DNA from: Phaeodactylum tricornutum CCAP 1055/1
Taxonomy: Eukaryota; Bacillariophyta; Bacillariophyceae; Surirellales; Neidiaceae
Direction: 5' to 3'
Assembly (NCBI RefSeq): GCF_000150955.2
Contig: NC_011685.1
Location: 62,001-126,000, forward strand
Length of the DNA: 64,000 nucleotides
Below the pieces are notes generated by a model, which ran no database searches, had not been told where the DNA came from, and saw only the letters and a program-made list of their open reading frames with translations. The position numbers and the translations under genes are program-made. Every line of letters starts with the position of its first letter. Position 1 is the first letter of the stretch. Positions 1 through 64,000 of this stretch are shown one piece after another.

Positions 1-1946
1 CCTCACTTGAACGGAAAAAGGGAAGTTCTTTAGACGATTCTGAGCTCGTTGAGTTGACCAGTAGTGACTTTGCCTTCTATAAACGGTCAGCACTTGGCCA
101 AGTTTCAAGCGTATTGACCACTGCAACATCTTCTTCGAGCGCCCCGGGCATACCTAACAAACCTCGGTCGGTTTTGAACGGACAGAAGAAACCTGTTTAT
201 TGTAAAGAAGATGCAACTACCCTGTCTGTCAACAACACCAATGCAATCACGTACTGTTCGAGTGTACATTCTGCATTGAGATCCGGAGCAACCAACCTTG
301 ACCTTATGCCACAGGATGGGGAGAGTATTCCTAAACCCATCAGCTTTGTCAAGCCCCTTGGAACTGAAACCAACAATTCCTGTGCCTTTAAGGGTTTACC
401 TGGTTTCACTCCTGACAACCTCATTGGTAAAACTTTTCTAACCGACAGTCAGGATGATGGGGAGCTATTTCGTGAACGGCAAACTTTCCCAACTGATACT
501 CAGGATGATGGGGAGCAACTGTGTGAATGCAATACAGGAAAATTTCTGGAATGTGATAAACCATCTGATGAAAAAATTTCGGAGGGACTTGTAATCAGTG
601 ATGACAAGTATGATGAAACTCTAGTTTGCAACGAAGTTCTAGACAATCACGAAACCAATCTAGATGAAAAGTTGCAAGACACAGACGGACCGTGGTGTAT
701 TGAGGGCATTGTCGCATGCAAAGGACCTTTCCCCTCTTCACACATGTCAGAAATCTACGAAAGTTCTAGATACCATGTGTTTGATTGGGGACCTAGCTAC
801 GGATTGCTAGATGCCATACAGGTCAACAACCTTGAAATATGTGCTACCTATGCTAAACACCAAGATCTACTAGACACATTGGGAGGGAATCATTCCAACT
901 GGTTTGCAACTAGAGTTGAAGAGTTTCAAGGACTTCTTGACCAAGATTGTCTGAGGTGCTTTAAACATTCCTCTGTCTTCAAATCTGAGTGCCAACTCCC
1001 TCATGACCCTAACAAAGCTGTAGCTATTGACAAGTCAAATGGAAATAGCAACTGGCAGGATGATAAGAGCTTTGAAAGGGGCAAGCCTTGTGAGCATATT
1101 TTTATTGCGAAACGGGAGGATTTGGTGCACAGCAACCAAGTCTCAAACGCACCGGAAGAGTACAAGAACATACTCATTGATATGGTCTACAATGTCAAGC
1201 ACGACGGAAGGCACATTTCTCACAACATGATAACAGTGCATTCTGTGACAGGAGTTCTTTGTCTCATCAACATACGGCATAACTCATTGTCCTACCCGCA
1301 AGTTTGCAAGGCAATCCCAGATGATGTTACCTATGCTCTGAAGATCCTAAGTGGTGAGATCCTTAGTGGTGAGAACAAAGATGATGTGCTCAGCAAGTTT
1401 TGGAATTTTCTACAAATGTGGCCACTTGTCAACCTTCTCCTGTTTGGGAAGGGGGACAAATCAAATTGTGAGGCAAGGACATCTATAGCATCAAGACAGG
1501 CCGATGGGGAGTGTTACGGTACACTACCTTGCGGCATGTCCCTCGGACAGTTTCCACTTGGTAAGGAAAGTCTAAGTGTGAGCCAATCCGATGGACGCAG
1601 CGGTTACGTGTCCCATATGGAGTTTGTGTCGGCCTTATTGCGCAAATATACCGTATTTGAGTTACCCTGTTGTGGTTTACCTCCTTGCGACATGTCTTGT
1701 GGAAATTATTCACTAAACACGGATGTCGCAAGTGTGAATCAAAACTATGCACATGGAGTTAAGGAGGCACGCACAGAAATGATACCAAAGCCTTGTTCCG
1801 TGGCCACGTGGACTCACAATAATCGAAGCGTTTGTACAATTGCTATGTTTCCGGAGCCGCATGTGCTTAGTCTCCACTTGTCGGTTTACACGACCAAAAT
1901 GGACTGGGATATAATTGGAACATCGAAAATACGATTGAAGCAATAA
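1..1946 (+). mobile_element. Fossil of a Ty1/copia-type (diatom CoDi-like) retrotransposon, pol remnant
   Basis: A long reading frame enters from the left edge and ends at 1946. Parts resemble the stretch between integrase and reverse transcriptase in diatom copia-type polyproteins: a TPDNLIGKTF-like segment near 415-440, an ATYAKHQDLLDT segment near 842-880, an AIDKSNGNSNWQD segment near 1021-1062 and a VYNVKHDGRH segment near 1183-1215, where intact elements enter the RT domain. The RT core and RNase H are not recognisable. The element is broken and strongly diverged, so it is probably old. It extends beyond the window on the left. Two short internal repeats lie in the frame, near 440-515 and 1515-1765. 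The family call rests on remembered resemblance; the rest is read from the sequence. Confidence 0.68.
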
Positions 1947-2130
1947 AGGGGCTATCACAAGACACATGGTGGGACTGAAGAAGAACAGCTACTCACCATA
2001 GGTGTTGTGCATGGGACTCATAGTTCTGGAGGTATATATACATGTGGGAGAAAGATTGTCTATTGAGATTATGGAAGTTGTGGAAGATCAATGATGAGCT
2101 GGCACTTTGTGGGATTGTTCACTGGACTGA

Positions 2131-2352
2131 ACAACAGATTGACTAGTTTGTAGCATGTAATTTTCCACTCATTGTTTTAGAAATTCTTTGATCCAAATAT
2201 TGCATTATAGCATAGGTCCTCGCATCCGCTGTCTAACCCGTACAACAGATTGACTAGTTTGTAGCATGTAATTTTCCACTCATTGTTTTAGAAATTCTTT
2301 GATCCAAATATTGCATTATAGCATAGGTCCTCGCATCCGCTGTCTAACCCGT
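2131..2352. repeat. Perfect 111-bp tandem duplication
   Basis: The unit at 2131-2241, beginning ACAACAGATTGACTAG and ending TCTAACCCGT, is followed directly by an identical second copy at 2242-2352. I see no mismatch between the copies, so the duplication is recent or has been homogenised. It lies about 185 bp past the end of the copia-type open frame. Its ends show no inverted repeats, and it does not look like an insertion sequence. Confidence 0.93.
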
Positions 2353-3090
2353 GGGGAGCGTCGTCAGCGAGTGAGTTTTACAGTCCCTAAGCTTGCTTAG
2401 GTGTATCACAGGTCGTTCATCATAACGCCCACCTTTGTTTACCACACACTGTCATAATAGCGATCCGTCCTCGGTTGTGCTTTGGTAGTACTCCGTAACA
2501 TTCCCCTCGAACAAACTCACGGACGGCCATTGAAAAGCTCTTTGATTGGGGGATCCGAGTTTCTTTTATGCCACCATTTCCGCCTTTCCCTTGCCCAACA
2601 GATCCATTAGTATACACAGAGTGGTGTAGGATGTATTCTGACATGATTTTTTGTGCACCTTTGAGGAAATGCCAAGCGTACAGCACACGGTCTTTAGAAA
2701 ATTTGAAGGGTGGGTGCGTTCTTACCCTTATTTTTGGATTTTTTCAGGAGATATTCTTTCTTATACCTCAGAGTGGCCACAATGATACGTGCCGAGAGAT
2801 TATGATCATAGTCTATGCCCTTGAGTAGCACGGAAGCATCTCATTCCATAGGTGAAAGTACCTCTATTGTGCTTGGCAACCAGGCCTGTGGCTGATTTGA
2901 CGCCTTTGTAGACTTCGATTGGGCCGATTTTGCCGCGGTTTCTGGTCCAGTGTCTTCCGGTTCATGTCATTTAGTGCATCCGTCAGCTTCTGTGAATTCT
3001 TCAACCTCTACGGTGGAGAAAGCTTCATCCGAGTCCACCATGGTGAGTGTTATTATTTTGGCGAGTTCAGCGATTTCGGGTCGAAAAACA

Positions 3091-3140
3091 CTCGTGACCG
3101 CAGTCACGAATTGAAAAAAACTCATGACTGCAATCACGAG
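3091..3140. repeat. Two near-palindromic 20-mers, 30-bp period
   Basis: Copy one (3091-3110) contains a perfect hairpin: TCGTGAC (3092-3098), a CGCA loop, then GTCACGA (3103-3109). Copy two (3121-3140) is the same pattern with three or four changes and still largely self-complementary. Both are followed by A-rich runs. They lie about 370 bp upstream of the p24 start codon. They could be a dimeric factor-binding site or part of a small repeat family; the sequence alone does not decide. Confidence 0.75.
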
Positions 3141-3507
3141 TTAAACTAAAAAAATTTGAACTATGATAACTCATGATCTACTAGGAGCTGAAAATTCAAC
3201 CAAATTCCTATTACAAGCATCTAATCGATTTATATCGTCTAGTTGGAGTAGTAGAGTAAAATATAGCTTTCCTGGAAAGTTATCGCATATTATTCCCTTT
3301 CTCCTGTCCGCGACTGTTAGGTATCTTAGAATGAACAGAGAAGCATAGTAGTAGTACAAGAAACTATATCTCGTAGACCGGGGCAAAAGAGAGCGTCGGA
3401 TGATCTATGCATATGTTCCATATCGAAATGACCATGGCGAAGAAAGGCACTCATCACACGTCTGACAACACAAATCTTTTCCGGAACCATTAGTCGTTTG
3501 CTACATC

Positions 3508-4319
3508 ATGCGAAAACTTCTCCTCGGTATAACGTTCTCAACGGCTGCTTACTGCTATGGAAAACCAACTATTCTGATCGACTCACCAAAGGCAAAGTGT
3601 ATTGCAGTCGAAGCCGCACAAGACACAATACTTCGTGTCGAGTACGATGCACCAGGTACGTATTCCGACGGAACGACTTCTGTTTCGGCGGAATTTCGAT
3701 TACTATATGTGTGTGACGTTCGATTCCTCTCACACTTGCGTGACGCGTGCCCACTGCATTCACAGACACGGTAGTCGAAAAAATGTCCCCGGAATACGGT
3801 CCAACCTACCTCACCATCAACGTCCAGCCGAAGAATCGGGTGATGGATAGTAAACTGCATTCGGCTCCGATAAAATCTAGACTCAAAACAACGTCTCAAG
3901 TTTTAGAAAGTAAGCAAGGATCGGTTACACACAAGTTCGAAGTTGACGGTGAAGCCAACGTGTGCATTCGCTCCAGTTCCGCCAATCCAAAGTTCCCCCA
4001 ACTCTTTGGTTTACGCGTTGAAACCAACGTCCACGATCTGGCATCAAAGAAAGCTTCCCACAGTGGAGACGAAGCGAGCGCCGATGTACATCTCAGTCAG
4101 ATGGAATTAGAAATGCAACGCATTCAAAACGGTATGCGAACTATTCTCAACCAGGCCGATTTTGCCAAAACGCGAGATGCCGAATTTCACATCCAGACTA
4201 AGCATATGCACGAAGCCAGCATGTGGTGGCCCGTGGTTCAAGTGTGTATCCTTATTATTACAGGATTCACACAAGCATCGCACATTACCCGATTCTTTCA
4301 ATCGAGGCGAATTATATAA
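3508..4319 (+). CDS. p24 / emp24-gp25L family cargo receptor (GOLD domain), two exons
   Basis: Exons 3508-3655 and 3766-4319 are separated by a 110-nt intron (GTACGT...TTCACAG) and encode 233 residues. The start at 3508 opens a signal peptide (MRKLLLGITFSTAAYCYG). A GOLD-type lumenal domain follows; its strands run across the splice junction (RVEYDAP-D-TVVEK) to about residue 120. Then come a coiled-coil-prone stretch with QMELEMQRIQNGMRT, one membrane span (WWPVVQVCILIITGF) and a short tail containing FF followed by RR. That order is typical of p24 proteins, which cycle between ER and Golgi and load vesicle cargo through COPI/COPII tail signals. Length fits the family. The gene converges on the sigma factor gene downstream. 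Confidence 0.88.
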
Positions 4320-4834
4320 AATAAGACTAGACCATACGATCTGTATCCTGATTACCAAAGATGAACAGAATAGACTGTTACCACTCCTAACCCTGTTTTT
4401 GCGTATTGCAGGATACACCTAATAGTACACCACCATCACCACTCGACAGAAGATTCATTTTTAGATTGTGTTCCTTCCCAACTGTAAATAACCTGTGAAG
4501 ATGGCTACTTCGATCAGCTGACAGTGCATGATTATCCATCATTGTAGGTATTGCACTGCAATCGTCTGAGCTATCGGCAAACAGAGCTTTATCGGACCAA
4601 CTGCTGCAGCAAAATGAGACTCCCTTAAACAGTCATGCCCTCGAGCTACGACCCTCATTATCCACCTACATAAACGAATGAGAACCCGGTTCCTAAGTGC
4701 AACGTATTGAAGCATGTAGAATCTAATAACCGGGTTTAAAAAAATGGCAAACAGGTCTAGAAGGGTAAATACTCTTGACGTGTTGTGAGAGAAGTCCTGT
4801 CGCACTGCCCATGCGCTAGCATTCGTCATATTGA
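4320..4834. other. Convergent intergenic region, p24 / sigma factor
   Basis: This 515-bp gap lies between two 3' ends. It contains no supportable gene. One ACTGTCA motif lies on the minus strand at 4519-4525. Confidence 0.5.
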
Positions 4835-6364
4835 CTAAGCAATTGTCAGCAAATATTCTTCGAGGGACTCGGCTTCAGCCGCTTGTCGGAGTTTGCTCAA
4901 ACAAGTTTGAGCTATTTGTTGGGTCCGGGTTGGTGATAATCCCATGGCGTCGGCACATTCGGCCAACGAACGTGTTTGTCCGTCCGCCAAACCGTATCGC
5001 AATCGCAGTAGACGAGCCTCTCGAGCGTCCAAGTTACGTGCCATGGCAGCAATGACATCAGCCTGAAGTTGGGTACGGGCTGCGAGTTTGGCGTCTTCCG
5101 GGCATTCCTGGTTCGCCAGTGCCGCCGAGGACGTTGCGGTGTCGGCACCACTGCGCGAGTGCGAGGAGTATTCAAAATCCAAACTCAGTATGGACCTTGC
5201 CTGTTGCATTCGCCGCGTGGTTTGCACAACCTCCTGCACGGTCATGCCGGTCAGGGTAGCCAGTTCCTCTACGGTGGGGACCACACCGTTGGCTGTTTCT
5301 ACTTCGCGTTGAATGGTTTGAATTTTGTTCCACTTGGTCTTTTCCCGGGCTGGGAGTCGGACAAGTTCGGGAAGATGCGAATTGCTGAGCACGCCCTTGA
5401 TCCACACTACCGCGTAAGTGCTGAATCGCAGTCCTCGCTCGGGATCAAACAATTCGGCCGCGCGCAACAATCCCAAACTGCCTTCCTGTATGAGTTCTTC
5501 TTTAGTAATCCCCGTGTGTGTTTTGAGACTCCCATATTGTTGATTGACAACGGCGTGCACGAGTCCTAGATTGGCCGTAACGAGATCGTGCTTGGCCCTT
5601 CGATAATCGTTCACAACTCGGCGTAGTTCCTTGTTGGATAATCCGACCTTATCCGCCCATTCTTGCTTGGTACAGCTACGTCCCAGTTGATTTTCGAGTT
5701 CGACTCGGGATCCTTGTAGTTGGGCACCTTGTTGAATGATTCGGGCGAGTTGAATTTCTTGTTCGGGTGTAACGCGTTGTCCCACGGCCGAATTGAGTTG
5801 CCCTGCCGCGTACTGGAATTTTTGCTGCTGTTTAGATTGGGATTGCATGAACGCCTGCACAGCTGCTTGAGGCAATTGGGTGGTAATGGATCGCATGGCA
5901 ATCTTTTCTAGATCCGAGGCGTCTTGTACGTGCGATTCCAAAAATACGTTGGGGGCGAGTTCGATTTGACGCTGCAAATCGGTGGGTAGAATTTCCGAAC
6001 CGGTCGATTGCATTAGTGTTCGGTAAGTATCCACCGCATCCCCGTAACTCGTGTCCTCTGGGTCATCGTCTCCGGGTCGGGGATTTCGAAAGGACAAGGC
6101 ATCGTCGTCGTCGTGTTGGTGTTCGTACAAGCGGGGATGCAACGGTGCGGGAGCCGTCGGGGAAGAAGCGACGGAAATGTCGTTTAGAATAGGAGAGACT
6201 GAGACGAACGTTGTCTTTCGTGCAGTCCTACTAGTAGATGTACCGAACGATGCGTGAACGGGAGAAGCGCGGGTGTTCAGCGCCGAAACTCGAGCCGGAA
6301 CACGAGTCGAAATCACCAGTAGAGACGCCGTGGCAGCGGCGAGGATCCACGTGCGACTACGCAT
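4835..6364 (-). CDS. Sigma-70 type RNA polymerase sigma factor, plastid-targeted
   Basis: The 509-residue protein contains sigma region 2 (KHDLVTANLGLVHAVV, EELIQEGSLGLLRA, FDPERGLRFSTYAVVWIKG), region 3, and region 4 with its helix-turn-helix (RSLAECADAMGLSPTRTQQI). It would direct the plastid-encoded RNA polymerase to promoters. I place the start at 6364: an in-frame reading extends to 6499, but the Met at 6364 begins a clean hydrophobic signal peptide (TWILAAATASLLVIS) followed by an Arg/Ser/Thr-rich transit-like segment, the bipartite leader diatom plastid proteins need. The -10-binding part of region 2 reads YAVVWIKG rather than the more usual YATWWIR, a modest departure. The gene shares its upstream region with the PPAT gene. 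Confidence 0.9.
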   Translation of the reverse strand: MRSRTWILAAATASLLVISTRVPARVSALNTRASPVHASFGTSTSRTARKTTFVSVSPILNDISVASSPTAPAPLHPRLYEHQHDDDDALSFRNPRPGDDDPEDTSYGDAVDTYRTLMQSTGSEILPTDLQRQIELAPNVFLESHVQDASDLEKIAMRSITTQLPQAAVQAFMQSQSKQQQKFQYAAGQLNSAVGQRVTPEQEIQLARIIQQGAQLQGSRVELENQLGRSCTKQEWADKVGLSNKELRRVVNDYRRAKHDLVTANLGLVHAVVNQQYGSLKTHTGITKEELIQEGSLGLLRAAELFDPERGLRFSTYAVVWIKGVLSNSHLPELVRLPAREKTKWNKIQTIQREVETANGVVPTVEELATLTGMTVQEVVQTTRRMQQARSILSLDFEYSSHSRSGADTATSSAALANQECPEDAKLAARTQLQADVIAAMARNLDAREARLLRLRYGLADGQTRSLAECADAMGLSPTRTQQIAQTCLSKLRQAAEAESLEEYLLTIA

Positions 6365-7347
6365 CGTCCCCTCGCGTGTACGACGAGGACGACAATAAAC
6401 GCTGCAACTGCCTGGCATGGTGAGAAGCGAACGTGTTTTCAAAACGCGGCAGCCGCAACAAGACGGCGTCTCCGTACGACGAGCTCTCGTGTCCCGCATA
6501 GTGAGGATTGTGTAACGTTGGTGTTGTTTGATGCTGTGGTGGTAAGTGTAGAAGAAACGTTGACGAACAAGGTCCTACTAGAGCGTCCCACAACGTTCGC
6601 AGTCAGCTACTGACAGTGAAAGTCTGTCTGGTATTGATTTACTGCACCTAGTAACAGTACAATGAGTCTTCTCGTTTGGAGCTGGAGCGTGCGGATAATA
6701 ATGAGCTGGGCTACAAGAGGCAATGAGAACGAGAGGCCATTCCCACTGTGTTTGGGAAAACGTCGTGACAACGTAGAGAGTCACTCGCTCGGTCTGACTT
6801 GGCGGTGCTTCGGTGTGTGCGAGGGTTTATCGTCAGGAGACGGCTGGGAACGTCCGGGCACCGCTACGAATGAACTCGAATTTGACACACGTCACCATTC
6901 CTAGGAGTTCCGGACTCCGACTCAATAAGTAACTGGAAATCTCTGCAATATCCTTGTAACAAACGATCGAGGTGACTACCGGTCTCAACGCAACAAATAA
7001 CAACAAACTTCAATTTGTCACCGTTCGTCATCCAATGGAGTCGATGGGCAACACGTCACGGAACCAACGAAGCCTCCCGCCAAAACGGTATAATTGTAAG
7101 TCTGTCTGTATTGTCCAGGATTCCTCCATTCTAGTGTTCTTCCCTCGAATTGTCTGTGTACCAATCCAAAATCCGGGTTCACTAGTGCAAGGAAGGTCCT
7201 TCTCCTCTTGACAGTGCGTATCACATCGAATTTGTGCTTTTTCCCATCGAGACACCTTTGGATCTTCAAAGTCTCCGGACGTGTGTGCGTTGTACATTTC
7301 ACAGGTAGACTTACTTTATCATTACTGCTAGTTGACACTCCAATTGC
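6365..7347. promoter_or_regulatory. Divergent upstream region, sigma factor / PPAT
   Basis: This 983-bp region separates two head-to-head genes. It has ACTGTCA-type motifs on the minus strand at 6611-6617 (within TTCACTGTCA, pointing toward the sigma gene about 250 bp away) and at 7209-7215. I see no separate gene in it and no recognisable TATA box at a fixed distance from either start. Confidence 0.5.
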
Positions 7348-8997
7348 ATGCGCGCCGTTGTTGGGACCTCCAGTGACATCGCGTACCAATCCTATTTGCA
7401 ACGGCAGCCGTCTCCCATGTCGGTCAAGGCGATGCGTTCCCACGTACCGACGAGACGCTCAAGGCAGCTATGGATACTGTTCCTGCTCGGTCACGCTTAT
7501 AGCCTTCGTGCGTTGACGCCCCACAGTAAAGCCAACACGCACAGCAAGAAACCCATGTTCCAACACGCCTTGGCTATTCTCACCATGCCCAACAACAGTG
7601 TGGATCGCATTATCAACGAAGCTATTCTGGAAAAAGCCTTGCCCTCGGCACACAAACTTTCCGTTGTTTTGCGTTGTCAAGGAACGAACAAGCGCAGTGG
7701 AACTTCGACGTCGCCCTCGTTGGCAACGTTGCGTCGCTACGTTGGCGAAGTATATTCACAAATGTGGGATCTCGCCATGCACAGTCCACAACTCCTGGCG
7801 CAGCAGCAGTCGCAACAACAACAATCACTCGACGAGAGTTCCCGCAACGCCGCCTCTCCCACAGACTTCTTTGTCCTCCCCGACGTTGTGGTCTACCCCC
7901 AAAATTTGCCCAACGCGGCACCGGAAAGCTGGATTCACATACAGAAAGATCTCGACCTCGTCTGCAGTGTGGATTCCATGGCTGGATGGATTTCCACACA
8001 AGCAACGGGACGGGGAGAACGCTACCAACGCATGCATGGGGATGGGCTGGGTGGCCTCGACGAGCACGTGCAAGCCATGAACAGTGAACGGGCCTTTCGA
8101 AATCTTGCACCCGTGCAAATACTGCACGTAAATCCCTCGGACTGTATGACCAACGCCGTCGTGGACCCGAACGTGGTCTTTTTGGACGATGACGAAGAGA
8201 CCGAACGGTTACCGAAGGTACAACAACAACAACATCGAAAAGGACAATCAAAAAGTATGGACCAGGGCGTGACGTGCAACGGCGGCGCTGATGACGACGA
8301 AGAATGTGATTTGATTCTCGGTGGAGCTCGCATAACGCAAGGACGATTATTCGATTCCGTTGCGGTCGGCGGCACGTTCGATGGCTTGCATTTTGGCCAC
8401 CGCAAACTGTTAACCCTCGCCATGTCGTCGGTACATCCCGTCACGGGCTTGCTACTCGTTGGAGTCACGGTCGATGACATGCTCCGACGCAAACGCTTCG
8501 CGGAATATATCCCTTCGCTGCAAGCCCGTATGGAAGGCGTCCAGGACTTCTTGCACCGTCTCGCTCCGGGCATGAAGAACAACATCCGTATCGTCCCGAT
8601 TCGAGACGCCTTTGGTCCACCAGGACAACCGGGTTGGCATTTTGACGCCCTTGTATTGAGTCATGAAACTCTCGAGACGGGGTACGCGCTCAACGAGCAC
8701 CGCATCGAACAGGGCATGCATCCACTGACATTGTTGTGTACCCGACGAACCGAAGCACACGGCATGAGTAGCACGGCCTTACGACGCCGTCGCTCGTTGC
8801 AAACGAGCGCAACGGCGTCCAGCGCTCCCACACGAAACGCGGCGGTCCTAAGACAGCAGCAGCAGCAGCAACCAACAAGGGATCAAAACAACACTTCAGC
8901 AGCAGCCGGATCCAGCAACGGAGCGAAGTCTCATCCCCATTCCACGTCCGTCAACGGACACGACTCTGCGGGGAGAAGGTCGGCCAATCCGCTTTAA
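7348..8997 (+). CDS. Phosphopantetheine adenylyltransferase (PPAT-like nucleotidyltransferase)
   Basis: Residues about 330-490 of 549 form a nucleotidyltransferase fold like the eukaryotic PPAT half of CoA synthase. The VAVGGTFDGLHFGHRKLL segment carries the HxGH-type ATP-binding motif, and a late GMSSTALRRRR segment resembles the family's ISSTxLR element. The enzyme would transfer AMP to 4'-phosphopantetheine, the penultimate step of CoA synthesis. No dephospho-CoA kinase domain follows, so this is a stand-alone PPAT. The N-terminal 330 residues are weakly conserved, with Q-rich and acidic stretches, and the last 75 residues are low complexity (poly-Q near 8850-8870). The true start is uncertain: later Met codons precede a hydrophobic segment (WILFLLGHAY) that could be part of a targeting signal. 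Confidence 0.82.
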   Translation: MRAVVGTSSDIAYQSYLQRQPSPMSVKAMRSHVPTRRSRQLWILFLLGHAYSLRALTPHSKANTHSKKPMFQHALAILTMPNNSVDRIINEAILEKALPSAHKLSVVLRCQGTNKRSGTSTSPSLATLRRYVGEVYSQMWDLAMHSPQLLAQQQSQQQQSLDESSRNAASPTDFFVLPDVVVYPQNLPNAAPESWIHIQKDLDLVCSVDSMAGWISTQATGRGERYQRMHGDGLGGLDEHVQAMNSERAFRNLAPVQILHVNPSDCMTNAVVDPNVVFLDDDEETERLPKVQQQQHRKGQSKSMDQGVTCNGGADDDEECDLILGGARITQGRLFDSVAVGGTFDGLHFGHRKLLTLAMSSVHPVTGLLLVGVTVDDMLRRKRFAEYIPSLQARMEGVQDFLHRLAPGMKNNIRIVPIRDAFGPPGQPGWHFDALVLSHETLETGYALNEHRIEQGMHPLTLLCTRRTEAHGMSSTALRRRRSLQTSATASSAPTRNAAVLRQQQQQQPTRDQNNTSAAAGSSNGAKSHPHSTSVNGHDSAGRRSANPL

Positions 8998-9414
8998 CGC
9001 AGCCACGGCACATTGAACCGGTTTGTACCATTTTTTCTTTTTACACTACGTATTTGTTAATTCTACCTGAGTTACATAAGGATACACTTCACTCTAGTAG
9101 CTCTCCTTACATTAATTACTTGAGAATAAGACTGCCAGCTACTCTACCAATTGTGCGCCTCACAGGCAATGCAAGAATTCATGGTCAATAACCGGTACAG
9201 TGCAGACGCACCAGAAGACGATTTTTGTCTGTCTGTGGACCTAACGTAACCATCAAAAGCTTCTCACGGATCGGCCAGAAATTGGTTCGTTTCTTTTCCT
9301 ACATTGCGGGCTAATAAAAAATAAATCCACTCGCAGTGGCAATACGCCAACAGATTCGTAATTCACGGGTTGTGGTTCATTGAATTCTATTCCAGACGGT
9401 ACAAAGTCTGTGGC
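8998..9414. other. Intergenic, PPAT / ABCF (same strand)
   Basis: This 417-bp spacer holds the PPAT 3' UTR and the ABCF upstream region. I see no gene and no distinctive repeat. An in-frame reading upstream of the ABCF start, from 9370, is taken as 5' UTR. Confidence 0.45.
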
Positions 9415-11967
9415 ATGGCGGATCACAATGACGATATTCAAGGTGCTCTCGAGAGCGCCCTGAAGCCGTACGCGGACTCCATTGACGAAGACACCTTCAG
9501 CTATATTGCGTCGCTCTTGCAGGATGATCCGTATGATTCCGACGCCCGAGAAGCCGTCGGATCCTTGATCGTCGGATCGCTGCCCGACGAACAAGTGGAT
9601 GGAGAAGAAGTATGTCGCAGTTTGTTTGCTTTATTGGATCTTGGTAGATATTCGACACCATGTGACAATGGAGAAAGTGTGCATATCCTTGAGAACGCCG
9701 ATGGAAACGATGTTCTCTTCACGGGTAATTCTGTGGCGGCGCCGCGGAAACTAAACCAAGCCGTCACAATGAAAGCACAGGATATACAGACGTATGCTTC
9801 GGGACTGCGCGCAGAATCCTACAACGATGATCCAAAGGAAGAGATGAAGGAATCACAGATTGCCAGTTTTTACGCCAACATGATCGACGTTGGAAACACA
9901 GCGGCGCAATCCGAGCGTGTACGGCGCAAACAACGACAGAAAGAGATTCGCGAGCAAATGGAGCAAGAAGAGCGATCCCGAGCCATTCAGCAAGCGATGG
10001 AAATGTTGCAAACGACCGAAACCAATACGGTCGAATCTATGATGGAAAAGTCCGCTGACAATGGCGCGGACGTGCACTTTACCAATTTGGACTTGCCCAA
10101 TTTACGCGGCGGGGGTCAACCTTTGCTGCAAAACGCTAACATTACCTTTTCTCGAGGTCGACGATACGGACTCATGGGACGGAACGGTTGCGGAAAGACC
10201 ACATTGCTGACCTTTATGGCTAGTCGACAAATGGAAGGAGCCGTTCCGAAGCACATGAATATGGTCCTCGTACGTCAGGAAATCATGGGCAACAAATGGA
10301 CGGCCGTCGAAACAGTTCTCAAGAGTGATGTCAAACGAGAATCGGTTAAGCGCTTTATTGCCTACTGTGAAGAAGAATTGGAAAAACTGGATCAAGGCAA
10401 CAAGAACCCAACCATCGAAGATGCCGACGACCGCGGCACGAACGATGAAAGCAAAGGCAAGAATGACGAAAGCAAAGGCCGACAAAAGCTTCGGGAGCGC
10501 AAACGACAAAACCTGCAAAAGTCTGCTCGCAAGGCAGCGGAATCTTCCACCACAGCACAAATGCAAGAGTCGAAAGATGCACAGCGACTCAAGCTCAACG
10601 AAAAGCTGGGATTGGCCTATCAGCGTTTGGCACAGGTCGAAGAAGAGGAAGGCGGGGATCCGGAACCGCGCGCACGCAAAGTATTGGCTGGCCTCGGATT
10701 TGCAAAAGAAATGCAAGATAAGCCCACTGATGAACTTTCTGGAGGATGGCGGATGCGGGTATCGATTTCGTGTGCGCTTTTCGCAAATCCATCGTTATTG
10801 TTGCTCGACGAACCGACAAATCATTTGGATTTGGAAAGTGTTCTCTGGTTGGAGCGATATTTGACAACCACGTTTTCTGGTACGCTTGTGGTAGTCTCGC
10901 ACGATCGGCACTTTTTGAACGAAGTGGTTACGGATGTCGTACATTTCCATCGCAGCCAATTGACCACTTATCGTGGAGATATATCCAGCTTTGAAGCAGT
11001 ACGGGATGACGATCGTTTGCGGCAACAACGCCAGCGTGAGCAGCAAGAAGCAAAGCGAGCACATCTGCAGAAGTACATTGATTTACACGCACAAGCCGGT
11101 GAGAATGGTGTCAAGGCTGCTCGTCAACGAAAAAGTAAGATGAAGAAGCTTGACAAACTTGGAGTCATGGCACAGGACGGGAAGAAGTGGAAGGCGTCGT
11201 ACGATGGCGATGCTGAAGAGGTTGAAGAAGTACTCGACGACGAAGAAGTCATACTGAATTTTCCTGATCCGGGGGCTTTCGATGGTGACATTGTACGTTT
11301 GGAGCAAGTCAAGTTTGGGTATTCAGCCCAAAATATTTTACTAGAGACTGTCGATTTGACTGTCAATCTTAAGTCTCGAATTGCTCTACTCGGTCGCAAC
11401 GGATGTGGAAAGTCAACCTTGATCAAGCTGGCGGTTGGGGCATTACAGTCGATGCAAGGCAAGGTCGTTATCGATCCCGGTGCCAAAATCGAGTACTTGG
11501 CGCAGCATCAACTGGAGCAACTCGATCCCGACGGTACTCCTTTGCAAACGATGGTAGACCGATATCCTGGAGATCACAGCAACACTCATATTGGTGAGCT
11601 ACGCCGATATCTTGCAAACTTTGGCCTAGGCGGGGAGATCTTGCCCGTCCAAAAGATTCACACTATGTCGGGAGGTCAGAAATGCCGCGTTTGTCTGGCT
11701 TGCGCTATGTACCGCAAACCACACTTGCTGATCCTGGATGAACCGACGAATCACTTGGATCTCGAAACAACAGCAGCTCTAATTGACGCCATCAAAACGT
11801 TTCAGGGAGGCGTGCTCTTGGTCAGTCACGACCAGCACTTGTTGACTTCCGTATGTGAAGATTTGCTGGTAGTCGAAAACGGAAGAGTGGAAGTCTTGCG
11901 AGACGGGAACTCGAACGCCGATGCGTTCAATGCGTACAAGAAAGCTGTTGTTGCAGGCCGGCGATGA
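9415..11967 (+). CDS. ABC-F subfamily ATPase, GCN20/ABCF3-like
   Basis: This 850-residue soluble protein has two ABC cassettes and no membrane spans. Cassette 1 has Walker A GRNGCGKTT (about residue 254), signature LSGGWRMRV (about 440) and Walker B LLLLDEPTNHLDL (about 464). Cassette 2 has GRNGCGKST (about 658), MSGGQKCRV (about 751) and DEPTNHLDL (about 775). The N-terminal helical region (residues 1-220) and this layout fit ABCF3/GCN20, which work on ribosomes and in GCN1-linked stress signalling. A highly charged insertion with two NDESKGK/R repeats lies inside cassette 1 between Walker A and the signature. The start at 9415 (MADHNDD) is preferred over the in-frame ATG at 9370 because family N-termini begin with similar helical acidic sequence. 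Confidence 0.9.
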   Translation: MADHNDDIQGALESALKPYADSIDEDTFSYIASLLQDDPYDSDAREAVGSLIVGSLPDEQVDGEEVCRSLFALLDLGRYSTPCDNGESVHILENADGNDVLFTGNSVAAPRKLNQAVTMKAQDIQTYASGLRAESYNDDPKEEMKESQIASFYANMIDVGNTAAQSERVRRKQRQKEIREQMEQEERSRAIQQAMEMLQTTETNTVESMMEKSADNGADVHFTNLDLPNLRGGGQPLLQNANITFSRGRRYGLMGRNGCGKTTLLTFMASRQMEGAVPKHMNMVLVRQEIMGNKWTAVETVLKSDVKRESVKRFIAYCEEELEKLDQGNKNPTIEDADDRGTNDESKGKNDESKGRQKLRERKRQNLQKSARKAAESSTTAQMQESKDAQRLKLNEKLGLAYQRLAQVEEEEGGDPEPRARKVLAGLGFAKEMQDKPTDELSGGWRMRVSISCALFANPSLLLLDEPTNHLDLESVLWLERYLTTTFSGTLVVVSHDRHFLNEVVTDVVHFHRSQLTTYRGDISSFEAVRDDDRLRQQRQREQQEAKRAHLQKYIDLHAQAGENGVKAARQRKSKMKKLDKLGVMAQDGKKWKASYDGDAEEVEEVLDDEEVILNFPDPGAFDGDIVRLEQVKFGYSAQNILLETVDLTVNLKSRIALLGRNGCGKSTLIKLAVGALQSMQGKVVIDPGAKIEYLAQHQLEQLDPDGTPLQTMVDRYPGDHSNTHIGELRRYLANFGLGGEILPVQKIHTMSGGQKCRVCLACAMYRKPHLLILDEPTNHLDLETTAALIDAIKTFQGGVLLVSHDQHLLTSVCEDLLVVENGRVEVLRDGNSNADAFNAYKKAVVAGRR

Positions 11968-12102
11968 TCATAAGGGTTTGCAAATATACAAGTCGCCCAT
12001 CTAGCTAGCTTTTCTTATGAGCTTTTCGCTTGTGATATTTTGGCATCCAAAACGAGCAGGACAAATAGAAATGCGTCTGCCCCTGAGCCGTCCATAATAG
12101 GT

Positions 12103-12112
12103 TTCACTGTCA
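12103..12112 (+). promoter_or_regulatory. TTCACTGTCA motif upstream of the JmjC gene
   Basis: An exact TTCACTGTCA lies 107 bp upstream of the start codon at 12219, in the gene's own orientation. It is one of the cleanest examples of the motif that recurs in this window. Its function is unknown. Confidence 0.4.
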
Positions 12113-12218
12113 GCGATTCCACTCATTTTTTCATCATTGATCATCCCCTGTTGTTCTCATTTCGGATACCCTTCTTGATTGTGCCGACCACACAACTGGA
12201 AATTTAGAAAATAGAGAC

Positions 12219-14138
12219 ATGCCGGACCCGAGTGCAGCCAATACCATCGGTCTATCGCGTGCGGCAAAGAAAAGGGCCAAGAAAAAGCACAGGTCGACCG
12301 TGTCGGTCCGAGACACCACGGTTTCGACTAGCAGTAAGCCCCAGCCGTCATTAACATCCATGGAACCCAACAAACGGAGCCTGCTACCGGAGACTGCGGC
12401 ACCTGAGACTGCAACAAAGATTAAGAAACCTCGAATGCAAAATCATGACTCTGTGTCATTTCATAACGACACTCAACAACCGGACCCTTCCTCCCTCGAC
12501 GTTGGATCGGCTAGTTACGAAACGACATTACCAATGTTGCCTTCCTGCGAGTTTCTAAAAGAGCTTTTGTTGTTGGATGAAGAGAGCGTGGATTCACCCT
12601 TTAACGACCTCACGGCTCAAGAACGCGCGCAAGCCGTTTTGAACTTCTGTTTCGCTCCGTCACACGTGACGACAGCCGAATTCTACCATACATACTGGGA
12701 GACCAAGCCACTGTGTGTGCAGAGTACCGGAAAGCGACATCGGCATCGGTTTGACGGTTTCCTATCTAAAAAGCTGATCCAAGATATGACCTCTCAACAC
12801 ACCATGTACTACGGGCGGGATTTGAACGTGACCCGGTACGAAACGCAGCAAGATGGTGTCAAACGACGCGTTACCTTGGATATTGTTCACGTTAACGAAG
12901 CAACAGAAACGAGCGATGCGGTAGAAGACAATTTTGTTGTAGTCAACCACGACGAATTGTGGTCTCGTTTTGACCAAGGTTGTACGATTCGGTTACTTTG
13001 TCCACACAAACATTCGGATTCAACACATGGGTTGCTCAGTTTGTTGGAATCAGAATGGACGTGTATGATCGGTGCAAACGCCTACTTGACACCACCATCG
13101 GGGTCGCAAGGATTTGCTCCACATTACGACGACATTGAAGCCTTTTGTTTGCAGTTGGAAGGAAAGAAGCGGTGGAAAGTCTACGCCCCGTTGCAAAAGT
13201 CGGAACGCTTGCCCCGCACTAGCAGCGAAGATTATGTAGAAGCCGACTTGAGGGATGTGGAACCCGCGCTGGACGTTGTGCTCAAACCGGGAGATGTTTT
13301 GTACATGCCCCGAGGCTGGATTCATCAGGCATGCACGATCGATGGTACGGATGGTTATTCGTTGCACTTGACGGTTTCTGCCATGCAACAGTGGGCTTGG
13401 GCGGATTTAATGGAATTACTCCTACCGGAAGCCTTGCAATCGGCAGCATCTGGCGATTCCACCATGTTGCGCCAAGGACTACCACGTGGTTTTCTAAATT
13501 ATATGGGTGCTATGTACGACCAAAAGGATACGGCGGAAATTCTTGAACAGAAGGCTGAGCAGGACAGGACCGCAGCGATGGACGAAACTGGAGGTGATGG
13601 CGAGGACGAATCGGGCGAGACTATAGACCACGACCATATAAAACGTAAAGAAATTCTAGTGCAGAATGAAAAGTTTCGACAAGAAGCCAAAAAGAAGATA
13701 ATGAAGGTTGCGAAAGAAGCGATAGATATGCTTGACGCAGCTTGTGATCAGATTGGCAAACGATTCTTGTCTGACCGAGTACCACCCGTGCTAACACACC
13801 TGGAACGTTCAATGACGGTGCACGAATCCGACGCGAAGGTATTACCGCAAACCTTGTGTCGTATGGCCCGCCCTGGTTCCGGAAGACTCGTTCTCGAAGC
13901 AGGTAAGGCTGTGCTGTATCACTGCGCAGACAATTCTCGAGTGTATCACGAATTACCACTCAGTCCAATGGAATTCGAAATGGACGACGCACCCGCGATG
14001 GAACAGCTATTGACCACCACGGAACACGATTGGGTTCGCGTAGCTGATTTGATTCACGACAGTATCGAAGACAAGGTAGGCGTAGCGCAGGCCTTGTACG
14101 ACGAAGGCATTTTATGCATCCAAACAAGCGACATGTAG
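12219..14138 (+). CDS. JmjC-domain ribosomal oxygenase, NO66/MINA (RIOX) type
   Basis: The 639-residue protein has a basic, nuclear-localisation-like N-terminus (RAAKKRAKKKHR). A JmjC cupin (about residues 140-400) follows, with the iron-binding HxD in FAPHYDDIEAF (about residue 302) and the distal His in SLHLTVSAMQQW. The motif GDVLYMPRGWIHQA is diagnostic of the ribosomal-oxygenase branch. The C-terminus (RVADLIHDSIEDKVGVAQAL, EGILCIQ) resembles the winged-helix module of RIOX proteins. Known members hydroxylate histidines of large-subunit ribosomal proteins using 2-oxoglutarate and O2, in the nucleolus or nucleus. A histone-demethylase role has been proposed for NO66, but ribosomal hydroxylation is the safer inference. 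Confidence 0.88.
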   Translation: MPDPSAANTIGLSRAAKKRAKKKHRSTVSVRDTTVSTSSKPQPSLTSMEPNKRSLLPETAAPETATKIKKPRMQNHDSVSFHNDTQQPDPSSLDVGSASYETTLPMLPSCEFLKELLLLDEESVDSPFNDLTAQERAQAVLNFCFAPSHVTTAEFYHTYWETKPLCVQSTGKRHRHRFDGFLSKKLIQDMTSQHTMYYGRDLNVTRYETQQDGVKRRVTLDIVHVNEATETSDAVEDNFVVVNHDELWSRFDQGCTIRLLCPHKHSDSTHGLLSLLESEWTCMIGANAYLTPPSGSQGFAPHYDDIEAFCLQLEGKKRWKVYAPLQKSERLPRTSSEDYVEADLRDVEPALDVVLKPGDVLYMPRGWIHQACTIDGTDGYSLHLTVSAMQQWAWADLMELLLPEALQSAASGDSTMLRQGLPRGFLNYMGAMYDQKDTAEILEQKAEQDRTAAMDETGGDGEDESGETIDHDHIKRKEILVQNEKFRQEAKKKIMKVAKEAIDMLDAACDQIGKRFLSDRVPPVLTHLERSMTVHESDAKVLPQTLCRMARPGSGRLVLEAGKAVLYHCADNSRVYHELPLSPMEFEMDDAPAMEQLLTTTEHDWVRVADLIHDSIEDKVGVAQALYDEGILCIQTSDM

Positions 14139-14229
14139 AAACCAAACACAGTGTTGAACGCAAATTATTTACACGATACAATGTATAGCGCGTGAAGAAG
14201 GTCCAAACTGGTCGTGTCAAAAACAGAGT

Positions 14230-15318
14230 TCAATAACGCTTCCGAGTTGTCGTTGTCGTTTTATTGCCACTAGTGCTAAGAGTTGTCCGCCGAGGAGCCG
14301 TTTGGACTTCGTACCGTGACGGCATGGTGCGGGCAGCGATAACGTCGGCTAGCGAACTCCGTGGACTCGAGTGCAGCTGCTGTTGTTTTTGCTGTTGCGC
14401 AAATCTGCGCTGTCCCAATCGTTGTTTTCGGTACGATTCGTCGTCGGACCAAAAGCTACCTATTAGCACGGTCAAAAGGGCTCCGACCAATCCGCCCACC
14501 ATGAGGATAATCGCGAACGCGGAAGGCGAGGCGTTTTCCTTGACGACAAGTTTTTGACGACGGTGTTTGATATAGGATTCAATCTTAGAAACCATAGTTC
14601 TGACGCGTCGACGTGTTTGGGTAATACCGAATTGCCGAAAAATCAACCGAAAGGAGCCGTCTTGAGCCACGTCCAAAAATGGTTTGACCGAAGTCAACCT
14701 CACAACGGCTTGGCCTTGTCCATCTTCGCTTTCTGCTTGGTGCTGTCGTGCTTCTTCGGAATCATCTCGCAGCACAACAGCATAGGTGATATAATTGCCT
14801 TCTGGATCGGGTCCCCGGTAAGAGCCCACGCTGCCTTTGTTTTTGTGTGTGTTCTTTTTGTTTTTGCCGGTGTTGTGTGCTTGCCTGCGTTCTTCGTTGA
14901 GATCGGGGTTGGACCCCAGGTAGACTCCGTCGTTGCTTGTTTTGACCGTTTCCGCATCAACGAGCTGCGATCGTGCAAAGGTGAGGGTGGTGGTTTTCTC
15001 CCAGCCCCGTGGAGAAATCTGCAATACACAATCCTGTGCGTGACAAGTCATCCAAAGTGAAGCGTTGTTGTAGCGCAAGGTCCGATACCCCGAGTAAATC
15101 ATGAGTAGAAAAGTCAAGAGCAAGCCGTAACTGATTTTCGTCGCCGTGTCGGAATCTTTCCATTGCTTGACGAGCGGATTGGTCAAGTGAATGCTGGCTG
15201 CCGAACCATCCGGTTTCTTGTGATTGTCACGCCGAAAAAAGGGCTTGGAGTCCTGATTGGCAGAAGTCGTGGGTAGACCCAACGAGCCTCCACCTCCAGC
15301 GACACTACGTCGTAACAT
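14230..15318 (-). CDS. Two-span membrane protein of unknown function
   Basis: I do not recognise this 362-residue protein. From the chosen Met (MLRRSVAGGGG) it has a Gly/Ser-rich and basic N-terminus, a membrane span (ISYGLLLTFLLMIYSGY), a roughly 200-residue soluble domain with a Lys/Asn-rich low-complexity insert, a basic stretch before a second span (AFAIILMVGGLVGALLTVLIG), and a Gln- and Ser/Thr-rich basic tail. The soluble domain alternates short hydrophobic strands (LWMTCHAQDCVLQISP, VVRLTSVKPFLDV, FRLIFRQFG), like a beta-rich domain between two spans. The open frame extends upstream to 15510, but that stretch lacks the codon character of the rest. The gene ends 91 bp from the JmjC stop and diverges from eIF2A. 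Confidence 0.6.
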   Translation of the reverse strand: MLRRSVAGGGGSLGLPTTSANQDSKPFFRRDNHKKPDGSAASIHLTNPLVKQWKDSDTATKISYGLLLTFLLMIYSGYRTLRYNNASLWMTCHAQDCVLQISPRGWEKTTTLTFARSQLVDAETVKTSNDGVYLGSNPDLNEERRQAHNTGKNKKNTHKNKGSVGSYRGPDPEGNYITYAVVLRDDSEEARQHQAESEDGQGQAVVRLTSVKPFLDVAQDGSFRLIFRQFGITQTRRRVRTMVSKIESYIKHRRQKLVVKENASPSAFAIILMVGGLVGALLTVLIGSFWSDDESYRKQRLGQRRFAQQQKQQQLHSSPRSSLADVIAARTMPSRYEVQTAPRRTTLSTSGNKTTTTTRKRY

Positions 15319-16039
15319 GCTACTCACGAAGGCAAGGAACAAAATATAACCAGAAGCAGCGCTAGAGATCTCCGTAAATTGCGATTGTCGTCGAGGGTCC
15401 AAAAAAGACACGCTGAACAGATGTGCAAACCCGAGGTGGAAACAATCTCGCCAATGGCTTGAACAAAGAAGGTTTTGTTTGACGTGTTCTGCTGTCCATC
15501 GGGCCTCCAAATTAACTTACATCATAGCTACTGTAATTACCTACGACAGCTCGGCACGGATCTCCTATACCACTTACCATACAATGTACCTACCACCTAA
15601 GTAGTAGCGTAAAGTGTGACAAGAGATCGCACAAATCAAGGGTTCGTAGGGTAGGGGGTGGGGGGGGGGGGGGGGAATACACATCAACTGTGACTTCGGA
15701 TTCGTTGGAAACGTCACAACGACGGACGACAAACAGTATCGGAAGTAGCGGATATGAGCATATTGTCAGTCAACCCGCACTCGGTCTGTGCCAGTGTCGC
15801 TCTGATTTGCTCCTCACACACTGCCAATTTCACACGATGCTCCAACAAGGCAGGAACGTTACCCAGCGTACTCACAATTCACAGTTCATCGACGGAGATT
15901 TCTCTCCACTGGTGAGGTATCTTTGAGTGTGTAGTACGGAGACGGAGTGGTACAATTAACCTACCCGTATTTCAGAGACAACGTCAATTACAGTAGTACT
16001 GGTTAGCAACCGACGCAGTGTTACGATTGCAGCATTCCC
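15319..16039. promoter_or_regulatory. Divergent upstream region with a G16 tract, membrane protein / eIF2A
   Basis: This 721-bp region separates two head-to-head genes. A run of 16 G occupies 15660-15675, just after GTAGGGTAGGGGGT, so the local plus strand is extremely G-rich. I see no gene; a 78-codon plus-strand frame at 15690-15926 has no features. Confidence 0.55.
15645..15675 (+). repeat. G-rich homopolymer tract (G16 plus flanking G runs)
   Basis: Runs of three, five and sixteen G follow one another. Such a tract can form G-quadruplex structures and is prone to length change and to sequencing error. It lies about 365 bp upstream of the eIF2A start and 340 bp upstream of the opposite gene. 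Confidence 0.9.
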
Positions 16040-18154
16040 ATGACCAGCAGTAACTCCTTATCAACCAGGCCTTGCCAGATTTTGATCCGTTCCAAGACAG
16101 CGTTGGAACTCTTCGACGTCCCGGAACATCCGAGCGATCCGATTTCAGCGTTGCGCCCTCCTTTGCTCCAAGGACCCACGACATTTCTCAAAACTTCCCC
16201 CGACGGAGCCTTTGCTTACGTTCATATTGCTGGACACGGTATTGTCCGGATCGACTTGCGGGCGAGCAACAATGGCAGCACCGCGACGGACACCAACACC
16301 GCTCCATTCTCCATTTCCAAAGAAAATACTCCTACATTCTTGTCCGATACCGCTGCTGTCCAAATGATGGACGTGTCACCACTCGGGACGTTTCTGTTGA
16401 CGTGGGAGCGATACTATGCCGACAAGAAGGAACCGAATAATTTGAAAGTCTGGAACGCGGCAGACGGCCAACTCCTCGCCGCCTTTGCCCAAAAGACGTT
16501 GAAACGGGAAGGTTGGCCCTACGTGCAGTGGACTCACAACGAAGCCTACGCCTTTCTCCACACGCCCTCCGAGATTCGCATTTATACCCCCGAGTCCCTT
16601 TTGCACAATCGCTACGTTGACAATTTGCGGATTCCGGGCATCCTCACCCTCAATCTACCCCGCACACGTATCCTTTCCAGTACGGAAGCTCACAGCGCGC
16701 CTTCCTACATGTTTACCTCCTTTTGTGGTGGTACCAAGGACAAACCCGCCCGCGCATCGTTGCACGAGTACGCGCCCGGTACAGGCACCGGATCCAGCAG
16801 CGCGGCCAATCCCTATCCAGCCTTGCTATCTAAAAGCCTATTTCAGGCCGAGGAATGCGTCACGCATTGGAACCCTGCAGGCGATACGGCTCTCTTGACA
16901 ATTCAAACCTCAGTGGACGCTTCGGGTCAATCCTATTACGGATCGTCGCAGCTCTTTTTGCTCGCCAAGCATCTGCCCACGGTCCAGGCCGTGCCTCTGC
17001 CGCAAGAAGGTCCCGTACACGATGTCGCATGGATGCCTAGCCTAGACATTAACAAGCCTTCGTCTTTCCTTGTCATTGCTGGTCGCATGCCCTCACTCGC
17101 GTCGATGCATCAAGGGGCGGACGGCAAGGCGACCTTTCTGTTCGGCAGTGCTCATAGGAACGTTATTGACTGGGCACCACACGGACGCTTCGTATTACTG
17201 GGAGGCTTCGGCAATCTAAGTGGGAGTATGAGTCTGTGGGATCGCAACAAGCTCAAACTAATACCGTCGAGCAGTGCGCAGAATAGTAACGTGAACGGCA
17301 CTTTGCGGGCGGACGCCGTCGTTGGACATGGCTGGGCACCCAACTCGCGTGTTTTCGCCGTTAGTACCTGCAGTCCACGGATGAACGTTGACAATGGTGT
17401 GCGTATCTTTCGATACAATGGAGACGAATTGCTCAACGTACCTTGGAAAAACGAACAGTATCGCCCAAATCAGTTATTGGAGGCGGCCTTTGTACCGGCC
17501 AAACCGCTCGTGTACCCTGATCGACCACAGACGCCCATCAAAGAAGGACGAGCGAACGATACTACTGATAGCACTTCCATCACCTCGGACACGATAAAAT
17601 CGGCTACGGCGAAGCCTGCTGGTAGTGGTGGTCGCTACGTACCACCATCCATGCGCGGCCGTGCCTCAGCTGGCGGTGGGACCGGTAGCTCACTGGCCGA
17701 ACGAATGCGTCGCGAAAAAGAAGGCAACCTGCAGAAGGCTGGCAAGGTCGAAGATGATAGCAAAAAGCCCAAAGCTTCGACCGTCACATCAGCTTTGACA
17801 GGACGGTCTATTCCTGGCCTGGTCATTCAATCCAAAACCAAAAGCAAGTCGGCTCTCAAGAAGGAAAAGACGAAGTTGAAACAAGCGCAACAAGACGAAG
17901 TTAACCGCAAAGTTGAAGCGCAGAAAGCCTTGCTGATGCAAGGTGAGCCAATCGCACCCGTTGACATGACAAAGACGCCCGAAGCTGTGGAGCCATCAGT
18001 AGACCCGGAAAAACGTGCTCGCAAACTCAAGAAAATGCTGAAGCAGATCGAGGAGTTAAAACAGAAAGCCATGGATACATTAAATGACGATCAACAGGCT
18101 AAGATCTCCTCGGAGCCCGAGCTTTTGGCAGAACTGGCAAGTTTAAAATTATGA
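16040..18154 (+). CDS. Eukaryotic translation initiation factor eIF2A
   Basis: The 704-residue protein has a WD-repeat beta-propeller over residues 1-470 (LKVWNAADGQLLAAF, GWPYVQWTHNEAYAF, VIDWAPHGRFVLLGGFGN, GHGWAPNSRVFAVSTCSPR, GVRIFRYNGDELL). The typical eIF2A C-terminal region follows: GGRYVPPSMRGR (about residue 530), then LAERMRREKEG and long Lys/Glu-rich helices to the end. The factor delivers initiator tRNA in a GTP-independent way and supports non-canonical initiation in other eukaryotes. Length and domain order are normal and no intron interrupts the gene. It converges on the HMT gene with only 75 bp between stop codons. Confidence 0.92.
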   Translation: MTSSNSLSTRPCQILIRSKTALELFDVPEHPSDPISALRPPLLQGPTTFLKTSPDGAFAYVHIAGHGIVRIDLRASNNGSTATDTNTAPFSISKENTPTFLSDTAAVQMMDVSPLGTFLLTWERYYADKKEPNNLKVWNAADGQLLAAFAQKTLKREGWPYVQWTHNEAYAFLHTPSEIRIYTPESLLHNRYVDNLRIPGILTLNLPRTRILSSTEAHSAPSYMFTSFCGGTKDKPARASLHEYAPGTGTGSSSAANPYPALLSKSLFQAEECVTHWNPAGDTALLTIQTSVDASGQSYYGSSQLFLLAKHLPTVQAVPLPQEGPVHDVAWMPSLDINKPSSFLVIAGRMPSLASMHQGADGKATFLFGSAHRNVIDWAPHGRFVLLGGFGNLSGSMSLWDRNKLKLIPSSSAQNSNVNGTLRADAVVGHGWAPNSRVFAVSTCSPRMNVDNGVRIFRYNGDELLNVPWKNEQYRPNQLLEAAFVPAKPLVYPDRPQTPIKEGRANDTTDSTSITSDTIKSATAKPAGSGGRYVPPSMRGRASAGGGTGSSLAERMRREKEGNLQKAGKVEDDSKKPKASTVTSALTGRSIPGLVIQSKTKSKSALKKEKTKLKQAQQDEVNRKVEAQKALLMQGEPIAPVDMTKTPEAVEPSVDPEKRARKLKKMLKQIEELKQKAMDTLNDDQQAKISSEPELLAELASLKL

Positions 18155-18229
18155 ATAAGGAGAAGGCAACGAACCGTATGTTTGTCACAAGAATGAAAGG
18201 GTATATATGAGTCTCTATGTGAAACAAAA

Positions 18230-19270
18230 TTAGTCTAGGGTTTCAAAGATGTCTACATCAGTGCTTTCCTTGGACTGAGCCACCACGCTCGCCAGTGCCG
18301 TGATGTATTTTGGTCCAACTCCACAGCATCCACCAACAACACTAGCACCGGCATTGATCCACGATTTTGCCGTGGCAGCCCAACGCCCGGGAGTCACGTT
18401 GTAGTCGACTTGGCGCAAAGTATGGTTCGCGGCATTCGGTGGAGGGATGGAAAAGGCGTTAGGGTAGGCACCAACCCGAATACCCAGTGGCGACAGCACC
18501 GCGTGTAGCTCCTGAACGGCATTCAGAACCAGCTTTACGTCGCAGCAGTTGACGAGCACCACGGGTACAGTTGCAGCAGTCAAGAGCCCTTCTTCAATCA
18601 GCGCGTGTACGGCCTGAGTCAAAGTTTCTCCGGTCAGCAGATGTGGTGTTTGTGTGGCACCAGGATGGGATGCAATACAAAAACTCAGCCATACAGGTTT
18701 TTCCCGGGCTAAAGTACCGTTTGACAGCGAGTCCAGAGATTCCGCTACAGCTTTTACGAAAGATTGCATGTACTGCAGATAGAATCGAGCTTCCCGCGTA
18801 GACCCTACCGTTTCCAACAAGTACGCGTCCACCAAAGGGCTATCGCCTAAGACAGGCATGAACCAATCCAATATTGACTTTGCCGTTGCTTCATCGAACG
18901 ACTGAGGTTCGTAAGATCCACACACTGGAGGAATCGAGCCGAGAATCTGCACGTGTTGACGATCGCCCTTCGCTTCAGCAGCCAAGGAGATTGCCAAGGA
19001 AAACAACCGGGGGGCGTCCTTTCGAAAACGATCCGAACCAATGTGATAAGGCACAAGCGCGTAGGTGTTTGTAGTGATTGCTGTAGAACCCGCGTTTAAA
19101 AAAGACTCGTGCACTGCGCGGACAATGTCGGGGTCTTCGTACAGCGCCAACGCCGACCATTCCGGCTGTCGAAACGGCCCCCCACGCTGTTGAATTTCCC
19201 GCCCCGTGCCTCCGTCCAAAAGTATAAAAGGACGATTGGCGTCGTTCGTATTCGCTGCAGAAGGTGTCAT
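18230..19270 (-). CDS. Homocysteine S-methyltransferase
   Basis: The 346-residue single-domain TIM barrel begins with LLDGGTGREIQQRGG. It carries the zinc-binding cysteines expected of the Pfam S-methyl_trans family: one in VLVNCCDV (about residue 243) and a pair in GGCCGVGP (about residue 313). Such enzymes move a methyl group from S-methylmethionine or S-adenosylmethionine to homocysteine, making methionine. The absence of cobalamin and folate domains separates it from MetH. No leader is visible, so it is probably cytosolic. It shares a 425-bp upstream region with the plastid S1 protein gene. Confidence 0.9.
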   Translation of the reverse strand: MTPSAANTNDANRPFILLDGGTGREIQQRGGPFRQPEWSALALYEDPDIVRAVHESFLNAGSTAITTNTYALVPYHIGSDRFRKDAPRLFSLAISLAAEAKGDRQHVQILGSIPPVCGSYEPQSFDEATAKSILDWFMPVLGDSPLVDAYLLETVGSTREARFYLQYMQSFVKAVAESLDSLSNGTLAREKPVWLSFCIASHPGATQTPHLLTGETLTQAVHALIEEGLLTAATVPVVLVNCCDVKLVLNAVQELHAVLSPLGIRVGAYPNAFSIPPPNAANHTLRQVDYNVTPGRWAATAKSWINAGASVVGGCCGVGPKYITALASVVAQSKESTDVDIFETLD

Positions 19271-19695
19271 CGGGAAGACGAGTGCAAGGAGCTATACCTA
19301 TACATAAAAGCGATGTTCTCCATTCCGCTCTACAATACGCTCCCATCACGGAGCTTTCGAGAAACACAATTTGAGAAGTTGCATCTTTTCCATTAATTGG
19401 TTTACTATCTCGAATGACGTCAAACAAGATGCCTATTGATGTTTCATTCACGCAGACGGTTTAAGGCAAGACCAAATCAAGCCAGGATGTCCATCAAAAT
19501 ATTTGCCCAGAGGCTGATGGCTTTTTCTGCAGCTAATTCTATCAGGCAACTCTTCAAATTCTTTTGTGAACACAAGAGACGTTGTTTTGTTTGTGCCGAT
19601 CCATATTGTAGATCGTTGCAGTAGTGAATCAATTCTGATCCAGACAAAGTCATAAATCGTTCGTTTTCTTCAAGGGGGGTTTTGATCGTCTAGAA
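19271..19695. promoter_or_regulatory. Divergent upstream region, HMT / S1 protein
   Basis: This 425-bp head-to-head spacer has no gene. I saw neither the ACTGTCA nor the TTACTGTTA motif here, unlike in most other divergent spacers of the window. Confidence 0.4.
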
Positions 19696-21894
19696 ATGTT
19701 GCGTTTGACTGGTGTACTGTTCATCGCCATTGGCGCCATAGAAAAAGCCAGTGTTGAGGGCTTCGGGGTGGTACCGAAACCCTTGACCAATTCTTGTCGT
19801 TTTTCTCATGGTAAAATTCAGTCAGTACACTTTGCAAAGTTCAAGCCTTCCGTTCCGGAATACCTGGTAAATGAAAACGATGAAGGGGAGAACAGTGGAG
19901 AAGATGGCTTAAGGAATGGCGCAGAGCTGGAACAGCATACTTCAAAAACATCCGAGCCCTTGATACTACCGGAACCTCCAGTTGTAGTCGCTGAGACGCC
20001 GCATTCCATGAAAGGCGATCTTAAGCCATCGACGCAATTCGCGGCACTGGCTCCGGGAACCGTCGTACACATTCAAGTTGGAGACGTTTCTCTCGCACGC
20101 AAGGCTTGGAAAAAACGACGTCGGTCGGGATCGCCCTTGCTCGTTCCTTGCAGCGTACTGAATGTTGATCGAGCCTCTACAATCCGCTGGAATCTCATTT
20201 ATATTCTAGAAAAGTTTGGACGGAGTAATGCCAGTGGTATTCGGATGACCTTGACAGAGCTTTCCTCACGACACCGGACGCATCTCAAATCGTCCCTCAG
20301 CTCGCACGCAGTGGCGCTGGGATACGAGACGCCCCGAGATATGGTGGAGGCTCTGTTCAATAAAAAAGCCCAAGACGAGTATGGTGTCAAACTCTTGGAA
20401 GCGAATCCAGAAGGCAAAAACACCAATGAAAACGGTCAACATCTAATTTTGCAGGCTCCGCTCTCAAGGTTCAAAGCTCAAAAACGTGCAAATGCGGCAC
20501 CCATTTTGCAATTTTTTTCGCAACAAGGTTCAACTGTTGACACGCTCCAACACACTGGTGTTGTACGAAATCGACAGAATGGTGTGGACATGGAAGCGGG
20601 CGATAATCTATATCGTCTCCAGCCACTTTCCGCTGCTCTTAGAGTCAGCCAAGAAGACGTGGAAGCCGGTACAATTCACAACGGCAGCTTCCACGCTGCC
20701 GTTGTCTTCGACTACGACATGCACGGTGATGGAGGTGAACCGCTTCTTACCTTGTCACTCAATCCAGCCCGCAATCAAGTCCGGGATCGTCTTAAAATTA
20801 GTGATCGCAAGTACACACCGTTGGCTAATCCAAGATACATACTCAAAGAACTTACTATGGGCGATGGACCAATGGAAGGAAAAGTGCTGCGCCTTATAAA
20901 AGGAGGCGCCTTGGTTGACTGCGGTGTCGGACGCAGAGTGAACAATGCTCCGTATGAAACAGTCCGTGTCTTGGGTTACTTGCGTTACAAGGATGCAACC
21001 CCGTCGAGTGTCGGTCAATCAAGAATATCTGGTACGGTAGAAGTTTACAATAGCAACCACGATGGTGATATGGACTCATTAGATAGTGCTGATGATTTGG
21101 ACGATGACGAATGGGAGGAGATTCTCTCTATAGACCACTTGGATGCCGATATTGACGAAGATCAAGAGGGCGATCAGGTCGATGATGTGACAATTCCTGA
21201 AGGCATTTTCGATGATGCAGAGGATGACGAGTTTACGAACTCTGAAGATATTACGCATATGTTTCACCAAAACGAGGACGGTTCACTAACGTATAGAGAT
21301 CCGGAATCGGGAGAGACTCAGATAATTGAATTGAGCAGCGGTAACGACGAGGTCGAGTACAACGATGAGACAAGTCAGGACGATGAGGAGGATCAACCCG
21401 TCGTTTTTGCAAAACCAGGGGCTAGGTCTTTTGGTGGACGAATGATACCGGAGGGACTTTGGAACACCACACCCTCCAGACTAAAGAAGTTGCACGTCGG
21501 CGATCGCATTGATCTATACGTAAAGTCTGTGTCCAAGCAGTCGAATCGTCTTATGCTGACTATGAACGCTGACATCAAAGGCAAGAATGCCAAGCAAGTG
21601 AAGCATGAGACGGAATTCAATAAAAAGCTCTCTCGTTTAATTTCGCAGATTGGAGGCCTGCAGAAAGTTGGAGCTTTATCAGGCAAAGAAATGGATGGTG
21701 TTGTCAGGGCGTTGTCCAAGACTGGTGACTGGATTTATGTGGAACCCAGTGACGACAGTTTGCCGGTGGGGGTTGCCTTTGCTCCAAAAGCGCTTCTTGC
21801 TGACATTGCTCAAGGAGACTCTGTAAGGATACAGGTTGAAGGAGTAGATGAGGATAGAGGTCAGCTTGCTATGCAAGTGTTACGGAAATTGTAG
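19696..21894 (+). CDS. Plastid-targeted S1 RNA-binding domain protein
   Basis: The 732-residue protein begins with a hydrophobic signal (LTGVLFIAIGAIEKA) followed by VEGFGVVPK, where Phe after small residues resembles the diatom plastid-import cleavage motif. An S1-like domain starts at about residue 390 (GKVLRLIKGGALVDCGVG). Its second half (LHVGDRIDLYVKSVSKQSNRLMLTM) comes only at about residue 600, after a 110-residue insertion packed with Asp and Glu. A further S1-like strand set closes the protein (GDSVRIQVEGVDEDRGQLAMQVL). Residues 100-380 form an unassigned domain. S1 modules bind single-stranded RNA, so a role in plastid RNA handling or translation is inferred. Confidence 0.72.
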   Translation: MLRLTGVLFIAIGAIEKASVEGFGVVPKPLTNSCRFSHGKIQSVHFAKFKPSVPEYLVNENDEGENSGEDGLRNGAELEQHTSKTSEPLILPEPPVVVAETPHSMKGDLKPSTQFAALAPGTVVHIQVGDVSLARKAWKKRRRSGSPLLVPCSVLNVDRASTIRWNLIYILEKFGRSNASGIRMTLTELSSRHRTHLKSSLSSHAVALGYETPRDMVEALFNKKAQDEYGVKLLEANPEGKNTNENGQHLILQAPLSRFKAQKRANAAPILQFFSQQGSTVDTLQHTGVVRNRQNGVDMEAGDNLYRLQPLSAALRVSQEDVEAGTIHNGSFHAAVVFDYDMHGDGGEPLLTLSLNPARNQVRDRLKISDRKYTPLANPRYILKELTMGDGPMEGKVLRLIKGGALVDCGVGRRVNNAPYETVRVLGYLRYKDATPSSVGQSRISGTVEVYNSNHDGDMDSLDSADDLDDDEWEEILSIDHLDADIDEDQEGDQVDDVTIPEGIFDDAEDDEFTNSEDITHMFHQNEDGSLTYRDPESGETQIIELSSGNDEVEYNDETSQDDEEDQPVVFAKPGARSFGGRMIPEGLWNTTPSRLKKLHVGDRIDLYVKSVSKQSNRLMLTMNADIKGKNAKQVKHETEFNKKLSRLISQIGGLQKVGALSGKEMDGVVRALSKTGDWIYVEPSDDSLPVGVAFAPKALLADIAQGDSVRIQVEGVDEDRGQLAMQVLRKL

Positions 21895-22322
21895 ACTAAA
21901 CTATAAGCTAGACTGTCTAGTTTTACCTTCGCGCCTCTCGAACGTGTACACGTACGCAGGCATAGCGTGGGCCGAGACGATTGATCTCTGACCAGCTTCT
22001 ACTGATTTGGTTGCACTAACGGTGGCATAAACAGGAAACTAAGAAATAAAATACTATACTTTGTATTTCATTTTCGTGAAGCGCCGCAGGAAAGGGCGAA
22101 TAGCGTGTGTTCTGCTCGCCACAGCCTGGACAGAAGGCGTGCTTGCTGGACGTACGTTGCCGTTTGTAGCTGCTCTTCGCGCTAAGTGATATAAGAAGTT
22201 GTACATCCTTACAAAGTAGATCGAAATTGTTCGCTATGTATTCTTGCTATTCGGCAAGGCAACGCTTTTATGTACAAATGCCAACTTTCGGTTGAGCAAC
22301 TCAAAAAATGTATGCGATGTAT
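21895..22322. other. Convergent intergenic region, S1 protein / 193-residue protein
   Basis: This 428-bp spacer between two 3' ends shows nothing beyond short A/T-rich runs and presumed untranslated regions. Confidence 0.4.
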
Positions 22323-22904
22323 CTAGACTGGAACTGCAGTTTGATGCATTGCCACCAGCCCCTTCTGGCGACAGTAGCGATTTGTGTAAACCTGCGCTTG
22401 GCACCAATACAGCTCCCCGACGATGCGCTTCAAACGCCGTTCGACTGCTTCTTGCAGAGGAGTGTATTGTGAATCCCCTAGTCGATTTCGTCGCGTACAC
22501 TCACTGACAACAGTCTTGGCCCGTTGTCGTAGATTTTTGTCGTCTGCCCTTTCCAAACACTTGAAAAGGATCTTCACAAAGATGAGAAACTGCTCACGAT
22601 CCGAAAGCATCCTGCGAATCGGAGTGGATCGATACCCCTGGTACAAAGAAGGCGTCTGAGGAAGACTAGTTGAAGCAGTAGTTTGAGCCTGCATCAGTTC
22701 GTCGAGAACGGGTGGAATGCCAAGAAGTTGAATAGATGTCTCGTGTAAAACTGAGCACGAAAACTGGCCAAGTTGGTTGTCTTGTATATGTGCTTGCTCT
22801 TGATGTTGCGGCTGGTGTTGAATTTCCACCAGGGATGAGCTCTCGGCTTGGCGTAGTAAATTTGCTTGATGGATATCGTCAAAATCAACTCCATGCGAGT
22901 TCAT
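22323..22904 (-). CDS. Diatom-type conserved hypothetical protein, 193 residues
   Basis: The function is not known to me. The N-terminal 95 residues are Gln/His-rich and poorly structured. The C-terminal 90 residues form a compact helical domain: REQFLIFVKILFKCLERAD, LRQRAKTVVSECTRRNRLGD, TPLQEAVERRLKRIVGELYW and a final segment with YTNRY. I recall similar helical domains in many diatom proteins, without an assigned role. There is one exon and no targeting signal. Two TTGACTGTG sequences, variants of the window's recurrent motif, lie on the opposite strands just upstream (near 22975 and 23011). Confidence 0.65.
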   Translation of the reverse strand: MNSHGVDFDDIHQANLLRQAESSSLVEIQHQPQHQEQAHIQDNQLGQFSCSVLHETSIQLLGIPPVLDELMQAQTTASTSLPQTPSLYQGYRSTPIRRMLSDREQFLIFVKILFKCLERADDKNLRQRAKTVVSECTRRNRLGDSQYTPLQEAVERRLKRIVGELYWCQAQVYTNRYCRQKGLVAMHQTAVPV

Positions 22905-24265
22905 GATTTGTGAGAGAATAAGACAACGGACTACCCAGGTCAGGCTTCTCGAGAATGCGAATGTATGTTCAGGTTCACAGTCAACCTTGTTCGGATTGGT
23001 CCGACAAGCATTGACTGTGATGAGACCTTGAAATTCGCTTCACAACCCATCCCATCAAGGTTTCTGGCTGCCAAGATTGGTGTATGTTCAAGCAAAGTTC
23101 GCATTTGTTCCCAACGAATCGAAATTTGGAAATGCCATGAGTAAAATAAAATGTCGTAGAAAATATACTTAACAAAATATAGATGATGTCACTGAGATTT
23201 TTCTGACGCATATATGAATATATCATTTGATTATTGCTTCCGACATATTCATTTTATTTAAATATGGTCACATGAATTCAGAAATCGCATTGTGACATAG
23301 CTTACGATCGAGCAGTAGCAAACGCGGGCTATGACCTTTCGACAATGGAAAGGAAACATAAAAAACGAGCTCCGGAAAGTACTAACAGCAATTGAAACAG
23401 TATTGTAAATAGACTGCCTGCGATGTATGTGCTATTTTCTCAAGCTATGTATATCGTGAAAAAGAACGGGATTCACTGTCAACCGATCCATCAAATTACC
23501 GCATTCGTAATGGTGCAGATACGATTATTTTATGGGATTATAATTGCACTTTAATTTGATCAAATACTTTGTCTACATCTCGGGAACGTAGCCAATCTCT
23601 GCCTCAGGAGTGCGTTGATGCTCCTCGAGCATTGTAGAGGCATGTGATACACAGTGCGAGTCAGACAATCTATACTATTCTCCAGAAAACTGGTTGCAAG
23701 ACTATTCGCTTTTTGTCCAAAGCTTCCAGTTTGCTACGTATGTTACGTATGTCGTTTATGTAAGTCATCAATCTGAACATTAAAATAAATAACGCATTGA
23801 GGCCTGAACCTCCGCAAGTTTGTCATCAACAAGGTATTTAAAGTCCCTTACATCAGCTTGGTACTATGGGTGAAACTGCCTTTCATCGGTATTAACCGGT
23901 CGCCCCCAAGTCGAAATTTTGGACTTACAAAAAGCAAACCAAGTACTCTGTATTTCATCACACAGCAACAAAAGTAGCGAATGTATGTGTGTGCGTGTGC
24001 ATCACGGCGTAGTCATTCTTTAACGTGTATGTCCATTACAGCATACTTTTCTAATATATATGTGCAAAGAGCTACGGCAAGGTGTACCATCCAAAATCAA
24101 CAGGCGGACCTTGCTCGAATTGTCAAACCAAGTCGTAAGCTTACGCATCCGTCTTGATCGTCATGCAGCGAGACAAGGACTCCATCAGTATTTTTCTTCG
24201 GTTCAACATGGAAATTCGGCTCCCGTTTGCTGACAGTGTTCACAGTCTCGGAACCTCGTTGTGCT
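22905..24265. other. 1.36-kb gene-poor stretch upstream of the 193-residue protein and 3' of SelT
   Basis: No gene is supportable here. The stretch is A/T-rich relative to the neighbouring genes. It holds a TTCACTGTCA at 23472-23481, and at its right end the 3' untranslated region of selenoprotein T on the minus strand, where a SECIS element must lie if the UGA is decoded as selenocysteine. Confidence 0.5.
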
Positions 24266-24987
24266 CTAGTCTTGGGCAGTTTGCAAGCCTGCCTGGACCA
24301 AAGAAGAAATCAGGTCGTCAGCGGTCGGAAAAGCTCCCTTCGAAAGCTTACTGAAGATCTCTTTGTCATTTAGATAAACTTCAAAAGCTCCCGTTTGGGT
24401 ATATCGTCCAATCCACTGCGGCAGAATCAGAAACAAGAAAATGCCAATCGGCATCGCATTCTGGTTGATGGTATGATAGACACTAGGCAGTTGATTTTGA
24501 GGATAGCCCAGGAACCGAAAGATTTTTTCTCCACCCGCGACGATCCAGAAAATACCCATGAGCTGTATGACGGACATGAGGTTGGCCGCTAGTTCGATTG
24601 TCGCTGGTGGGGGGTAGTTGGCCCCCGTAATGTGCCCCCGTAATTCGGGAAACTGGTCTTCGAGGAACTTTTGCACATTCAAAAAGTTCCTCTTCATACC
24701 TCACCCGTTGCAGAACAGAATCTTTACGTGCTGCGCGGCGTCTTCCATGTTCTTGATACGAGGAGAATGCGATTTTCGCCACTGCTGTGAGAGAATGTTT
24801 GGGATAACCCGGAGCAAACGAATGGCTTTTGCGTCTCTTGCGCCAAGAAAACGAATCCATCCTAGCTTACCTCTTTCACGACGTTCCCTGTCACCGAGAC
24901 CATCAAGCATGTACAAAAGATTGCCATCAAGAGCACAAGGCTCTTGCATCCTGTGAACTTATCCATCGCGTTAACCGTCATGGTCAT
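24266..24987 (-). CDS. Selenoprotein T (thioredoxin-like, in-frame UGA as selenocysteine), two exons
   Basis: Exons (minus) 24987-24871 and 24784-24266 flank an 86-nt intron (GTAAGC...CTCACAG) and give 211 residues including the UGA. The frame reads KILFCNG, UGA, GMKRNF; the UGA at 24703-24701 is the fourth position of a CxxU redox motif, as in SelT. Downstream segments match the family: ANYPPP, a long hydrophobic stretch after it, then TGAFEVYLNDKEIFSKLSKGAFP and a final DDLISSL helix. Exon 1 carries a signal peptide (SLVLLMAIFCTCLMVSV), consistent with SelT being an ER-associated oxidoreductase. The start could also be 24981 or 24966. A gene finder that treats UGA as stop would split this gene. 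It shares a divergent promoter with the DUF1499 gene. Confidence 0.9.
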
Positions 24988-25423
24988 TATGAGCTCGTGG
25001 AGCGGGCACCGCTTCTTTGGATTCGGGGTAACAGTTAAGCCTTTCTGCTCTGCCACGGGCGCTCTGGGTCGCCAACTTCGAGTACCCCGATCTATGCTGC
25101 AGGTGGAAATCGATGCAGAGTGTCTGTCGTCCGTCCAATGACCCACTTCGAAGATGGCATAGGAATCAGGCCTGATAGTTACATTTACTGTTACTGTTAC
25201 TGTTACCGTTAGTTAGTTTTTTACTGTCAGCACAACGTCCGTCCAACAACGGGACCTCTTTGGGTTCAGACATTGGCACTTCTCGTGTTACGTCAGTCTC
25301 GAGACCATGGTCCCACTGGTTTCGTCGATCCGTCGTTATGGCGGGCGATGCATGCCCTACATCTTTCTGGTTCCCAAGGAGGTTGCATGCACCATCGGTT
25401 TCTTTGGAACGCACGGCTTGATC
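24988..25423. promoter_or_regulatory. Bidirectional promoter with a TTACTG array, SelT / DUF1499
   Basis: This 436-bp head-to-head spacer contains three exact TTACTG units and one TTACCG in tandem (25185-25208), then TTAGTTAG, and a TTACTGTCAG at 25221-25230. The same core (ACTGTTA/ACTGTCA) appears singly upstream of other genes in the window, so here it seems multiplied. Confidence 0.6.
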
Positions 25424-26179
25424 ATGAGACTCTTTAATGCCATTTTAATGCTGTGTGTATTAGCGGACACATCGAGTTGTTTCGTGGCTTTTACTTCAGT
25501 CGCTGCACCAGAACGCCGTGTTCCTTCCGCCTTGTCGCTACACAAATCGGTGGAGACTCCTGAATCTGCAGCGGAAAAATCGATGGTCTTTCAACACCAA
25601 ACTATCACGCGCAAAGGAATGCTCGTTCGTTCCACTGCTGTATTATCGTCGATACTATCCAACCCTTTTACAGCCAACGCTGACACTCCTACCAGCATTC
25701 AGTCGTGTCCCAAGGGCACAGGAAATTCCAAAGTCAATTGTGCTTCGACGGCCGCCGTGCGTCAAGTCGACAACTATATCGAGCCGTGGACGTACCCGTC
25801 ATCCATGCCCGTAAATGAGGTTATTGCTCGCCTCAAAGGAGCCGTCAGTACAGATATACACAATACGATCGTCGAACAAAACGAAACTTATCTCAAAGTA
25901 GAGGCCGTCCGCAATTTTTCTACCGATATGGTAGAGTTCCTAGTAAATCCAGAAGATCACATTGTCACATTCATTTCCCGACAGACGGATGGTCCGGATT
26001 TTGGAGACTTTGGCGCTAATAGGAAGCGATTAAACGAGATTCGCAGAAAAGCCCGCGTCTTTGACGTCATGGGTGGGCAAGGGTACGCCCGTGAATCCGC
26101 GCTTGGCCAGCTCAAAGCGTTCTACGGATTACAAAGTGGCGCCGGCTTTGAAGACGTCATTCTTGACTTGGACAACTAA
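25424..26179 (+). CDS. DUF1499 family protein, predicted plastid or thylakoid lumen
   Basis: From the Met at 25424 the protein has 251 residues. A signal peptide (LFNAILMLCVLADTSS) leads into CFVAFTSVA, whose Phe fits the diatom plastid-import motif. A second hydrophobic segment (MLVRSTAVLSSILSN, ending TANA before DTPTS) looks like a thylakoid-transfer signal. The mature part is a DUF1499 domain: CPKGTGNSKVNCAST, IEPWTYP, AVSTDIHNTIVEQNETYLKVEAV, VEFLVNPEDHIVTFISRQ, DFGANRKRLNEIRRK. Family members in plants and algae are plastid proteins without a proven biochemical role. An in-frame upstream reading to 25307 is judged untranslated because it would hide the leader. Confidence 0.83.
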   Translation: MRLFNAILMLCVLADTSSCFVAFTSVAAPERRVPSALSLHKSVETPESAAEKSMVFQHQTITRKGMLVRSTAVLSSILSNPFTANADTPTSIQSCPKGTGNSKVNCASTAAVRQVDNYIEPWTYPSSMPVNEVIARLKGAVSTDIHNTIVEQNETYLKVEAVRNFSTDMVEFLVNPEDHIVTFISRQTDGPDFGDFGANRKRLNEIRRKARVFDVMGGQGYARESALGQLKAFYGLQSGAGFEDVILDLDN

Positions 26180-26320
26180 ATGGAAATACAGCAACATTTG
26201 CTGCTGCCAACTGACCTAACACACTCTCAAAGTAAAAACACCAGTGCACTTGTTTCATTTTCCGCTATTAGGTTTTTAAGAGGCACATATTGAGCAGCCT
26301 TGCGTAATCTTTTTCTTGCG

Positions 26321-28363
26321 CTACTTGGCACGGCAACGATTGCCGACACAGGTGGAAGCATTACTACATTGGCAATCCTTGGAGCAAAAATCGTCATCGG
26401 CAGCAAAGGACAAGCCAGATGGTGTGTAGGAGACATCGTCAAATACTACTTCCACAACGTCATTTGATGCCAGACCTGCAGGCGCAATTGGTCCGAGAGA
26501 GTTCCACAAGTTGAGCCGAATTTCCACATTACCACTTGGCATACACTGGATGTAATCCGGCGTGCCAGCATCCAAGGCAAGTTGTGTTGTCAAAGAATAG
26601 CTCTGTCCTCCACCGGCCGTCGAACTCCAATCAATCCGATTTGGATTCCAGGTGAAGTCGAACTTGTGACCACCTTGATCGTAGCTCCCCGACGACCCCG
26701 AAAAAAAGCGGTACATTTGTGGGGACCCCGGAGGCTGGACAAGAAATTGAGTGTCTGCGTTGGATTCTTCGTTCCACCGGGAGATCTCCACATCCACTTC
26801 GTGATTGTAATTTTCGTGAGTTGCGTAGTCTTCGGTGTCATCCCAAGTAAACATACCCAAAACCAGCTCTTTCGGCAAAATATCAGACAAGACGACCCCC
26901 GATGCATCCTTGACGGCAATTGACTTGACGGAAAATTGGTACTTTCCATAGCCGTAGACTTCACTATTGGGAAGAAGTATGCGGACTTCGCTTGCTTGGC
27001 CGTTTTTGAACTGAAGCGAAAGATCGTCGCCATTCACGACGATATTCTCTTCCACAAAACGATTGTTACCTGGTCCACACAAGCCGTTTGAACGATCTGT
27101 TTTGACCTGTACAGTCAAATTATTCCACATTGTAAAGGAAACGCGGTCGTTCTCATCCGGAAAGCAATAAAGGACGTGCGGCAAGTTGCTGGTAGGTGCG
27201 CCCGCGGGCGGTTCTGCCGCTGTGTTGCATTGGGAGGGATCACAGTCGCGGCATTCGCGCGGAAATTCAAATCCAACACGGCGGCACGCATCCGCTTGCG
27301 TTGGGTAGACTCTGGCCATTGCAGTTGAGAGCCATTGGATGCGGGCACCACACGTGTACTGCCCCGCGAAAGTGTTCCACGCTGTTTCTGAGCAAGATTG
27401 GCAACCACAAGCGATCGTCTGATCCGGATCATCAGCGGCCTCCTTGGAAGGGATCGAGGTGAGAAGACCTGTAGGTACTTCGGTGGGAAGACTCGCTATT
27501 GGACTTGTGGGGGGTGTGGTAGGACTTTCTGTCGGAAACAGAGTTGGCCGTTTGGTTGGGATCGGAGTGGGCCATTCTGTAGAAACCGGAGTAGGCCATT
27601 CGGTAGGAACAGGAGTGGGGCGCTGGGTAGGAACGCTAGTGGGAAGCTTTGTTGGACGAGGTGTTGGGCTGCGGGTGGGGGCAGGTTGCTGCATGGGAAT
27701 CGGGACGGAGGGATCGCAAGCGCCACACTCAATCGGAAACTCAAAAACCACTCGTCGACACGCATCCACTTCAGTGGGATATGCATTCGCCCGAGCTGTC
27801 TTCAGCCAGGTGATTCGTTCTCCGCAGGTATGCGCCCCTGCCTTGGTGTTCCAAATCGTGTCTGTACATGTCGACGTCGCACAACGAGCGTCGGGCTGTT
27901 CCGGATCGCCAGGAGTTATGTTGTCGAGGCTGCAAACCGAGGATACGTCACACCTTCCACATTCTGTAGGAAACTCAAAGGCTACGCGCCGACACGCTTC
28001 GACTAGATTTGGATACTGATTGGCGCGAGCCGTCGCCAGCCAATGCATTCGATCTCCACAAGAGTGTGCTCCGGCTTTGTTCTTCCAAACCGAAGTGCGG
28101 CAACCTAGGCATTCACAATCGATGGATTCGGCTACATGCCTATGCACAAGCGAAGGTGACAGTAAAGAATTACCGGTAACTTTTAGGCCAGGATCTTTCA
28201 CGCCGTTGGACCAGGACACTACCACGACTGCAAATCCGACCAATAACGCGGTCGTCGAAAGGAGTAATGGTAGCCTTGCTTGCCCCGTGCGAGACTCGGA
28301 TGTGAAAGGAACTTTCATCTTGCGTGCTTGTTCTAAACAATACACCTCTTCAACATTCCCCAT
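26321..28363 (-). CDS. Type II membrane protein with three Cys-rich repeats and a GH16-like domain
   Basis: The 680-residue protein begins MGNVEEV. A single membrane span lies at residues 32-51. Three copies of a roughly 58-residue Cys-rich module follow (about 83-139, 161-217, 317-375), each with AGxxxCGxRxxWL, ACRRVxFEFPxEC and a closing CD. A Pro-Thr linker of PTPxPT repeats (225-305) separates modules two and three. A beta-jellyroll domain (about 395-650) contains HEVDVEISRW; the ExDxE pattern (E522, D524, E526) fits the GH16 catalytic signature. GH16 enzymes cut or remodel beta-glucans such as laminarin. Architecture and linker suggest a surface or vacuolar protein acting on chrysolaminarin or wall glucan. 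The closing Cys-rich tail (DCQCSNASTC) is unassigned. Confidence 0.75.
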   Translation of the reverse strand: MGNVEEVYCLEQARKMKVPFTSESRTGQARLPLLLSTTALLVGFAVVVVSWSNGVKDPGLKVTGNSLLSPSLVHRHVAESIDCECLGCRTSVWKNKAGAHSCGDRMHWLATARANQYPNLVEACRRVAFEFPTECGRCDVSSVCSLDNITPGDPEQPDARCATSTCTDTIWNTKAGAHTCGERITWLKTARANAYPTEVDACRRVVFEFPIECGACDPSVPIPMQQPAPTRSPTPRPTKLPTSVPTQRPTPVPTEWPTPVSTEWPTPIPTKRPTLFPTESPTTPPTSPIASLPTEVPTGLLTSIPSKEAADDPDQTIACGCQSCSETAWNTFAGQYTCGARIQWLSTAMARVYPTQADACRRVGFEFPRECRDCDPSQCNTAAEPPAGAPTSNLPHVLYCFPDENDRVSFTMWNNLTVQVKTDRSNGLCGPGNNRFVEENIVVNGDDLSLQFKNGQASEVRILLPNSEVYGYGKYQFSVKSIAVKDASGVVLSDILPKELVLGMFTWDDTEDYATHENYNHEVDVEISRWNEESNADTQFLVQPPGSPQMYRFFSGSSGSYDQGGHKFDFTWNPNRIDWSSTAGGGQSYSLTTQLALDAGTPDYIQCMPSGNVEIRLNLWNSLGPIAPAGLASNDVVEVVFDDVSYTPSGLSFAADDDFCSKDCQCSNASTCVGNRCRAK

Positions 28364-29269
28364 TGTCACCACAAGATGCGACTGACTTATTTAGATTCAC
28401 AACAGGCTGAAAAGTATTGACTGATTGTGAGAGTGAATCGGCTGGTCGTTTTGACTATGACCTCGTTCACCGATGTGTTTCGCTTTTCGGAAAATCAAGA
28501 AAGCTATGCCCCGCCCAATCCGTAGTCTTGTCAAATATGTTACCCGTTTAATTTTGTACTGGCTCTACGTGTTCCTCCCACAATTGCCCTTAAACTACAA
28601 AATATAGAGAGAAAGAAAAAGGTTGCGTTTCAAACGTCCAGAAGAGAATACGGTTTTTAGCTTACAGTTCGAATGGTCGGACATTGGAAGCACGGTGTGG
28701 GATGCGTTGAGACCTTATTCGTGCAGTCCCGTATGTGTTGACGAAACTCGGAGTAATGCCAGTGGTTTCCGCAGGCAGGTACATGTAATTTGTTAAGTGT
28801 AACTGTAAATGAGACTCTAATCAAGCGTGCATGAGCTGGGGAGAGGTAAGCTCACTTTGTGGTACGGTTTGGGACGCCGTCGCTACGAGAACTTTAATAC
28901 CATTGTTTGGTTCAGTGTTCATAGTAATCACAATTCTGACCCTAATGAAGCTTAAGTGAGACATCTCAAGGAAGACTCTCTTCTACAGAAGGTCCAACGA
29001 GAGGTCAATCGATGTCTTCAAACGTGCCAACTACGAGTAATCGACAGTGAGCTCTGACTATGGGGAAAACAGTCCTGGATATTGTCAAACACGAACGGGC
29101 AAGATCTGTTTTCACTGTCAAATTCTTTTTCCTGACGAACACAATGGACTGCGAGGAGAAAGATAAGCATGGAACATTCCGCGGTTGGCTCAGGGATTCT
29201 TCCAAGAAGATTCTATCACCTCAATTGCTCCTTCCTGTACAGTAACGTGCGCTTCCGAACGTGATAGTT
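28364..29269. promoter_or_regulatory. Divergent upstream region, GH16-like / Na+/H+ exchanger
   Basis: This 906-bp head-to-head spacer holds an exact TTCACTGTCA at 29111-29120, about 150 bp upstream of the exchanger start and in its orientation. A 61-codon plus-strand frame overlaps this motif and is not credible as a gene. Confidence 0.5.
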
Positions 29270-30952
29270 ATGTCGGTCACAGTTCCAGATTCAACTGTCA
29301 GTCATGACAATTCTACTATGAACAATACCGACGCTAATCGAGACTACGAAAAGGCTGAAGAAGAACACGAGTACGATGCTGTCACGGCCCTCTTATTGAA
29401 CGTGACGATCATCGGATGCCTCTTGCTCGCGTATTACGTCAAAAAGTTTCGAATTTATACATTGCCCGAGTCCGCTGGCGCTTTGCTCGTCGGTATTGCG
29501 GTGGGAGGCATCGCGCGTTTGTCCACCGACAATCTACAACTGTGGGAATTCAGTCCCGAAGTGTTTTTCTTTGTACTGCTACCGCCGATTATTTTTGAGG
29601 CGGGCTACTCGCTCAAGCGCAAAGACTTTTTTGACAACATTGGCGCCATAACTTTGTATGCTATGTTTGGAACAATCATAAGCACCTTCGTTGTAGGAGG
29701 GCTTTCCTTCTATGCTGCCCGCCTTGGTCTCATACAAAATGTGGATCACGAGAATCCGATGGAAAGCCTGCTTTTTGGTAGTCTCATTTCCGCCGTTGAT
29801 CCAGTCGCCACGTTATCCATATTGGGTAGCGACGAGATTGGTTGTTCACCTCAATTATACTATCTGTGTTTTGGAGAAGCTGTCTTGAACGACGCCGTCG
29901 CCATTTCCTTATTCCACGTCTTTGCTCGTTACTACAAGCAGGACGGCCCCGAATGGAGCGAGGCCGAAATCCCTTCAGCGCTGCTCTACTTTATGACAAC
30001 ATCCATTCTTTCCATTGGAGTTGGGGTGGGGCTTGGACTACTGGCCAGCTTTTTGTTCAAGCACACGGAGCTCTCGAGGTATCCGAATCTTGAAACATCC
30101 TTGCTCTTTAGTTTCTGCTATCTCTGTTACGCAACCGGCGAGGCGGTAGGCCTATCCGGAATCATGGCCTTGTTTTTCCAAGGTGTGGTACTCTCACACT
30201 ATAATGCCTACAATCTCTCTCCGATGGCACACGTGGCGTCCGAACAAATTTTTGCAACTCTAGCGACCATTAGTGAGACGGCCGTATTTTTGTACATGGG
30301 CATGGGAGTTTTCACGGGCCGCTTTGAGAATTACGATTTTCGCTTTGCTGTACTGGCCTTGATATTCTGCTGGCTAGGGAGAATGTTGAATATTTTCCCG
30401 TTGTCATGGTTGGCGAATCGCTGTCGAAATCGGTCCAACAAGATCCCGATCGAAATGCAGTGTGTGTTGTGGTTTGCCGGTCTGCGAGGGGCAATCGCGT
30501 TCGCGCTGGCCATGAACATGCCGGGGCCTAACAAAGATGCGTATGCCTCTGCTACATTATCGATATGTATCTTTACCACTGTTGTCTGCGGTGGTCTAAC
30601 GGAGGGTATGCTCACTGCGTTTGATATGAAACAACGCCGACCCGATACGGATGGTGACGAAGGAATGGCTCTCAACCAGCTTTCGTACACTCCTACTGCC
30701 CAAGCTAGTCCAAGTCGACGGAATTACCCTCTAGCAAGGAGAGCCAGTGCCCACTTTTACCGCGGCGGAAAGCGGATATGGAAACAGCTGGATGATGAGA
30801 TTTTGAAGCCCTACTTTGGTGGTTCTGACGGCATTCAATCGTCTGGTCGTGGCAGGGATGACCAACTCGGAAATTATGAATTGGGGCACATGGAAGAAGA
30901 TACTGAGGAGGAGGAGGAGGAGGAGGAGGACGCAGCATTTGTAAACGGATAA
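29270..30952 (+). CDS. Na+/H+ exchanger, CPA1/NHE (SLC9-like) family
   Basis: The 560-residue protein has about twelve membrane spans. NHE hallmarks are present: FFFVLLPPIIFEAGYSLKR in the amiloride-binding region, GSLISAVDPVATLSILG, GEAVLNDAVAISLF with the ND ion-binding pair, SETAVFLYMGMG, and WFAGLRGAIAFALAM. It would exchange Na+ or K+ for H+ across a membrane. Plant and animal endosomal NHEs have similar size and lack a long regulatory tail. The C-terminal 110 residues are cytosolic and end in an acidic run of eight or nine Glu (GAG repeats at 30908-30929). I use the ATG at 29270 because the frame before it opens with GTG. Confidence 0.9.
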   Translation: MSVTVPDSTVSHDNSTMNNTDANRDYEKAEEEHEYDAVTALLLNVTIIGCLLLAYYVKKFRIYTLPESAGALLVGIAVGGIARLSTDNLQLWEFSPEVFFFVLLPPIIFEAGYSLKRKDFFDNIGAITLYAMFGTIISTFVVGGLSFYAARLGLIQNVDHENPMESLLFGSLISAVDPVATLSILGSDEIGCSPQLYYLCFGEAVLNDAVAISLFHVFARYYKQDGPEWSEAEIPSALLYFMTTSILSIGVGVGLGLLASFLFKHTELSRYPNLETSLLFSFCYLCYATGEAVGLSGIMALFFQGVVLSHYNAYNLSPMAHVASEQIFATLATISETAVFLYMGMGVFTGRFENYDFRFAVLALIFCWLGRMLNIFPLSWLANRCRNRSNKIPIEMQCVLWFAGLRGAIAFALAMNMPGPNKDAYASATLSICIFTTVVCGGLTEGMLTAFDMKQRRPDTDGDEGMALNQLSYTPTAQASPSRRNYPLARRASAHFYRGGKRIWKQLDDEILKPYFGGSDGIQSSGRGRDDQLGNYELGHMEEDTEEEEEEEEDAAFVNG

Positions 30953-31245
30953 TGGTGTTCACTCGATTCGCATACAGTATTCCAAGTCAGTGCTCCCGTT
31001 CTTAGCTCTCAGGTTGCACACGAAGATGGAGCCAGCGAAATGACAATTGTGTTAGCCCTACTCGTATGCTCTAACGGCATTGACACTTCATAGCCTGAAC
31101 GAATTTCTTGGAAATGACGGATTGAAGAATTTTGAAGCAGGAGCCGTCGAGGATGAACCTGCTTTCACGAAGACATTGTTTTCTTGAGAAATTCAGATCT
31201 AACTGTAAAGTAAGCCAAGCTCGGCGTTTTGATGTGATGTTTACA

Positions 31246-33247
31246 TTATTCTTTTCGATTCATCCACACACTCGGAAGCATGTTATCAGGTATTCGAATG
31301 TCGTGTCGAAATGCGTTCTTTTGATGCATGTCTGTTGTGTAATGCTTGTCTCGGAACTGAAACGCGTCTTGTGGAACATGTTCGAGTAGCTCATTTCGAT
31401 CCGATGCACTGTCCGTCACCCCCTTCTGATGCAGTACAGCAGTGTATAGCAGCTTACCCTTTTTCCATTCTGAGCGAAGAATTTCACACGGGAGAAAGGA
31501 GTCTTCCTTTTTAGAGTCCAAAAAGGTTCTTAAAGTACCCGCATTCCAGGCATTTTCCCAGGCACTGTCAACAAAAGCTTCGTTACATTTGAGTTCGAGA
31601 TTGGGAGGGTAAGGTTTATCAAGCAATTCGAACTCGGTCCTTAGGTGCATCTCTTTGTCACCATTCATATCGTCGGCCGATATGTACGCATGGGATCCTA
31701 GCGGTGCTTCCCAGTCCTTGATATGTTGATGCCACGCTTTTTCCCAGTCATCGCCGTAATCCATAAAGACCTCCGCTCCTTCTTGGATGTCATGTGTTGC
31801 AACCAATTCCATGGCAAGCTTCGCCGTCCTGTCCTTTTCTAGTTCCTCAATCGATCCCTTTAAAAGGGCCGGCATGTGATTTCCGCGGCGTGGATCTGCC
31901 CATCGAAGGGCCACGTTGGCCAATGTCCTATTATGATTCACCAAATTGACCTGTTAACGATGAGAGAACGCATCAAAGGACACACGACAAGCAGCACTTG
32001 GATGTTGAGGCTTACCATAGGTCCGTACGGACATAAAAGCAACGTACTATTGGCATGCCCGTAACAATAGTTCAATAGGAGTTGATAGCCAGAAATCCCG
32101 AGAGCTTTATCGGGATATTTTTCTCCGTCTTCAACCCCGAGGTTGTACATTTCGAATCGTTTTCGGTCCGGAACATGGATGAGAGGAATGTGCGATACGA
32201 CTGTACCGACCGGGAGATCACGCGTCGCGAAAGCTCCACGGCCGGCTTGACGAATGGTCGACACGCCAGCGACAATATGATCACCACATGTCCCATGTAA
32301 AGCTAGCCACTCTCTCGATCTCGAGCTATCCTGCAAACGAATCTCGGTCAAAGTTTGATTTTCCAGTCGCCGGAGCTCCGTCTCGTCATGGTGATGAAAT
32401 GCACCAATGACTCTGGAATCTGCATAGTTGCTATAACTCACAAACTCATTCCATACTTCTGTCAGCAATGTATTCAAAGTGGGAGATTGCAACTTTGTTT
32501 TCAAGTTTTTAAATTGCTGAAACAGGTGTGTGGCCCGATCCAAGTCTTTGTAAAGAGGGATGGGACCTAGATGTCCTCGACTAGTAAACCAGTTACTTCC
32601 GTAGTCTTACAGACACCGCACAAAATTGTGAGAGACCTCCCTGTGCATATTGGCCACCATGTTGATAATGACAGTCAAATAGGAATCTTACCTACAAAGA
32701 GTTCTTCGCCTGCGGCAATATCTCTCTTGGCGGTAGAAATGCGATTGTGGTAGGTTGAAAAGGCTCCCGCACCAGGATCTCGAGATCGATGAAGTCCACA
32801 GGCGCCGTATTCGGGGTTCCACTCCTCCACATTAACTAACGGTAGGAAGGAATTTGCAGCGGAACCAAATCCAGGAGATGCAACATTTACGTCGATCAAG
32901 CCTTCGTGAATCATGCCGAGACTCACCGCGTTCCAAGTATATTCGTCCCAGAGAAATTTCCAGTCTCCGTTCTGATGATGCGGCATGTCTACAATAGGGA
33001 TCGTCACGTCACCCGAAGCTTGCAGGTTCTCGTTAGACTTGAAGTCTTTTCCAGCATACATGCCGAGCCCGGCGCCTGGAATGGTTGAGGGTGCCAGCCA
33101 AATGCCACATTCCAACAAGGAGAGCGAGACGGATTCTCCCGATATGGCGTCTACTTGATACTCCTCATTCGCCAAAGTTCCTTGCGAGACAATCAGCACA
33201 CATGCTGCACATGCAACGTACGCTCGATTCTGCTTGTCTACTAGCAT
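31246..33247 (-). CDS. Tandem SET-domain protein with N-terminal signal peptide, three exons
   Basis: Exons (minus) 33247-32692, 32605-32016 and 31950-31246 are joined by 86- and 65-nt introns, both starting GTAAG, and give 616 residues. The first splice yields AGEELFVDYGSNWF, the second CPYGPMVNLVNHN, both natural SET-domain continuity. SET-like unit 1 spans IPGAGLGMYAGKDF to EELFVDYG. Unit 2 spans GRGAFATRDLPVG through the NHxR-like VNHNRT to GAEVFMDYG. SET domains usually methylate lysines. The N-terminus (YVACAACVLIVSQGTLA) looks like a secretory signal, odd for a nuclear methyltransferase and pointing to the endomembrane system or plastid. No Zn-binding pre-SET or post-SET cysteines are visible. 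Catalytic competence of unit 1 is doubtful, since no NHS motif is evident. Confidence 0.82.
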
Positions 33248-34121
33248 ACTGAAACGGAGACGGTGTGTTCACGACGCAAGTATAGATGATGGTGTGGAGG
33301 GAATACTATGAATGTTGCCGATCATTGCATTCGACCCTTACATACTTATTTGACTGTCGCCAACAGGGCATGCGGGCGGGCGAGCATGAATAACGATTAC
33401 TGTTAATTTGTTAATTCACTTTATTATAGTAGAGTTAGTGCGCGATGATAAAAGACGATCAGCCGGCCAATGGAAATATAGCAGACTGGTGACAAACAGA
33501 CATTTCACGAAATCATGACAAGGTATGAAATGGTGTTGATGTGAGTGTGAGTAATCCCGGTAGATAGTTTATTCACGGCCAGTAAGGGCGATACCAACGG
33601 CCGTCCAGCGGCAAATCGAGTAGACAACCGGACTGGTATCAAAGTCAGAAACCGAATACCAGAATTGGTTTAAATATCTATATTTGTCGAAGAATATGGA
33701 TCACAAAGAATGACGCGAAAAGTATCCATTTAAAAAAAATGTTTCCTTCCGGGTTGAGAGAGAAGGGGCTTGTTGACGCATTCAAAGATGCAGATGCACA
33801 ATAGACAGGCTTCGGGAATAACGGTGCTGACGCAAGCGTCACACTGATCGATTTGCTAGAAAATGTAGTCATGCGAAATACTTAGCCTCAATGAGGTTTC
33901 ACTGATACTGCCACGTCTTTGCATCCCCTTGTTCTCTGATCTGCCACATCAGTTGAATTACATATTAAAAAGGAAGATTTTCATGTTCTTCGGTTCTGCC
34001 TGGGAACTGATTTCCGGGTTTTCAGCTGATTTGACGGCCTGGTCCCTCACAAAATGCGTCCAGAAGATCCTTAGGGTCTGGTTTTCTCATCCGTGTCACG
34101 TATAATTCGCTTCTCCCCGCA
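33248..34121. promoter_or_regulatory. Divergent upstream region, SET protein / 184-residue protein
   Basis: This 874-bp spacer holds a TTTGACTGTCG at 33349-33359, about 105 bp upstream of the SET gene, and a TTACTGTTA near 33397-33405. I see no gene in it. Confidence 0.45.
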
Positions 34122-34676
34122 ATGTGCAACGCCAAGTCTGCAATGAACAACATCCTTCACGGACCAGCATCAGAGGCGCTAGAACGCACCACCAAGCGAA
34201 GGCGAATAGGAAGCCAAAACCAGAGTATGCCACCTGCTGCTGATCCGTTTTCCTCGGAAGACTTGTTTCAGTCCGTCACGTCTGCATCCGACGAAGGATT
34301 CCCTTCCATCGGATGGAACTTTGACGATGATGAAACCGACTTAGAACCATTTATGGCAACGACCGGTGACAACTTTCGACATCGAATCAAAGGAACTAAA
34401 CGCGAACGTGGAGGTCTCCTCAGGTGCAAATCTTTCAGACAAGGCCTTTCCGGGATCGCCTTGGAAGAGCATTTCTGTAGTACGTCGAAGTCCTTGGAAA
34501 CATGCGATACTTTGCAAGTATGCAACGAAAGAGAAAGCTCTCTCTGTGTAACAAAAAATCTTCCCCATGTTCCGTTCGGATCGGCGCTGCATGGCCATCG
34601 ATTTCGCGACCTTTCTGCAACCAGCTTGATAAGGAAAGAAGGTCCGAAGCCACACGCTCTCTGCCCCCTTGCCTGA
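34122..34676 (+). CDS. Small hypothetical protein, 184 residues
   Basis: I do not recognise a domain. The N-terminus has a basic cluster (TKRRRIGSQ) that could be a nuclear signal, followed by an acidic stretch (DDDETDLEPF). A central segment, GTKRERGGLLRCKSFRQGLSGIALEE, recalls short basic-Ser motifs I have seen in other diatom hypothetical proteins. The remainder is Cys- and Ser-rich without a clear fold. There is no signal peptide or membrane span. Coding status rests on the continuous frame and composition only. It faces the SET gene head to head. Confidence 0.5.
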   Translation: MCNAKSAMNNILHGPASEALERTTKRRRIGSQNQSMPPAADPFSSEDLFQSVTSASDEGFPSIGWNFDDDETDLEPFMATTGDNFRHRIKGTKRERGGLLRCKSFRQGLSGIALEEHFCSTSKSLETCDTLQVCNERESSLCVTKNLPHVPFGSALHGHRFRDLSATSLIRKEGPKPHALCPLA

Positions 34677-36796
34677 TTTTCTCGAGGAGACTGTTGCCGC
34701 ATCAACGTTCTTCCCCAGCTACTGTACAAGCATTTTAAAAAACTAATGCTATGATTTTGCGAATACACGTATTGCTGCGAGGCGACAAAACTTGGTTGGT
34801 GATGCATCGCTGTTATAGATTTCATCGAGCGGAAAGTCCTTTCTAACGGTAGATCTGTACCACCAATTATCTAGAAAGACGAGTTTTTTGCAACGCTGTA
34901 TTCACGATTTGGACAAATTCATTGGGTGCTTACATTAGAGCGTCGCTGGACCTAACTGTTGCGTTTCCTGACGCAGCCATCTGTGCACCTTTCCTCATTG
35001 CATTTGGAAGAAAACCCAGAGCATGACTCTAAAAGATTACCCAAAATTATTGCATTGTTGTTGACTGTGAAACGGGTCAGGTTTACAAAAAAAATGTAAA
35101 CATTTAAAAAGAAGCGCATCCAGCAACTTCTGAGAGCGGCAAATTCGTTGGGAATAGCACGGTGATCTTCAGACATTGTACAAAAGGAAAGAGTACGGAA
35201 TGCAGGTGACCATCCATTTACATAATGTGTTGGCACGCAATAATATAAACGTTCATTGGCCTCTCCTACTACCTAGTGTCATGTCTGCCGGCCGTAGGTA
35301 GGGTGGATCCTCCTTGAGAATAGAAGTAGACTGTCAATAAACACTAGCTAGAGGAGCGTCGTTAATTTTTACCAAAGTGTTTTGCTAATATTCGCAGTTA
35401 GACTCACTCTGAAAAAGAACCCGCTTGATTGTCAACACCCTTTAGAAAAAAACAAAATGATATCTCGAAGGCTACATCGATACTCTGGAAAATCTGGTTT
35501 GTAATTTCTTGACCGGTCGATTAGCCATCGCTTCACTCGTATGTGATACAAATTCTTCATCTTTGACTGTGAGGCAAAATCTTGAGACAAATTTCTTAGT
35601 TTGTGGATGCACTGAGGTAGTTATTCATGTTTGCAACAGAAAGCATTATTGCGAACCACCAATCCTTGCAAGAGCTAGATAGCATACGCATGATTCAACT
35701 AGAGAGCCGCTCCCACCGGGAATCTGAATAGGTATTCTCTGTCAGCGTATGGATTTCCTCGTCCATGTTACGTATATGAAAATCCTGCCCCCGAGCGACA
35801 AATGGAAGAAATATCTACATAGGGACGACCGAATCAAGGAACAACTCTGTGCCGTACGCAAGCCAATAGATGGCAGCGTAAAAGCTGCGCGGAACAACAA
35901 GGTTTTCTTCATGCAAATAAGGTGCGTTCTGCCAACGGGTTAGTTCGTTGCCAGAAGGTCTCTGAACAGTCAGCGCCAAATTGACAAATGTAAATGGATA
36001 GATAGTCTAATCCATAGGAGGCTGAAACGGGACCCAAACACAGAAACCAGGAAAAGATCTTCAGTTTCTGTAATGGTAATCTATGTGTCTCGTTCGTTCT
36101 TTGAGTGCAATCATTTCTGAAAACTTCTAGTGTAAATTGTAGCTATTGCATTTCAAATGGAAACATTTCAAGAAATTGACATGTGAGTTCTTTCTGAGAT
36201 TTCAGATTTAGTCAATCATTTACTGTAAAGCAGACACTAGTAAAAAGTGAAGGAAGAGCATGTTGCCCCAGTGTCAGCAAAATCGGAAGAAGTACATTCG
36301 GAAAAACTGGTTCTGTATTAAGCAGTCCCGGTTCTTCCAAGAAAATATGAATTCACTAGGGAGAGTAACATTGCTGTGTAGAAACATATCCAATGAAGCT
36401 CGCGTGCCTGAAACTTATATACGCTGATCTGACAATGAAAGAACATTTCACTGGTAAAATACAAAAATACATAAAAAGGTTCCTGCATTTGAAGGCCCTA
36501 CAGGAGATCCCGGTTCTTGACAGCCACCAGATGCCGATGACATTCTGTAATCAACAGTATTGTTTCTACGGAGGGCAGATGTAGGGTGGAGAAGAGCTGG
36601 CGAAGTGGCTGTGTAGAAAACCACGAAAGCTGTACTGTCTGAAACTCTGACAACTCACCGGAGAATGAATATTTTACCGGTAGAATCCAAAAAGGCTTTG
36701 CGTAACCTCCTGCCTTCACATCAGTCTCATAAATCATAAAGTTGACACGAGATCCGCTAGAGCTATCTTTACAAGATCGATTTTTACCAAGTCAAG
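34677..36796. other. 2.1-kb gene-poor gap
   Basis: This is the longest gene-free stretch in the window. No frame above 95 codons occurs, none shows family features, and base composition is A/T-rich. Single ACTGTCA-like sites occur (35330-35336, and a TTTGACTGTG near 35562). The gap may hold an unannotated RNA, distant control DNA for the BCCT gene, or decayed repeats; I could recognise none. Confidence 0.5.
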
Positions 36797-39756
36797 ATGG
36801 GGGAACCCAGCTCAAAGACTCTTCCGCGCGCACCCGAGGCTGAAGTCCAAGACGACAACATCGAAGACGGCAACGGTAACCTAAACAAGGAAACAACGGG
36901 GACTTCGGATAGCGACACCGATCGCGAGTTTGATGTCGACAAGTACCCAGTCCGAGAATGGGAGTTTGTCATCCCGGGCTTTCGGGATCCCATTTCTATC
37001 AATCCGGTGGTATCGGCAATTGGTGTGATAGTCCTTTGGGGCTTGGCGATCTGGTGTATGGGTAAGTCAACATTTGTGTCGTTTGGGAGATTGCGATGAG
37101 GGTTCTGGTTCAAGTTGTTCATCTATGCATACGTAAATGGAATCAGAGTGTTTTGTTTACTTTTAATCTTGTTTGCAAGAAGGCCCTCAAAAAATTTGAT
37201 ACGTCTGTAACGGATTCGCGCCGATTACTGACTACGGAAGAATCCGCTTAAGTCGTTCTGTTACCTGCCGCAATGTACTGTAAGCATCACTTGCAATCTC
37301 ATGAACAATTTCTTTTTGTGCTTAAACAGTTGATCCTGATGGCTCTCGTGAGACTCTTGTGGGATGGCGTGGAGATGTTACTCTCTACTTCAGCTGGCTG
37401 TTTATGGGATCAAAAGCCATCTTTTTTTTCTACCTCATCTACGTCGTCTTCAAGTACGGTCACGTCAAGTTAGGTCGACAAGACGAGCCCCCCGAGTTCT
37501 CGACTGGCGCCTACTTTGCCATGATTTTCGCCGCCGGTGTAGCCGTCGGTCTATTTGTCTTTGGAGTAGCCGAACCTCTCTGGCATCAAGAAAGTCACTA
37601 CTACGCCAACGCCGGATACCGCTCGCAGGACGAGATTGACATGTTTGCCCTCAACATGACAGTTGCCAACTGGGGCATTTCCGGTTGGGCGCCGTACTTG
37701 ATTGTGGCTGTCGCCATGGGATTGGCAGGACATCGCTTCAACTTGCCCATGACATTCCGCTCGTGCTTTTACCCCATTCTGGGTCAGTACACGTGGGGCT
37801 GGATTGGTGATTTGATTGATGGCTTTGCTATTGTTGTGACTGTTGCCGGTACGTGCAACAACCATAGCACCCTGTCGATATGTTTTCTGACCCACGAAGA
37901 CATGATTCTCACTATGCGTTTGGTTATCTAATATTATTCACGCTAGGCGTTTGTACCAGTCTCGGACTTGGCGCAATTCAAATCGTTGTCGGATTCCAGT
38001 ACCTTGGATGGGTCAAAGACGATATCACCCAGGACGAGGTGTCTCGTGTCCAGAACGCAACCATTTGGGTCATCACTGTCATTGCAACGGCAAGTGTGAT
38101 ATCTGGATTGAATGCTGGTATTCGTATCCTGTCTACCATTGCTTTCATGCTGGGCTTGGTGTTGCTCTTCCTCGTTTTCGTAATGGATGATACAAAGTAC
38201 CTTCTTAACCTGCAAGTTCAAGAAGTTGGCTACTACTTGCAGCATTCTATCTTTCAGCTGAACTTCTGGACAGACGCTTTTGGGCAGATCCGTGAGGGTG
38301 GCGGTCGCGCTGTGGACGGTGCAGCCGCCGCTGCCTGGTGGATGGATGCATGGATGATCTTCTACCAAGCCTGGTGGTAAGTGTGTTCTTTTCAGTTCAG
38401 ACGTTGTGGAAGATCCTGTTTACACATAACAATTTCACGGTCATCTCACTCATAGACTCTTCTACATTTTACAGGGTATCGTGGTCGGCTTTTGTCGGTC
38501 TTTTTGTTGCCCGCATTTCCCGAGGACGCACCGTTTCTGAAGTTATCATCTACAGTCTGGTCGCTCCCGTCGCCTACTGTATCATTTGGTTTAGTATTTG
38601 GGGAGGAGTCGGTCTACGCCAAGCCCGTCAGGGTCGGGAACTGGAAGCGCTCGGAGGCACCCTGTTCAACGACACCGAACACTTTCTGGTGCCTGGCAGT
38701 ACCAACTGCTACGATGTCCCGCAAGAGACGTTGTCCCAAGATGGTACTGTTGTGTTTGAGAACCATCTTCTGGGAGTGACCCCTGTTTGTCAGTTTGATT
38801 CTTCCCAGTCTAATACGGCTGCCTTCAATGTGCTATACTCTTTCAGCTTCCCGGACTCCTTTGATACCGGCTTTGGACCTACTTTGTCGGTGTTGTTTAT
38901 CATTTCTCTGGCCATTTATTTTGCGACGAGCTCGGATTCCGGATCTTTGATTGTGGACCATTTGGCGTCGAATGGTCGCAAGAACCACCACTGGATCCAG
39001 CGCCTCTTCTGGGCCGTGACGGAGGGTGCGGTTGCCACGGCTCTGCTTTCTGCCGGAGGTGAACAAGCCCTTCAGGCTGTGCAGGCCGCGTCGATTGTGT
39101 GCGGGCTACCTTTCTGCTTCATGCTCTGCTACCTTTTGCAATCCATCGAACTATTTTGTCGTGAGGCCTTGATTGTTGGCGACGGGCAAGACTACCGCAT
39201 CCCTGCCCAGTCTACGTTTTCGGTCCCAATTTATGGCGGGATCTTCAACAACATGGAGTTTTTGACCAGCGCTGGGTCCGTGAACCCCAAGCGCATTGAG
39301 CTTGGTATGGACAAGGCAACCACATTCCACGTCGTCGAATTTATTAAGGGCCTCTTTGTCCCCTTTGTTTCCTTACACAAGGTCTTGAGCGATGCGTACC
39401 CGCGTAACTCTCTGTCGAATACGGCGGTAACTGCCGTTTACACTGTTTGCTACTATATGTGGATTGGTATATTCGCGTCTCTCGGATCGAAAGAAGGCTT
39501 GATCGGCTGGGGATGGCTACTGTTCTTTGCGTGTGCGTGCATCTTGGGCTCAGTGCGCGGTGGATTCCGTGCTCGCTACAATGTGCGTAGCAATATTCTT
39601 GGCGACTACATGGCGTCTCTGTTTTTCTGGCCCCAAGTGTTCACGCAAATGCGTCAGCACTGCGTGGAACTCAACTTGCCCCAAGACCACGGCGACCTTC
39701 CCTCGGAAAAAGAAAAGAAGCTGGACGGCTCCGATTCCGACGAAGTTGCTGCGTAG
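36797..39756 (+). CDS. BCCT-family transporter (betaine/carnitine/choline type), four exons
   Basis: Exons 36797-37061, 37330-37848, 37947-38376 and 38475-39756 are separated by GT-AG introns of 268, 98 and 98 nt and give 831 residues. All junctions restore conserved sequence, such as CMVDPDGSRE, TVAGVCTSLGLG and the BCCT signature [23 protein letters not shown]. About twelve spans are present, with the family's FGVAEPLWH and ATSSDSGSLIVD segments. BCCT carriers move quaternary ammonium compounds such as glycine betaine, or DMSP, usually with Na+, so an osmolyte role is likely; the substrate cannot be read from sequence. Both termini are hydrophilic and acidic; the C-tail ends KEKKLDGSDSDEVAA. 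Loop sequence between spans near 38630-38830 is longer than in bacterial homologues. Confidence 0.92.
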
Positions 39757-39965
39757 GTAGCGAGTTCCTCTATATGTTGTGGTGACAGGGAATGTGTTCT
39801 GTGGGTGGCAATGCCGCTCCCAAAAATTGAAAAGGTGTGTATGCCATCTGGCTTCTTTTTATCGTCTTTTCAAATCTGTCATTCACATTTCGTTAAAAGC
39901 AATTATTAATAGTAGTTCTCTCTTTGGCTTGAAATTCCAGTTTTTATCCTCGGTGGGTTTTATTT

Positions 39966-40910
39966 TTAAAGAGCCATTATTGCCTTGTGTTTTTGTTCGG
40001 CAGCCTCGTTCAGCTTGACCATGATTTTTTCCGTAACATCCTCGATTTCTTTTTGAGCTCGGAACGCGTCATCTTTGGAAATACCTTCTAACTTTCCAGC
40101 CTCGCCTTGCTTCACGACCTTGAGGACATTCCGGCGGATAGTACGTACACGTTGTCGGTACTTTTCCGTGTGTTTAGTCAGGGCCTTGGCCGTTTGTTGG
40201 CGAACTTCCAGCGACACGCGCGGTAGCGGGATGCGCACGACCCCGCCTTCCTCAACGGATGGATTCAATTCCAACTTATCCCGAATCGCGACACCAACAT
40301 TCTTAGCCAACTCCGGATCATAGCAGGTTGCCTGTGCCAAAGTTGATGATGAAATCACGACTTGTGCGACCGAGTTCAGAGGGGCGTGTGAACCGTAGGC
40401 GTCGACCTGAATGTCGTCAAAAATATCGGCGGTGGGTTCAGAACCCCGAATTGTTTTCAGTTTGGTAACAAAGGAGTCGACTACCTTAGTCATACGGATC
40501 TTGACTTGCGCGGGATCCGGCAGCACGGTTTCGTCCTCGTCTTCATCGTCTTCTTCCGCTTCCTCGTCCCAGCCGATGAAAGAATCGGACTCGCCTGGTT
40601 TGTGGTTCTTTGGTGCACTATTGACTTCCTTGGACTCTTTCTTGCCTTTTTTCTTTTTGCGACGTTCCTGGGCTTCTTTACGCGAATTGGAATGCGCCAT
40701 CTCGTCGAGGGTGTCCAGGTGGTGACCCATTTTTGCACCGTGCTTCCAACGTAACTGTCCATGTCGAGGTTTGCTTTTGACGGAATCGTCAACACATCCG
40801 CCGAAGTTCCAGAAAATGGTATCGCACATTGACGGTGATTCCACCAAAGGGCAGGCTGCCCTCAGGTTCCGCCGCGCGACGTAGGAGAGCGATCGAAAGA
40901 CGAGTGACAT
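39966..40910 (-). CDS. Ribosome recycling factor, organellar (probably mitochondrial)
   Basis: The C-terminal 185 of 314 residues form an RRF domain: IQVDAYGSHAPLNSVAQV, an ATCYDPELAKNVGVAIR segment, GGVVRIPLPRVSLEVRQQTAKAL, then RTIRRNVLKVVKQ and helices to the end. RRF, with EF-G, splits post-termination 70S-type ribosomes. Starting at 40910 (MSLVFRSLSYVARRNLRAA) gives an Arg/Ser-rich amphipathic leader without a signal peptide, as for mitochondria; the longer frame from 40946 adds a hydrophobic stretch that might suggest otherwise. Between leader and domain lie a Lys-rich segment and an acidic one (DEEAEEDDEDEDE), both absent from bacterial RRF. A TCACTGTCA lies about 85 bp upstream. Confidence 0.87.
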   Translation of the reverse strand: MSLVFRSLSYVARRNLRAACPLVESPSMCDTIFWNFGGCVDDSVKSKPRHGQLRWKHGAKMGHHLDTLDEMAHSNSRKEAQERRKKKKGKKESKEVNSAPKNHKPGESDSFIGWDEEAEEDDEDEDETVLPDPAQVKIRMTKVVDSFVTKLKTIRGSEPTADIFDDIQVDAYGSHAPLNSVAQVVISSSTLAQATCYDPELAKNVGVAIRDKLELNPSVEEGGVVRIPLPRVSLEVRQQTAKALTKHTEKYRQRVRTIRRNVLKVVKQGEAGKLEGISKDDAFRAQKEIEDVTEKIMVKLNEAAEQKHKAIMAL

Positions 40911-41693
40911 GCGAAAAGTAACCACAAGAAACCCCAAAAGGCTCAAGAACTATTATAACGGAATAGCCAGATACAGTGTATTCTGATTATGACTCACTGT
41001 CACTCAACGAAAGTAACTTGGTTGTAAGTTGCCAGTCTCATTCGAGTGCAGCTGTGGTCCTAACGTTCCTCTCTAGTAGGATGGGCAACGAACGATGCTG
41101 TAGTTGCTGTTAGCCGATCGAGCCAGACACCATTTTTCTACCTAGGATAGCAGCCGTATAAATGACGGACATTCTATGGACTTTCTATAGGATAAGATAA
41201 TGTCCTCTGAAGGGTTTCCATCACTATTAGGTAGGTGACTGCAACACAACTGCGAGAGGGAAACCTCTAGTTTTTGCCATCGGTTACCAATCATAAGCCG
41301 TACGAACCACGCTAGCTATGATTTAGATGAATCTGGCCGGAATTATATGAGAGAATATTACGGCAGCAGATTTGAATTAGGCGCTCTTTGGTTGTTTTCA
41401 ATTTTACAGTTAGCCTGAACTCACGATCAAAAAGTGTTTTGTGAGCTTCCCTGACAGCAAATACCGACAACGTCTTACAAGCCCAATTGTAATCATTCAT
41501 GCGACGAAACGGAAGACTTTCTCTTCATGGATCAAAAGAATTAATGTTCACTTTTCTCTAATGCTCTCTTATACGTAGGGTGGCCACGCATCTTTATTGC
41601 GTTGACAACACCTTCCACAGAAGGACTGGATTTTACCTTTTTCTGTCCTTCTGTCGAATCCAAAGCTTCAAAGGCAATGCAAGAGGCCAAATT
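40911..41693. other. Intergenic, RRF upstream region and 3' of the plastid coiled-coil protein
   Basis: This 783-bp same-strand spacer has a TCACTGTCA at 40994-41002, about 85 bp from the RRF start. I see no gene in the rest. Confidence 0.45.
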
Positions 41694-43901
41694 CTACTCA
41701 ACGCCGTCCAGTAAATTGCCAAACTGCTTCTTGTTAACTCGCTTTGCCTGCTGTTGCCGCGATCGTTCGTACCAATCGTCCCGATCCAGAAATCGCGAAT
41801 AGGAACCTTCGTCCTGTGTGGCATCCGCACGCAGTGCTTCCAGAAATTCGGCTTCGGCTTCCCACCAATCGGCGACATCGTCGGCCTGCTTCTCGCGGGC
41901 TTGTTCAGCCTTTTCTTTGGCAATTTGACGCTGACTTTTTTCTTCGGTCAGGGTCCGTACCAAGTCCATGTCGCCCTTTTGGGTCGCATCCCGTATCTGA
42001 TACTGTCGACGAACGGATTCGTCCACCAAGGGAAGCAACAACGCATCCAGAGCGTTTCCTGCACCCATACGCTGCGATTGACGTACGGTACGTGGTCGTG
42101 GGAGCTTACCGTCAAAGTTGCTCAATGCCATTAACATCCGTGCCTTGTCTTCGTTGGACATGTTATCGTATTGTGACAAAGATTGGATAGGATTGTCGGT
42201 AGGAAAGAGATCTTTCGAAGCCGATGCGGGAGGATCTTGCGTAACGGTGTCAAACAAGGACGAAGTCGTACGAGGGATTCGCAAAGGTGAAGCACGCTCC
42301 GTTGACAACTCGTTCCCGGCTTGCCCTTCAACCAAAACCGAGAGTTCCGGATTCAGTGAAGTCCATTCCAAAAGGTCTTGACGCGATTCCGACCAACCTC
42401 CAACAGGTTGCGCCATAAGACTCGCCACTTCCAGTATAGAGGTCTCGACTTGTAAAGGCACGTCACAGGCAAAACTCATCGCAATGGCTTCATCGGCGTC
42501 ACACTCCACCACGACTAGTTCTCCGCCACGAATTCCTGGATTGCCGAACTCCTCATCCTCGTCAGACACCGTGACCTCTTCACCCAAAAGCTTGGCAGAC
42601 TTTTGGGCCGCGACTCGGCGAAGGATGAGCACTCCACTGAGCGACGTTGTACCTTCCAAGAGGCTGGTATTTTCCAAAACAGAACCAATTACTTCCGCAT
42701 TCAGTTGTTCCTTTAGAATTTGTCTGAGTAGATCGTAGGGACTGCGGTACAGCTGATCCTGCGACGTTTCTGATTTTTCCGGTGGGTATCCCATGACACC
42801 TGGAAAGGGTTTTTCTCCTTTGTCCACCCTCCTCCGATCTTGGAACAAGCCAGTTATCCACGTGGCTTCCGCAGCGCCAGTGCCAACTTCGGATATTTGG
42901 TCCGTTGCCTTGAACCGATCACGGGCAGCCTCCATATCCCGAGTCAAAACCGCCTTTTGCTCCCTGAGCGCATCCACCTTTGCGTCATCCTCCCGTGCTA
43001 CCGCAAGTCCGTAGTCCAGTTCCGCAATTTCCATTTCGAGTTCTCGAATTTCCACTTGTAGAATCCGACGCTTCAGGCCTACCATAGCGTTGGTCCCGTC
43101 CTCGTCGCCCTGAATGGGTGCTTGTTGTCTCGCCATCCGCGTCTCTTGCTGCTGTTTTTGCTGACGCAAACGAGCCAGTACTTGCGAACGTCCCGTAACG
43201 TCTTTTCCCATGAATCGATTGTAGGCGTCCCGTTTGCCCATGTGGAATTTGGCGTCAATGACGTTATTCGCCGCGTCTCGATTACGTTGCGAAGGATCCA
43301 CAGTCCAAGACGCCCAGGGTACGTTATCGTATAAATCCCCATCCCGGTTCACAAACAGTAGATTGTAGCCGTACAAGCTTGTCATACTGAGAGGTTCCGC
43401 TCGTACAACACATTCCAAAAGCGCGAGCTGGTTGGAGTTTCCCCGAAGTGGCACGAGTAAACACGGGACGGAAGCGTCGATTTCGGTAAAAGTGTCTGGT
43501 GTTGGACTCACTGTCAGGACGACACAAGTTACGTTGGGACCCTCCGCTGTAGTAGGCAACGTACTCTTTCCTACGAGCCGAACAGTCGTGAGAGCGTCAC
43601 GGTTCGCCGACTTTTCGATCGATAACGCCGCTTCGATTAACGCCTGTCGAGTTCGTTCATTGCTCGCAGTACGCAAAGAATTATCCGACGACGCAAATTG
43701 GTTCCCCCCAGGCCAAGTCATGTACGTGCGGGTCGACGTTGACGCAGAAAAAGAACGAACATTCGGTGAAAGGTACTGGTGTTGCAGTGACAGTACGGGT
43801 ATTCTGGAACCTTTGGATCTTGGACGAAAGACGAATGCGAATGCGACTACAGCTTCGAACGCAAAGAGAAGTGCAACGAACGACCAAACAATGGATCTCA
43901 T
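41694..43901 (-). CDS. Plastid-targeted coiled-coil protein of unknown function
   Basis: The protein has 735 residues in one exon. The N-terminus (IVWSFVALLFAFEAVVA then FAFVFRPRSKG) is a signal peptide followed by Phe and a basic stretch, the diatom plastid pattern. Residues 70-240 form an unassigned globular part. A charged helical segment at about 240-340 (RLRQQKQQQETRM, LQVEIRELEMEIAELDYGL) is coiled-coil-like. The middle (390-520) has a second globular part. The C-terminus is another charged helix with a WW pair (QADDVADWWEAEAEFLEAL). The acidic helices loosely recall UvrB/UvrC-type motifs, but I cannot assign a family. Confidence 0.62.
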   Translation of the reverse strand: MRSIVWSFVALLFAFEAVVAFAFVFRPRSKGSRIPVLSLQHQYLSPNVRSFSASTSTRTYMTWPGGNQFASSDNSLRTASNERTRQALIEAALSIEKSANRDALTTVRLVGKSTLPTTAEGPNVTCVVLTVSPTPDTFTEIDASVPCLLVPLRGNSNQLALLECVVRAEPLSMTSLYGYNLLFVNRDGDLYDNVPWASWTVDPSQRNRDAANNVIDAKFHMGKRDAYNRFMGKDVTGRSQVLARLRQQKQQQETRMARQQAPIQGDEDGTNAMVGLKRRILQVEIRELEMEIAELDYGLAVAREDDAKVDALREQKAVLTRDMEAARDRFKATDQISEVGTGAAEATWITGLFQDRRRVDKGEKPFPGVMGYPPEKSETSQDQLYRSPYDLLRQILKEQLNAEVIGSVLENTSLLEGTTSLSGVLILRRVAAQKSAKLLGEEVTVSDEDEEFGNPGIRGGELVVVECDADEAIAMSFACDVPLQVETSILEVASLMAQPVGGWSESRQDLLEWTSLNPELSVLVEGQAGNELSTERASPLRIPRTTSSLFDTVTQDPPASASKDLFPTDNPIQSLSQYDNMSNEDKARMLMALSNFDGKLPRPRTVRQSQRMGAGNALDALLLPLVDESVRRQYQIRDATQKGDMDLVRTLTEEKSQRQIAKEKAEQAREKQADDVADWWEAEAEFLEALRADATQDEGSYSRFLDRDDWYERSRQQQAKRVNKKQFGNLLDGVE

Positions 43902-44684
43902 CAGGCTATATCGTAGGCGTACGGAGTGAATGTTGTGACCAACACGACAACACCATCCTGGTCGAACTAACTTACTGTTATCTATCGACGTATTCGGTAG
44001 GGGTATGTTTTCTACACTTTATCGTTCGACTTTCACAGCAATCGAGAAATTCTGCGAAATTCGGTGTCTCTTGCTGACGTGGGCACGACACCAAAAAGCG
44101 ATTCCTCCGCAAACGAGGGACAGACAGACCAAAATAGATTCCCAAACCCGTCCAACTCGTGATTTACTGAAAAAGCTTCACACGTCTCATTCGTGTGTCA
44201 CTTTCTATTCACAGTTCCAGTCAGTCATCATGGGAGAGTTGCGTTCAAGTTCACTGTCGTATCTTCCATTTCTTTCGGAGTCCATTAATATAACTGCAAT
44301 CTTCCGACGGAAATGTGGATCCAATCCATGAATTCGGAACCATACTACTCATTCGTGGATTTCGTGGGCCAGCGACGGGATAAACGGAAAGAGCGAGCAA
44401 ACCGCGATGTTGTGCACCTTTTTCGTCGGGACCGGTTGTCAAATGTATCCACCGTCAAGCCCTACGGTAACGCCCAAGCGGCGCGTCTCCGTAGAATAGA
44501 CCTTGATTGCGGATCCAAGACCCGCTTCCAACCGTTTTCCAAGCAACTCACTGTAATTCCTGTTTTGTAAAAATACGACCGGGACTCCTGTATCGTTCGC
44601 ACCGTTTCGTTGGGCTTGGCTCACAAAACCAAACCACTCACATTGGCTTTGCCGCAGTATCCGCGTGCCCACCTCAAATGTACC
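43902..44684. promoter_or_regulatory. Divergent upstream region, plastid coiled-coil / secreted protein
   Basis: This 783-bp spacer carries a TTACTGTTA at 43972-43980, 71 bp from the minus-strand start, and a CTCACTGTA near 44549, about 135 bp from the plus-strand start. I see no gene in it. Confidence 0.45.
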
Positions 44685-45767
44685 ATGAGAAAAATCGGTT
44701 CTACTTTTCGCAAATCTCTTCTTTGGGTATCGGCTCTCTGCTCTCTGACTTTGGCGCAGCAATCAGCGCAAGAGTTTGACTATTGGAATGAAGTTTGGGA
44801 CGAACACGATACTGATACCACGCACGACTGGGATTATTGGGACCGTTCGTTGCAGGACCACTACAGCATGTCTTTTACTACCACAACGAGACCAGCGCCA
44901 CTAGATACGACAATCTCGAATCCGACCACTGCACCAACAACAATGCCCACTTTCGACACGGTCCAGGCTGTGGTAGACTTGGAATACACGGTACTTGTAT
45001 CTCTACAAGGTGTTTCCGTGTTTGATGTACCACCGAACGATGATTTAGAGCCATTTTTGAAGACTATTTCACAACCAACGGAAGCCTTGCTTGAATTATA
45101 CAGTCCCATGACGATGATTCACATACGTTCCGTGGGTGGTCTTCAAGTCGGCACAGTTGTCGATAGCCACTTGGACAACAGTGCAAACACCAATGGACGA
45201 CGCCGCCACCTATCTCGATTGCGCCACCATTCCCAGATTGCTACCTCCCGACATACGACACCAAGGATGCCACACGCGACCAAGCGTTCGGCCCGAATGA
45301 ACCAACCACAATCACGCCGAAACCATCGTCATCTCCAAGCGCAAACCCGACCACAGCGTGCATCGTCCGTGGTCGTCGAGTTTCAGCTGACAATACCGAG
45401 AGTAGCTTGTTACCGTACCGATTGCCTTGCTTTAGCCTTGCTTCGACAATCCACCTACGAGAGCGTGTTGACTCAGTCTGTGACGTTGGGGACCTGGACC
45501 AGTGGGATTCGAGTGGCTGCAGCGGTATCTATCCTACCATCCGTCAACCTATTGACGCGGTCTACCGTCGTCGCAGAATCGGTCGAGTTTGTGGCGGCTC
45601 GAACTGTGAGCTATTCCGATGGCAACGGTAGCTTTCCCAATGCCGATATTAGTGTCGACGTTGACGAAATTTTGAACGGCCTCACATCCAGCTCAGAGGA
45701 CAGGGCGAAGGAATGGTCTACAATGGTTCTTACGATCACGACAGCCGTGTTTGCTGTGTTTGGATAG
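44685..45767 (+). CDS. Secreted protein with possible GPI-anchor tail, unknown function
   Basis: From the Met at 44685 the protein has 360 residues and starts with a signal peptide (SLLWVSALCSLTLAQQ). The mature N-terminus is rich in Asp, Trp and Tyr (WDYWDRSLQDHYS), followed by a Thr/Pro stretch. Two beta-rich segments resemble each other in hydrophobic pattern (DLEYTVLVSLQGVSV and VVEFQLTIPRVACY). Between them lies a strongly basic region with many Arg, His and Gln, which may be a processing site or RNA- or polyanion-binding tail. The last 17 residues (STMVLTITTAVFAVFG) are hydrophobic after a polar stretch, as for GPI anchors. I do not recognise a domain. Confidence 0.6.
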   Translation: MRKIGSTFRKSLLWVSALCSLTLAQQSAQEFDYWNEVWDEHDTDTTHDWDYWDRSLQDHYSMSFTTTTRPAPLDTTISNPTTAPTTMPTFDTVQAVVDLEYTVLVSLQGVSVFDVPPNDDLEPFLKTISQPTEALLELYSPMTMIHIRSVGGLQVGTVVDSHLDNSANTNGRRRHLSRLRHHSQIATSRHTTPRMPHATKRSARMNQPQSRRNHRHLQAQTRPQRASSVVVEFQLTIPRVACYRTDCLALALLRQSTYESVLTQSVTLGTWTSGIRVAAAVSILPSVNLLTRSTVVAESVEFVAARTVSYSDGNGSFPNADISVDVDEILNGLTSSSEDRAKEWSTMVLTITTAVFAVFG

Positions 45768-45952
45768 CTCAAACGCCCGTTGCCTTCTAATCCTAACGAA
45801 TTAACTAAACGTCAGGCAGCAAATGCTTTGTTGCAGTACAATGCTTGTAATTCAAAAATATACGAAAATCGGACGTAACTGGCGCTCTCGCGAAAAAATA
45901 AGCAGTCTTCGAACCAACACACCGGTTGTCACGGAGAACCTTCCAAAATTAT

Positions 45953-45962
45953 TTCACTGTCA
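45953..45962 (+). promoter_or_regulatory. TTCACTGTCA motif in a convergent 3' region
   Basis: This exact copy lies 31 bp past the GSIII stop codon, between two 3' ends, so the motif is not confined to start-proximal DNA. A role in transcript ends or a chance match both remain possible. Confidence 0.35.
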
Positions 45963-45992
45963 TTCCTTGTTCGAATACGGTTGTCTCTTTTT

Positions 45993-48424
45993 TTAAATTG
46001 AGTAATCATCATTCTCCATCGGATCCATGGCGGTCTGCGACGTGTGAGAATCCAAAAAGAGCAACTCCTTGTAGGTCGCCAGGGACCAAATCTTGGCGGG
46101 CACAACTTCTTCGGCTTCGTCACACACTTCGCGGATTTCAATCATGGTTTCGAGACGCAGAACGCGGGCCATCTGCGCCTTCTTGTACGAGTCCTTTTCC
46201 TTGGCAATTTCGGCCAAGGCGGTCTTGAGCTTGGGCGCAAACGTTTCCAATTCCGCAAGCGGACCAATTCCGGCTTCCTTGACGTCGGGGACAATGTGCT
46301 GGTTGAGCAAGTCAATCATACAGAGTGCCTCCATAACTACCGTTCCAGTGTAATGTTCGTGAAGAATGTCCTGACGCGCTGTACACTCGTCCTTGGTCAT
46401 GACACCCATCTTTTCAAACAAGGCAATATTCTTGTCATGAGTCAAGCGAGCAATTGCTTCGACACCGGAATCAATACGCCAGAGTCCGCGTTCAGTCAAC
46501 ATCTTTTGGTTCTCTTCGTCGTAGTTGTCGCCATTGAAGACAACCTTCCAGTGTTTCTTGAGGGTGGACCGGGCGATTTCGACGGCATCTTCGCCGGCTT
46601 CGATGCGGTCGGCGAATTCGGCAAACTTTTCGGCCGCAATCGTGTTGAGGACCGTGTTGACCATGGAAGGGTTCTGCGAAGAACCGACGGCACGGAACTC
46701 AAAGCGTGCACCACCGTAGGGGAAGGGAGAAGTACGGTTGCGATCTTCCGCAGGGACTTCAAAGGGGATGACTTCAAAGGTACCGAGGTCGATAAGTTTC
46801 TTGGTGGGATTGTATTTACCAGCGGAGCCGTTCATAAAGGCTTCAATGTAGTCCGACATGTCCTTTCCGAGGTAGGTGGATACAATCGCTGGCGGGGCTT
46901 CGCAGGCACCGAGCCGGAAATCGTTACCGGGCGAGCTGATGCTCATGCGCATCAAATCACCGTGCTCGTCAACGGCGGAAATAATGGCCGCCATGATAAT
47001 GGGAAAGGCAAAGTCGTTGCCGGAGGCCTTGGCTAGATCGTCGGGATCGAGGACGTTGACACCATCGCGAGTGGCAATGGACCAGTTATTGTGCTTGCCA
47101 GAGCCATTGACGTCGTCGAAGGGCTTTTCTTGTAGGAGTGCGGCCAGCCCGTACTTGGCGGCGACTTCTTCAATGATCTGCATGACCATAATGTTCTGGT
47201 CAATCTGCGTGGTGTTGGTTCCGTAGAGAGGAGCAAACTCGAACTGGTTGGGGGCGACTTCACGGTGACGTGTCTTGAGGGGGATACCGATGCGCCAGCA
47301 CTCGTCTTGGATATCTTGCATACAGGCCAGGGCGGCGGTAGCACTGGAGAGGGGGGCCATATAATGATCCGACATTTCTTGTCCACGAGGGGCAGACTTT
47401 CCAATCAAGGTACGTCCGGTGAGCTGAAGATCGGGGCGGCGGTAGTACTGATCGCGGGAGACAAAAAAGATTTCCTGTTCGAGACCAATATTTGTCTGGA
47501 TACCGTGGTCCGTGTTCAACCCCAGATGCTTGAGAAGACGACTGCCGTGCCTGTCAATGGCGGCGTTGGCGCGGAGCAGGGGTGTCTTTTCGTCGAGCGC
47601 TGCTCCGTAGAAGGAAACGAGGACGGACGGGATGAAGATGGTGTCCCCACGCAGAAAAATGGGCGATGAGGTGTCGACGGCAATGTAACCTCCGGCCGCG
47701 TGCGTGCTGCGCAATCCACCGTTGGGGTAGGAAGATCCGTCCGTCTCTCCCTTGGTGAGTGTCTTTCCCTTGAAGTCCTGCACGATCTCGTTGTTCTTGT
47801 CAAACTTGAACATCATGTTGTGGACTTGACCTGTAAGACCGTGACGGACTCCACTGGAAGCCATGGGCTGGAACCAATGGCAGTACACGTTGGCGCCGTG
47901 TTCGATGGCCCTGATGGAGACAGTATCATCGGGTAGAGTATACAAAGGAAATAGAGGAGCGTGTGGATGGTGAGAATGGAGACTTGGACAAAACGACAGT
48001 CACAACAGTAGGTTATCTCTCGATTGTTGGAGGCCAACAACAACAACGACGACGACGACGAGGAGAAGGAGTAGATCCAGCAGTGTAATCCAGCAGTCTG
48101 CCCTGGGGAAAGCGAGAGAGACTGCGGGGCTCGCAACGCAACGCATCACTACCTTCCAGTGTCAATCCTCACTCCACGAGTAACAACGTACCAATCAAAG
48201 ACAGCCATTGCCACGGTATCGGAATGCTTCTTGACCCAGGTAGGATCCTTGAGCATATCTCCGCTTCCGCCGTGCTTGGCGAGGTATTGGTCGGCAATCT
48301 TTCCGGTAAAGACGTGCTTGCCGAAATCGTTGAATTGGTCGAGGTTGGCGAACGTACGGATGATCCCGCAACGGGACGTTTCCCGACGCACGAAATGACG
48401 AACAGCAGCACGAGAGGCAAACAT
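45993..48424 (-). CDS. Glutamine synthetase type III (GSIII), mitochondrial-type leader, two exons
   Basis: Exons (minus) 48424-48192 and 47910-45993 flank a 281-nt intron (GTACGT...CATCAG) and give 716 residues. The junction restores FDWAIEHGANVYCHWFQPM. GSIII hallmarks follow: the HWFQP motif, REVAPNQFEFAPLYG, GSGKHNNWSIAT, LGACEAPPAIVSTYLG and GSSQNPSMVNTV. The length of about 700 residues is that of GSIII, far above GSII. It condenses ammonium and glutamate to glutamine with ATP. The N-terminus (FASRAAVRHFVRRETSRC) is Arg-rich, amphipathic and free of acids, matching reports that P. tricornutum GSIII is mitochondrial, where it could recapture ammonium from photorespiration or the urea cycle. 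The intron contains a trinucleotide repeat. Confidence 0.95.
48026..48071. repeat. Trinucleotide repeat in the GSIII intron
   Basis: Plus strand reads about four AAC, four to five GAC, then GAG/AAG units in a row. It lies inside the 281-nt intron, the longest intron defined in this window. It is an imperfect microsatellite that could vary in length among strains. Confidence 0.75.
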
Positions 48425-49380
48425 GCTTGGAAGTTTGGGATGTGGTGTGTATATGAGAGAGTATACGAGTGTGTGTGTTAGGTAGGGAGGCAGAATGCGG
48501 ACACACGCTTTATACGTTGTGATCGATCAGGATATCGTGGTTGCTGCCTGCACGAGGGTGCGTCGTGTTCGAATTTGGTGTGTGTGTTTTGCTTGGTGCA
48601 ACTGGGGTTCCTTCGGGGGGACTGGTGTTGTCTGTGTGTGACTTACTGTGATTTTGGGGGCGATTACTACGGTCGGTTGAATCGGGTTCGGATCTGAGGG
48701 TCCGTTCCAAAAGATCCATTCCCCAAAATTTCTCTCTCGCGTCGGTGGATCTTCTGTCGCCGTAGAACCATACCTGTACGTTCTCTATCCGTCTACGGAC
48801 CAACACCGGGAAAGTCTACGCAAAATGGCAGGCCTCGTCGATTCTGCTGGTTCCGGGATGGCGAGACGTATCCAACCTTCATCAAGTTCCGATCTCCTCG
48901 GCGGAACTTTGCCGCTTCTGTGATGTCACGCATTTGCTTCTTCGATGACGACAGCAATTAGAGAGCCTTTTGTTCGGTGCGTTCCTTATTGCCTTTGGAA
49001 ATTTTGAACACAACAAATTCCAAACGCCGTCAAAAATCGGTCTGTCTGTCCTTTCGCCGAACCAACCGTCGACCCCCTCTTTCTGGTCCGAAGAAACCAA
49101 AAAGGCCAAAAGGAAACACAACACACGTCCGGTCCGTCCGGTCGTTCCGTCGCTACCGAACAGGATCGAACGGATTGGAACATGAGGAGGACCGCTACTA
49201 ATGTGACTACTATCCAACGGCGATCGTGCCAGCGGTTCCGATGGTTCTCGACCTTCCCAACACATTTACACTTCCACTATTCTCCACCAATTCCATCCCG
49301 GTGCCTTCCGAATCACACCACGAGACGGCGTTTTTTTCAAGGTTTCCGCCGTCCCACCAAGCAAGCCGTCGGATATCATC
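48425..49380. promoter_or_regulatory. Divergent upstream region, GSIII / Ubl-WLM protease
   Basis: This 956-bp spacer holds a TTACTGTGA near 48645. No TATA box is at an obvious position and I see no gene. The nearer 60 bp on the GSIII side are rich in GTGTGT-like dinucleotides. Confidence 0.4.
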
Positions 49381-50667
49381 ATGGCGTTCGACTCTTTTGC
49401 AGAGCCACGGCATCAACGGCACCATTCACTGTCCGCAAACCATCCAACAGGATTGCAAGTTTCCTTTCGCGGAACCAAAATTGAGATGCCCTTGCTGCCC
49501 GGCACGACGGTCGCAGCGGTCCAACAAGCCGTCGTGAGCGTTGCCAATCACGGCGCCAATACCACTAAAACTGCTACCGCCACTGCGACGGCTCTTCCTC
49601 CGACCAATGTGCGTTCGGTGGATCAAGAATCCTGGGCACCTTCCGATATCAAACTCGTTCTCCAAGGCAAACTCTTGAGCGATCCAAGCTACGATCTGTA
49701 CGCTGCTTTGTCAAATTCGACCAAGAAAATGTTCAAGATCGTCGCCACCGGGACTTCGAAAGAGCAGATGCAGGCTTTTACAAAGGCCGCGCTCGTAGCT
49801 CCGCGCATCAAGGACGACCTATCGTCGTCCGGCCGGGTCGAGCTGGCCCGGAGGGATCGCCGCGGACGCGCCCTTTTGCAACAGGCTGCCGTCCGACAAA
49901 AGTCAAACCACGCCACCGGCAGTAATCGTTATCGTTTCCACAAAATAGAGACCCTTCCTGCCTTGCCAAACGAAGCACAAGCCCGACGCATTTTGGAGAC
50001 ACTGGCGAACGATCCCGGCATTCTCGCTTGCTTGGCCTCGCACCAATGGGCCGTCGGTAGTCTCGCGGAACTACTCCCGGATGGTAAGGTGGGTGAAAGT
50101 GCCGTCTCCGTCATGGGCTTGAACCGCAACCAAGGACAACAAATTTTGCTCCGACTTCGTACGGACGACTTTCAAGGCTTTCGACCCATGACTAAAATTC
50201 GAAAGGTACTTTACCATGAATTAGCGCACAACGAGATTCGTCCACACAACCAGGATTTCTTCCAACTTATGCGACAAATCGAACAAGAGTGCATCAGTAT
50301 GGACTGGACGCAAGGTGCCGGTTTGAGTTCATTCCCCGAAATGGCCGATGCTATCAACGAGGACAGTAGTGGATTGGTGCATGGTGGTACCCACCGATTG
50401 GGCGGAGGTAACGATCGCGAGAACGATGCCGAAGAAACCGCCGCCGATCGCGGAAAAATGTCATTGCGAGAGCATGTAGCCCAAGCTGCGTTACGACGCA
50501 TGTCGGCAGCCGAAGCGACCGAGATTTCCGAGCACTGCGGCTGCCCGAAGTCTCATGCTGACGAAAATCTGTTTTTACCTCCGGAAAATACCACCCCGTC
50601 TAATCCCACCTCTCAAACCGATGACGGGTCGCCACACGAAAGAAAGGAGAAACGTTCGAAAGAATAA
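49381..50667 (+). CDS. Ubiquitin-like plus WLM (Wss1-like) metalloprotease
   Basis: Residues about 25-120 of 428 look like a ubiquitin-like domain (LQVSFRGTKIEMPLLPGTTV, DIKLVLQGKLLSD, interrupted by a Thr/Ala-rich loop). The WLM domain follows, with zinc-binding HELAHNEIRPHN (HExxH at about residue 279 plus the later His) preceded by VMGLNRNQGQQILLRLRTDD. The Ubl-WLM order matches plant and fungal homologues related to Wss1/SPRTN, which cleave DNA-protein crosslinks or process ubiquitin-like conjugates. A Lys/Arg- and Ser-rich tail may aid nuclear location. The acidic/Gly segment near 50380-50450 is not conserved as far as I can tell. The stop lies 49 bp from the stop of the convergent PhyH gene. 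Confidence 0.85.
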   Translation: MAFDSFAEPRHQRHHSLSANHPTGLQVSFRGTKIEMPLLPGTTVAAVQQAVVSVANHGANTTKTATATATALPPTNVRSVDQESWAPSDIKLVLQGKLLSDPSYDLYAALSNSTKKMFKIVATGTSKEQMQAFTKAALVAPRIKDDLSSSGRVELARRDRRGRALLQQAAVRQKSNHATGSNRYRFHKIETLPALPNEAQARRILETLANDPGILACLASHQWAVGSLAELLPDGKVGESAVSVMGLNRNQGQQILLRLRTDDFQGFRPMTKIRKVLYHELAHNEIRPHNQDFFQLMRQIEQECISMDWTQGAGLSSFPEMADAINEDSSGLVHGGTHRLGGGNDRENDAEETAADRGKMSLREHVAQAALRRMSAAEATEISEHCGCPKSHADENLFLPPENTTPSNPTSQTDDGSPHERKEKRSKE

Positions 50668-50716
50668 TTGTAAAGCTATGAAACTGTACAACTGTAAATT
50701 ATAAACATTTTCTTGG

Positions 50717-51949
50717 TCACCGTTTCGAATCCTTTCGCACAGTTCCTTTCGACCATAAAATAGGCACTTTCTTGTGTACAAAATTTGCCTGACCCGAAGG
50801 TACTTGTCGTACCCAGTCTTGATAACTCCACAAATCTTCATTATCCGCGCGATTGTCCAGCAAGACCTTCTCCCGAACCGGTGCGGCGGCGTCTACGTAC
50901 GAAATCGCCAAGGCCAAACGATCTTCATGATCCTGCTGATTGCCGTACGTTGATCCAGCATCATTGCCGTTGGCACAGTGTAAGGTCCAACCTGCATGCG
51001 CCGTCACGTCACCCACCGCCAATGGCATGTAATCAACTAGAGGAGATGTATATCTTGATTCCAGGTCGTTCCATGGTGAGTTAGGATTCTCCGTGGCGTC
51101 ACTGACATCATGCCAGTAGGCCAGACTAAAATCGTTGTGCGATTCTGACACGTAGACGAGACCAGTCCCGTCTTTCGGAACTGTTTGCAACGGAATCCAC
51201 AACGTGATTAGCTTGTTCGTGTCGAAAGGTGCCATTCGTGCGTCGGTATGCCAAGGAGTCGGACCGTCCCCGGGACGTTTCCAGAACAAGGCATCCTGGT
51301 ACAACCGGACGGCATCCACATCCAATAATTTGCCCGCCGTTGGTGCCAGATCTTTGGCTAGCTGGTGTACGTCGCTTAGGTTTCGCCAAACGTGGAAGTA
51401 TTGCAAGAACGGTAACGGCGTATCGACACCGAGCAGTTTGTCGAGTTCGCGGCGACATTGCTTAACAGTCCGGCAAGAGCTGGCAAGCTTGGCATCGTTG
51501 GAAGCGACTTGTACCTTTTGCTTCCACGCGAGTAGCTCTTGTTCCTTGCCATAGTCGATAAGAGTTTGGCGAGGTTTTACCAGTCGTGCCGTTTCTAACC
51601 AGTTACGCAGTACAGAGTGTCCTTTCCGGGCATACTGTAGCTGAATCTGTAGATTGGGAGTGCGACTTCTTGACTTTTCGCCAGTAGCAGAGCAGTTCGA
51701 TTGGTGATTGTCCGGAGTGTGGGAACCAACTTCCAGTGCATTTTTTCGTGCGTGACCGTCCCGATTTTTCTCTTTCCGTAGTGATGATTGCCCCCGTGAA
51801 GGCTTACTTTCATTGGTGGGTTCGGACGACGGAGAAATCAACGGAAGCGTTGTGGATAGGCGAAACGAATCATCACCTGCAAGAAAACTATGGCTTCTTG
51901 GAATCAACAAGAGCAATACTGCAAACGAAGCGGACTTTATTGTATGCAT
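50717..51949 (-). CDS. Phytanoyl-CoA dioxygenase (PhyH)-like 2-oxoglutarate oxygenase
   Basis: The 410-residue protein has a PhyH-type double-stranded beta-helix: LFWKRPGDGPTPWHTDARM with the iron-binding HxD, LWIPLQTVPKDGTGLVYVSESH, and GDVTAHAGWTLHCA with the distal His, followed by an Arg-containing RLALAISYVD strand. Such enzymes hydroxylate a substrate using Fe(II), O2 and 2-oxoglutarate; the family is broad and the substrate cannot be told. The N-terminus (IKSASFAVLLLLIPRSHS before FLAGDD) is a signal peptide with Phe at the cleavage point, so plastid import is plausible. Residues 30-110 are Ser/Lys-rich and low complexity. Confidence 0.83.
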   Translation of the reverse strand: MHTIKSASFAVLLLLIPRSHSFLAGDDSFRLSTTLPLISPSSEPTNESKPSRGQSSLRKEKNRDGHARKNALEVGSHTPDNHQSNCSATGEKSRSRTPNLQIQLQYARKGHSVLRNWLETARLVKPRQTLIDYGKEQELLAWKQKVQVASNDAKLASSCRTVKQCRRELDKLLGVDTPLPFLQYFHVWRNLSDVHQLAKDLAPTAGKLLDVDAVRLYQDALFWKRPGDGPTPWHTDARMAPFDTNKLITLWIPLQTVPKDGTGLVYVSESHNDFSLAYWHDVSDATENPNSPWNDLESRYTSPLVDYMPLAVGDVTAHAGWTLHCANGNDAGSTYGNQQDHEDRLALAISYVDAAAPVREKVLLDNRADNEDLWSYQDWVRQVPSGQANFVHKKVPILWSKGTVRKDSKR

Positions 51950-52625
51950 TCTCGGCCACCTTCACTCAATCGCAGTGTTCCATTGAATGGATCGGACTTT
52001 TGAAAATGCTGTAGACCTTTTTACGTTCGGCAAGCCGACGATGGTGTGATCCACTGTAATATATATGGGCTAGGGTGACTGCGATAAAGGACGAAATAGG
52101 ATGCGAGGCCACTTCGGAAATTTGGTTGGTGTTCACTGTCCATGCAGTCCGGAGTATTCGTGATTTGCTCTCGGATAGAATTGCCTAAAAACTAATTTGC
52201 CCCACATAATCGAATCCTCTTGACGGATGTCACATCGAAGAATTTCGCTAGTCCTGATTCAAATCCGAAAACGACCCCTTACCCCGATGAAACTCCGGTT
52301 CGTTGTGTTTGAAATGTTTATTAAACCTACGACGATGTATACTTTAAAAAGTTCAGGAGGGCCCGAGACTGTCTCACAATATTTTGAAACGCAAGACACA
52401 CCCACACTTTTTGGCTCGAACGCATTACGAAACCTTGCACCATCCAAAAAAGGGTACCGTCGGTGTCTATTGTTGCCGAGATTGCTGCTGCGGAGACCCT
52501 CACTCAAAGACTCTTTTCACGCTCGACTTGCGCCAATTACATACACGTGGATTGTTGCCCCTAACTAACGTAAGATACCGATCCATTGACCCGAGCAAGC
52601 CGATCGAGAGTGCTCTTATTCTACC
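51950..52625. promoter_or_regulatory. Divergent upstream region, PhyH-like / MYB factor
   Basis: This 676-bp spacer carries a TTCACTGTCC at 52132-52141 (last base differs from the common form). A 113-codon plus-strand frame at 52227-52568 has no recognisable features. Confidence 0.4.
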
Positions 52626-54993
52626 ATGAGCAGCACCGAAGCGAGCAACACGGAGGAAACCGACACGGACAAAACCCCAATCACTGCGCCGAACAACAAC
52701 GTGGTTGCTCCCGTTGCATCGGTCAACAATGAGAATATTCCGAATGCTGCCAAAGTATCGAAGGCAAAGACGACGCGAAAGAACACCAAGGGCAAAAAGT
52801 CCAAGGCCAACTTTCCCCCAATGTTCAATTACCCACCCCACGGATCGTATATGTACCCGCCCATGGGCTTTCCTCCGCCGCCGCTACCTCCAGGGAGTAG
52901 CAAAGGTGCTTCGTATCCTCCTCCGGGATATCCGTACGGACCACCACCGCCGTATATGATGTCCCACTCTTATCACCCCTACTCGCACTATCCGGGTCCG
53001 ATGTATTCAAACTTGTCGCGCGGGGGCTCTGCAGCTACCAAGGGCAAAAAGAACAGCAAGAAGCTCGATGGAAACGGAAGTGCGGGAATGAAGGACAGCA
53101 AAGAAGCGCTTATGCCCTCGACTATGCTTCCTCCGCCACCTTCGCACCCCGGTCCGTACATGTACCCGCACCCGCCTCAGCTTGCACACCATCAACAGCC
53201 TCCGTCAACAGCAAGTGCAAGTAGTCGAAAGCATTATCCACCCCAATCTTCGGGAAAGAAGACACCACAGCAAGGACCTAAATGGGAGAAGGAAGAAGAT
53301 GACAAGCTACGGGCTCTTGTGGACGACATGGGAACAGAAAGCTGGAACGAAGTCGCCGCAAAACTTCCGAACAGGACCGAGCTCATGTGCACGCAGCGAT
53401 GGAACAGAGTGCTCAAGCCATCTTTGGTCAAAGGACCATGGACAGAAGATGAAGATCGTAAAGTGACAGAGTTGGTGCAAAAGTATGGCGCCAAGAAATG
53501 GTCGACGATTGCCCGTCATTTGCCTGGCCGTGTTGGCAAACAATGTCGCGAACGTTGGTGTAACCATCTAGATCCAGGTATTTGCAAAGAAGCCTGGAAG
53601 CTGGAGGAGGACCGTATGATCCTGGAGTGTCATTTGACGTTGGGAAACCGCTGGGCCGAAATTGCCAAGCGTCTACCGGGAAGGTAAGTGAATGGACTCT
53701 CCTCTAGTGGGAGTTTGTCTTACTCCAGCTCGAGTTGTCTTACTCAACTTGTCATAAATTCCTCGTTTGGACAGAACTGATAACGCTATTAAAAATCACT
53801 GGAATTCTTCCATGCGACGAAAGATCGAGCGATTCTTGGCCAAGAAGAGAGGGGTGCACGAGACACTCATCGAACCGTCTGAAGATGGTCGATATGATTT
53901 TATGGGAGACTTTGAAGGAGTCTTGGGGGCTGTTCGTGGACGAGATGGACCTGGTTCTGGCACCAGTGCAAGCAGCTGCTCCACTGGGAACAAAACAGAT
54001 CCTCGCAAAATTAAACCGTACTTCTACCATATGCATACCGCTCCTGGAATGATGGATCCAACACTCGTGTCCACGAACGATTATTCATGGAACAACAAGT
54101 CTTGGATGCCCGTGGCAGACTCGAATGTATCCACTCCGTTTATGGCCGGCGCCACTACGCCTGGAGTGACTGCTCAAGATCCTTACAACTCATTCTACCT
54201 GTCCAGTGCGCGTAAGACAATGTTTGACGAATCGCCCATGTCAGTGGGAGGAGGAAGCTTCGGAATGCAGCTAACAAGCCCCAATGGACACGGATATAAG
54301 GGCATGTCACCGCCCATGTCTAATCTTAAGGACACCTTCGCTACGCCTCTTCAACCAGACTCTCTTCCATCTTTCTCACCCGAAGAAAGGGAAAGCCTCA
54401 AACAGACTCTCTTCCAGGAAGGAGTAATGGCCCAGCATCCGAGAACACCTTTGGGATATTCCACATTAGAATCACTTCATTTCGGTATTGGTAGCGACTC
54501 AACAATTGGCGACCACATTTCGGACATGCGAATTTGTAATCGCGTGTCTATTTCGCCCATCAGCAAGGACGCTATTCAGGAAAAGTTTTCTATCTATGAT
54601 ACTGTCGCGCAGGAAGCAGTTTATCTTGAACGCACAGAAGACACAGAAATGATGCCTCCACCCACAGCACCCCGGGTCCGCGACGCGCCCCGTGTGAGCT
54701 CCTCGGTAATCAAGCTGAACAGCATGACTCCCTGCAATATCACGCAAGACGATACAGAAGGCCACTCCATGTCAATCGATACTTTCGGTAGTGCGACGAA
54801 ATATATGAAGGGAACTTCCACACCTTCAACTGCTGCAACGGCTGATCAATCGAGTTTCTGGAGTGAACATCTCGGACTCAGTCCAGTGCCTCTCAGTCCT
54901 TTCGCCTCTCCGCAAGCTCAAGTACGAAAGATTTCTGAGCAGGATCCACGAGGCCAGAGCAAGCGTGCCAAAGTGGACGACCAACACCGATAG
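52626..54993 (+). CDS. Three-repeat (R1R2R3) MYB transcription factor, two exons
   Basis: Exons 52626-53683 and 53775-54993 are separated by a 91-nt intron (GTAAGT...GACAG) and encode 758 residues. The intron falls inside repeat 3; joining gives [21 protein letters not shown]. Repeat 1 has WEKEEDDKLRALV to CTQRWNRVLKP, repeat 2 has GPWTEDEDRKVTELV to CRERWCNHLDP, repeat 3 has EAWKLEEDRMILECH to [10 protein letters not shown], with the spaced Trp residues expected. Three repeats are the layout of animal c-Myb and plant MYB3R factors, many of which control G2/M genes. The N-terminal 200 residues are Pro/Tyr-rich. The C-terminal part has several Ser-Pro/Thr-Pro sites, possible CDK targets. Confidence 0.92.
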
Positions 54994-55311
54994 ATGCTGA
55001 CCCTTCTACCACTCCTTCGATCCATCGAGACCGAGAGAATCCTGTCAAGCTCAGATCTCGTTAGTTTATTTCGTGCAGACCAATCTATATAATCATAAAA
55101 CAGTTAATCCTTTTACGCGTCTGGATCAAATGCCATTCCTAGAGAGACCACGCTTATGTTTTGCTGTCGCTACGGATAAGGCTTTTGTTGGAGCAGCAAA
55201 TTTCTTCACGATTTTATGTCTCGTATTTATAGGCTATACTTGATTCCTCGCATTAGTAGTTACGTTTTTATTGTAAGCGGATAGGTGTAGGCAACCCATC
55301 TTGGACTTCCA
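54994..55311. other. Convergent intergenic region, MYB / binding protein
   Basis: This 318-bp spacer holds 3' untranslated regions only, as far as I can see. Confidence 0.4.
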
Positions 55312-56682
55312 TTAGAACAACAATACGTGTATAAGACTGAGTAGTCCCGCCGCCAGCGCAGCGGTCCCGACCGCGATCGCCTTGGCGCTGCTACCGCCAC
55401 TACCACTGCCACCACCAGCCGCAGCACCGCCGGTCGTGGGAAGGAAGCAAATGTGGACATCGTCCAAAATGTTGGCCGACTGAGTGGGCGAGCAATCAGG
55501 GAGACTACCGACGGGTTCGGTAAATACGTTGCGGAACCAGGAACGACCGGTCAAGGGCTGGGTGGTACCAACAACGGCACAAAAGTCGGCCAAGACGTTG
55601 TAGTATTCCGCATAGCGCTGCTCAAACCAAGCATTTTCTCCGGATGCCTGGTAATCGAAGACTTGTTGGTCCTGCACGGCCTTCATGTTCTGAAGCTGCT
55701 CGCCGAAGGTTTCCGATGCCGTATCCCAGTTACTGGACGGATAGATCCAGTGATCGGCATCCTTTCCGAGTTCCACCAATTCTTCCGTGGTCATGTAGGG
55801 TGCACCGCAGACGGTGGTGTTGCCTTCGGTACTGCTAATAATTTCGGCCCCGCACGCGTTGGCGAATTCGCAGTAGTAGTTGGGGCATTCGGCGACATCC
55901 CATCCGCCACAGAAATCACTGTAGTAGGCCCACAAGACGACGGGTTTGACCGGCATATTGTCGGCCTGGACGGCTCCGGCGTTTTGCGCGACGCAATCAA
56001 AGCGCGATTCCGCGGCCTCGACGACTTGGTTGGCGGTGTGCTCCTTGTTGAAGAAGACGGAAAAGAACTTGACCCATTCAAAGACGGCCACGTTGGTGAG
56101 TTCGCTGTACTCTTGGATGTTGACCGTATTGTCAAAGGGGACTTGGGTGAAGGACGCTACAAAGGCTACCGTGCCAGCACTGAGTGCAGTGTTGCCAGTG
56201 GCGGGTGCGTCTACCCCTTCACTGGGTTCCACCAGTGTGAGGACGTTACCGGCGGCGATCTCGTCCAAGAAGCAAGGCGACGAAATAAAGTCCGTGTCGG
56301 TCAAAAAGGCCGCAATTTCGTCGACGAGTTCGAGTTGCTCCATAAAGCCAATGTGCGGCGTTTGCGAGAGACCCACGTTGGACAGGGGAATCTCGAGGAC
56401 GGCGTTGAAGTTGCCGTTGTCGACGACATCGGCCGGAGGCGTGCTACCACACTGGTAGAGGAGGTAGGTCGTGTTGTCGAAGAGATTGTTGGCAATCTTG
56501 TAGGTGTTATGGTAAGTCACATTCCATCCTTGGGAGAAGAGCGGTTCTACCTTGTCGGTGAAGATATCCACCGAAAGGTCCGCAGTCGATGTCAGGCAAG
56601 CCGGAGGTTCGTCGGCGTGTACGGTGCCAATCACGGCGACGACACCCAGAAAGGTTGTGGCAGCGAACGAAAACTTCATCAT
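55312..56682 (-). CDS. Periplasmic-binding-protein-like surface protein with probable GPI anchor
   Basis: From the Met at 56682 the protein has 456 residues. A signal peptide (FAATTFLGVVAVIGTVHA) is followed by a two-lobed fold that looks like TroA/BtuF-type solute-binding proteins: an early strand-loop (VLEIPLSNVGLSQTPHIGFMEQL), VKPVVLWAYYSDFCGG, ANACGAEIISS, MTTEELVELGKDADHWI, and WFRNVFTEPVGSLPDC near the end. About a dozen Cys and several N-glycosylation sites (NVT, NTT) suggest an oxidised exterior. The tail has a Gly/Ser run, then a hydrophobic segment (AIAVGTAALAAGLLSLIHVLLF), as for GPI attachment. Related algal proteins are linked to metal-chelate or vitamin capture (for example FBP1 in this species), so ligand capture is inferred. 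The open frame extends upstream to 56952 but lacks coding character. Confidence 0.65.
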   Translation of the reverse strand: MMKFSFAATTFLGVVAVIGTVHADEPPACLTSTADLSVDIFTDKVEPLFSQGWNVTYHNTYKIANNLFDNTTYLLYQCGSTPPADVVDNGNFNAVLEIPLSNVGLSQTPHIGFMEQLELVDEIAAFLTDTDFISSPCFLDEIAAGNVLTLVEPSEGVDAPATGNTALSAGTVAFVASFTQVPFDNTVNIQEYSELTNVAVFEWVKFFSVFFNKEHTANQVVEAAESRFDCVAQNAGAVQADNMPVKPVVLWAYYSDFCGGWDVAECPNYYCEFANACGAEIISSTEGNTTVCGAPYMTTEELVELGKDADHWIYPSSNWDTASETFGEQLQNMKAVQDQQVFDYQASGENAWFEQRYAEYYNVLADFCAVVGTTQPLTGRSWFRNVFTEPVGSLPDCSPTQSANILDDVHICFLPTTGGAAAGGGSGSGGSSAKAIAVGTAALAAGLLSLIHVLLF

Positions 56683-57325
56683 TGGAACGAGGCAGGGAGG
56701 GAACACACGCTGTGCTGCGGGGGTAGGTTCGGAGTATCCTGATGGCGTTGGTTGGTTGACAGGTTGGTTCGCTCGTTGGTGTATATGTAACTTGTGCGTG
56801 TGTGAGGTGTGTGTCGCTTCTGTCTCGGGTTGGTACGCAAGAAAAAGGCCTTCACGGTCAACTAAGCGCGGTGTATCTATTGGGTTTCGGTACACACGTT
56901 CGCGTGTTGGCTCGGCCCCGTCCGGATTGCGAATCACGTGCTTCGTGCTCAATATCCACGATCGATCGACTTGGCGTTTTCAATGTAAATTCCTGACTGA
57001 TAAAACCCTACCTCGACTACCGTTTGCTCTGCTCTAGAGGGTGAAAAAGTACTCTGTAGCCCTATTTACTCGAATTCCTGTACTTAATAGTACATGGGAG
57101 AGAGTCTCTCGAATACCGTAGAAATGTCACGTACCATACCAGTCAACGAAGAGGTGAGAGTGAACATTCTCTCGATTCCAAGTCTCGTCACGTATGACCT
57201 ACCTACCCTATCCCCAACCAGTCAAACAAGGTCCAGGTCGACACCGAATTCTATACGAGTTACACTAGTTGTGTGAGTGAGTGTGTGTAGATGTGCGTGA
57301 ACCCTTGCATCGTCACGAACGACGA
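56683..57325. other. Intergenic, upstream of the binding protein and 3' of PTD6
   Basis: This 643-bp spacer shows no gene and no clean copy of the recurrent motif. An in-frame upstream extension of the binding-protein gene lies within it and is treated as leader. Confidence 0.4.
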
Positions 57326-58759
57326 TTACATGGCGGGTCCGTCGCGTACAAAATCCACGACGAATTCGCCAGCCACGCTGCCCAAATGGTGCAAGACTTC
57401 CATGGTCCCGTCCACGAGGTCGGCTTCGTGGTACTGGACACCCCACTCCTTGCAGAACGATTCGACCAGTGCGTGTGTCTTGGCCAGATTGTGTCGGGGC
57501 AGGCTGGGGAATAAGTGGTGGTCGACTTGGTACTGGAGGCCACCACAGAACCAGTCGACAAAGGCTTGGGGGAAACCGTGTCCGCCCGTGACGTTGCGAG
57601 TCGTGGTGACTTGGAGCTTCCAGAAATCCGGACGGGCGTCGGCATTGTAGGTGGCCATGCCGTTGTGGCCGAGGCCAAAGACAATGGCGAGCAAGAATCC
57701 ACAGGACGCGGTCGCGGTGAGAAAGTAAAACGCGGTGTACGCGAACGAGAAGCGTCCAAAGCCGGACGAAACGGTAAGCATCCAAGCGTAGTGCAGCAGG
57801 ATGCCAGCCTTTTCCAAAAGGGGGTACTGGAGACCCTTGGCCTTGAGTTCGAGAGCAGCGTTCTCCGACGCAGCTCCGAGCCCAAAGGCGCACTTGAAGG
57901 ACTCGTTCAACCACGACAGGCGGGCGAGCAACAAGATGGGAAAGTAAAAGTAGGATTGGTTACGGATCATGAACTTGACCAAACCCGAATCCTTGCCGTC
58001 GGCTTGGAGTTCCCGGTAAGACTGGGCTTGCTGGACGGACCAAGCGAGAAGGGGCATGGTATCGATGTCCGGGTCCCCATCTTGCGCGACTGCGGAGGAG
58101 CAGTGGAGGTTGGGGACGGCGTGGTGTCCGTTGTGCTTGTTTTTCCACCATTGTACGGAGTAACCCTGCATGAGGTTCCCCCAAAAGAGTCCTCCGAGAT
58201 CCCCGTGTTTGCGCTTGGTGAAGACCTGGTGGTGCAGAAAGTCGTGTGCCAACCATCCCGACTGCTGAAAGAATGTTCCCAGCATGACGGCGCTGGCCAG
58301 GTGTACCCAGAAGCGGTCCGAGTAAAAGACGAGAGCACAGGCGGCGGCCCAAATAGCCATGTTGCTGAGGCACTTGTAGACGTAGAACCACTTGTTGGAC
58401 TTGAACATGCCCATCATGATGAGTTTGGAGCGCAGATCGCGGTAGCCCTTTTCAAAGGCGATTTGCTGCGGCTCCTTGCCGGTGGTTTCCGGCAGCAATT
58501 CGCCAATGTAGAACTTCTTCATGAGCGACTGCGATCCGGGTGCGTGAAAGGCTGCGAAAATGTCCGTCATGTCGTCTCCGGCGTGCGTGAAAATGACGGC
58601 GCCCCCGGGATGTTCGTGCCAGTTGGACACGTCGTAGACCTTGTTGGAGTGAATGATCCAGGCGTCTTCCGGAGACGCGTGGGTCTTGACTTCCTGCCAA
58701 CTGATCTTGCGAGCCGCCGTTGAGCCCTTCGAGGCCCGAGCGTCCCCTCCTTTGCCCAT
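57326..58759 (-). CDS. PTD6: Delta-6 fatty acid desaturase, cytochrome b5 fusion
   Basis: The 477-residue protein matches, in start, end and the stretches I remember, the characterised PTD6 of P. tricornutum. An N-terminal cytochrome b5 domain has the heme motif HPGG (in WHEHPGGAVIF). The membrane-bound desaturase core has three histidine boxes: HDFLHH, HNGHH and QVDHH, where Gln replaces the first His as in all front-end desaturases. It inserts the delta-6 double bond into linoleic and alpha-linolenic acids on the route to eicosapentaenoic acid, in ER membranes. No intron and no plastid leader are present. The gene diverges from the HSF gene across 1.25 kb. Confidence 0.97.
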   Translation of the reverse strand: MGKGGDARASKGSTAARKISWQEVKTHASPEDAWIIHSNKVYDVSNWHEHPGGAVIFTHAGDDMTDIFAAFHAPGSQSLMKKFYIGELLPETTGKEPQQIAFEKGYRDLRSKLIMMGMFKSNKWFYVYKCLSNMAIWAAACALVFYSDRFWVHLASAVMLGTFFQQSGWLAHDFLHHQVFTKRKHGDLGGLFWGNLMQGYSVQWWKNKHNGHHAVPNLHCSSAVAQDGDPDIDTMPLLAWSVQQAQSYRELQADGKDSGLVKFMIRNQSYFYFPILLLARLSWLNESFKCAFGLGAASENAALELKAKGLQYPLLEKAGILLHYAWMLTVSSGFGRFSFAYTAFYFLTATASCGFLLAIVFGLGHNGMATYNADARPDFWKLQVTTTRNVTGGHGFPQAFVDWFCGGLQYQVDHHLFPSLPRHNLAKTHALVESFCKEWGVQYHEADLVDGTMEVLHHLGSVAGEFVVDFVRDGPAM

Positions 58760-60008
58760 GATTCTGATTATGTTAAATGTATGTTAGGTGAATGTTTGTA
58801 AATGGAATGTTGGTGGAATGTGAATGGAAATACCAGGGAAAGTGTATATGTATACGTGTAGTGGAGGTATCGCGGTTTGGTTGAAAAGTATGGTAATGGG
58901 GGAGAAGAATGGTTTTTTGCAAAACCGGAACCGTCATGAAACACGCTACCAATGAAATTACTATATAGCCATTCCAACACCACCGCACTAAATGCACTAC
59001 CCAACAAATAATTCCTTCCGCCGTCTATATTTACAGTACCGTTCACTGTAAGGTGTCTGCTAGGGAGAGTGACTCACGACGAAACAAAAACAAAAGATCC
59101 GCGTAGCTTGACGTTGGGTGATTTACTGTTACCCCCTTCTCCGACGCGAATATCCGATTGGCCAATGAAAACGTACTGGTGTGCGTCCCCCTCGCTCCCT
59201 CATTATCCTACATACTGGCGTGGATCGCAGACGTGGCCGTTTTCATACGAGAACAACGAACGATCGTGAAATTGATGACCCGAATGCCGACCTCCCGCAA
59301 GGTCAGCAAAACCACGCCAACCGTAAGTTAGTACAGACGCCCTTTTTTGGAGACGTTCGAAAGTGATATTTTAATGGGAATACGGAATGGTAAGCAAGTC
59401 TGTTCATTTTGCTACACGATTTCTGGGGGAACGGCGTCATTGCCTTTGTCCGTTTCCGTCCTTCTATTTCAATTTTGGAAGTCCCAAGCCGATCGACACT
59501 GTATCCGTGGTTTTTCTACGCAGAACAACGTTGGACAGCCGGCCACACCTCCGCATTTCTTCTTCGATATAAATCGCCATACTAATTGTAGAGTCCGATT
59601 GCCCGTACCCCCCATAGCGAAATGGAATATCATCGAAATTTGCACTCCCTACTCGACTACTAGCAAACGCACGGCGTCGGATCTACCGTGTTCTATCTGC
59701 TATAGTAGGGATCCGCAACTGCGTTTCTGATTTCTAAGAAGCAAAACACAAGTTCGCCGCAGTCTCTTGCGTTACCGACAATCTACCTTTCTGATCATCT
59801 CCCTTGCCCAACAGAAATACGAATACGCTTATTATCTCAATCCTCCTCCCACACTCACAACTTTCCCCGTGTGCGCTCCGCTGTGACCAGTGCCTTCCAC
59901 AATTTGACGATTCTCCCGAGACACGGGAACCCCGCACTTACGTTACCTTACTGTTAATACTGTTGGTGTTGTTACTTTCCTCGAACGCCGTTCGTCCCTA
60001 CCTACCGC
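58760..60008. promoter_or_regulatory. Divergent upstream region, PTD6 / heat shock factor
   Basis: This 1.25-kb region carries TTTACAGTA and TTCACTGTA close together (59031-59050, about 275-290 bp upstream of PTD6), a TTTACTGTTA at 59122-59131, and a TTACTGTTA at 59948-59956, 53 bp before the HSF start. No gene is supportable; short frames lack features. I saw no clear inverted nGAAn arrays by eye. Confidence 0.5.
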
Positions 60009-62169
60009 ATGGATCCTTCGCAGTACCACCATTTCTCCGCGCAGCAATTGCAAGGATTGACGGGAGGAGACTCCTCCAGTAGAGCTCCGCAAGACGCCCA
60101 CGGCGGTGGGAGTCACGGAAACAACGGTGGTAACCAAGAAACGCACATCAACAATCAAGAGAACGCGCAGCAGCTCTCGGCGAGCCTCTTTCAACAAATG
60201 CAAAGCATCCAACAACAACAGCAGCAACAACAACAATCTGCGCATACGCAGGGAACTGCGCAAGGTGGTAGCATCAACAATAGCGGAGTGCCATTACTGG
60301 TGGGAGCAACGCCCTTGCAACAGCAACTTTCGGCTCTGCAGAGTCTGACTGCACATCCGGGATTCGCCGCCTTTCAAAATCAGCAACAGCAAACCCAGCC
60401 TCCTCCCCAACAACCAACGTCGCAGCTGCAGATTCCCCAAGGACTTCTCAATATTCCTGGTCTTACTGCCGAACAAGCAGCCTTGTTCTTTCAACAAGCC
60501 CAACAACAACAGCAGCAGCAGCAAGCCCAACAACAACAAATGCAACAGCCGAATCAGCAAGCGCAACAGCTTCAACAGCAAATGCAGCAACATTTACAGC
60601 AGCAAGCCCAGCAGCAGCAGAACCAAACTGTACAGCAACAGTACCAGCAATTTCAACAACCACAACAACAACAATTCCAGCAGCAACAGCCACAAGGTCT
60701 CATGAATGCCAATGCTCTTGGTATTAGCCTCCAGCAGCAGATCCAACAGTTGCAGCTGGCTCAACAGCTCATGGCGGCTGGTTTACCCGCCAATTTGTCC
60801 TTGATGGGCGCCGGGGCGGCTCCTGGAAACGTCAATCTGGCGAGCTTTATGAGTGGACAAACACAGCAGCCAGCCGTGACACAGCCAAATTCACAGTTGG
60901 CCGCTTTTCAAAATAATCAGTTGCTAATGGCGCAGCAGAATCTGGGAAAGCAAACAACACCGTCCACTGGAGCCTTTGGTGGTTTTTTGCCGGAAGAGTC
61001 GCAAAAACCGAGCGATTCGGCCGGAAGCGCGCCGACAGCTACAGAAGAGTGGGCGGAACCGTTCGCGGGCAAGGGAAAGAAAGAGCCACCGTTTCCACTC
61101 AAGTTGCACCAGATTTTAGGCAATCCGGAATTTGCCGAGTGCATTTGCTGGAATCCGCACGGGCGTTCCTGGAGGATCTTGAAGCCACCCGTGTTTGAAC
61201 AGCTCGTCATTCCACTCTACTTCCGGTACGTACCTAATTGTAGAAACACGGAATTGTTGCGGATTTTCAGCTCTCACTTACCCGAATTGTATTGCTGAAT
61301 ATATTTCAGCCACGCTAAATACGCCTCTTTCATGCGTCAAGTCAATGGCTGGGGTTTCAAACGAATTGTTTCGGGTAACGATCACAATTCATACTTCCAC
61401 GAACTCTTCGTGCGCGAGTATCCCCAACTGTGCATCAAAATGAAGCGCATCAAAAAGGGCGAGGGTGAGAGGAAGAGAAAGTCGGATGATGGTAGTGACG
61501 ATAGCGATGGCGGCAATATTGAAGGCGAGAATTCGGCAGCGAATGAGGCTGGCGATCAAGGCAGCAACGAGGGAAGTGACGATAACAAAGGACAATCACA
61601 GAATGATTCCTTGAGCAATCTTCACCATCAATACAATCTTCCTTCACAAGAGTCGTCGAATCAGCAGGGCTCTATTTTTTCGCAACTGGGCGGAGGGAGC
61701 AACAACACCCGCAAGTGATCAGAATGCCTTGGCGGGTATTTTGAACCAGGGACAGTTTAATCTTGGACAATTGAACGGCGGAGGAAGACTTTCGAATATG
61801 ATGGGAAGCTCTGCTTCTCCCAACCCCGCGACTCCTGCATCCAGCGCCCCTGTATCTTTGCCGAGCGGTCTTGCAGGTTTGCAAGGCGTTGACAGCGCCA
61901 CCCTCATGAAGTTGCAGGAAGCTTTGTCGGCGGCCGGTGGGGGCAATGCTATGCAGTCATTACTGCAGCAGCAAGCTCCCGCTGCGCCTTCCGCTCCACA
62001 ACAATTGCAGCAAACGCCGCAGCTCGGCAATTTTGCCTTCCTTAGCTCGCAGATTGGCGGTCCTAACGCAGCACTGCTGGCGGCGCAACTCCAGGCAGCA
62101 ACCCAAGGGCCAAGCGGAGGCAACGGTGGAGAAGAGCGTGATACAGACAAGGAAAGCGAAGCAGTCTGA
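60009..62169 (+). CDS. Heat shock factor with long N-terminal Gln-rich region; frame change near 61705
   Basis: Exons 60009-61225 and 61310 onward are separated by an 84-nt intron (GTACGT...ATTTCAG) inside the DNA-binding domain. The HSF domain begins at about residue 358 (FPLKLHQILGNPEFAECICW, GRSWRILKPPVFEQL) and continues after the intron with RHAKYASFMRQVNGWGFKR. The first 350 residues are very Gln-rich, an unusual place for such a region. Exon 2 runs into a stop at 61718, giving 541 residues. Coding-like sequence continues in the next frame to 62169 (ASDQNALAGILNQGQFNLGQ and Gly/Gln/Ala-rich onward). A one-base shift near 61705-61710, or an unseen intron, would explain this; I do not know which. 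The 62169 end assumes the second frame belongs to the gene. Confidence 0.75.
60210..60690 (+). repeat. CAA/CAG repeat tracts encoding Gln-rich segments
   Basis: Two dense clusters of CAA and CAG codons (near 60210-60240 and 60496-60690) encode runs of Gln in the heat shock factor. Mixed CAA/CAG usage limits slippage, but both tracts are imperfect microsatellites. Confidence 0.8.
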
Positions 62170-62322
62170 ATGGATTTCGGATGATACGTAATCAGTGAAG
62201 TATTGTTTACGTGAACAGTATTGTTTAATCAGAAGTTGATTGTGGTTATAATTGTTTAGTCAGAAATTAATCGTGGTTATAATAGTTGCCGCCACCAAAT
62301 TGATGGTTGTACAAGACTGCTA
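62170..62322. other. Convergent spacer with a short direct repeat, HSF / cullin
   Basis: A roughly 40-bp unit around TTGTTTAATCAGAAGTTGATTGTGGTTATAAT (near 62219-62250) is repeated with a few changes at 62250-62284. It lies between two 3' ends, possibly in both untranslated regions. Confidence 0.6.
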
Positions 62323-64000
62323 CTAGGCAACGTAGTTGTAAACCCGGTGTTCTCTTTCGGAACGTTCCAAGTATTCCCGATCAATTAAACTCTCAATACG
62401 CTTCTTGATGAACTGGGGGGTCGGCTGAAAACGGTTGGTAAGTTGACGGGTTACTTCCGCGATCAAGTCGTTGTGATTCAGCGCTTTGCGAGCCTTCATA
62501 ATGCGCACGATTGCCGCTTCCACCAAATGTCGACGATCTTCTTCCACCGAGACTGGGACAGATCCAGGTGCAACGTGAGCATCTTTTCCGTCCGCGCCTA
62601 TTAGTCCAGCTGCTGTTTCCGGGCGCACCATGGAAGCTTCCTTCACCAGGGGAATACGAACACGTTTGAGCTTGCTGGTAAAATCCATATTGTAGGTAAA
62701 GGTGTCCTCGTCAGAAATGATGCCGCGTCCTTTACTACCCTTTTTAAGAATACGATTCTTGGGCGTACACAGCGAAATCAAGTGTCGGCGGAGTTCTTGG
62801 TCGGGGATTTGCGTCTGCTGTCGGATTTGTGCCAAAGTCAGCGTCTCCTTGTCATTGAATAGGAGGAGGATGCACATTTGATAGGTGGATACGCAAAGCT
62901 CGTGACGACGATACTTGTCCGGACCGGTACCAAAGGTCACTTTCAGCTCGGCGGCGCCAGTGTTTGTTTGCCACTTCAGTTTCCGCCCTGTGTGCTTGTC
63001 GAGGTAGAACTTGGAAAAGCGATCAATTGATTCCTGGATGGGAACCGGAAGGGTGCAAGGCGGTACATTCTGCGACGGCCAGTATCCTGTCAAAAGGGAA
63101 ACACCCATCCTTCTTTGTGAGAAAGGCCGGCCGTCGCAACATTTTACTATAGACATCAATGCAGGCTATGCGTACGTACCCGTCGTCAACACGTCCACTT
63201 CAATGTCGACCATATTTTTCTCGCCTTCCTGCCGTTTGAAGGACTTGTACTTGTCCCTCGTTTCTCTAGAGATGCGCATATCGTTGAACATGCCTTCAAG
63301 TTTGGTCGTAAATTGGTAGCCACATTCAGCCTTGAGCAAACTCACCATGGAGCGTTCCGCGTCGTCCGAGACGGACCGACCGCCCAACAAACGCTTCGCC
63401 AACTGCTGTTTGTAAAATGACTCGAATACGTCTTTGTCGGATAAGAAGCGGAAAATGACAATGGCTTGGTTGAGACTGTCCAGAATCTGGACCTCCGTCG
63501 CGCCCCGCAAGCCCACCCGCAAAAGTTCGTCGACGTAGGTTGCCAGGCACGAGGCCGCTCGAGCGTCTTGATTCAAAAAGTCTTCAAAGGATTCCTTCAT
63601 CCGCTTTTGTGCTTTCTTTTCGTCCCGAAATGCCTCGTTCACGATCCGATCGTATTTGGCCTTCATGACGAGGACACCCCGACAAAAGGCGGACGGATCG
63701 GATGCACCCTTTTCCTGATCCTGCACTAAAGCAGCCCCGTCCTGCTTAATCCGCGCCGCCAGTGCCTCGCGCAAATGATCCACCGAGGAGGGCACACGGA
63801 CGAACAAATCGTACATATCCCGCAAACTCTGCACTTTGGTGTCGTCCTGGAGCATGGCGGAAAAACCGGAGGGTTCCATGTCCACGAGTACGCGGGAGTG
63901 GCGTTGAATCCATTCCGTTTCGAGCGTGGTCATCAAGGGACCTTCCGTAGTCACCGGCAGTTGGAGAGTTTTGGCCCGGCGGGCTTCCGCTTCCAACCTG
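62323..64000 (-). CDS. Cullin, CUL3-like, partial at right edge
   Basis: Exons (minus) 64000-63180 and 63086-62323 flank a 93-nt intron (GTACGT...TTGACAG). The junction restores DVLTTGYWPSQNVPP, a cullin hallmark. Upstream sequence has FYKQQLAKRLLGGRSVSDDAERSM and ECGYQFTTKLEGMFNDM; downstream are the winged-helix and neddylation region (AAIVRIMKARKALNHNDLI, with the NEDD8-acceptor Lys in the MKARK context) and a VYNYVA end. The resemblance is best to CUL3 among family members I recall. CUL3 binds BTB adaptors and RBX1 to ubiquitylate substrates. The N-terminus lies beyond 64000; the reading frame is open to the edge. Confidence 0.9.

Follow-up and report, generated by a model that had tools for sequence, protein, structure and literature searches.

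A selenoprotein T gene of Phaeodactylum tricornutum with an in-frame UGA, a 3′ SECIS-like element and a UGA-adjacent hairpin

The selenoprotein T locus and its in-frame TGA

The DNA analysed here, a stretch of 64,000 nt referred to as the window, covers positions 62001-126000 of contig C17 in the genome of the diatom Phaeodactylum tricornutum (27.45 Mb, 88 contigs). On its minus strand lies a frame resembling selenoprotein T (SelT), open except for a single TGA (24703-24701) and ending with TAG at 24268-24266; in the minus-strand translation, the residues flanking the TGA are KILFCNG on one side and GMKRNFLNVQKFLEDQFPEL on the other. An earlier interpretation made from the letters alone (the sequence-only reading) had described this frame as crossing one TGA with SelT-like sequence on both sides, and had placed the TGA at the U of a CNGU motif; the motif is plainly seen in the sequence, and family scores rise on read-through. 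The predicted gene consists of two exons, both on the minus strand. Exon 1 (24871-24987), recognized from its open frame and hydropathy, would start with the ATG at 24987 and end at a predicted splice site, and is followed by a putative 86-nt phase 0 intron (24785-24870, minus strand, GTAAGC...ACAG), for which an alternative acceptor AG 3 nt further on is possible. Exon 2 (24266-24784) carries the CxxU domain, a hydrophobic insert and the C-terminal part. Conceptual splicing of the two exons gives a protein of 211 amino acids with U at position 67 (TGA at 24701-24703), in agreement with the earlier estimate of about 211 residues once the intron 24870-24785 is removed. Hydropathy peaks of this predicted protein fall at residues 16-34, 104-122 and 149-167, the first of which, within the proposed exon 1, is hydrophobic and signal-peptide-like. 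A single-sequence AlphaFold2 model of the protein has a mean pLDDT of 48.5, a quality too low for fold searching.

Homology extends across the TGA. The Pfam profile Rdx (PF10262, cut-off 22.6 bits) scores 57.5 bits (E 1.6e-15) on the read-through frame, compared to 37.5 bits from the next ATG, its match being split across residues 19-160 of exon 2, and the NCBIfam profile CXXU_selWTH (TIGR02174, cut-off 34.2 bits) scores 72.8 bits (E 2.1e-20) against 57.2 bits, beginning at model position 1 with read-through and at position 12 without it. Moreover, a search of the whole genome with the Rdx profile returns this locus with "1 TGA" inside. Among PDB entries, a Cys of C17orf37 (2ljk) aligns to the U of SelT (E 4.3e-7 overall, with 8.7 bits for the motif stretch alone), as does a Cys of SelW (2npb) in a weak match (E 0.63). 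A search of prokaryote genomes found no SelT-related loci, and the single viral match (L037) was rejected as short and apparently spurious.

As the sequence-only reading had expected of automated models, mechanical ORF calling stops at the TGA or begins at the next ATG, and this output matches the alternative in which the UGA genuinely terminates translation, or in which the ATG at 24697 is the start of a protein of 143 residues without CxxU, leaving the upstream part as a relic or leader. We consider this very unlikely, since the stretch ahead of the TGA is family sequence and lifts both the Rdx and the CXXU_selWTH scores, the TGA coincides exactly with the U of CxxU, and Sec decoding is present in the genome. 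Still less credible is the removal of the TGA by splicing, which the earlier interpretation had named as a refutation and for which a donor-like GTGAGG overlapping the TGA and 13 frame-keeping GT-AG pairs (40-300 nt) might be invoked, but all 13 of these candidate introns would delete 20 to 100 residues each, and the residues directly after the TGA match the family. Where standard annotation pipelines would end the gene model at the TGA, the SelT assignment mends it.

Selenocysteine machinery and other selenoprotein genes

Judged by its gene content, the organism decodes UGA as Sec. Two tRNA-Sec genes, both with a TCA anticodon, were detected with 78.7 and 66.5 bits. These two genes (L006:1500-1586, minus strand, and L007:1501-1589, plus strand) are clearly different from each other, and by eye the differences in the anticodon and T stems are paired (compensatory). 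Four tRNA-Sec genes have been reported in the diatom F. cylindrus, in a paper whose main text does not name Phaeodactylum (PMC5330540). An intact SepSecS gene was found; about 5 kb from it lies a second, broken-looking SepSecS-like fragment (G000:C5:914004-914586, minus strand), one part of which contains an internal TGA. A single SelD (L023) has an active-site Cys and is apparently fused to an NADH-dehydrogenase-like domain, a type of fusion that has already been described (PMC4561486).

Sec-position TGAs also occur in other families. They were seen in two of the three genome matches to GPx, and in two of three to the SelM type, the latter two being 98% identical copies on different contigs (L012 on C88 and L013 on C8). 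TrxR ends with the C-terminal GC-TGA-G. By eye, three of the seven matches to AhpC-TSA_2 are SelU-like, with G-TGA-xxCRE just upstream of the matched stretch (L024:1423, plus; L025:1302, plus; L027:1930, minus); L025 and L027 are arranged tail to tail on C4. For AhpC-TSA, a TGA was found in two of 19 matches, one being GPx2 again and the other containing a TAA as well, while none of the 11 MsrA matches and none of the 43 thioredoxin (PF00085) matches in the genome contained a TGA.

Homology on both sides of the TGA, its position at the redox U of the CxxU motif, and the Sec machinery together with the other Sec genes make selenocysteine the best reading of the SelT TGA, as the earlier interpretation had proposed. 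We hold with strong confidence that the UGA at codon 67 specifies Sec, insertion itself being deduced, and the locus taken as a whole is very probably a Sec-containing diatom SelT gene. In the proposed scheme, the eukaryotic Sec machinery would decode this UGA to produce a thioredoxin-like protein of 211 residues, probably of the ER type, whose redox motif is CNGU. Both the SelT protein and the decoding of its UGA are of an already known kind, and there is nothing unusual in the protein.

A SECIS-like element in the 3′ region

The sequence-only reading had named the lack of a SECIS within about 1 kb of the 3′ UTR as a refutation, and a SECIS-like stem-loop does lie close behind the SelT stop, although its spacing is not the classical one. 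It occupies 24109-24178 on the minus strand, with the AUGA part of the core starting at 24164, 104 nt after the start of the stop codon, and the UGAC part at 24125. Helix I is CCUUG-U-CUCG/CGAGCAAGG, helix II has nine pairs with one A-A mismatch, and the apical loop carries AA. Its core is about 80 nt further 3′ than the GTGA candidate near 24203-24243 that the earlier interpretation had described as poorly paired; on re-examination, the helix of that candidate (GTGA near 24243) indeed pairs badly, and it was discarded.

A first, narrow scan did not recover 24178-24109, and the geometry was widened after this candidate and the GPx 3′ regions had been seen. Under the resulting tight geometry, itself widened post hoc, the element is the best of five matches on both strands of the window, and when the 1003 nt beginning at the stop were shuffled 3000 times, its score was never reached. 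Within 411,088 letters comprising the window and loci of the same genome (both strands; L002, L003, L013 and L037 left out), it ranks fourth of 73 matches. Six of the 73 lie at or below -25 kcal/mol, and at least two of these six (L018 and the second match in L024) are taken to be chance. On that count, a chance match this strong in 1 kb would have a probability somewhere below 1%. A looser scanner was rejected as a test: 12 of 400 shuffles reached the SelT score under it, and seven other sites of the window scored higher. The plain folding energy of the element does not stand out, being matched by 11 of 200 shuffles.

Established descriptions of SECIS do not capture it. A published filter requires AA or CC at 10-13 nt from the core (PMC2375036), and the element fails this rule with its AA at 18 nt; nor did the classical filter return any candidate in 1025 nt at the SelT 3′ region. 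Across the window the filter gives 124 candidates, of which 12 reach -20 or lower, and it performs poorly on the other Sec genes of this genome, with a strong candidate near the stop of SelU1 and none for SelU2. The Rfam model SECIS_1 (RF00031) has no match at E <= 10 in 22900-24987, and in the whole genome it gives two sub-threshold matches, neither at SelT. When nine Sec-gene 3′ regions were scanned with the tight geometry, those of TrxR, SelU2, SelU3 and the C8 copy of SelM had no match, and the candidates obtained in TrxR, SelU3 and C8 SelM by relaxing it were rejected, having no apical AA. A SelM SECIS that had at first been accepted is now in question: the C8 copy differs at three positions, one in the GA core, so that either the SECIS call is doubtful or the C8 copy is impaired. 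MAFFT gave no sound alignment of the candidates. We regard 24178-24109 as probably the SelT SECIS, short of proof because it departs from the published AA/CC spacing and escapes Rfam. If so, it would most likely recruit the Sec machinery to the SelT mRNA.

Hairpins adjacent to Sec codons and comparison with known systems

A second structure, absent from the sequence-only reading, lies within the SelT coding sequence. At 24662-24692 on the minus strand, a hairpin with a perfect 11-bp stem (GAGGAACUUUU/AAAAGUUCCUC) and a 9-nt loop begins 8 nt past the UGA. It is one of two perfect stems of at least 11 bp with a loop of 3-15 nt in the 64-kb window; the other (20678-20705) lies inside a 732-aa ORF (19696-21894). 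When the 51 nt that follow the UGA were recoded synonymously, one of 2000 versions was as stable (z -4.8); with uniform synonymous codon choice the count was again one of 2000, and with dinucleotide shuffles it was none of 200. With within-gene codon permutation, no other of the 156 windows of exon 2 is as extreme as the two that start from the UGA and from the codon after it (1/400 each). The folding of a longer window of 96 nt after the UGA is unremarkable (20 of 200).

The synonymous-recoding test was applied to seven coding Sec sites, with the near-identical C8 copy of SelM left out and TrxR tested apart. Out of 2000 recodings, those folding as well numbered 0 for SelU1, 2 for SelU2, 8 for SelU3 and 88 for GPx2, the last being marginal, while GPx1 (1566/2000) and SelM (1368/2000) have no UGA-adjacent hairpin by this test. 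In TrxR, where a single sense codon separates the UGA from the stop, the 82 nt after the UGA fold at -43.2 kcal/mol (z -6.1, none of 200 shuffles), and the main stem begins 5 nt past the UGA; the predicted hairpin (L034:1990-2071, plus strand) directly follows the penultimate UGA and the stop, and lacks a SECIS core. Strong UGA-adjacent hairpins are found in five of the eight distinct selenoprotein genes that were examined, namely SelT, the three SelU genes and TrxR. Counting the paralogous SelU genes once leaves three independent cases: SelT, SelU and TrxR.

It is quite possible that UGA is read by means of the 3′ SECIS alone, and that the adjacent stems are by-products of composition and protein constraint with no role of their own. 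GPx1 and SelM do without a hairpin and that of GPx2 is marginal; moreover, although 29 of 30 cells of the SelU stem are paired among the three paralogues, there is no double-sided compensatory change, and the test was devised after the SelT stem had been noticed, with the SelU genes being paralogous. Against such an origin, z <= -3.3 is reached at four of the seven coding Sec sites but at only five of 654 control windows from 21 long mechanical, uncurated ORFs of the window (none at z <= -4), and at none of 166 Cys-codon sites; the recoding and permutation counts for SelT, and the strength and position of the TrxR stem, argue in the same direction. On balance, we slightly favor the view that the SelT hairpin is a functional recoding element. 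Most likely it would serve as a redefinition element, hindering termination and increasing Sec insertion.

More tentatively, the hairpins of SelT, the three SelU genes and TrxR may represent a common second recoding signal in this diatom, possibly one that is ancient in eukaryotes. They are placed like animal selenocysteine redefinition elements (SREs) and bacterial SECIS, which suggests that UGA-adjacent signals could be an old eukaryotic feature rather than specific to animals. If this is true, hairpins may carry much of the load in genes with a weak or odd 3′ SECIS. SREs have been proposed to derive from bacterial SECIS (PMC4561486), and with such hairpins in five of eight Sec genes, the diatom offers a place to test this origin outside animals.

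Compared with SelW and SelH, SelT is distinguished by an N-terminal signal-like stretch and a hydrophobic insert within the fold. The gene described here shares with known SelT the TGA at the U of CxxU, a family domain above cut-off, and both the N-terminal and the internal hydrophobic stretches, whereas its motif is CNGU and that of animals is CVSU. Among diatoms, T. pseudonana has a listed Sec-containing SelT (PMC2375036), and a survey covering four diatoms, the main text of which does not name Phaeodactylum, reported SELENOT with Sec in over half of 36 genomes (PMC7539508); the present gene may already be listed in the supplements of that survey. In our literature search, in which subscription journals were little covered, no title or abstract could be recognized as that of a study on this gene or on hairpins next to the Sec UGAs of diatoms. 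The SelT candidate 3′ of the gene has in common with eukaryotic SECIS the AUGA/UGAC core, helices I and II and the apical AA, and differs in the distance from core to AA (18 nt against 10-13 nt) and in the silence of Rfam SECIS_1. As for the hairpin, SRE-type structures have been found in animal SELENON and SELENOT among others, and SELENON mutations show that the SRE promotes Sec insertion (PMC8704476). In these animal genes, as here, a stem-loop of the coding sequence lies a few nucleotides 3′ of the Sec UGA, but the host is now a diatom and the likeness is one of position. By this analogy, we propose that the UGA-adjacent hairpins of the diatom may work like SREs.
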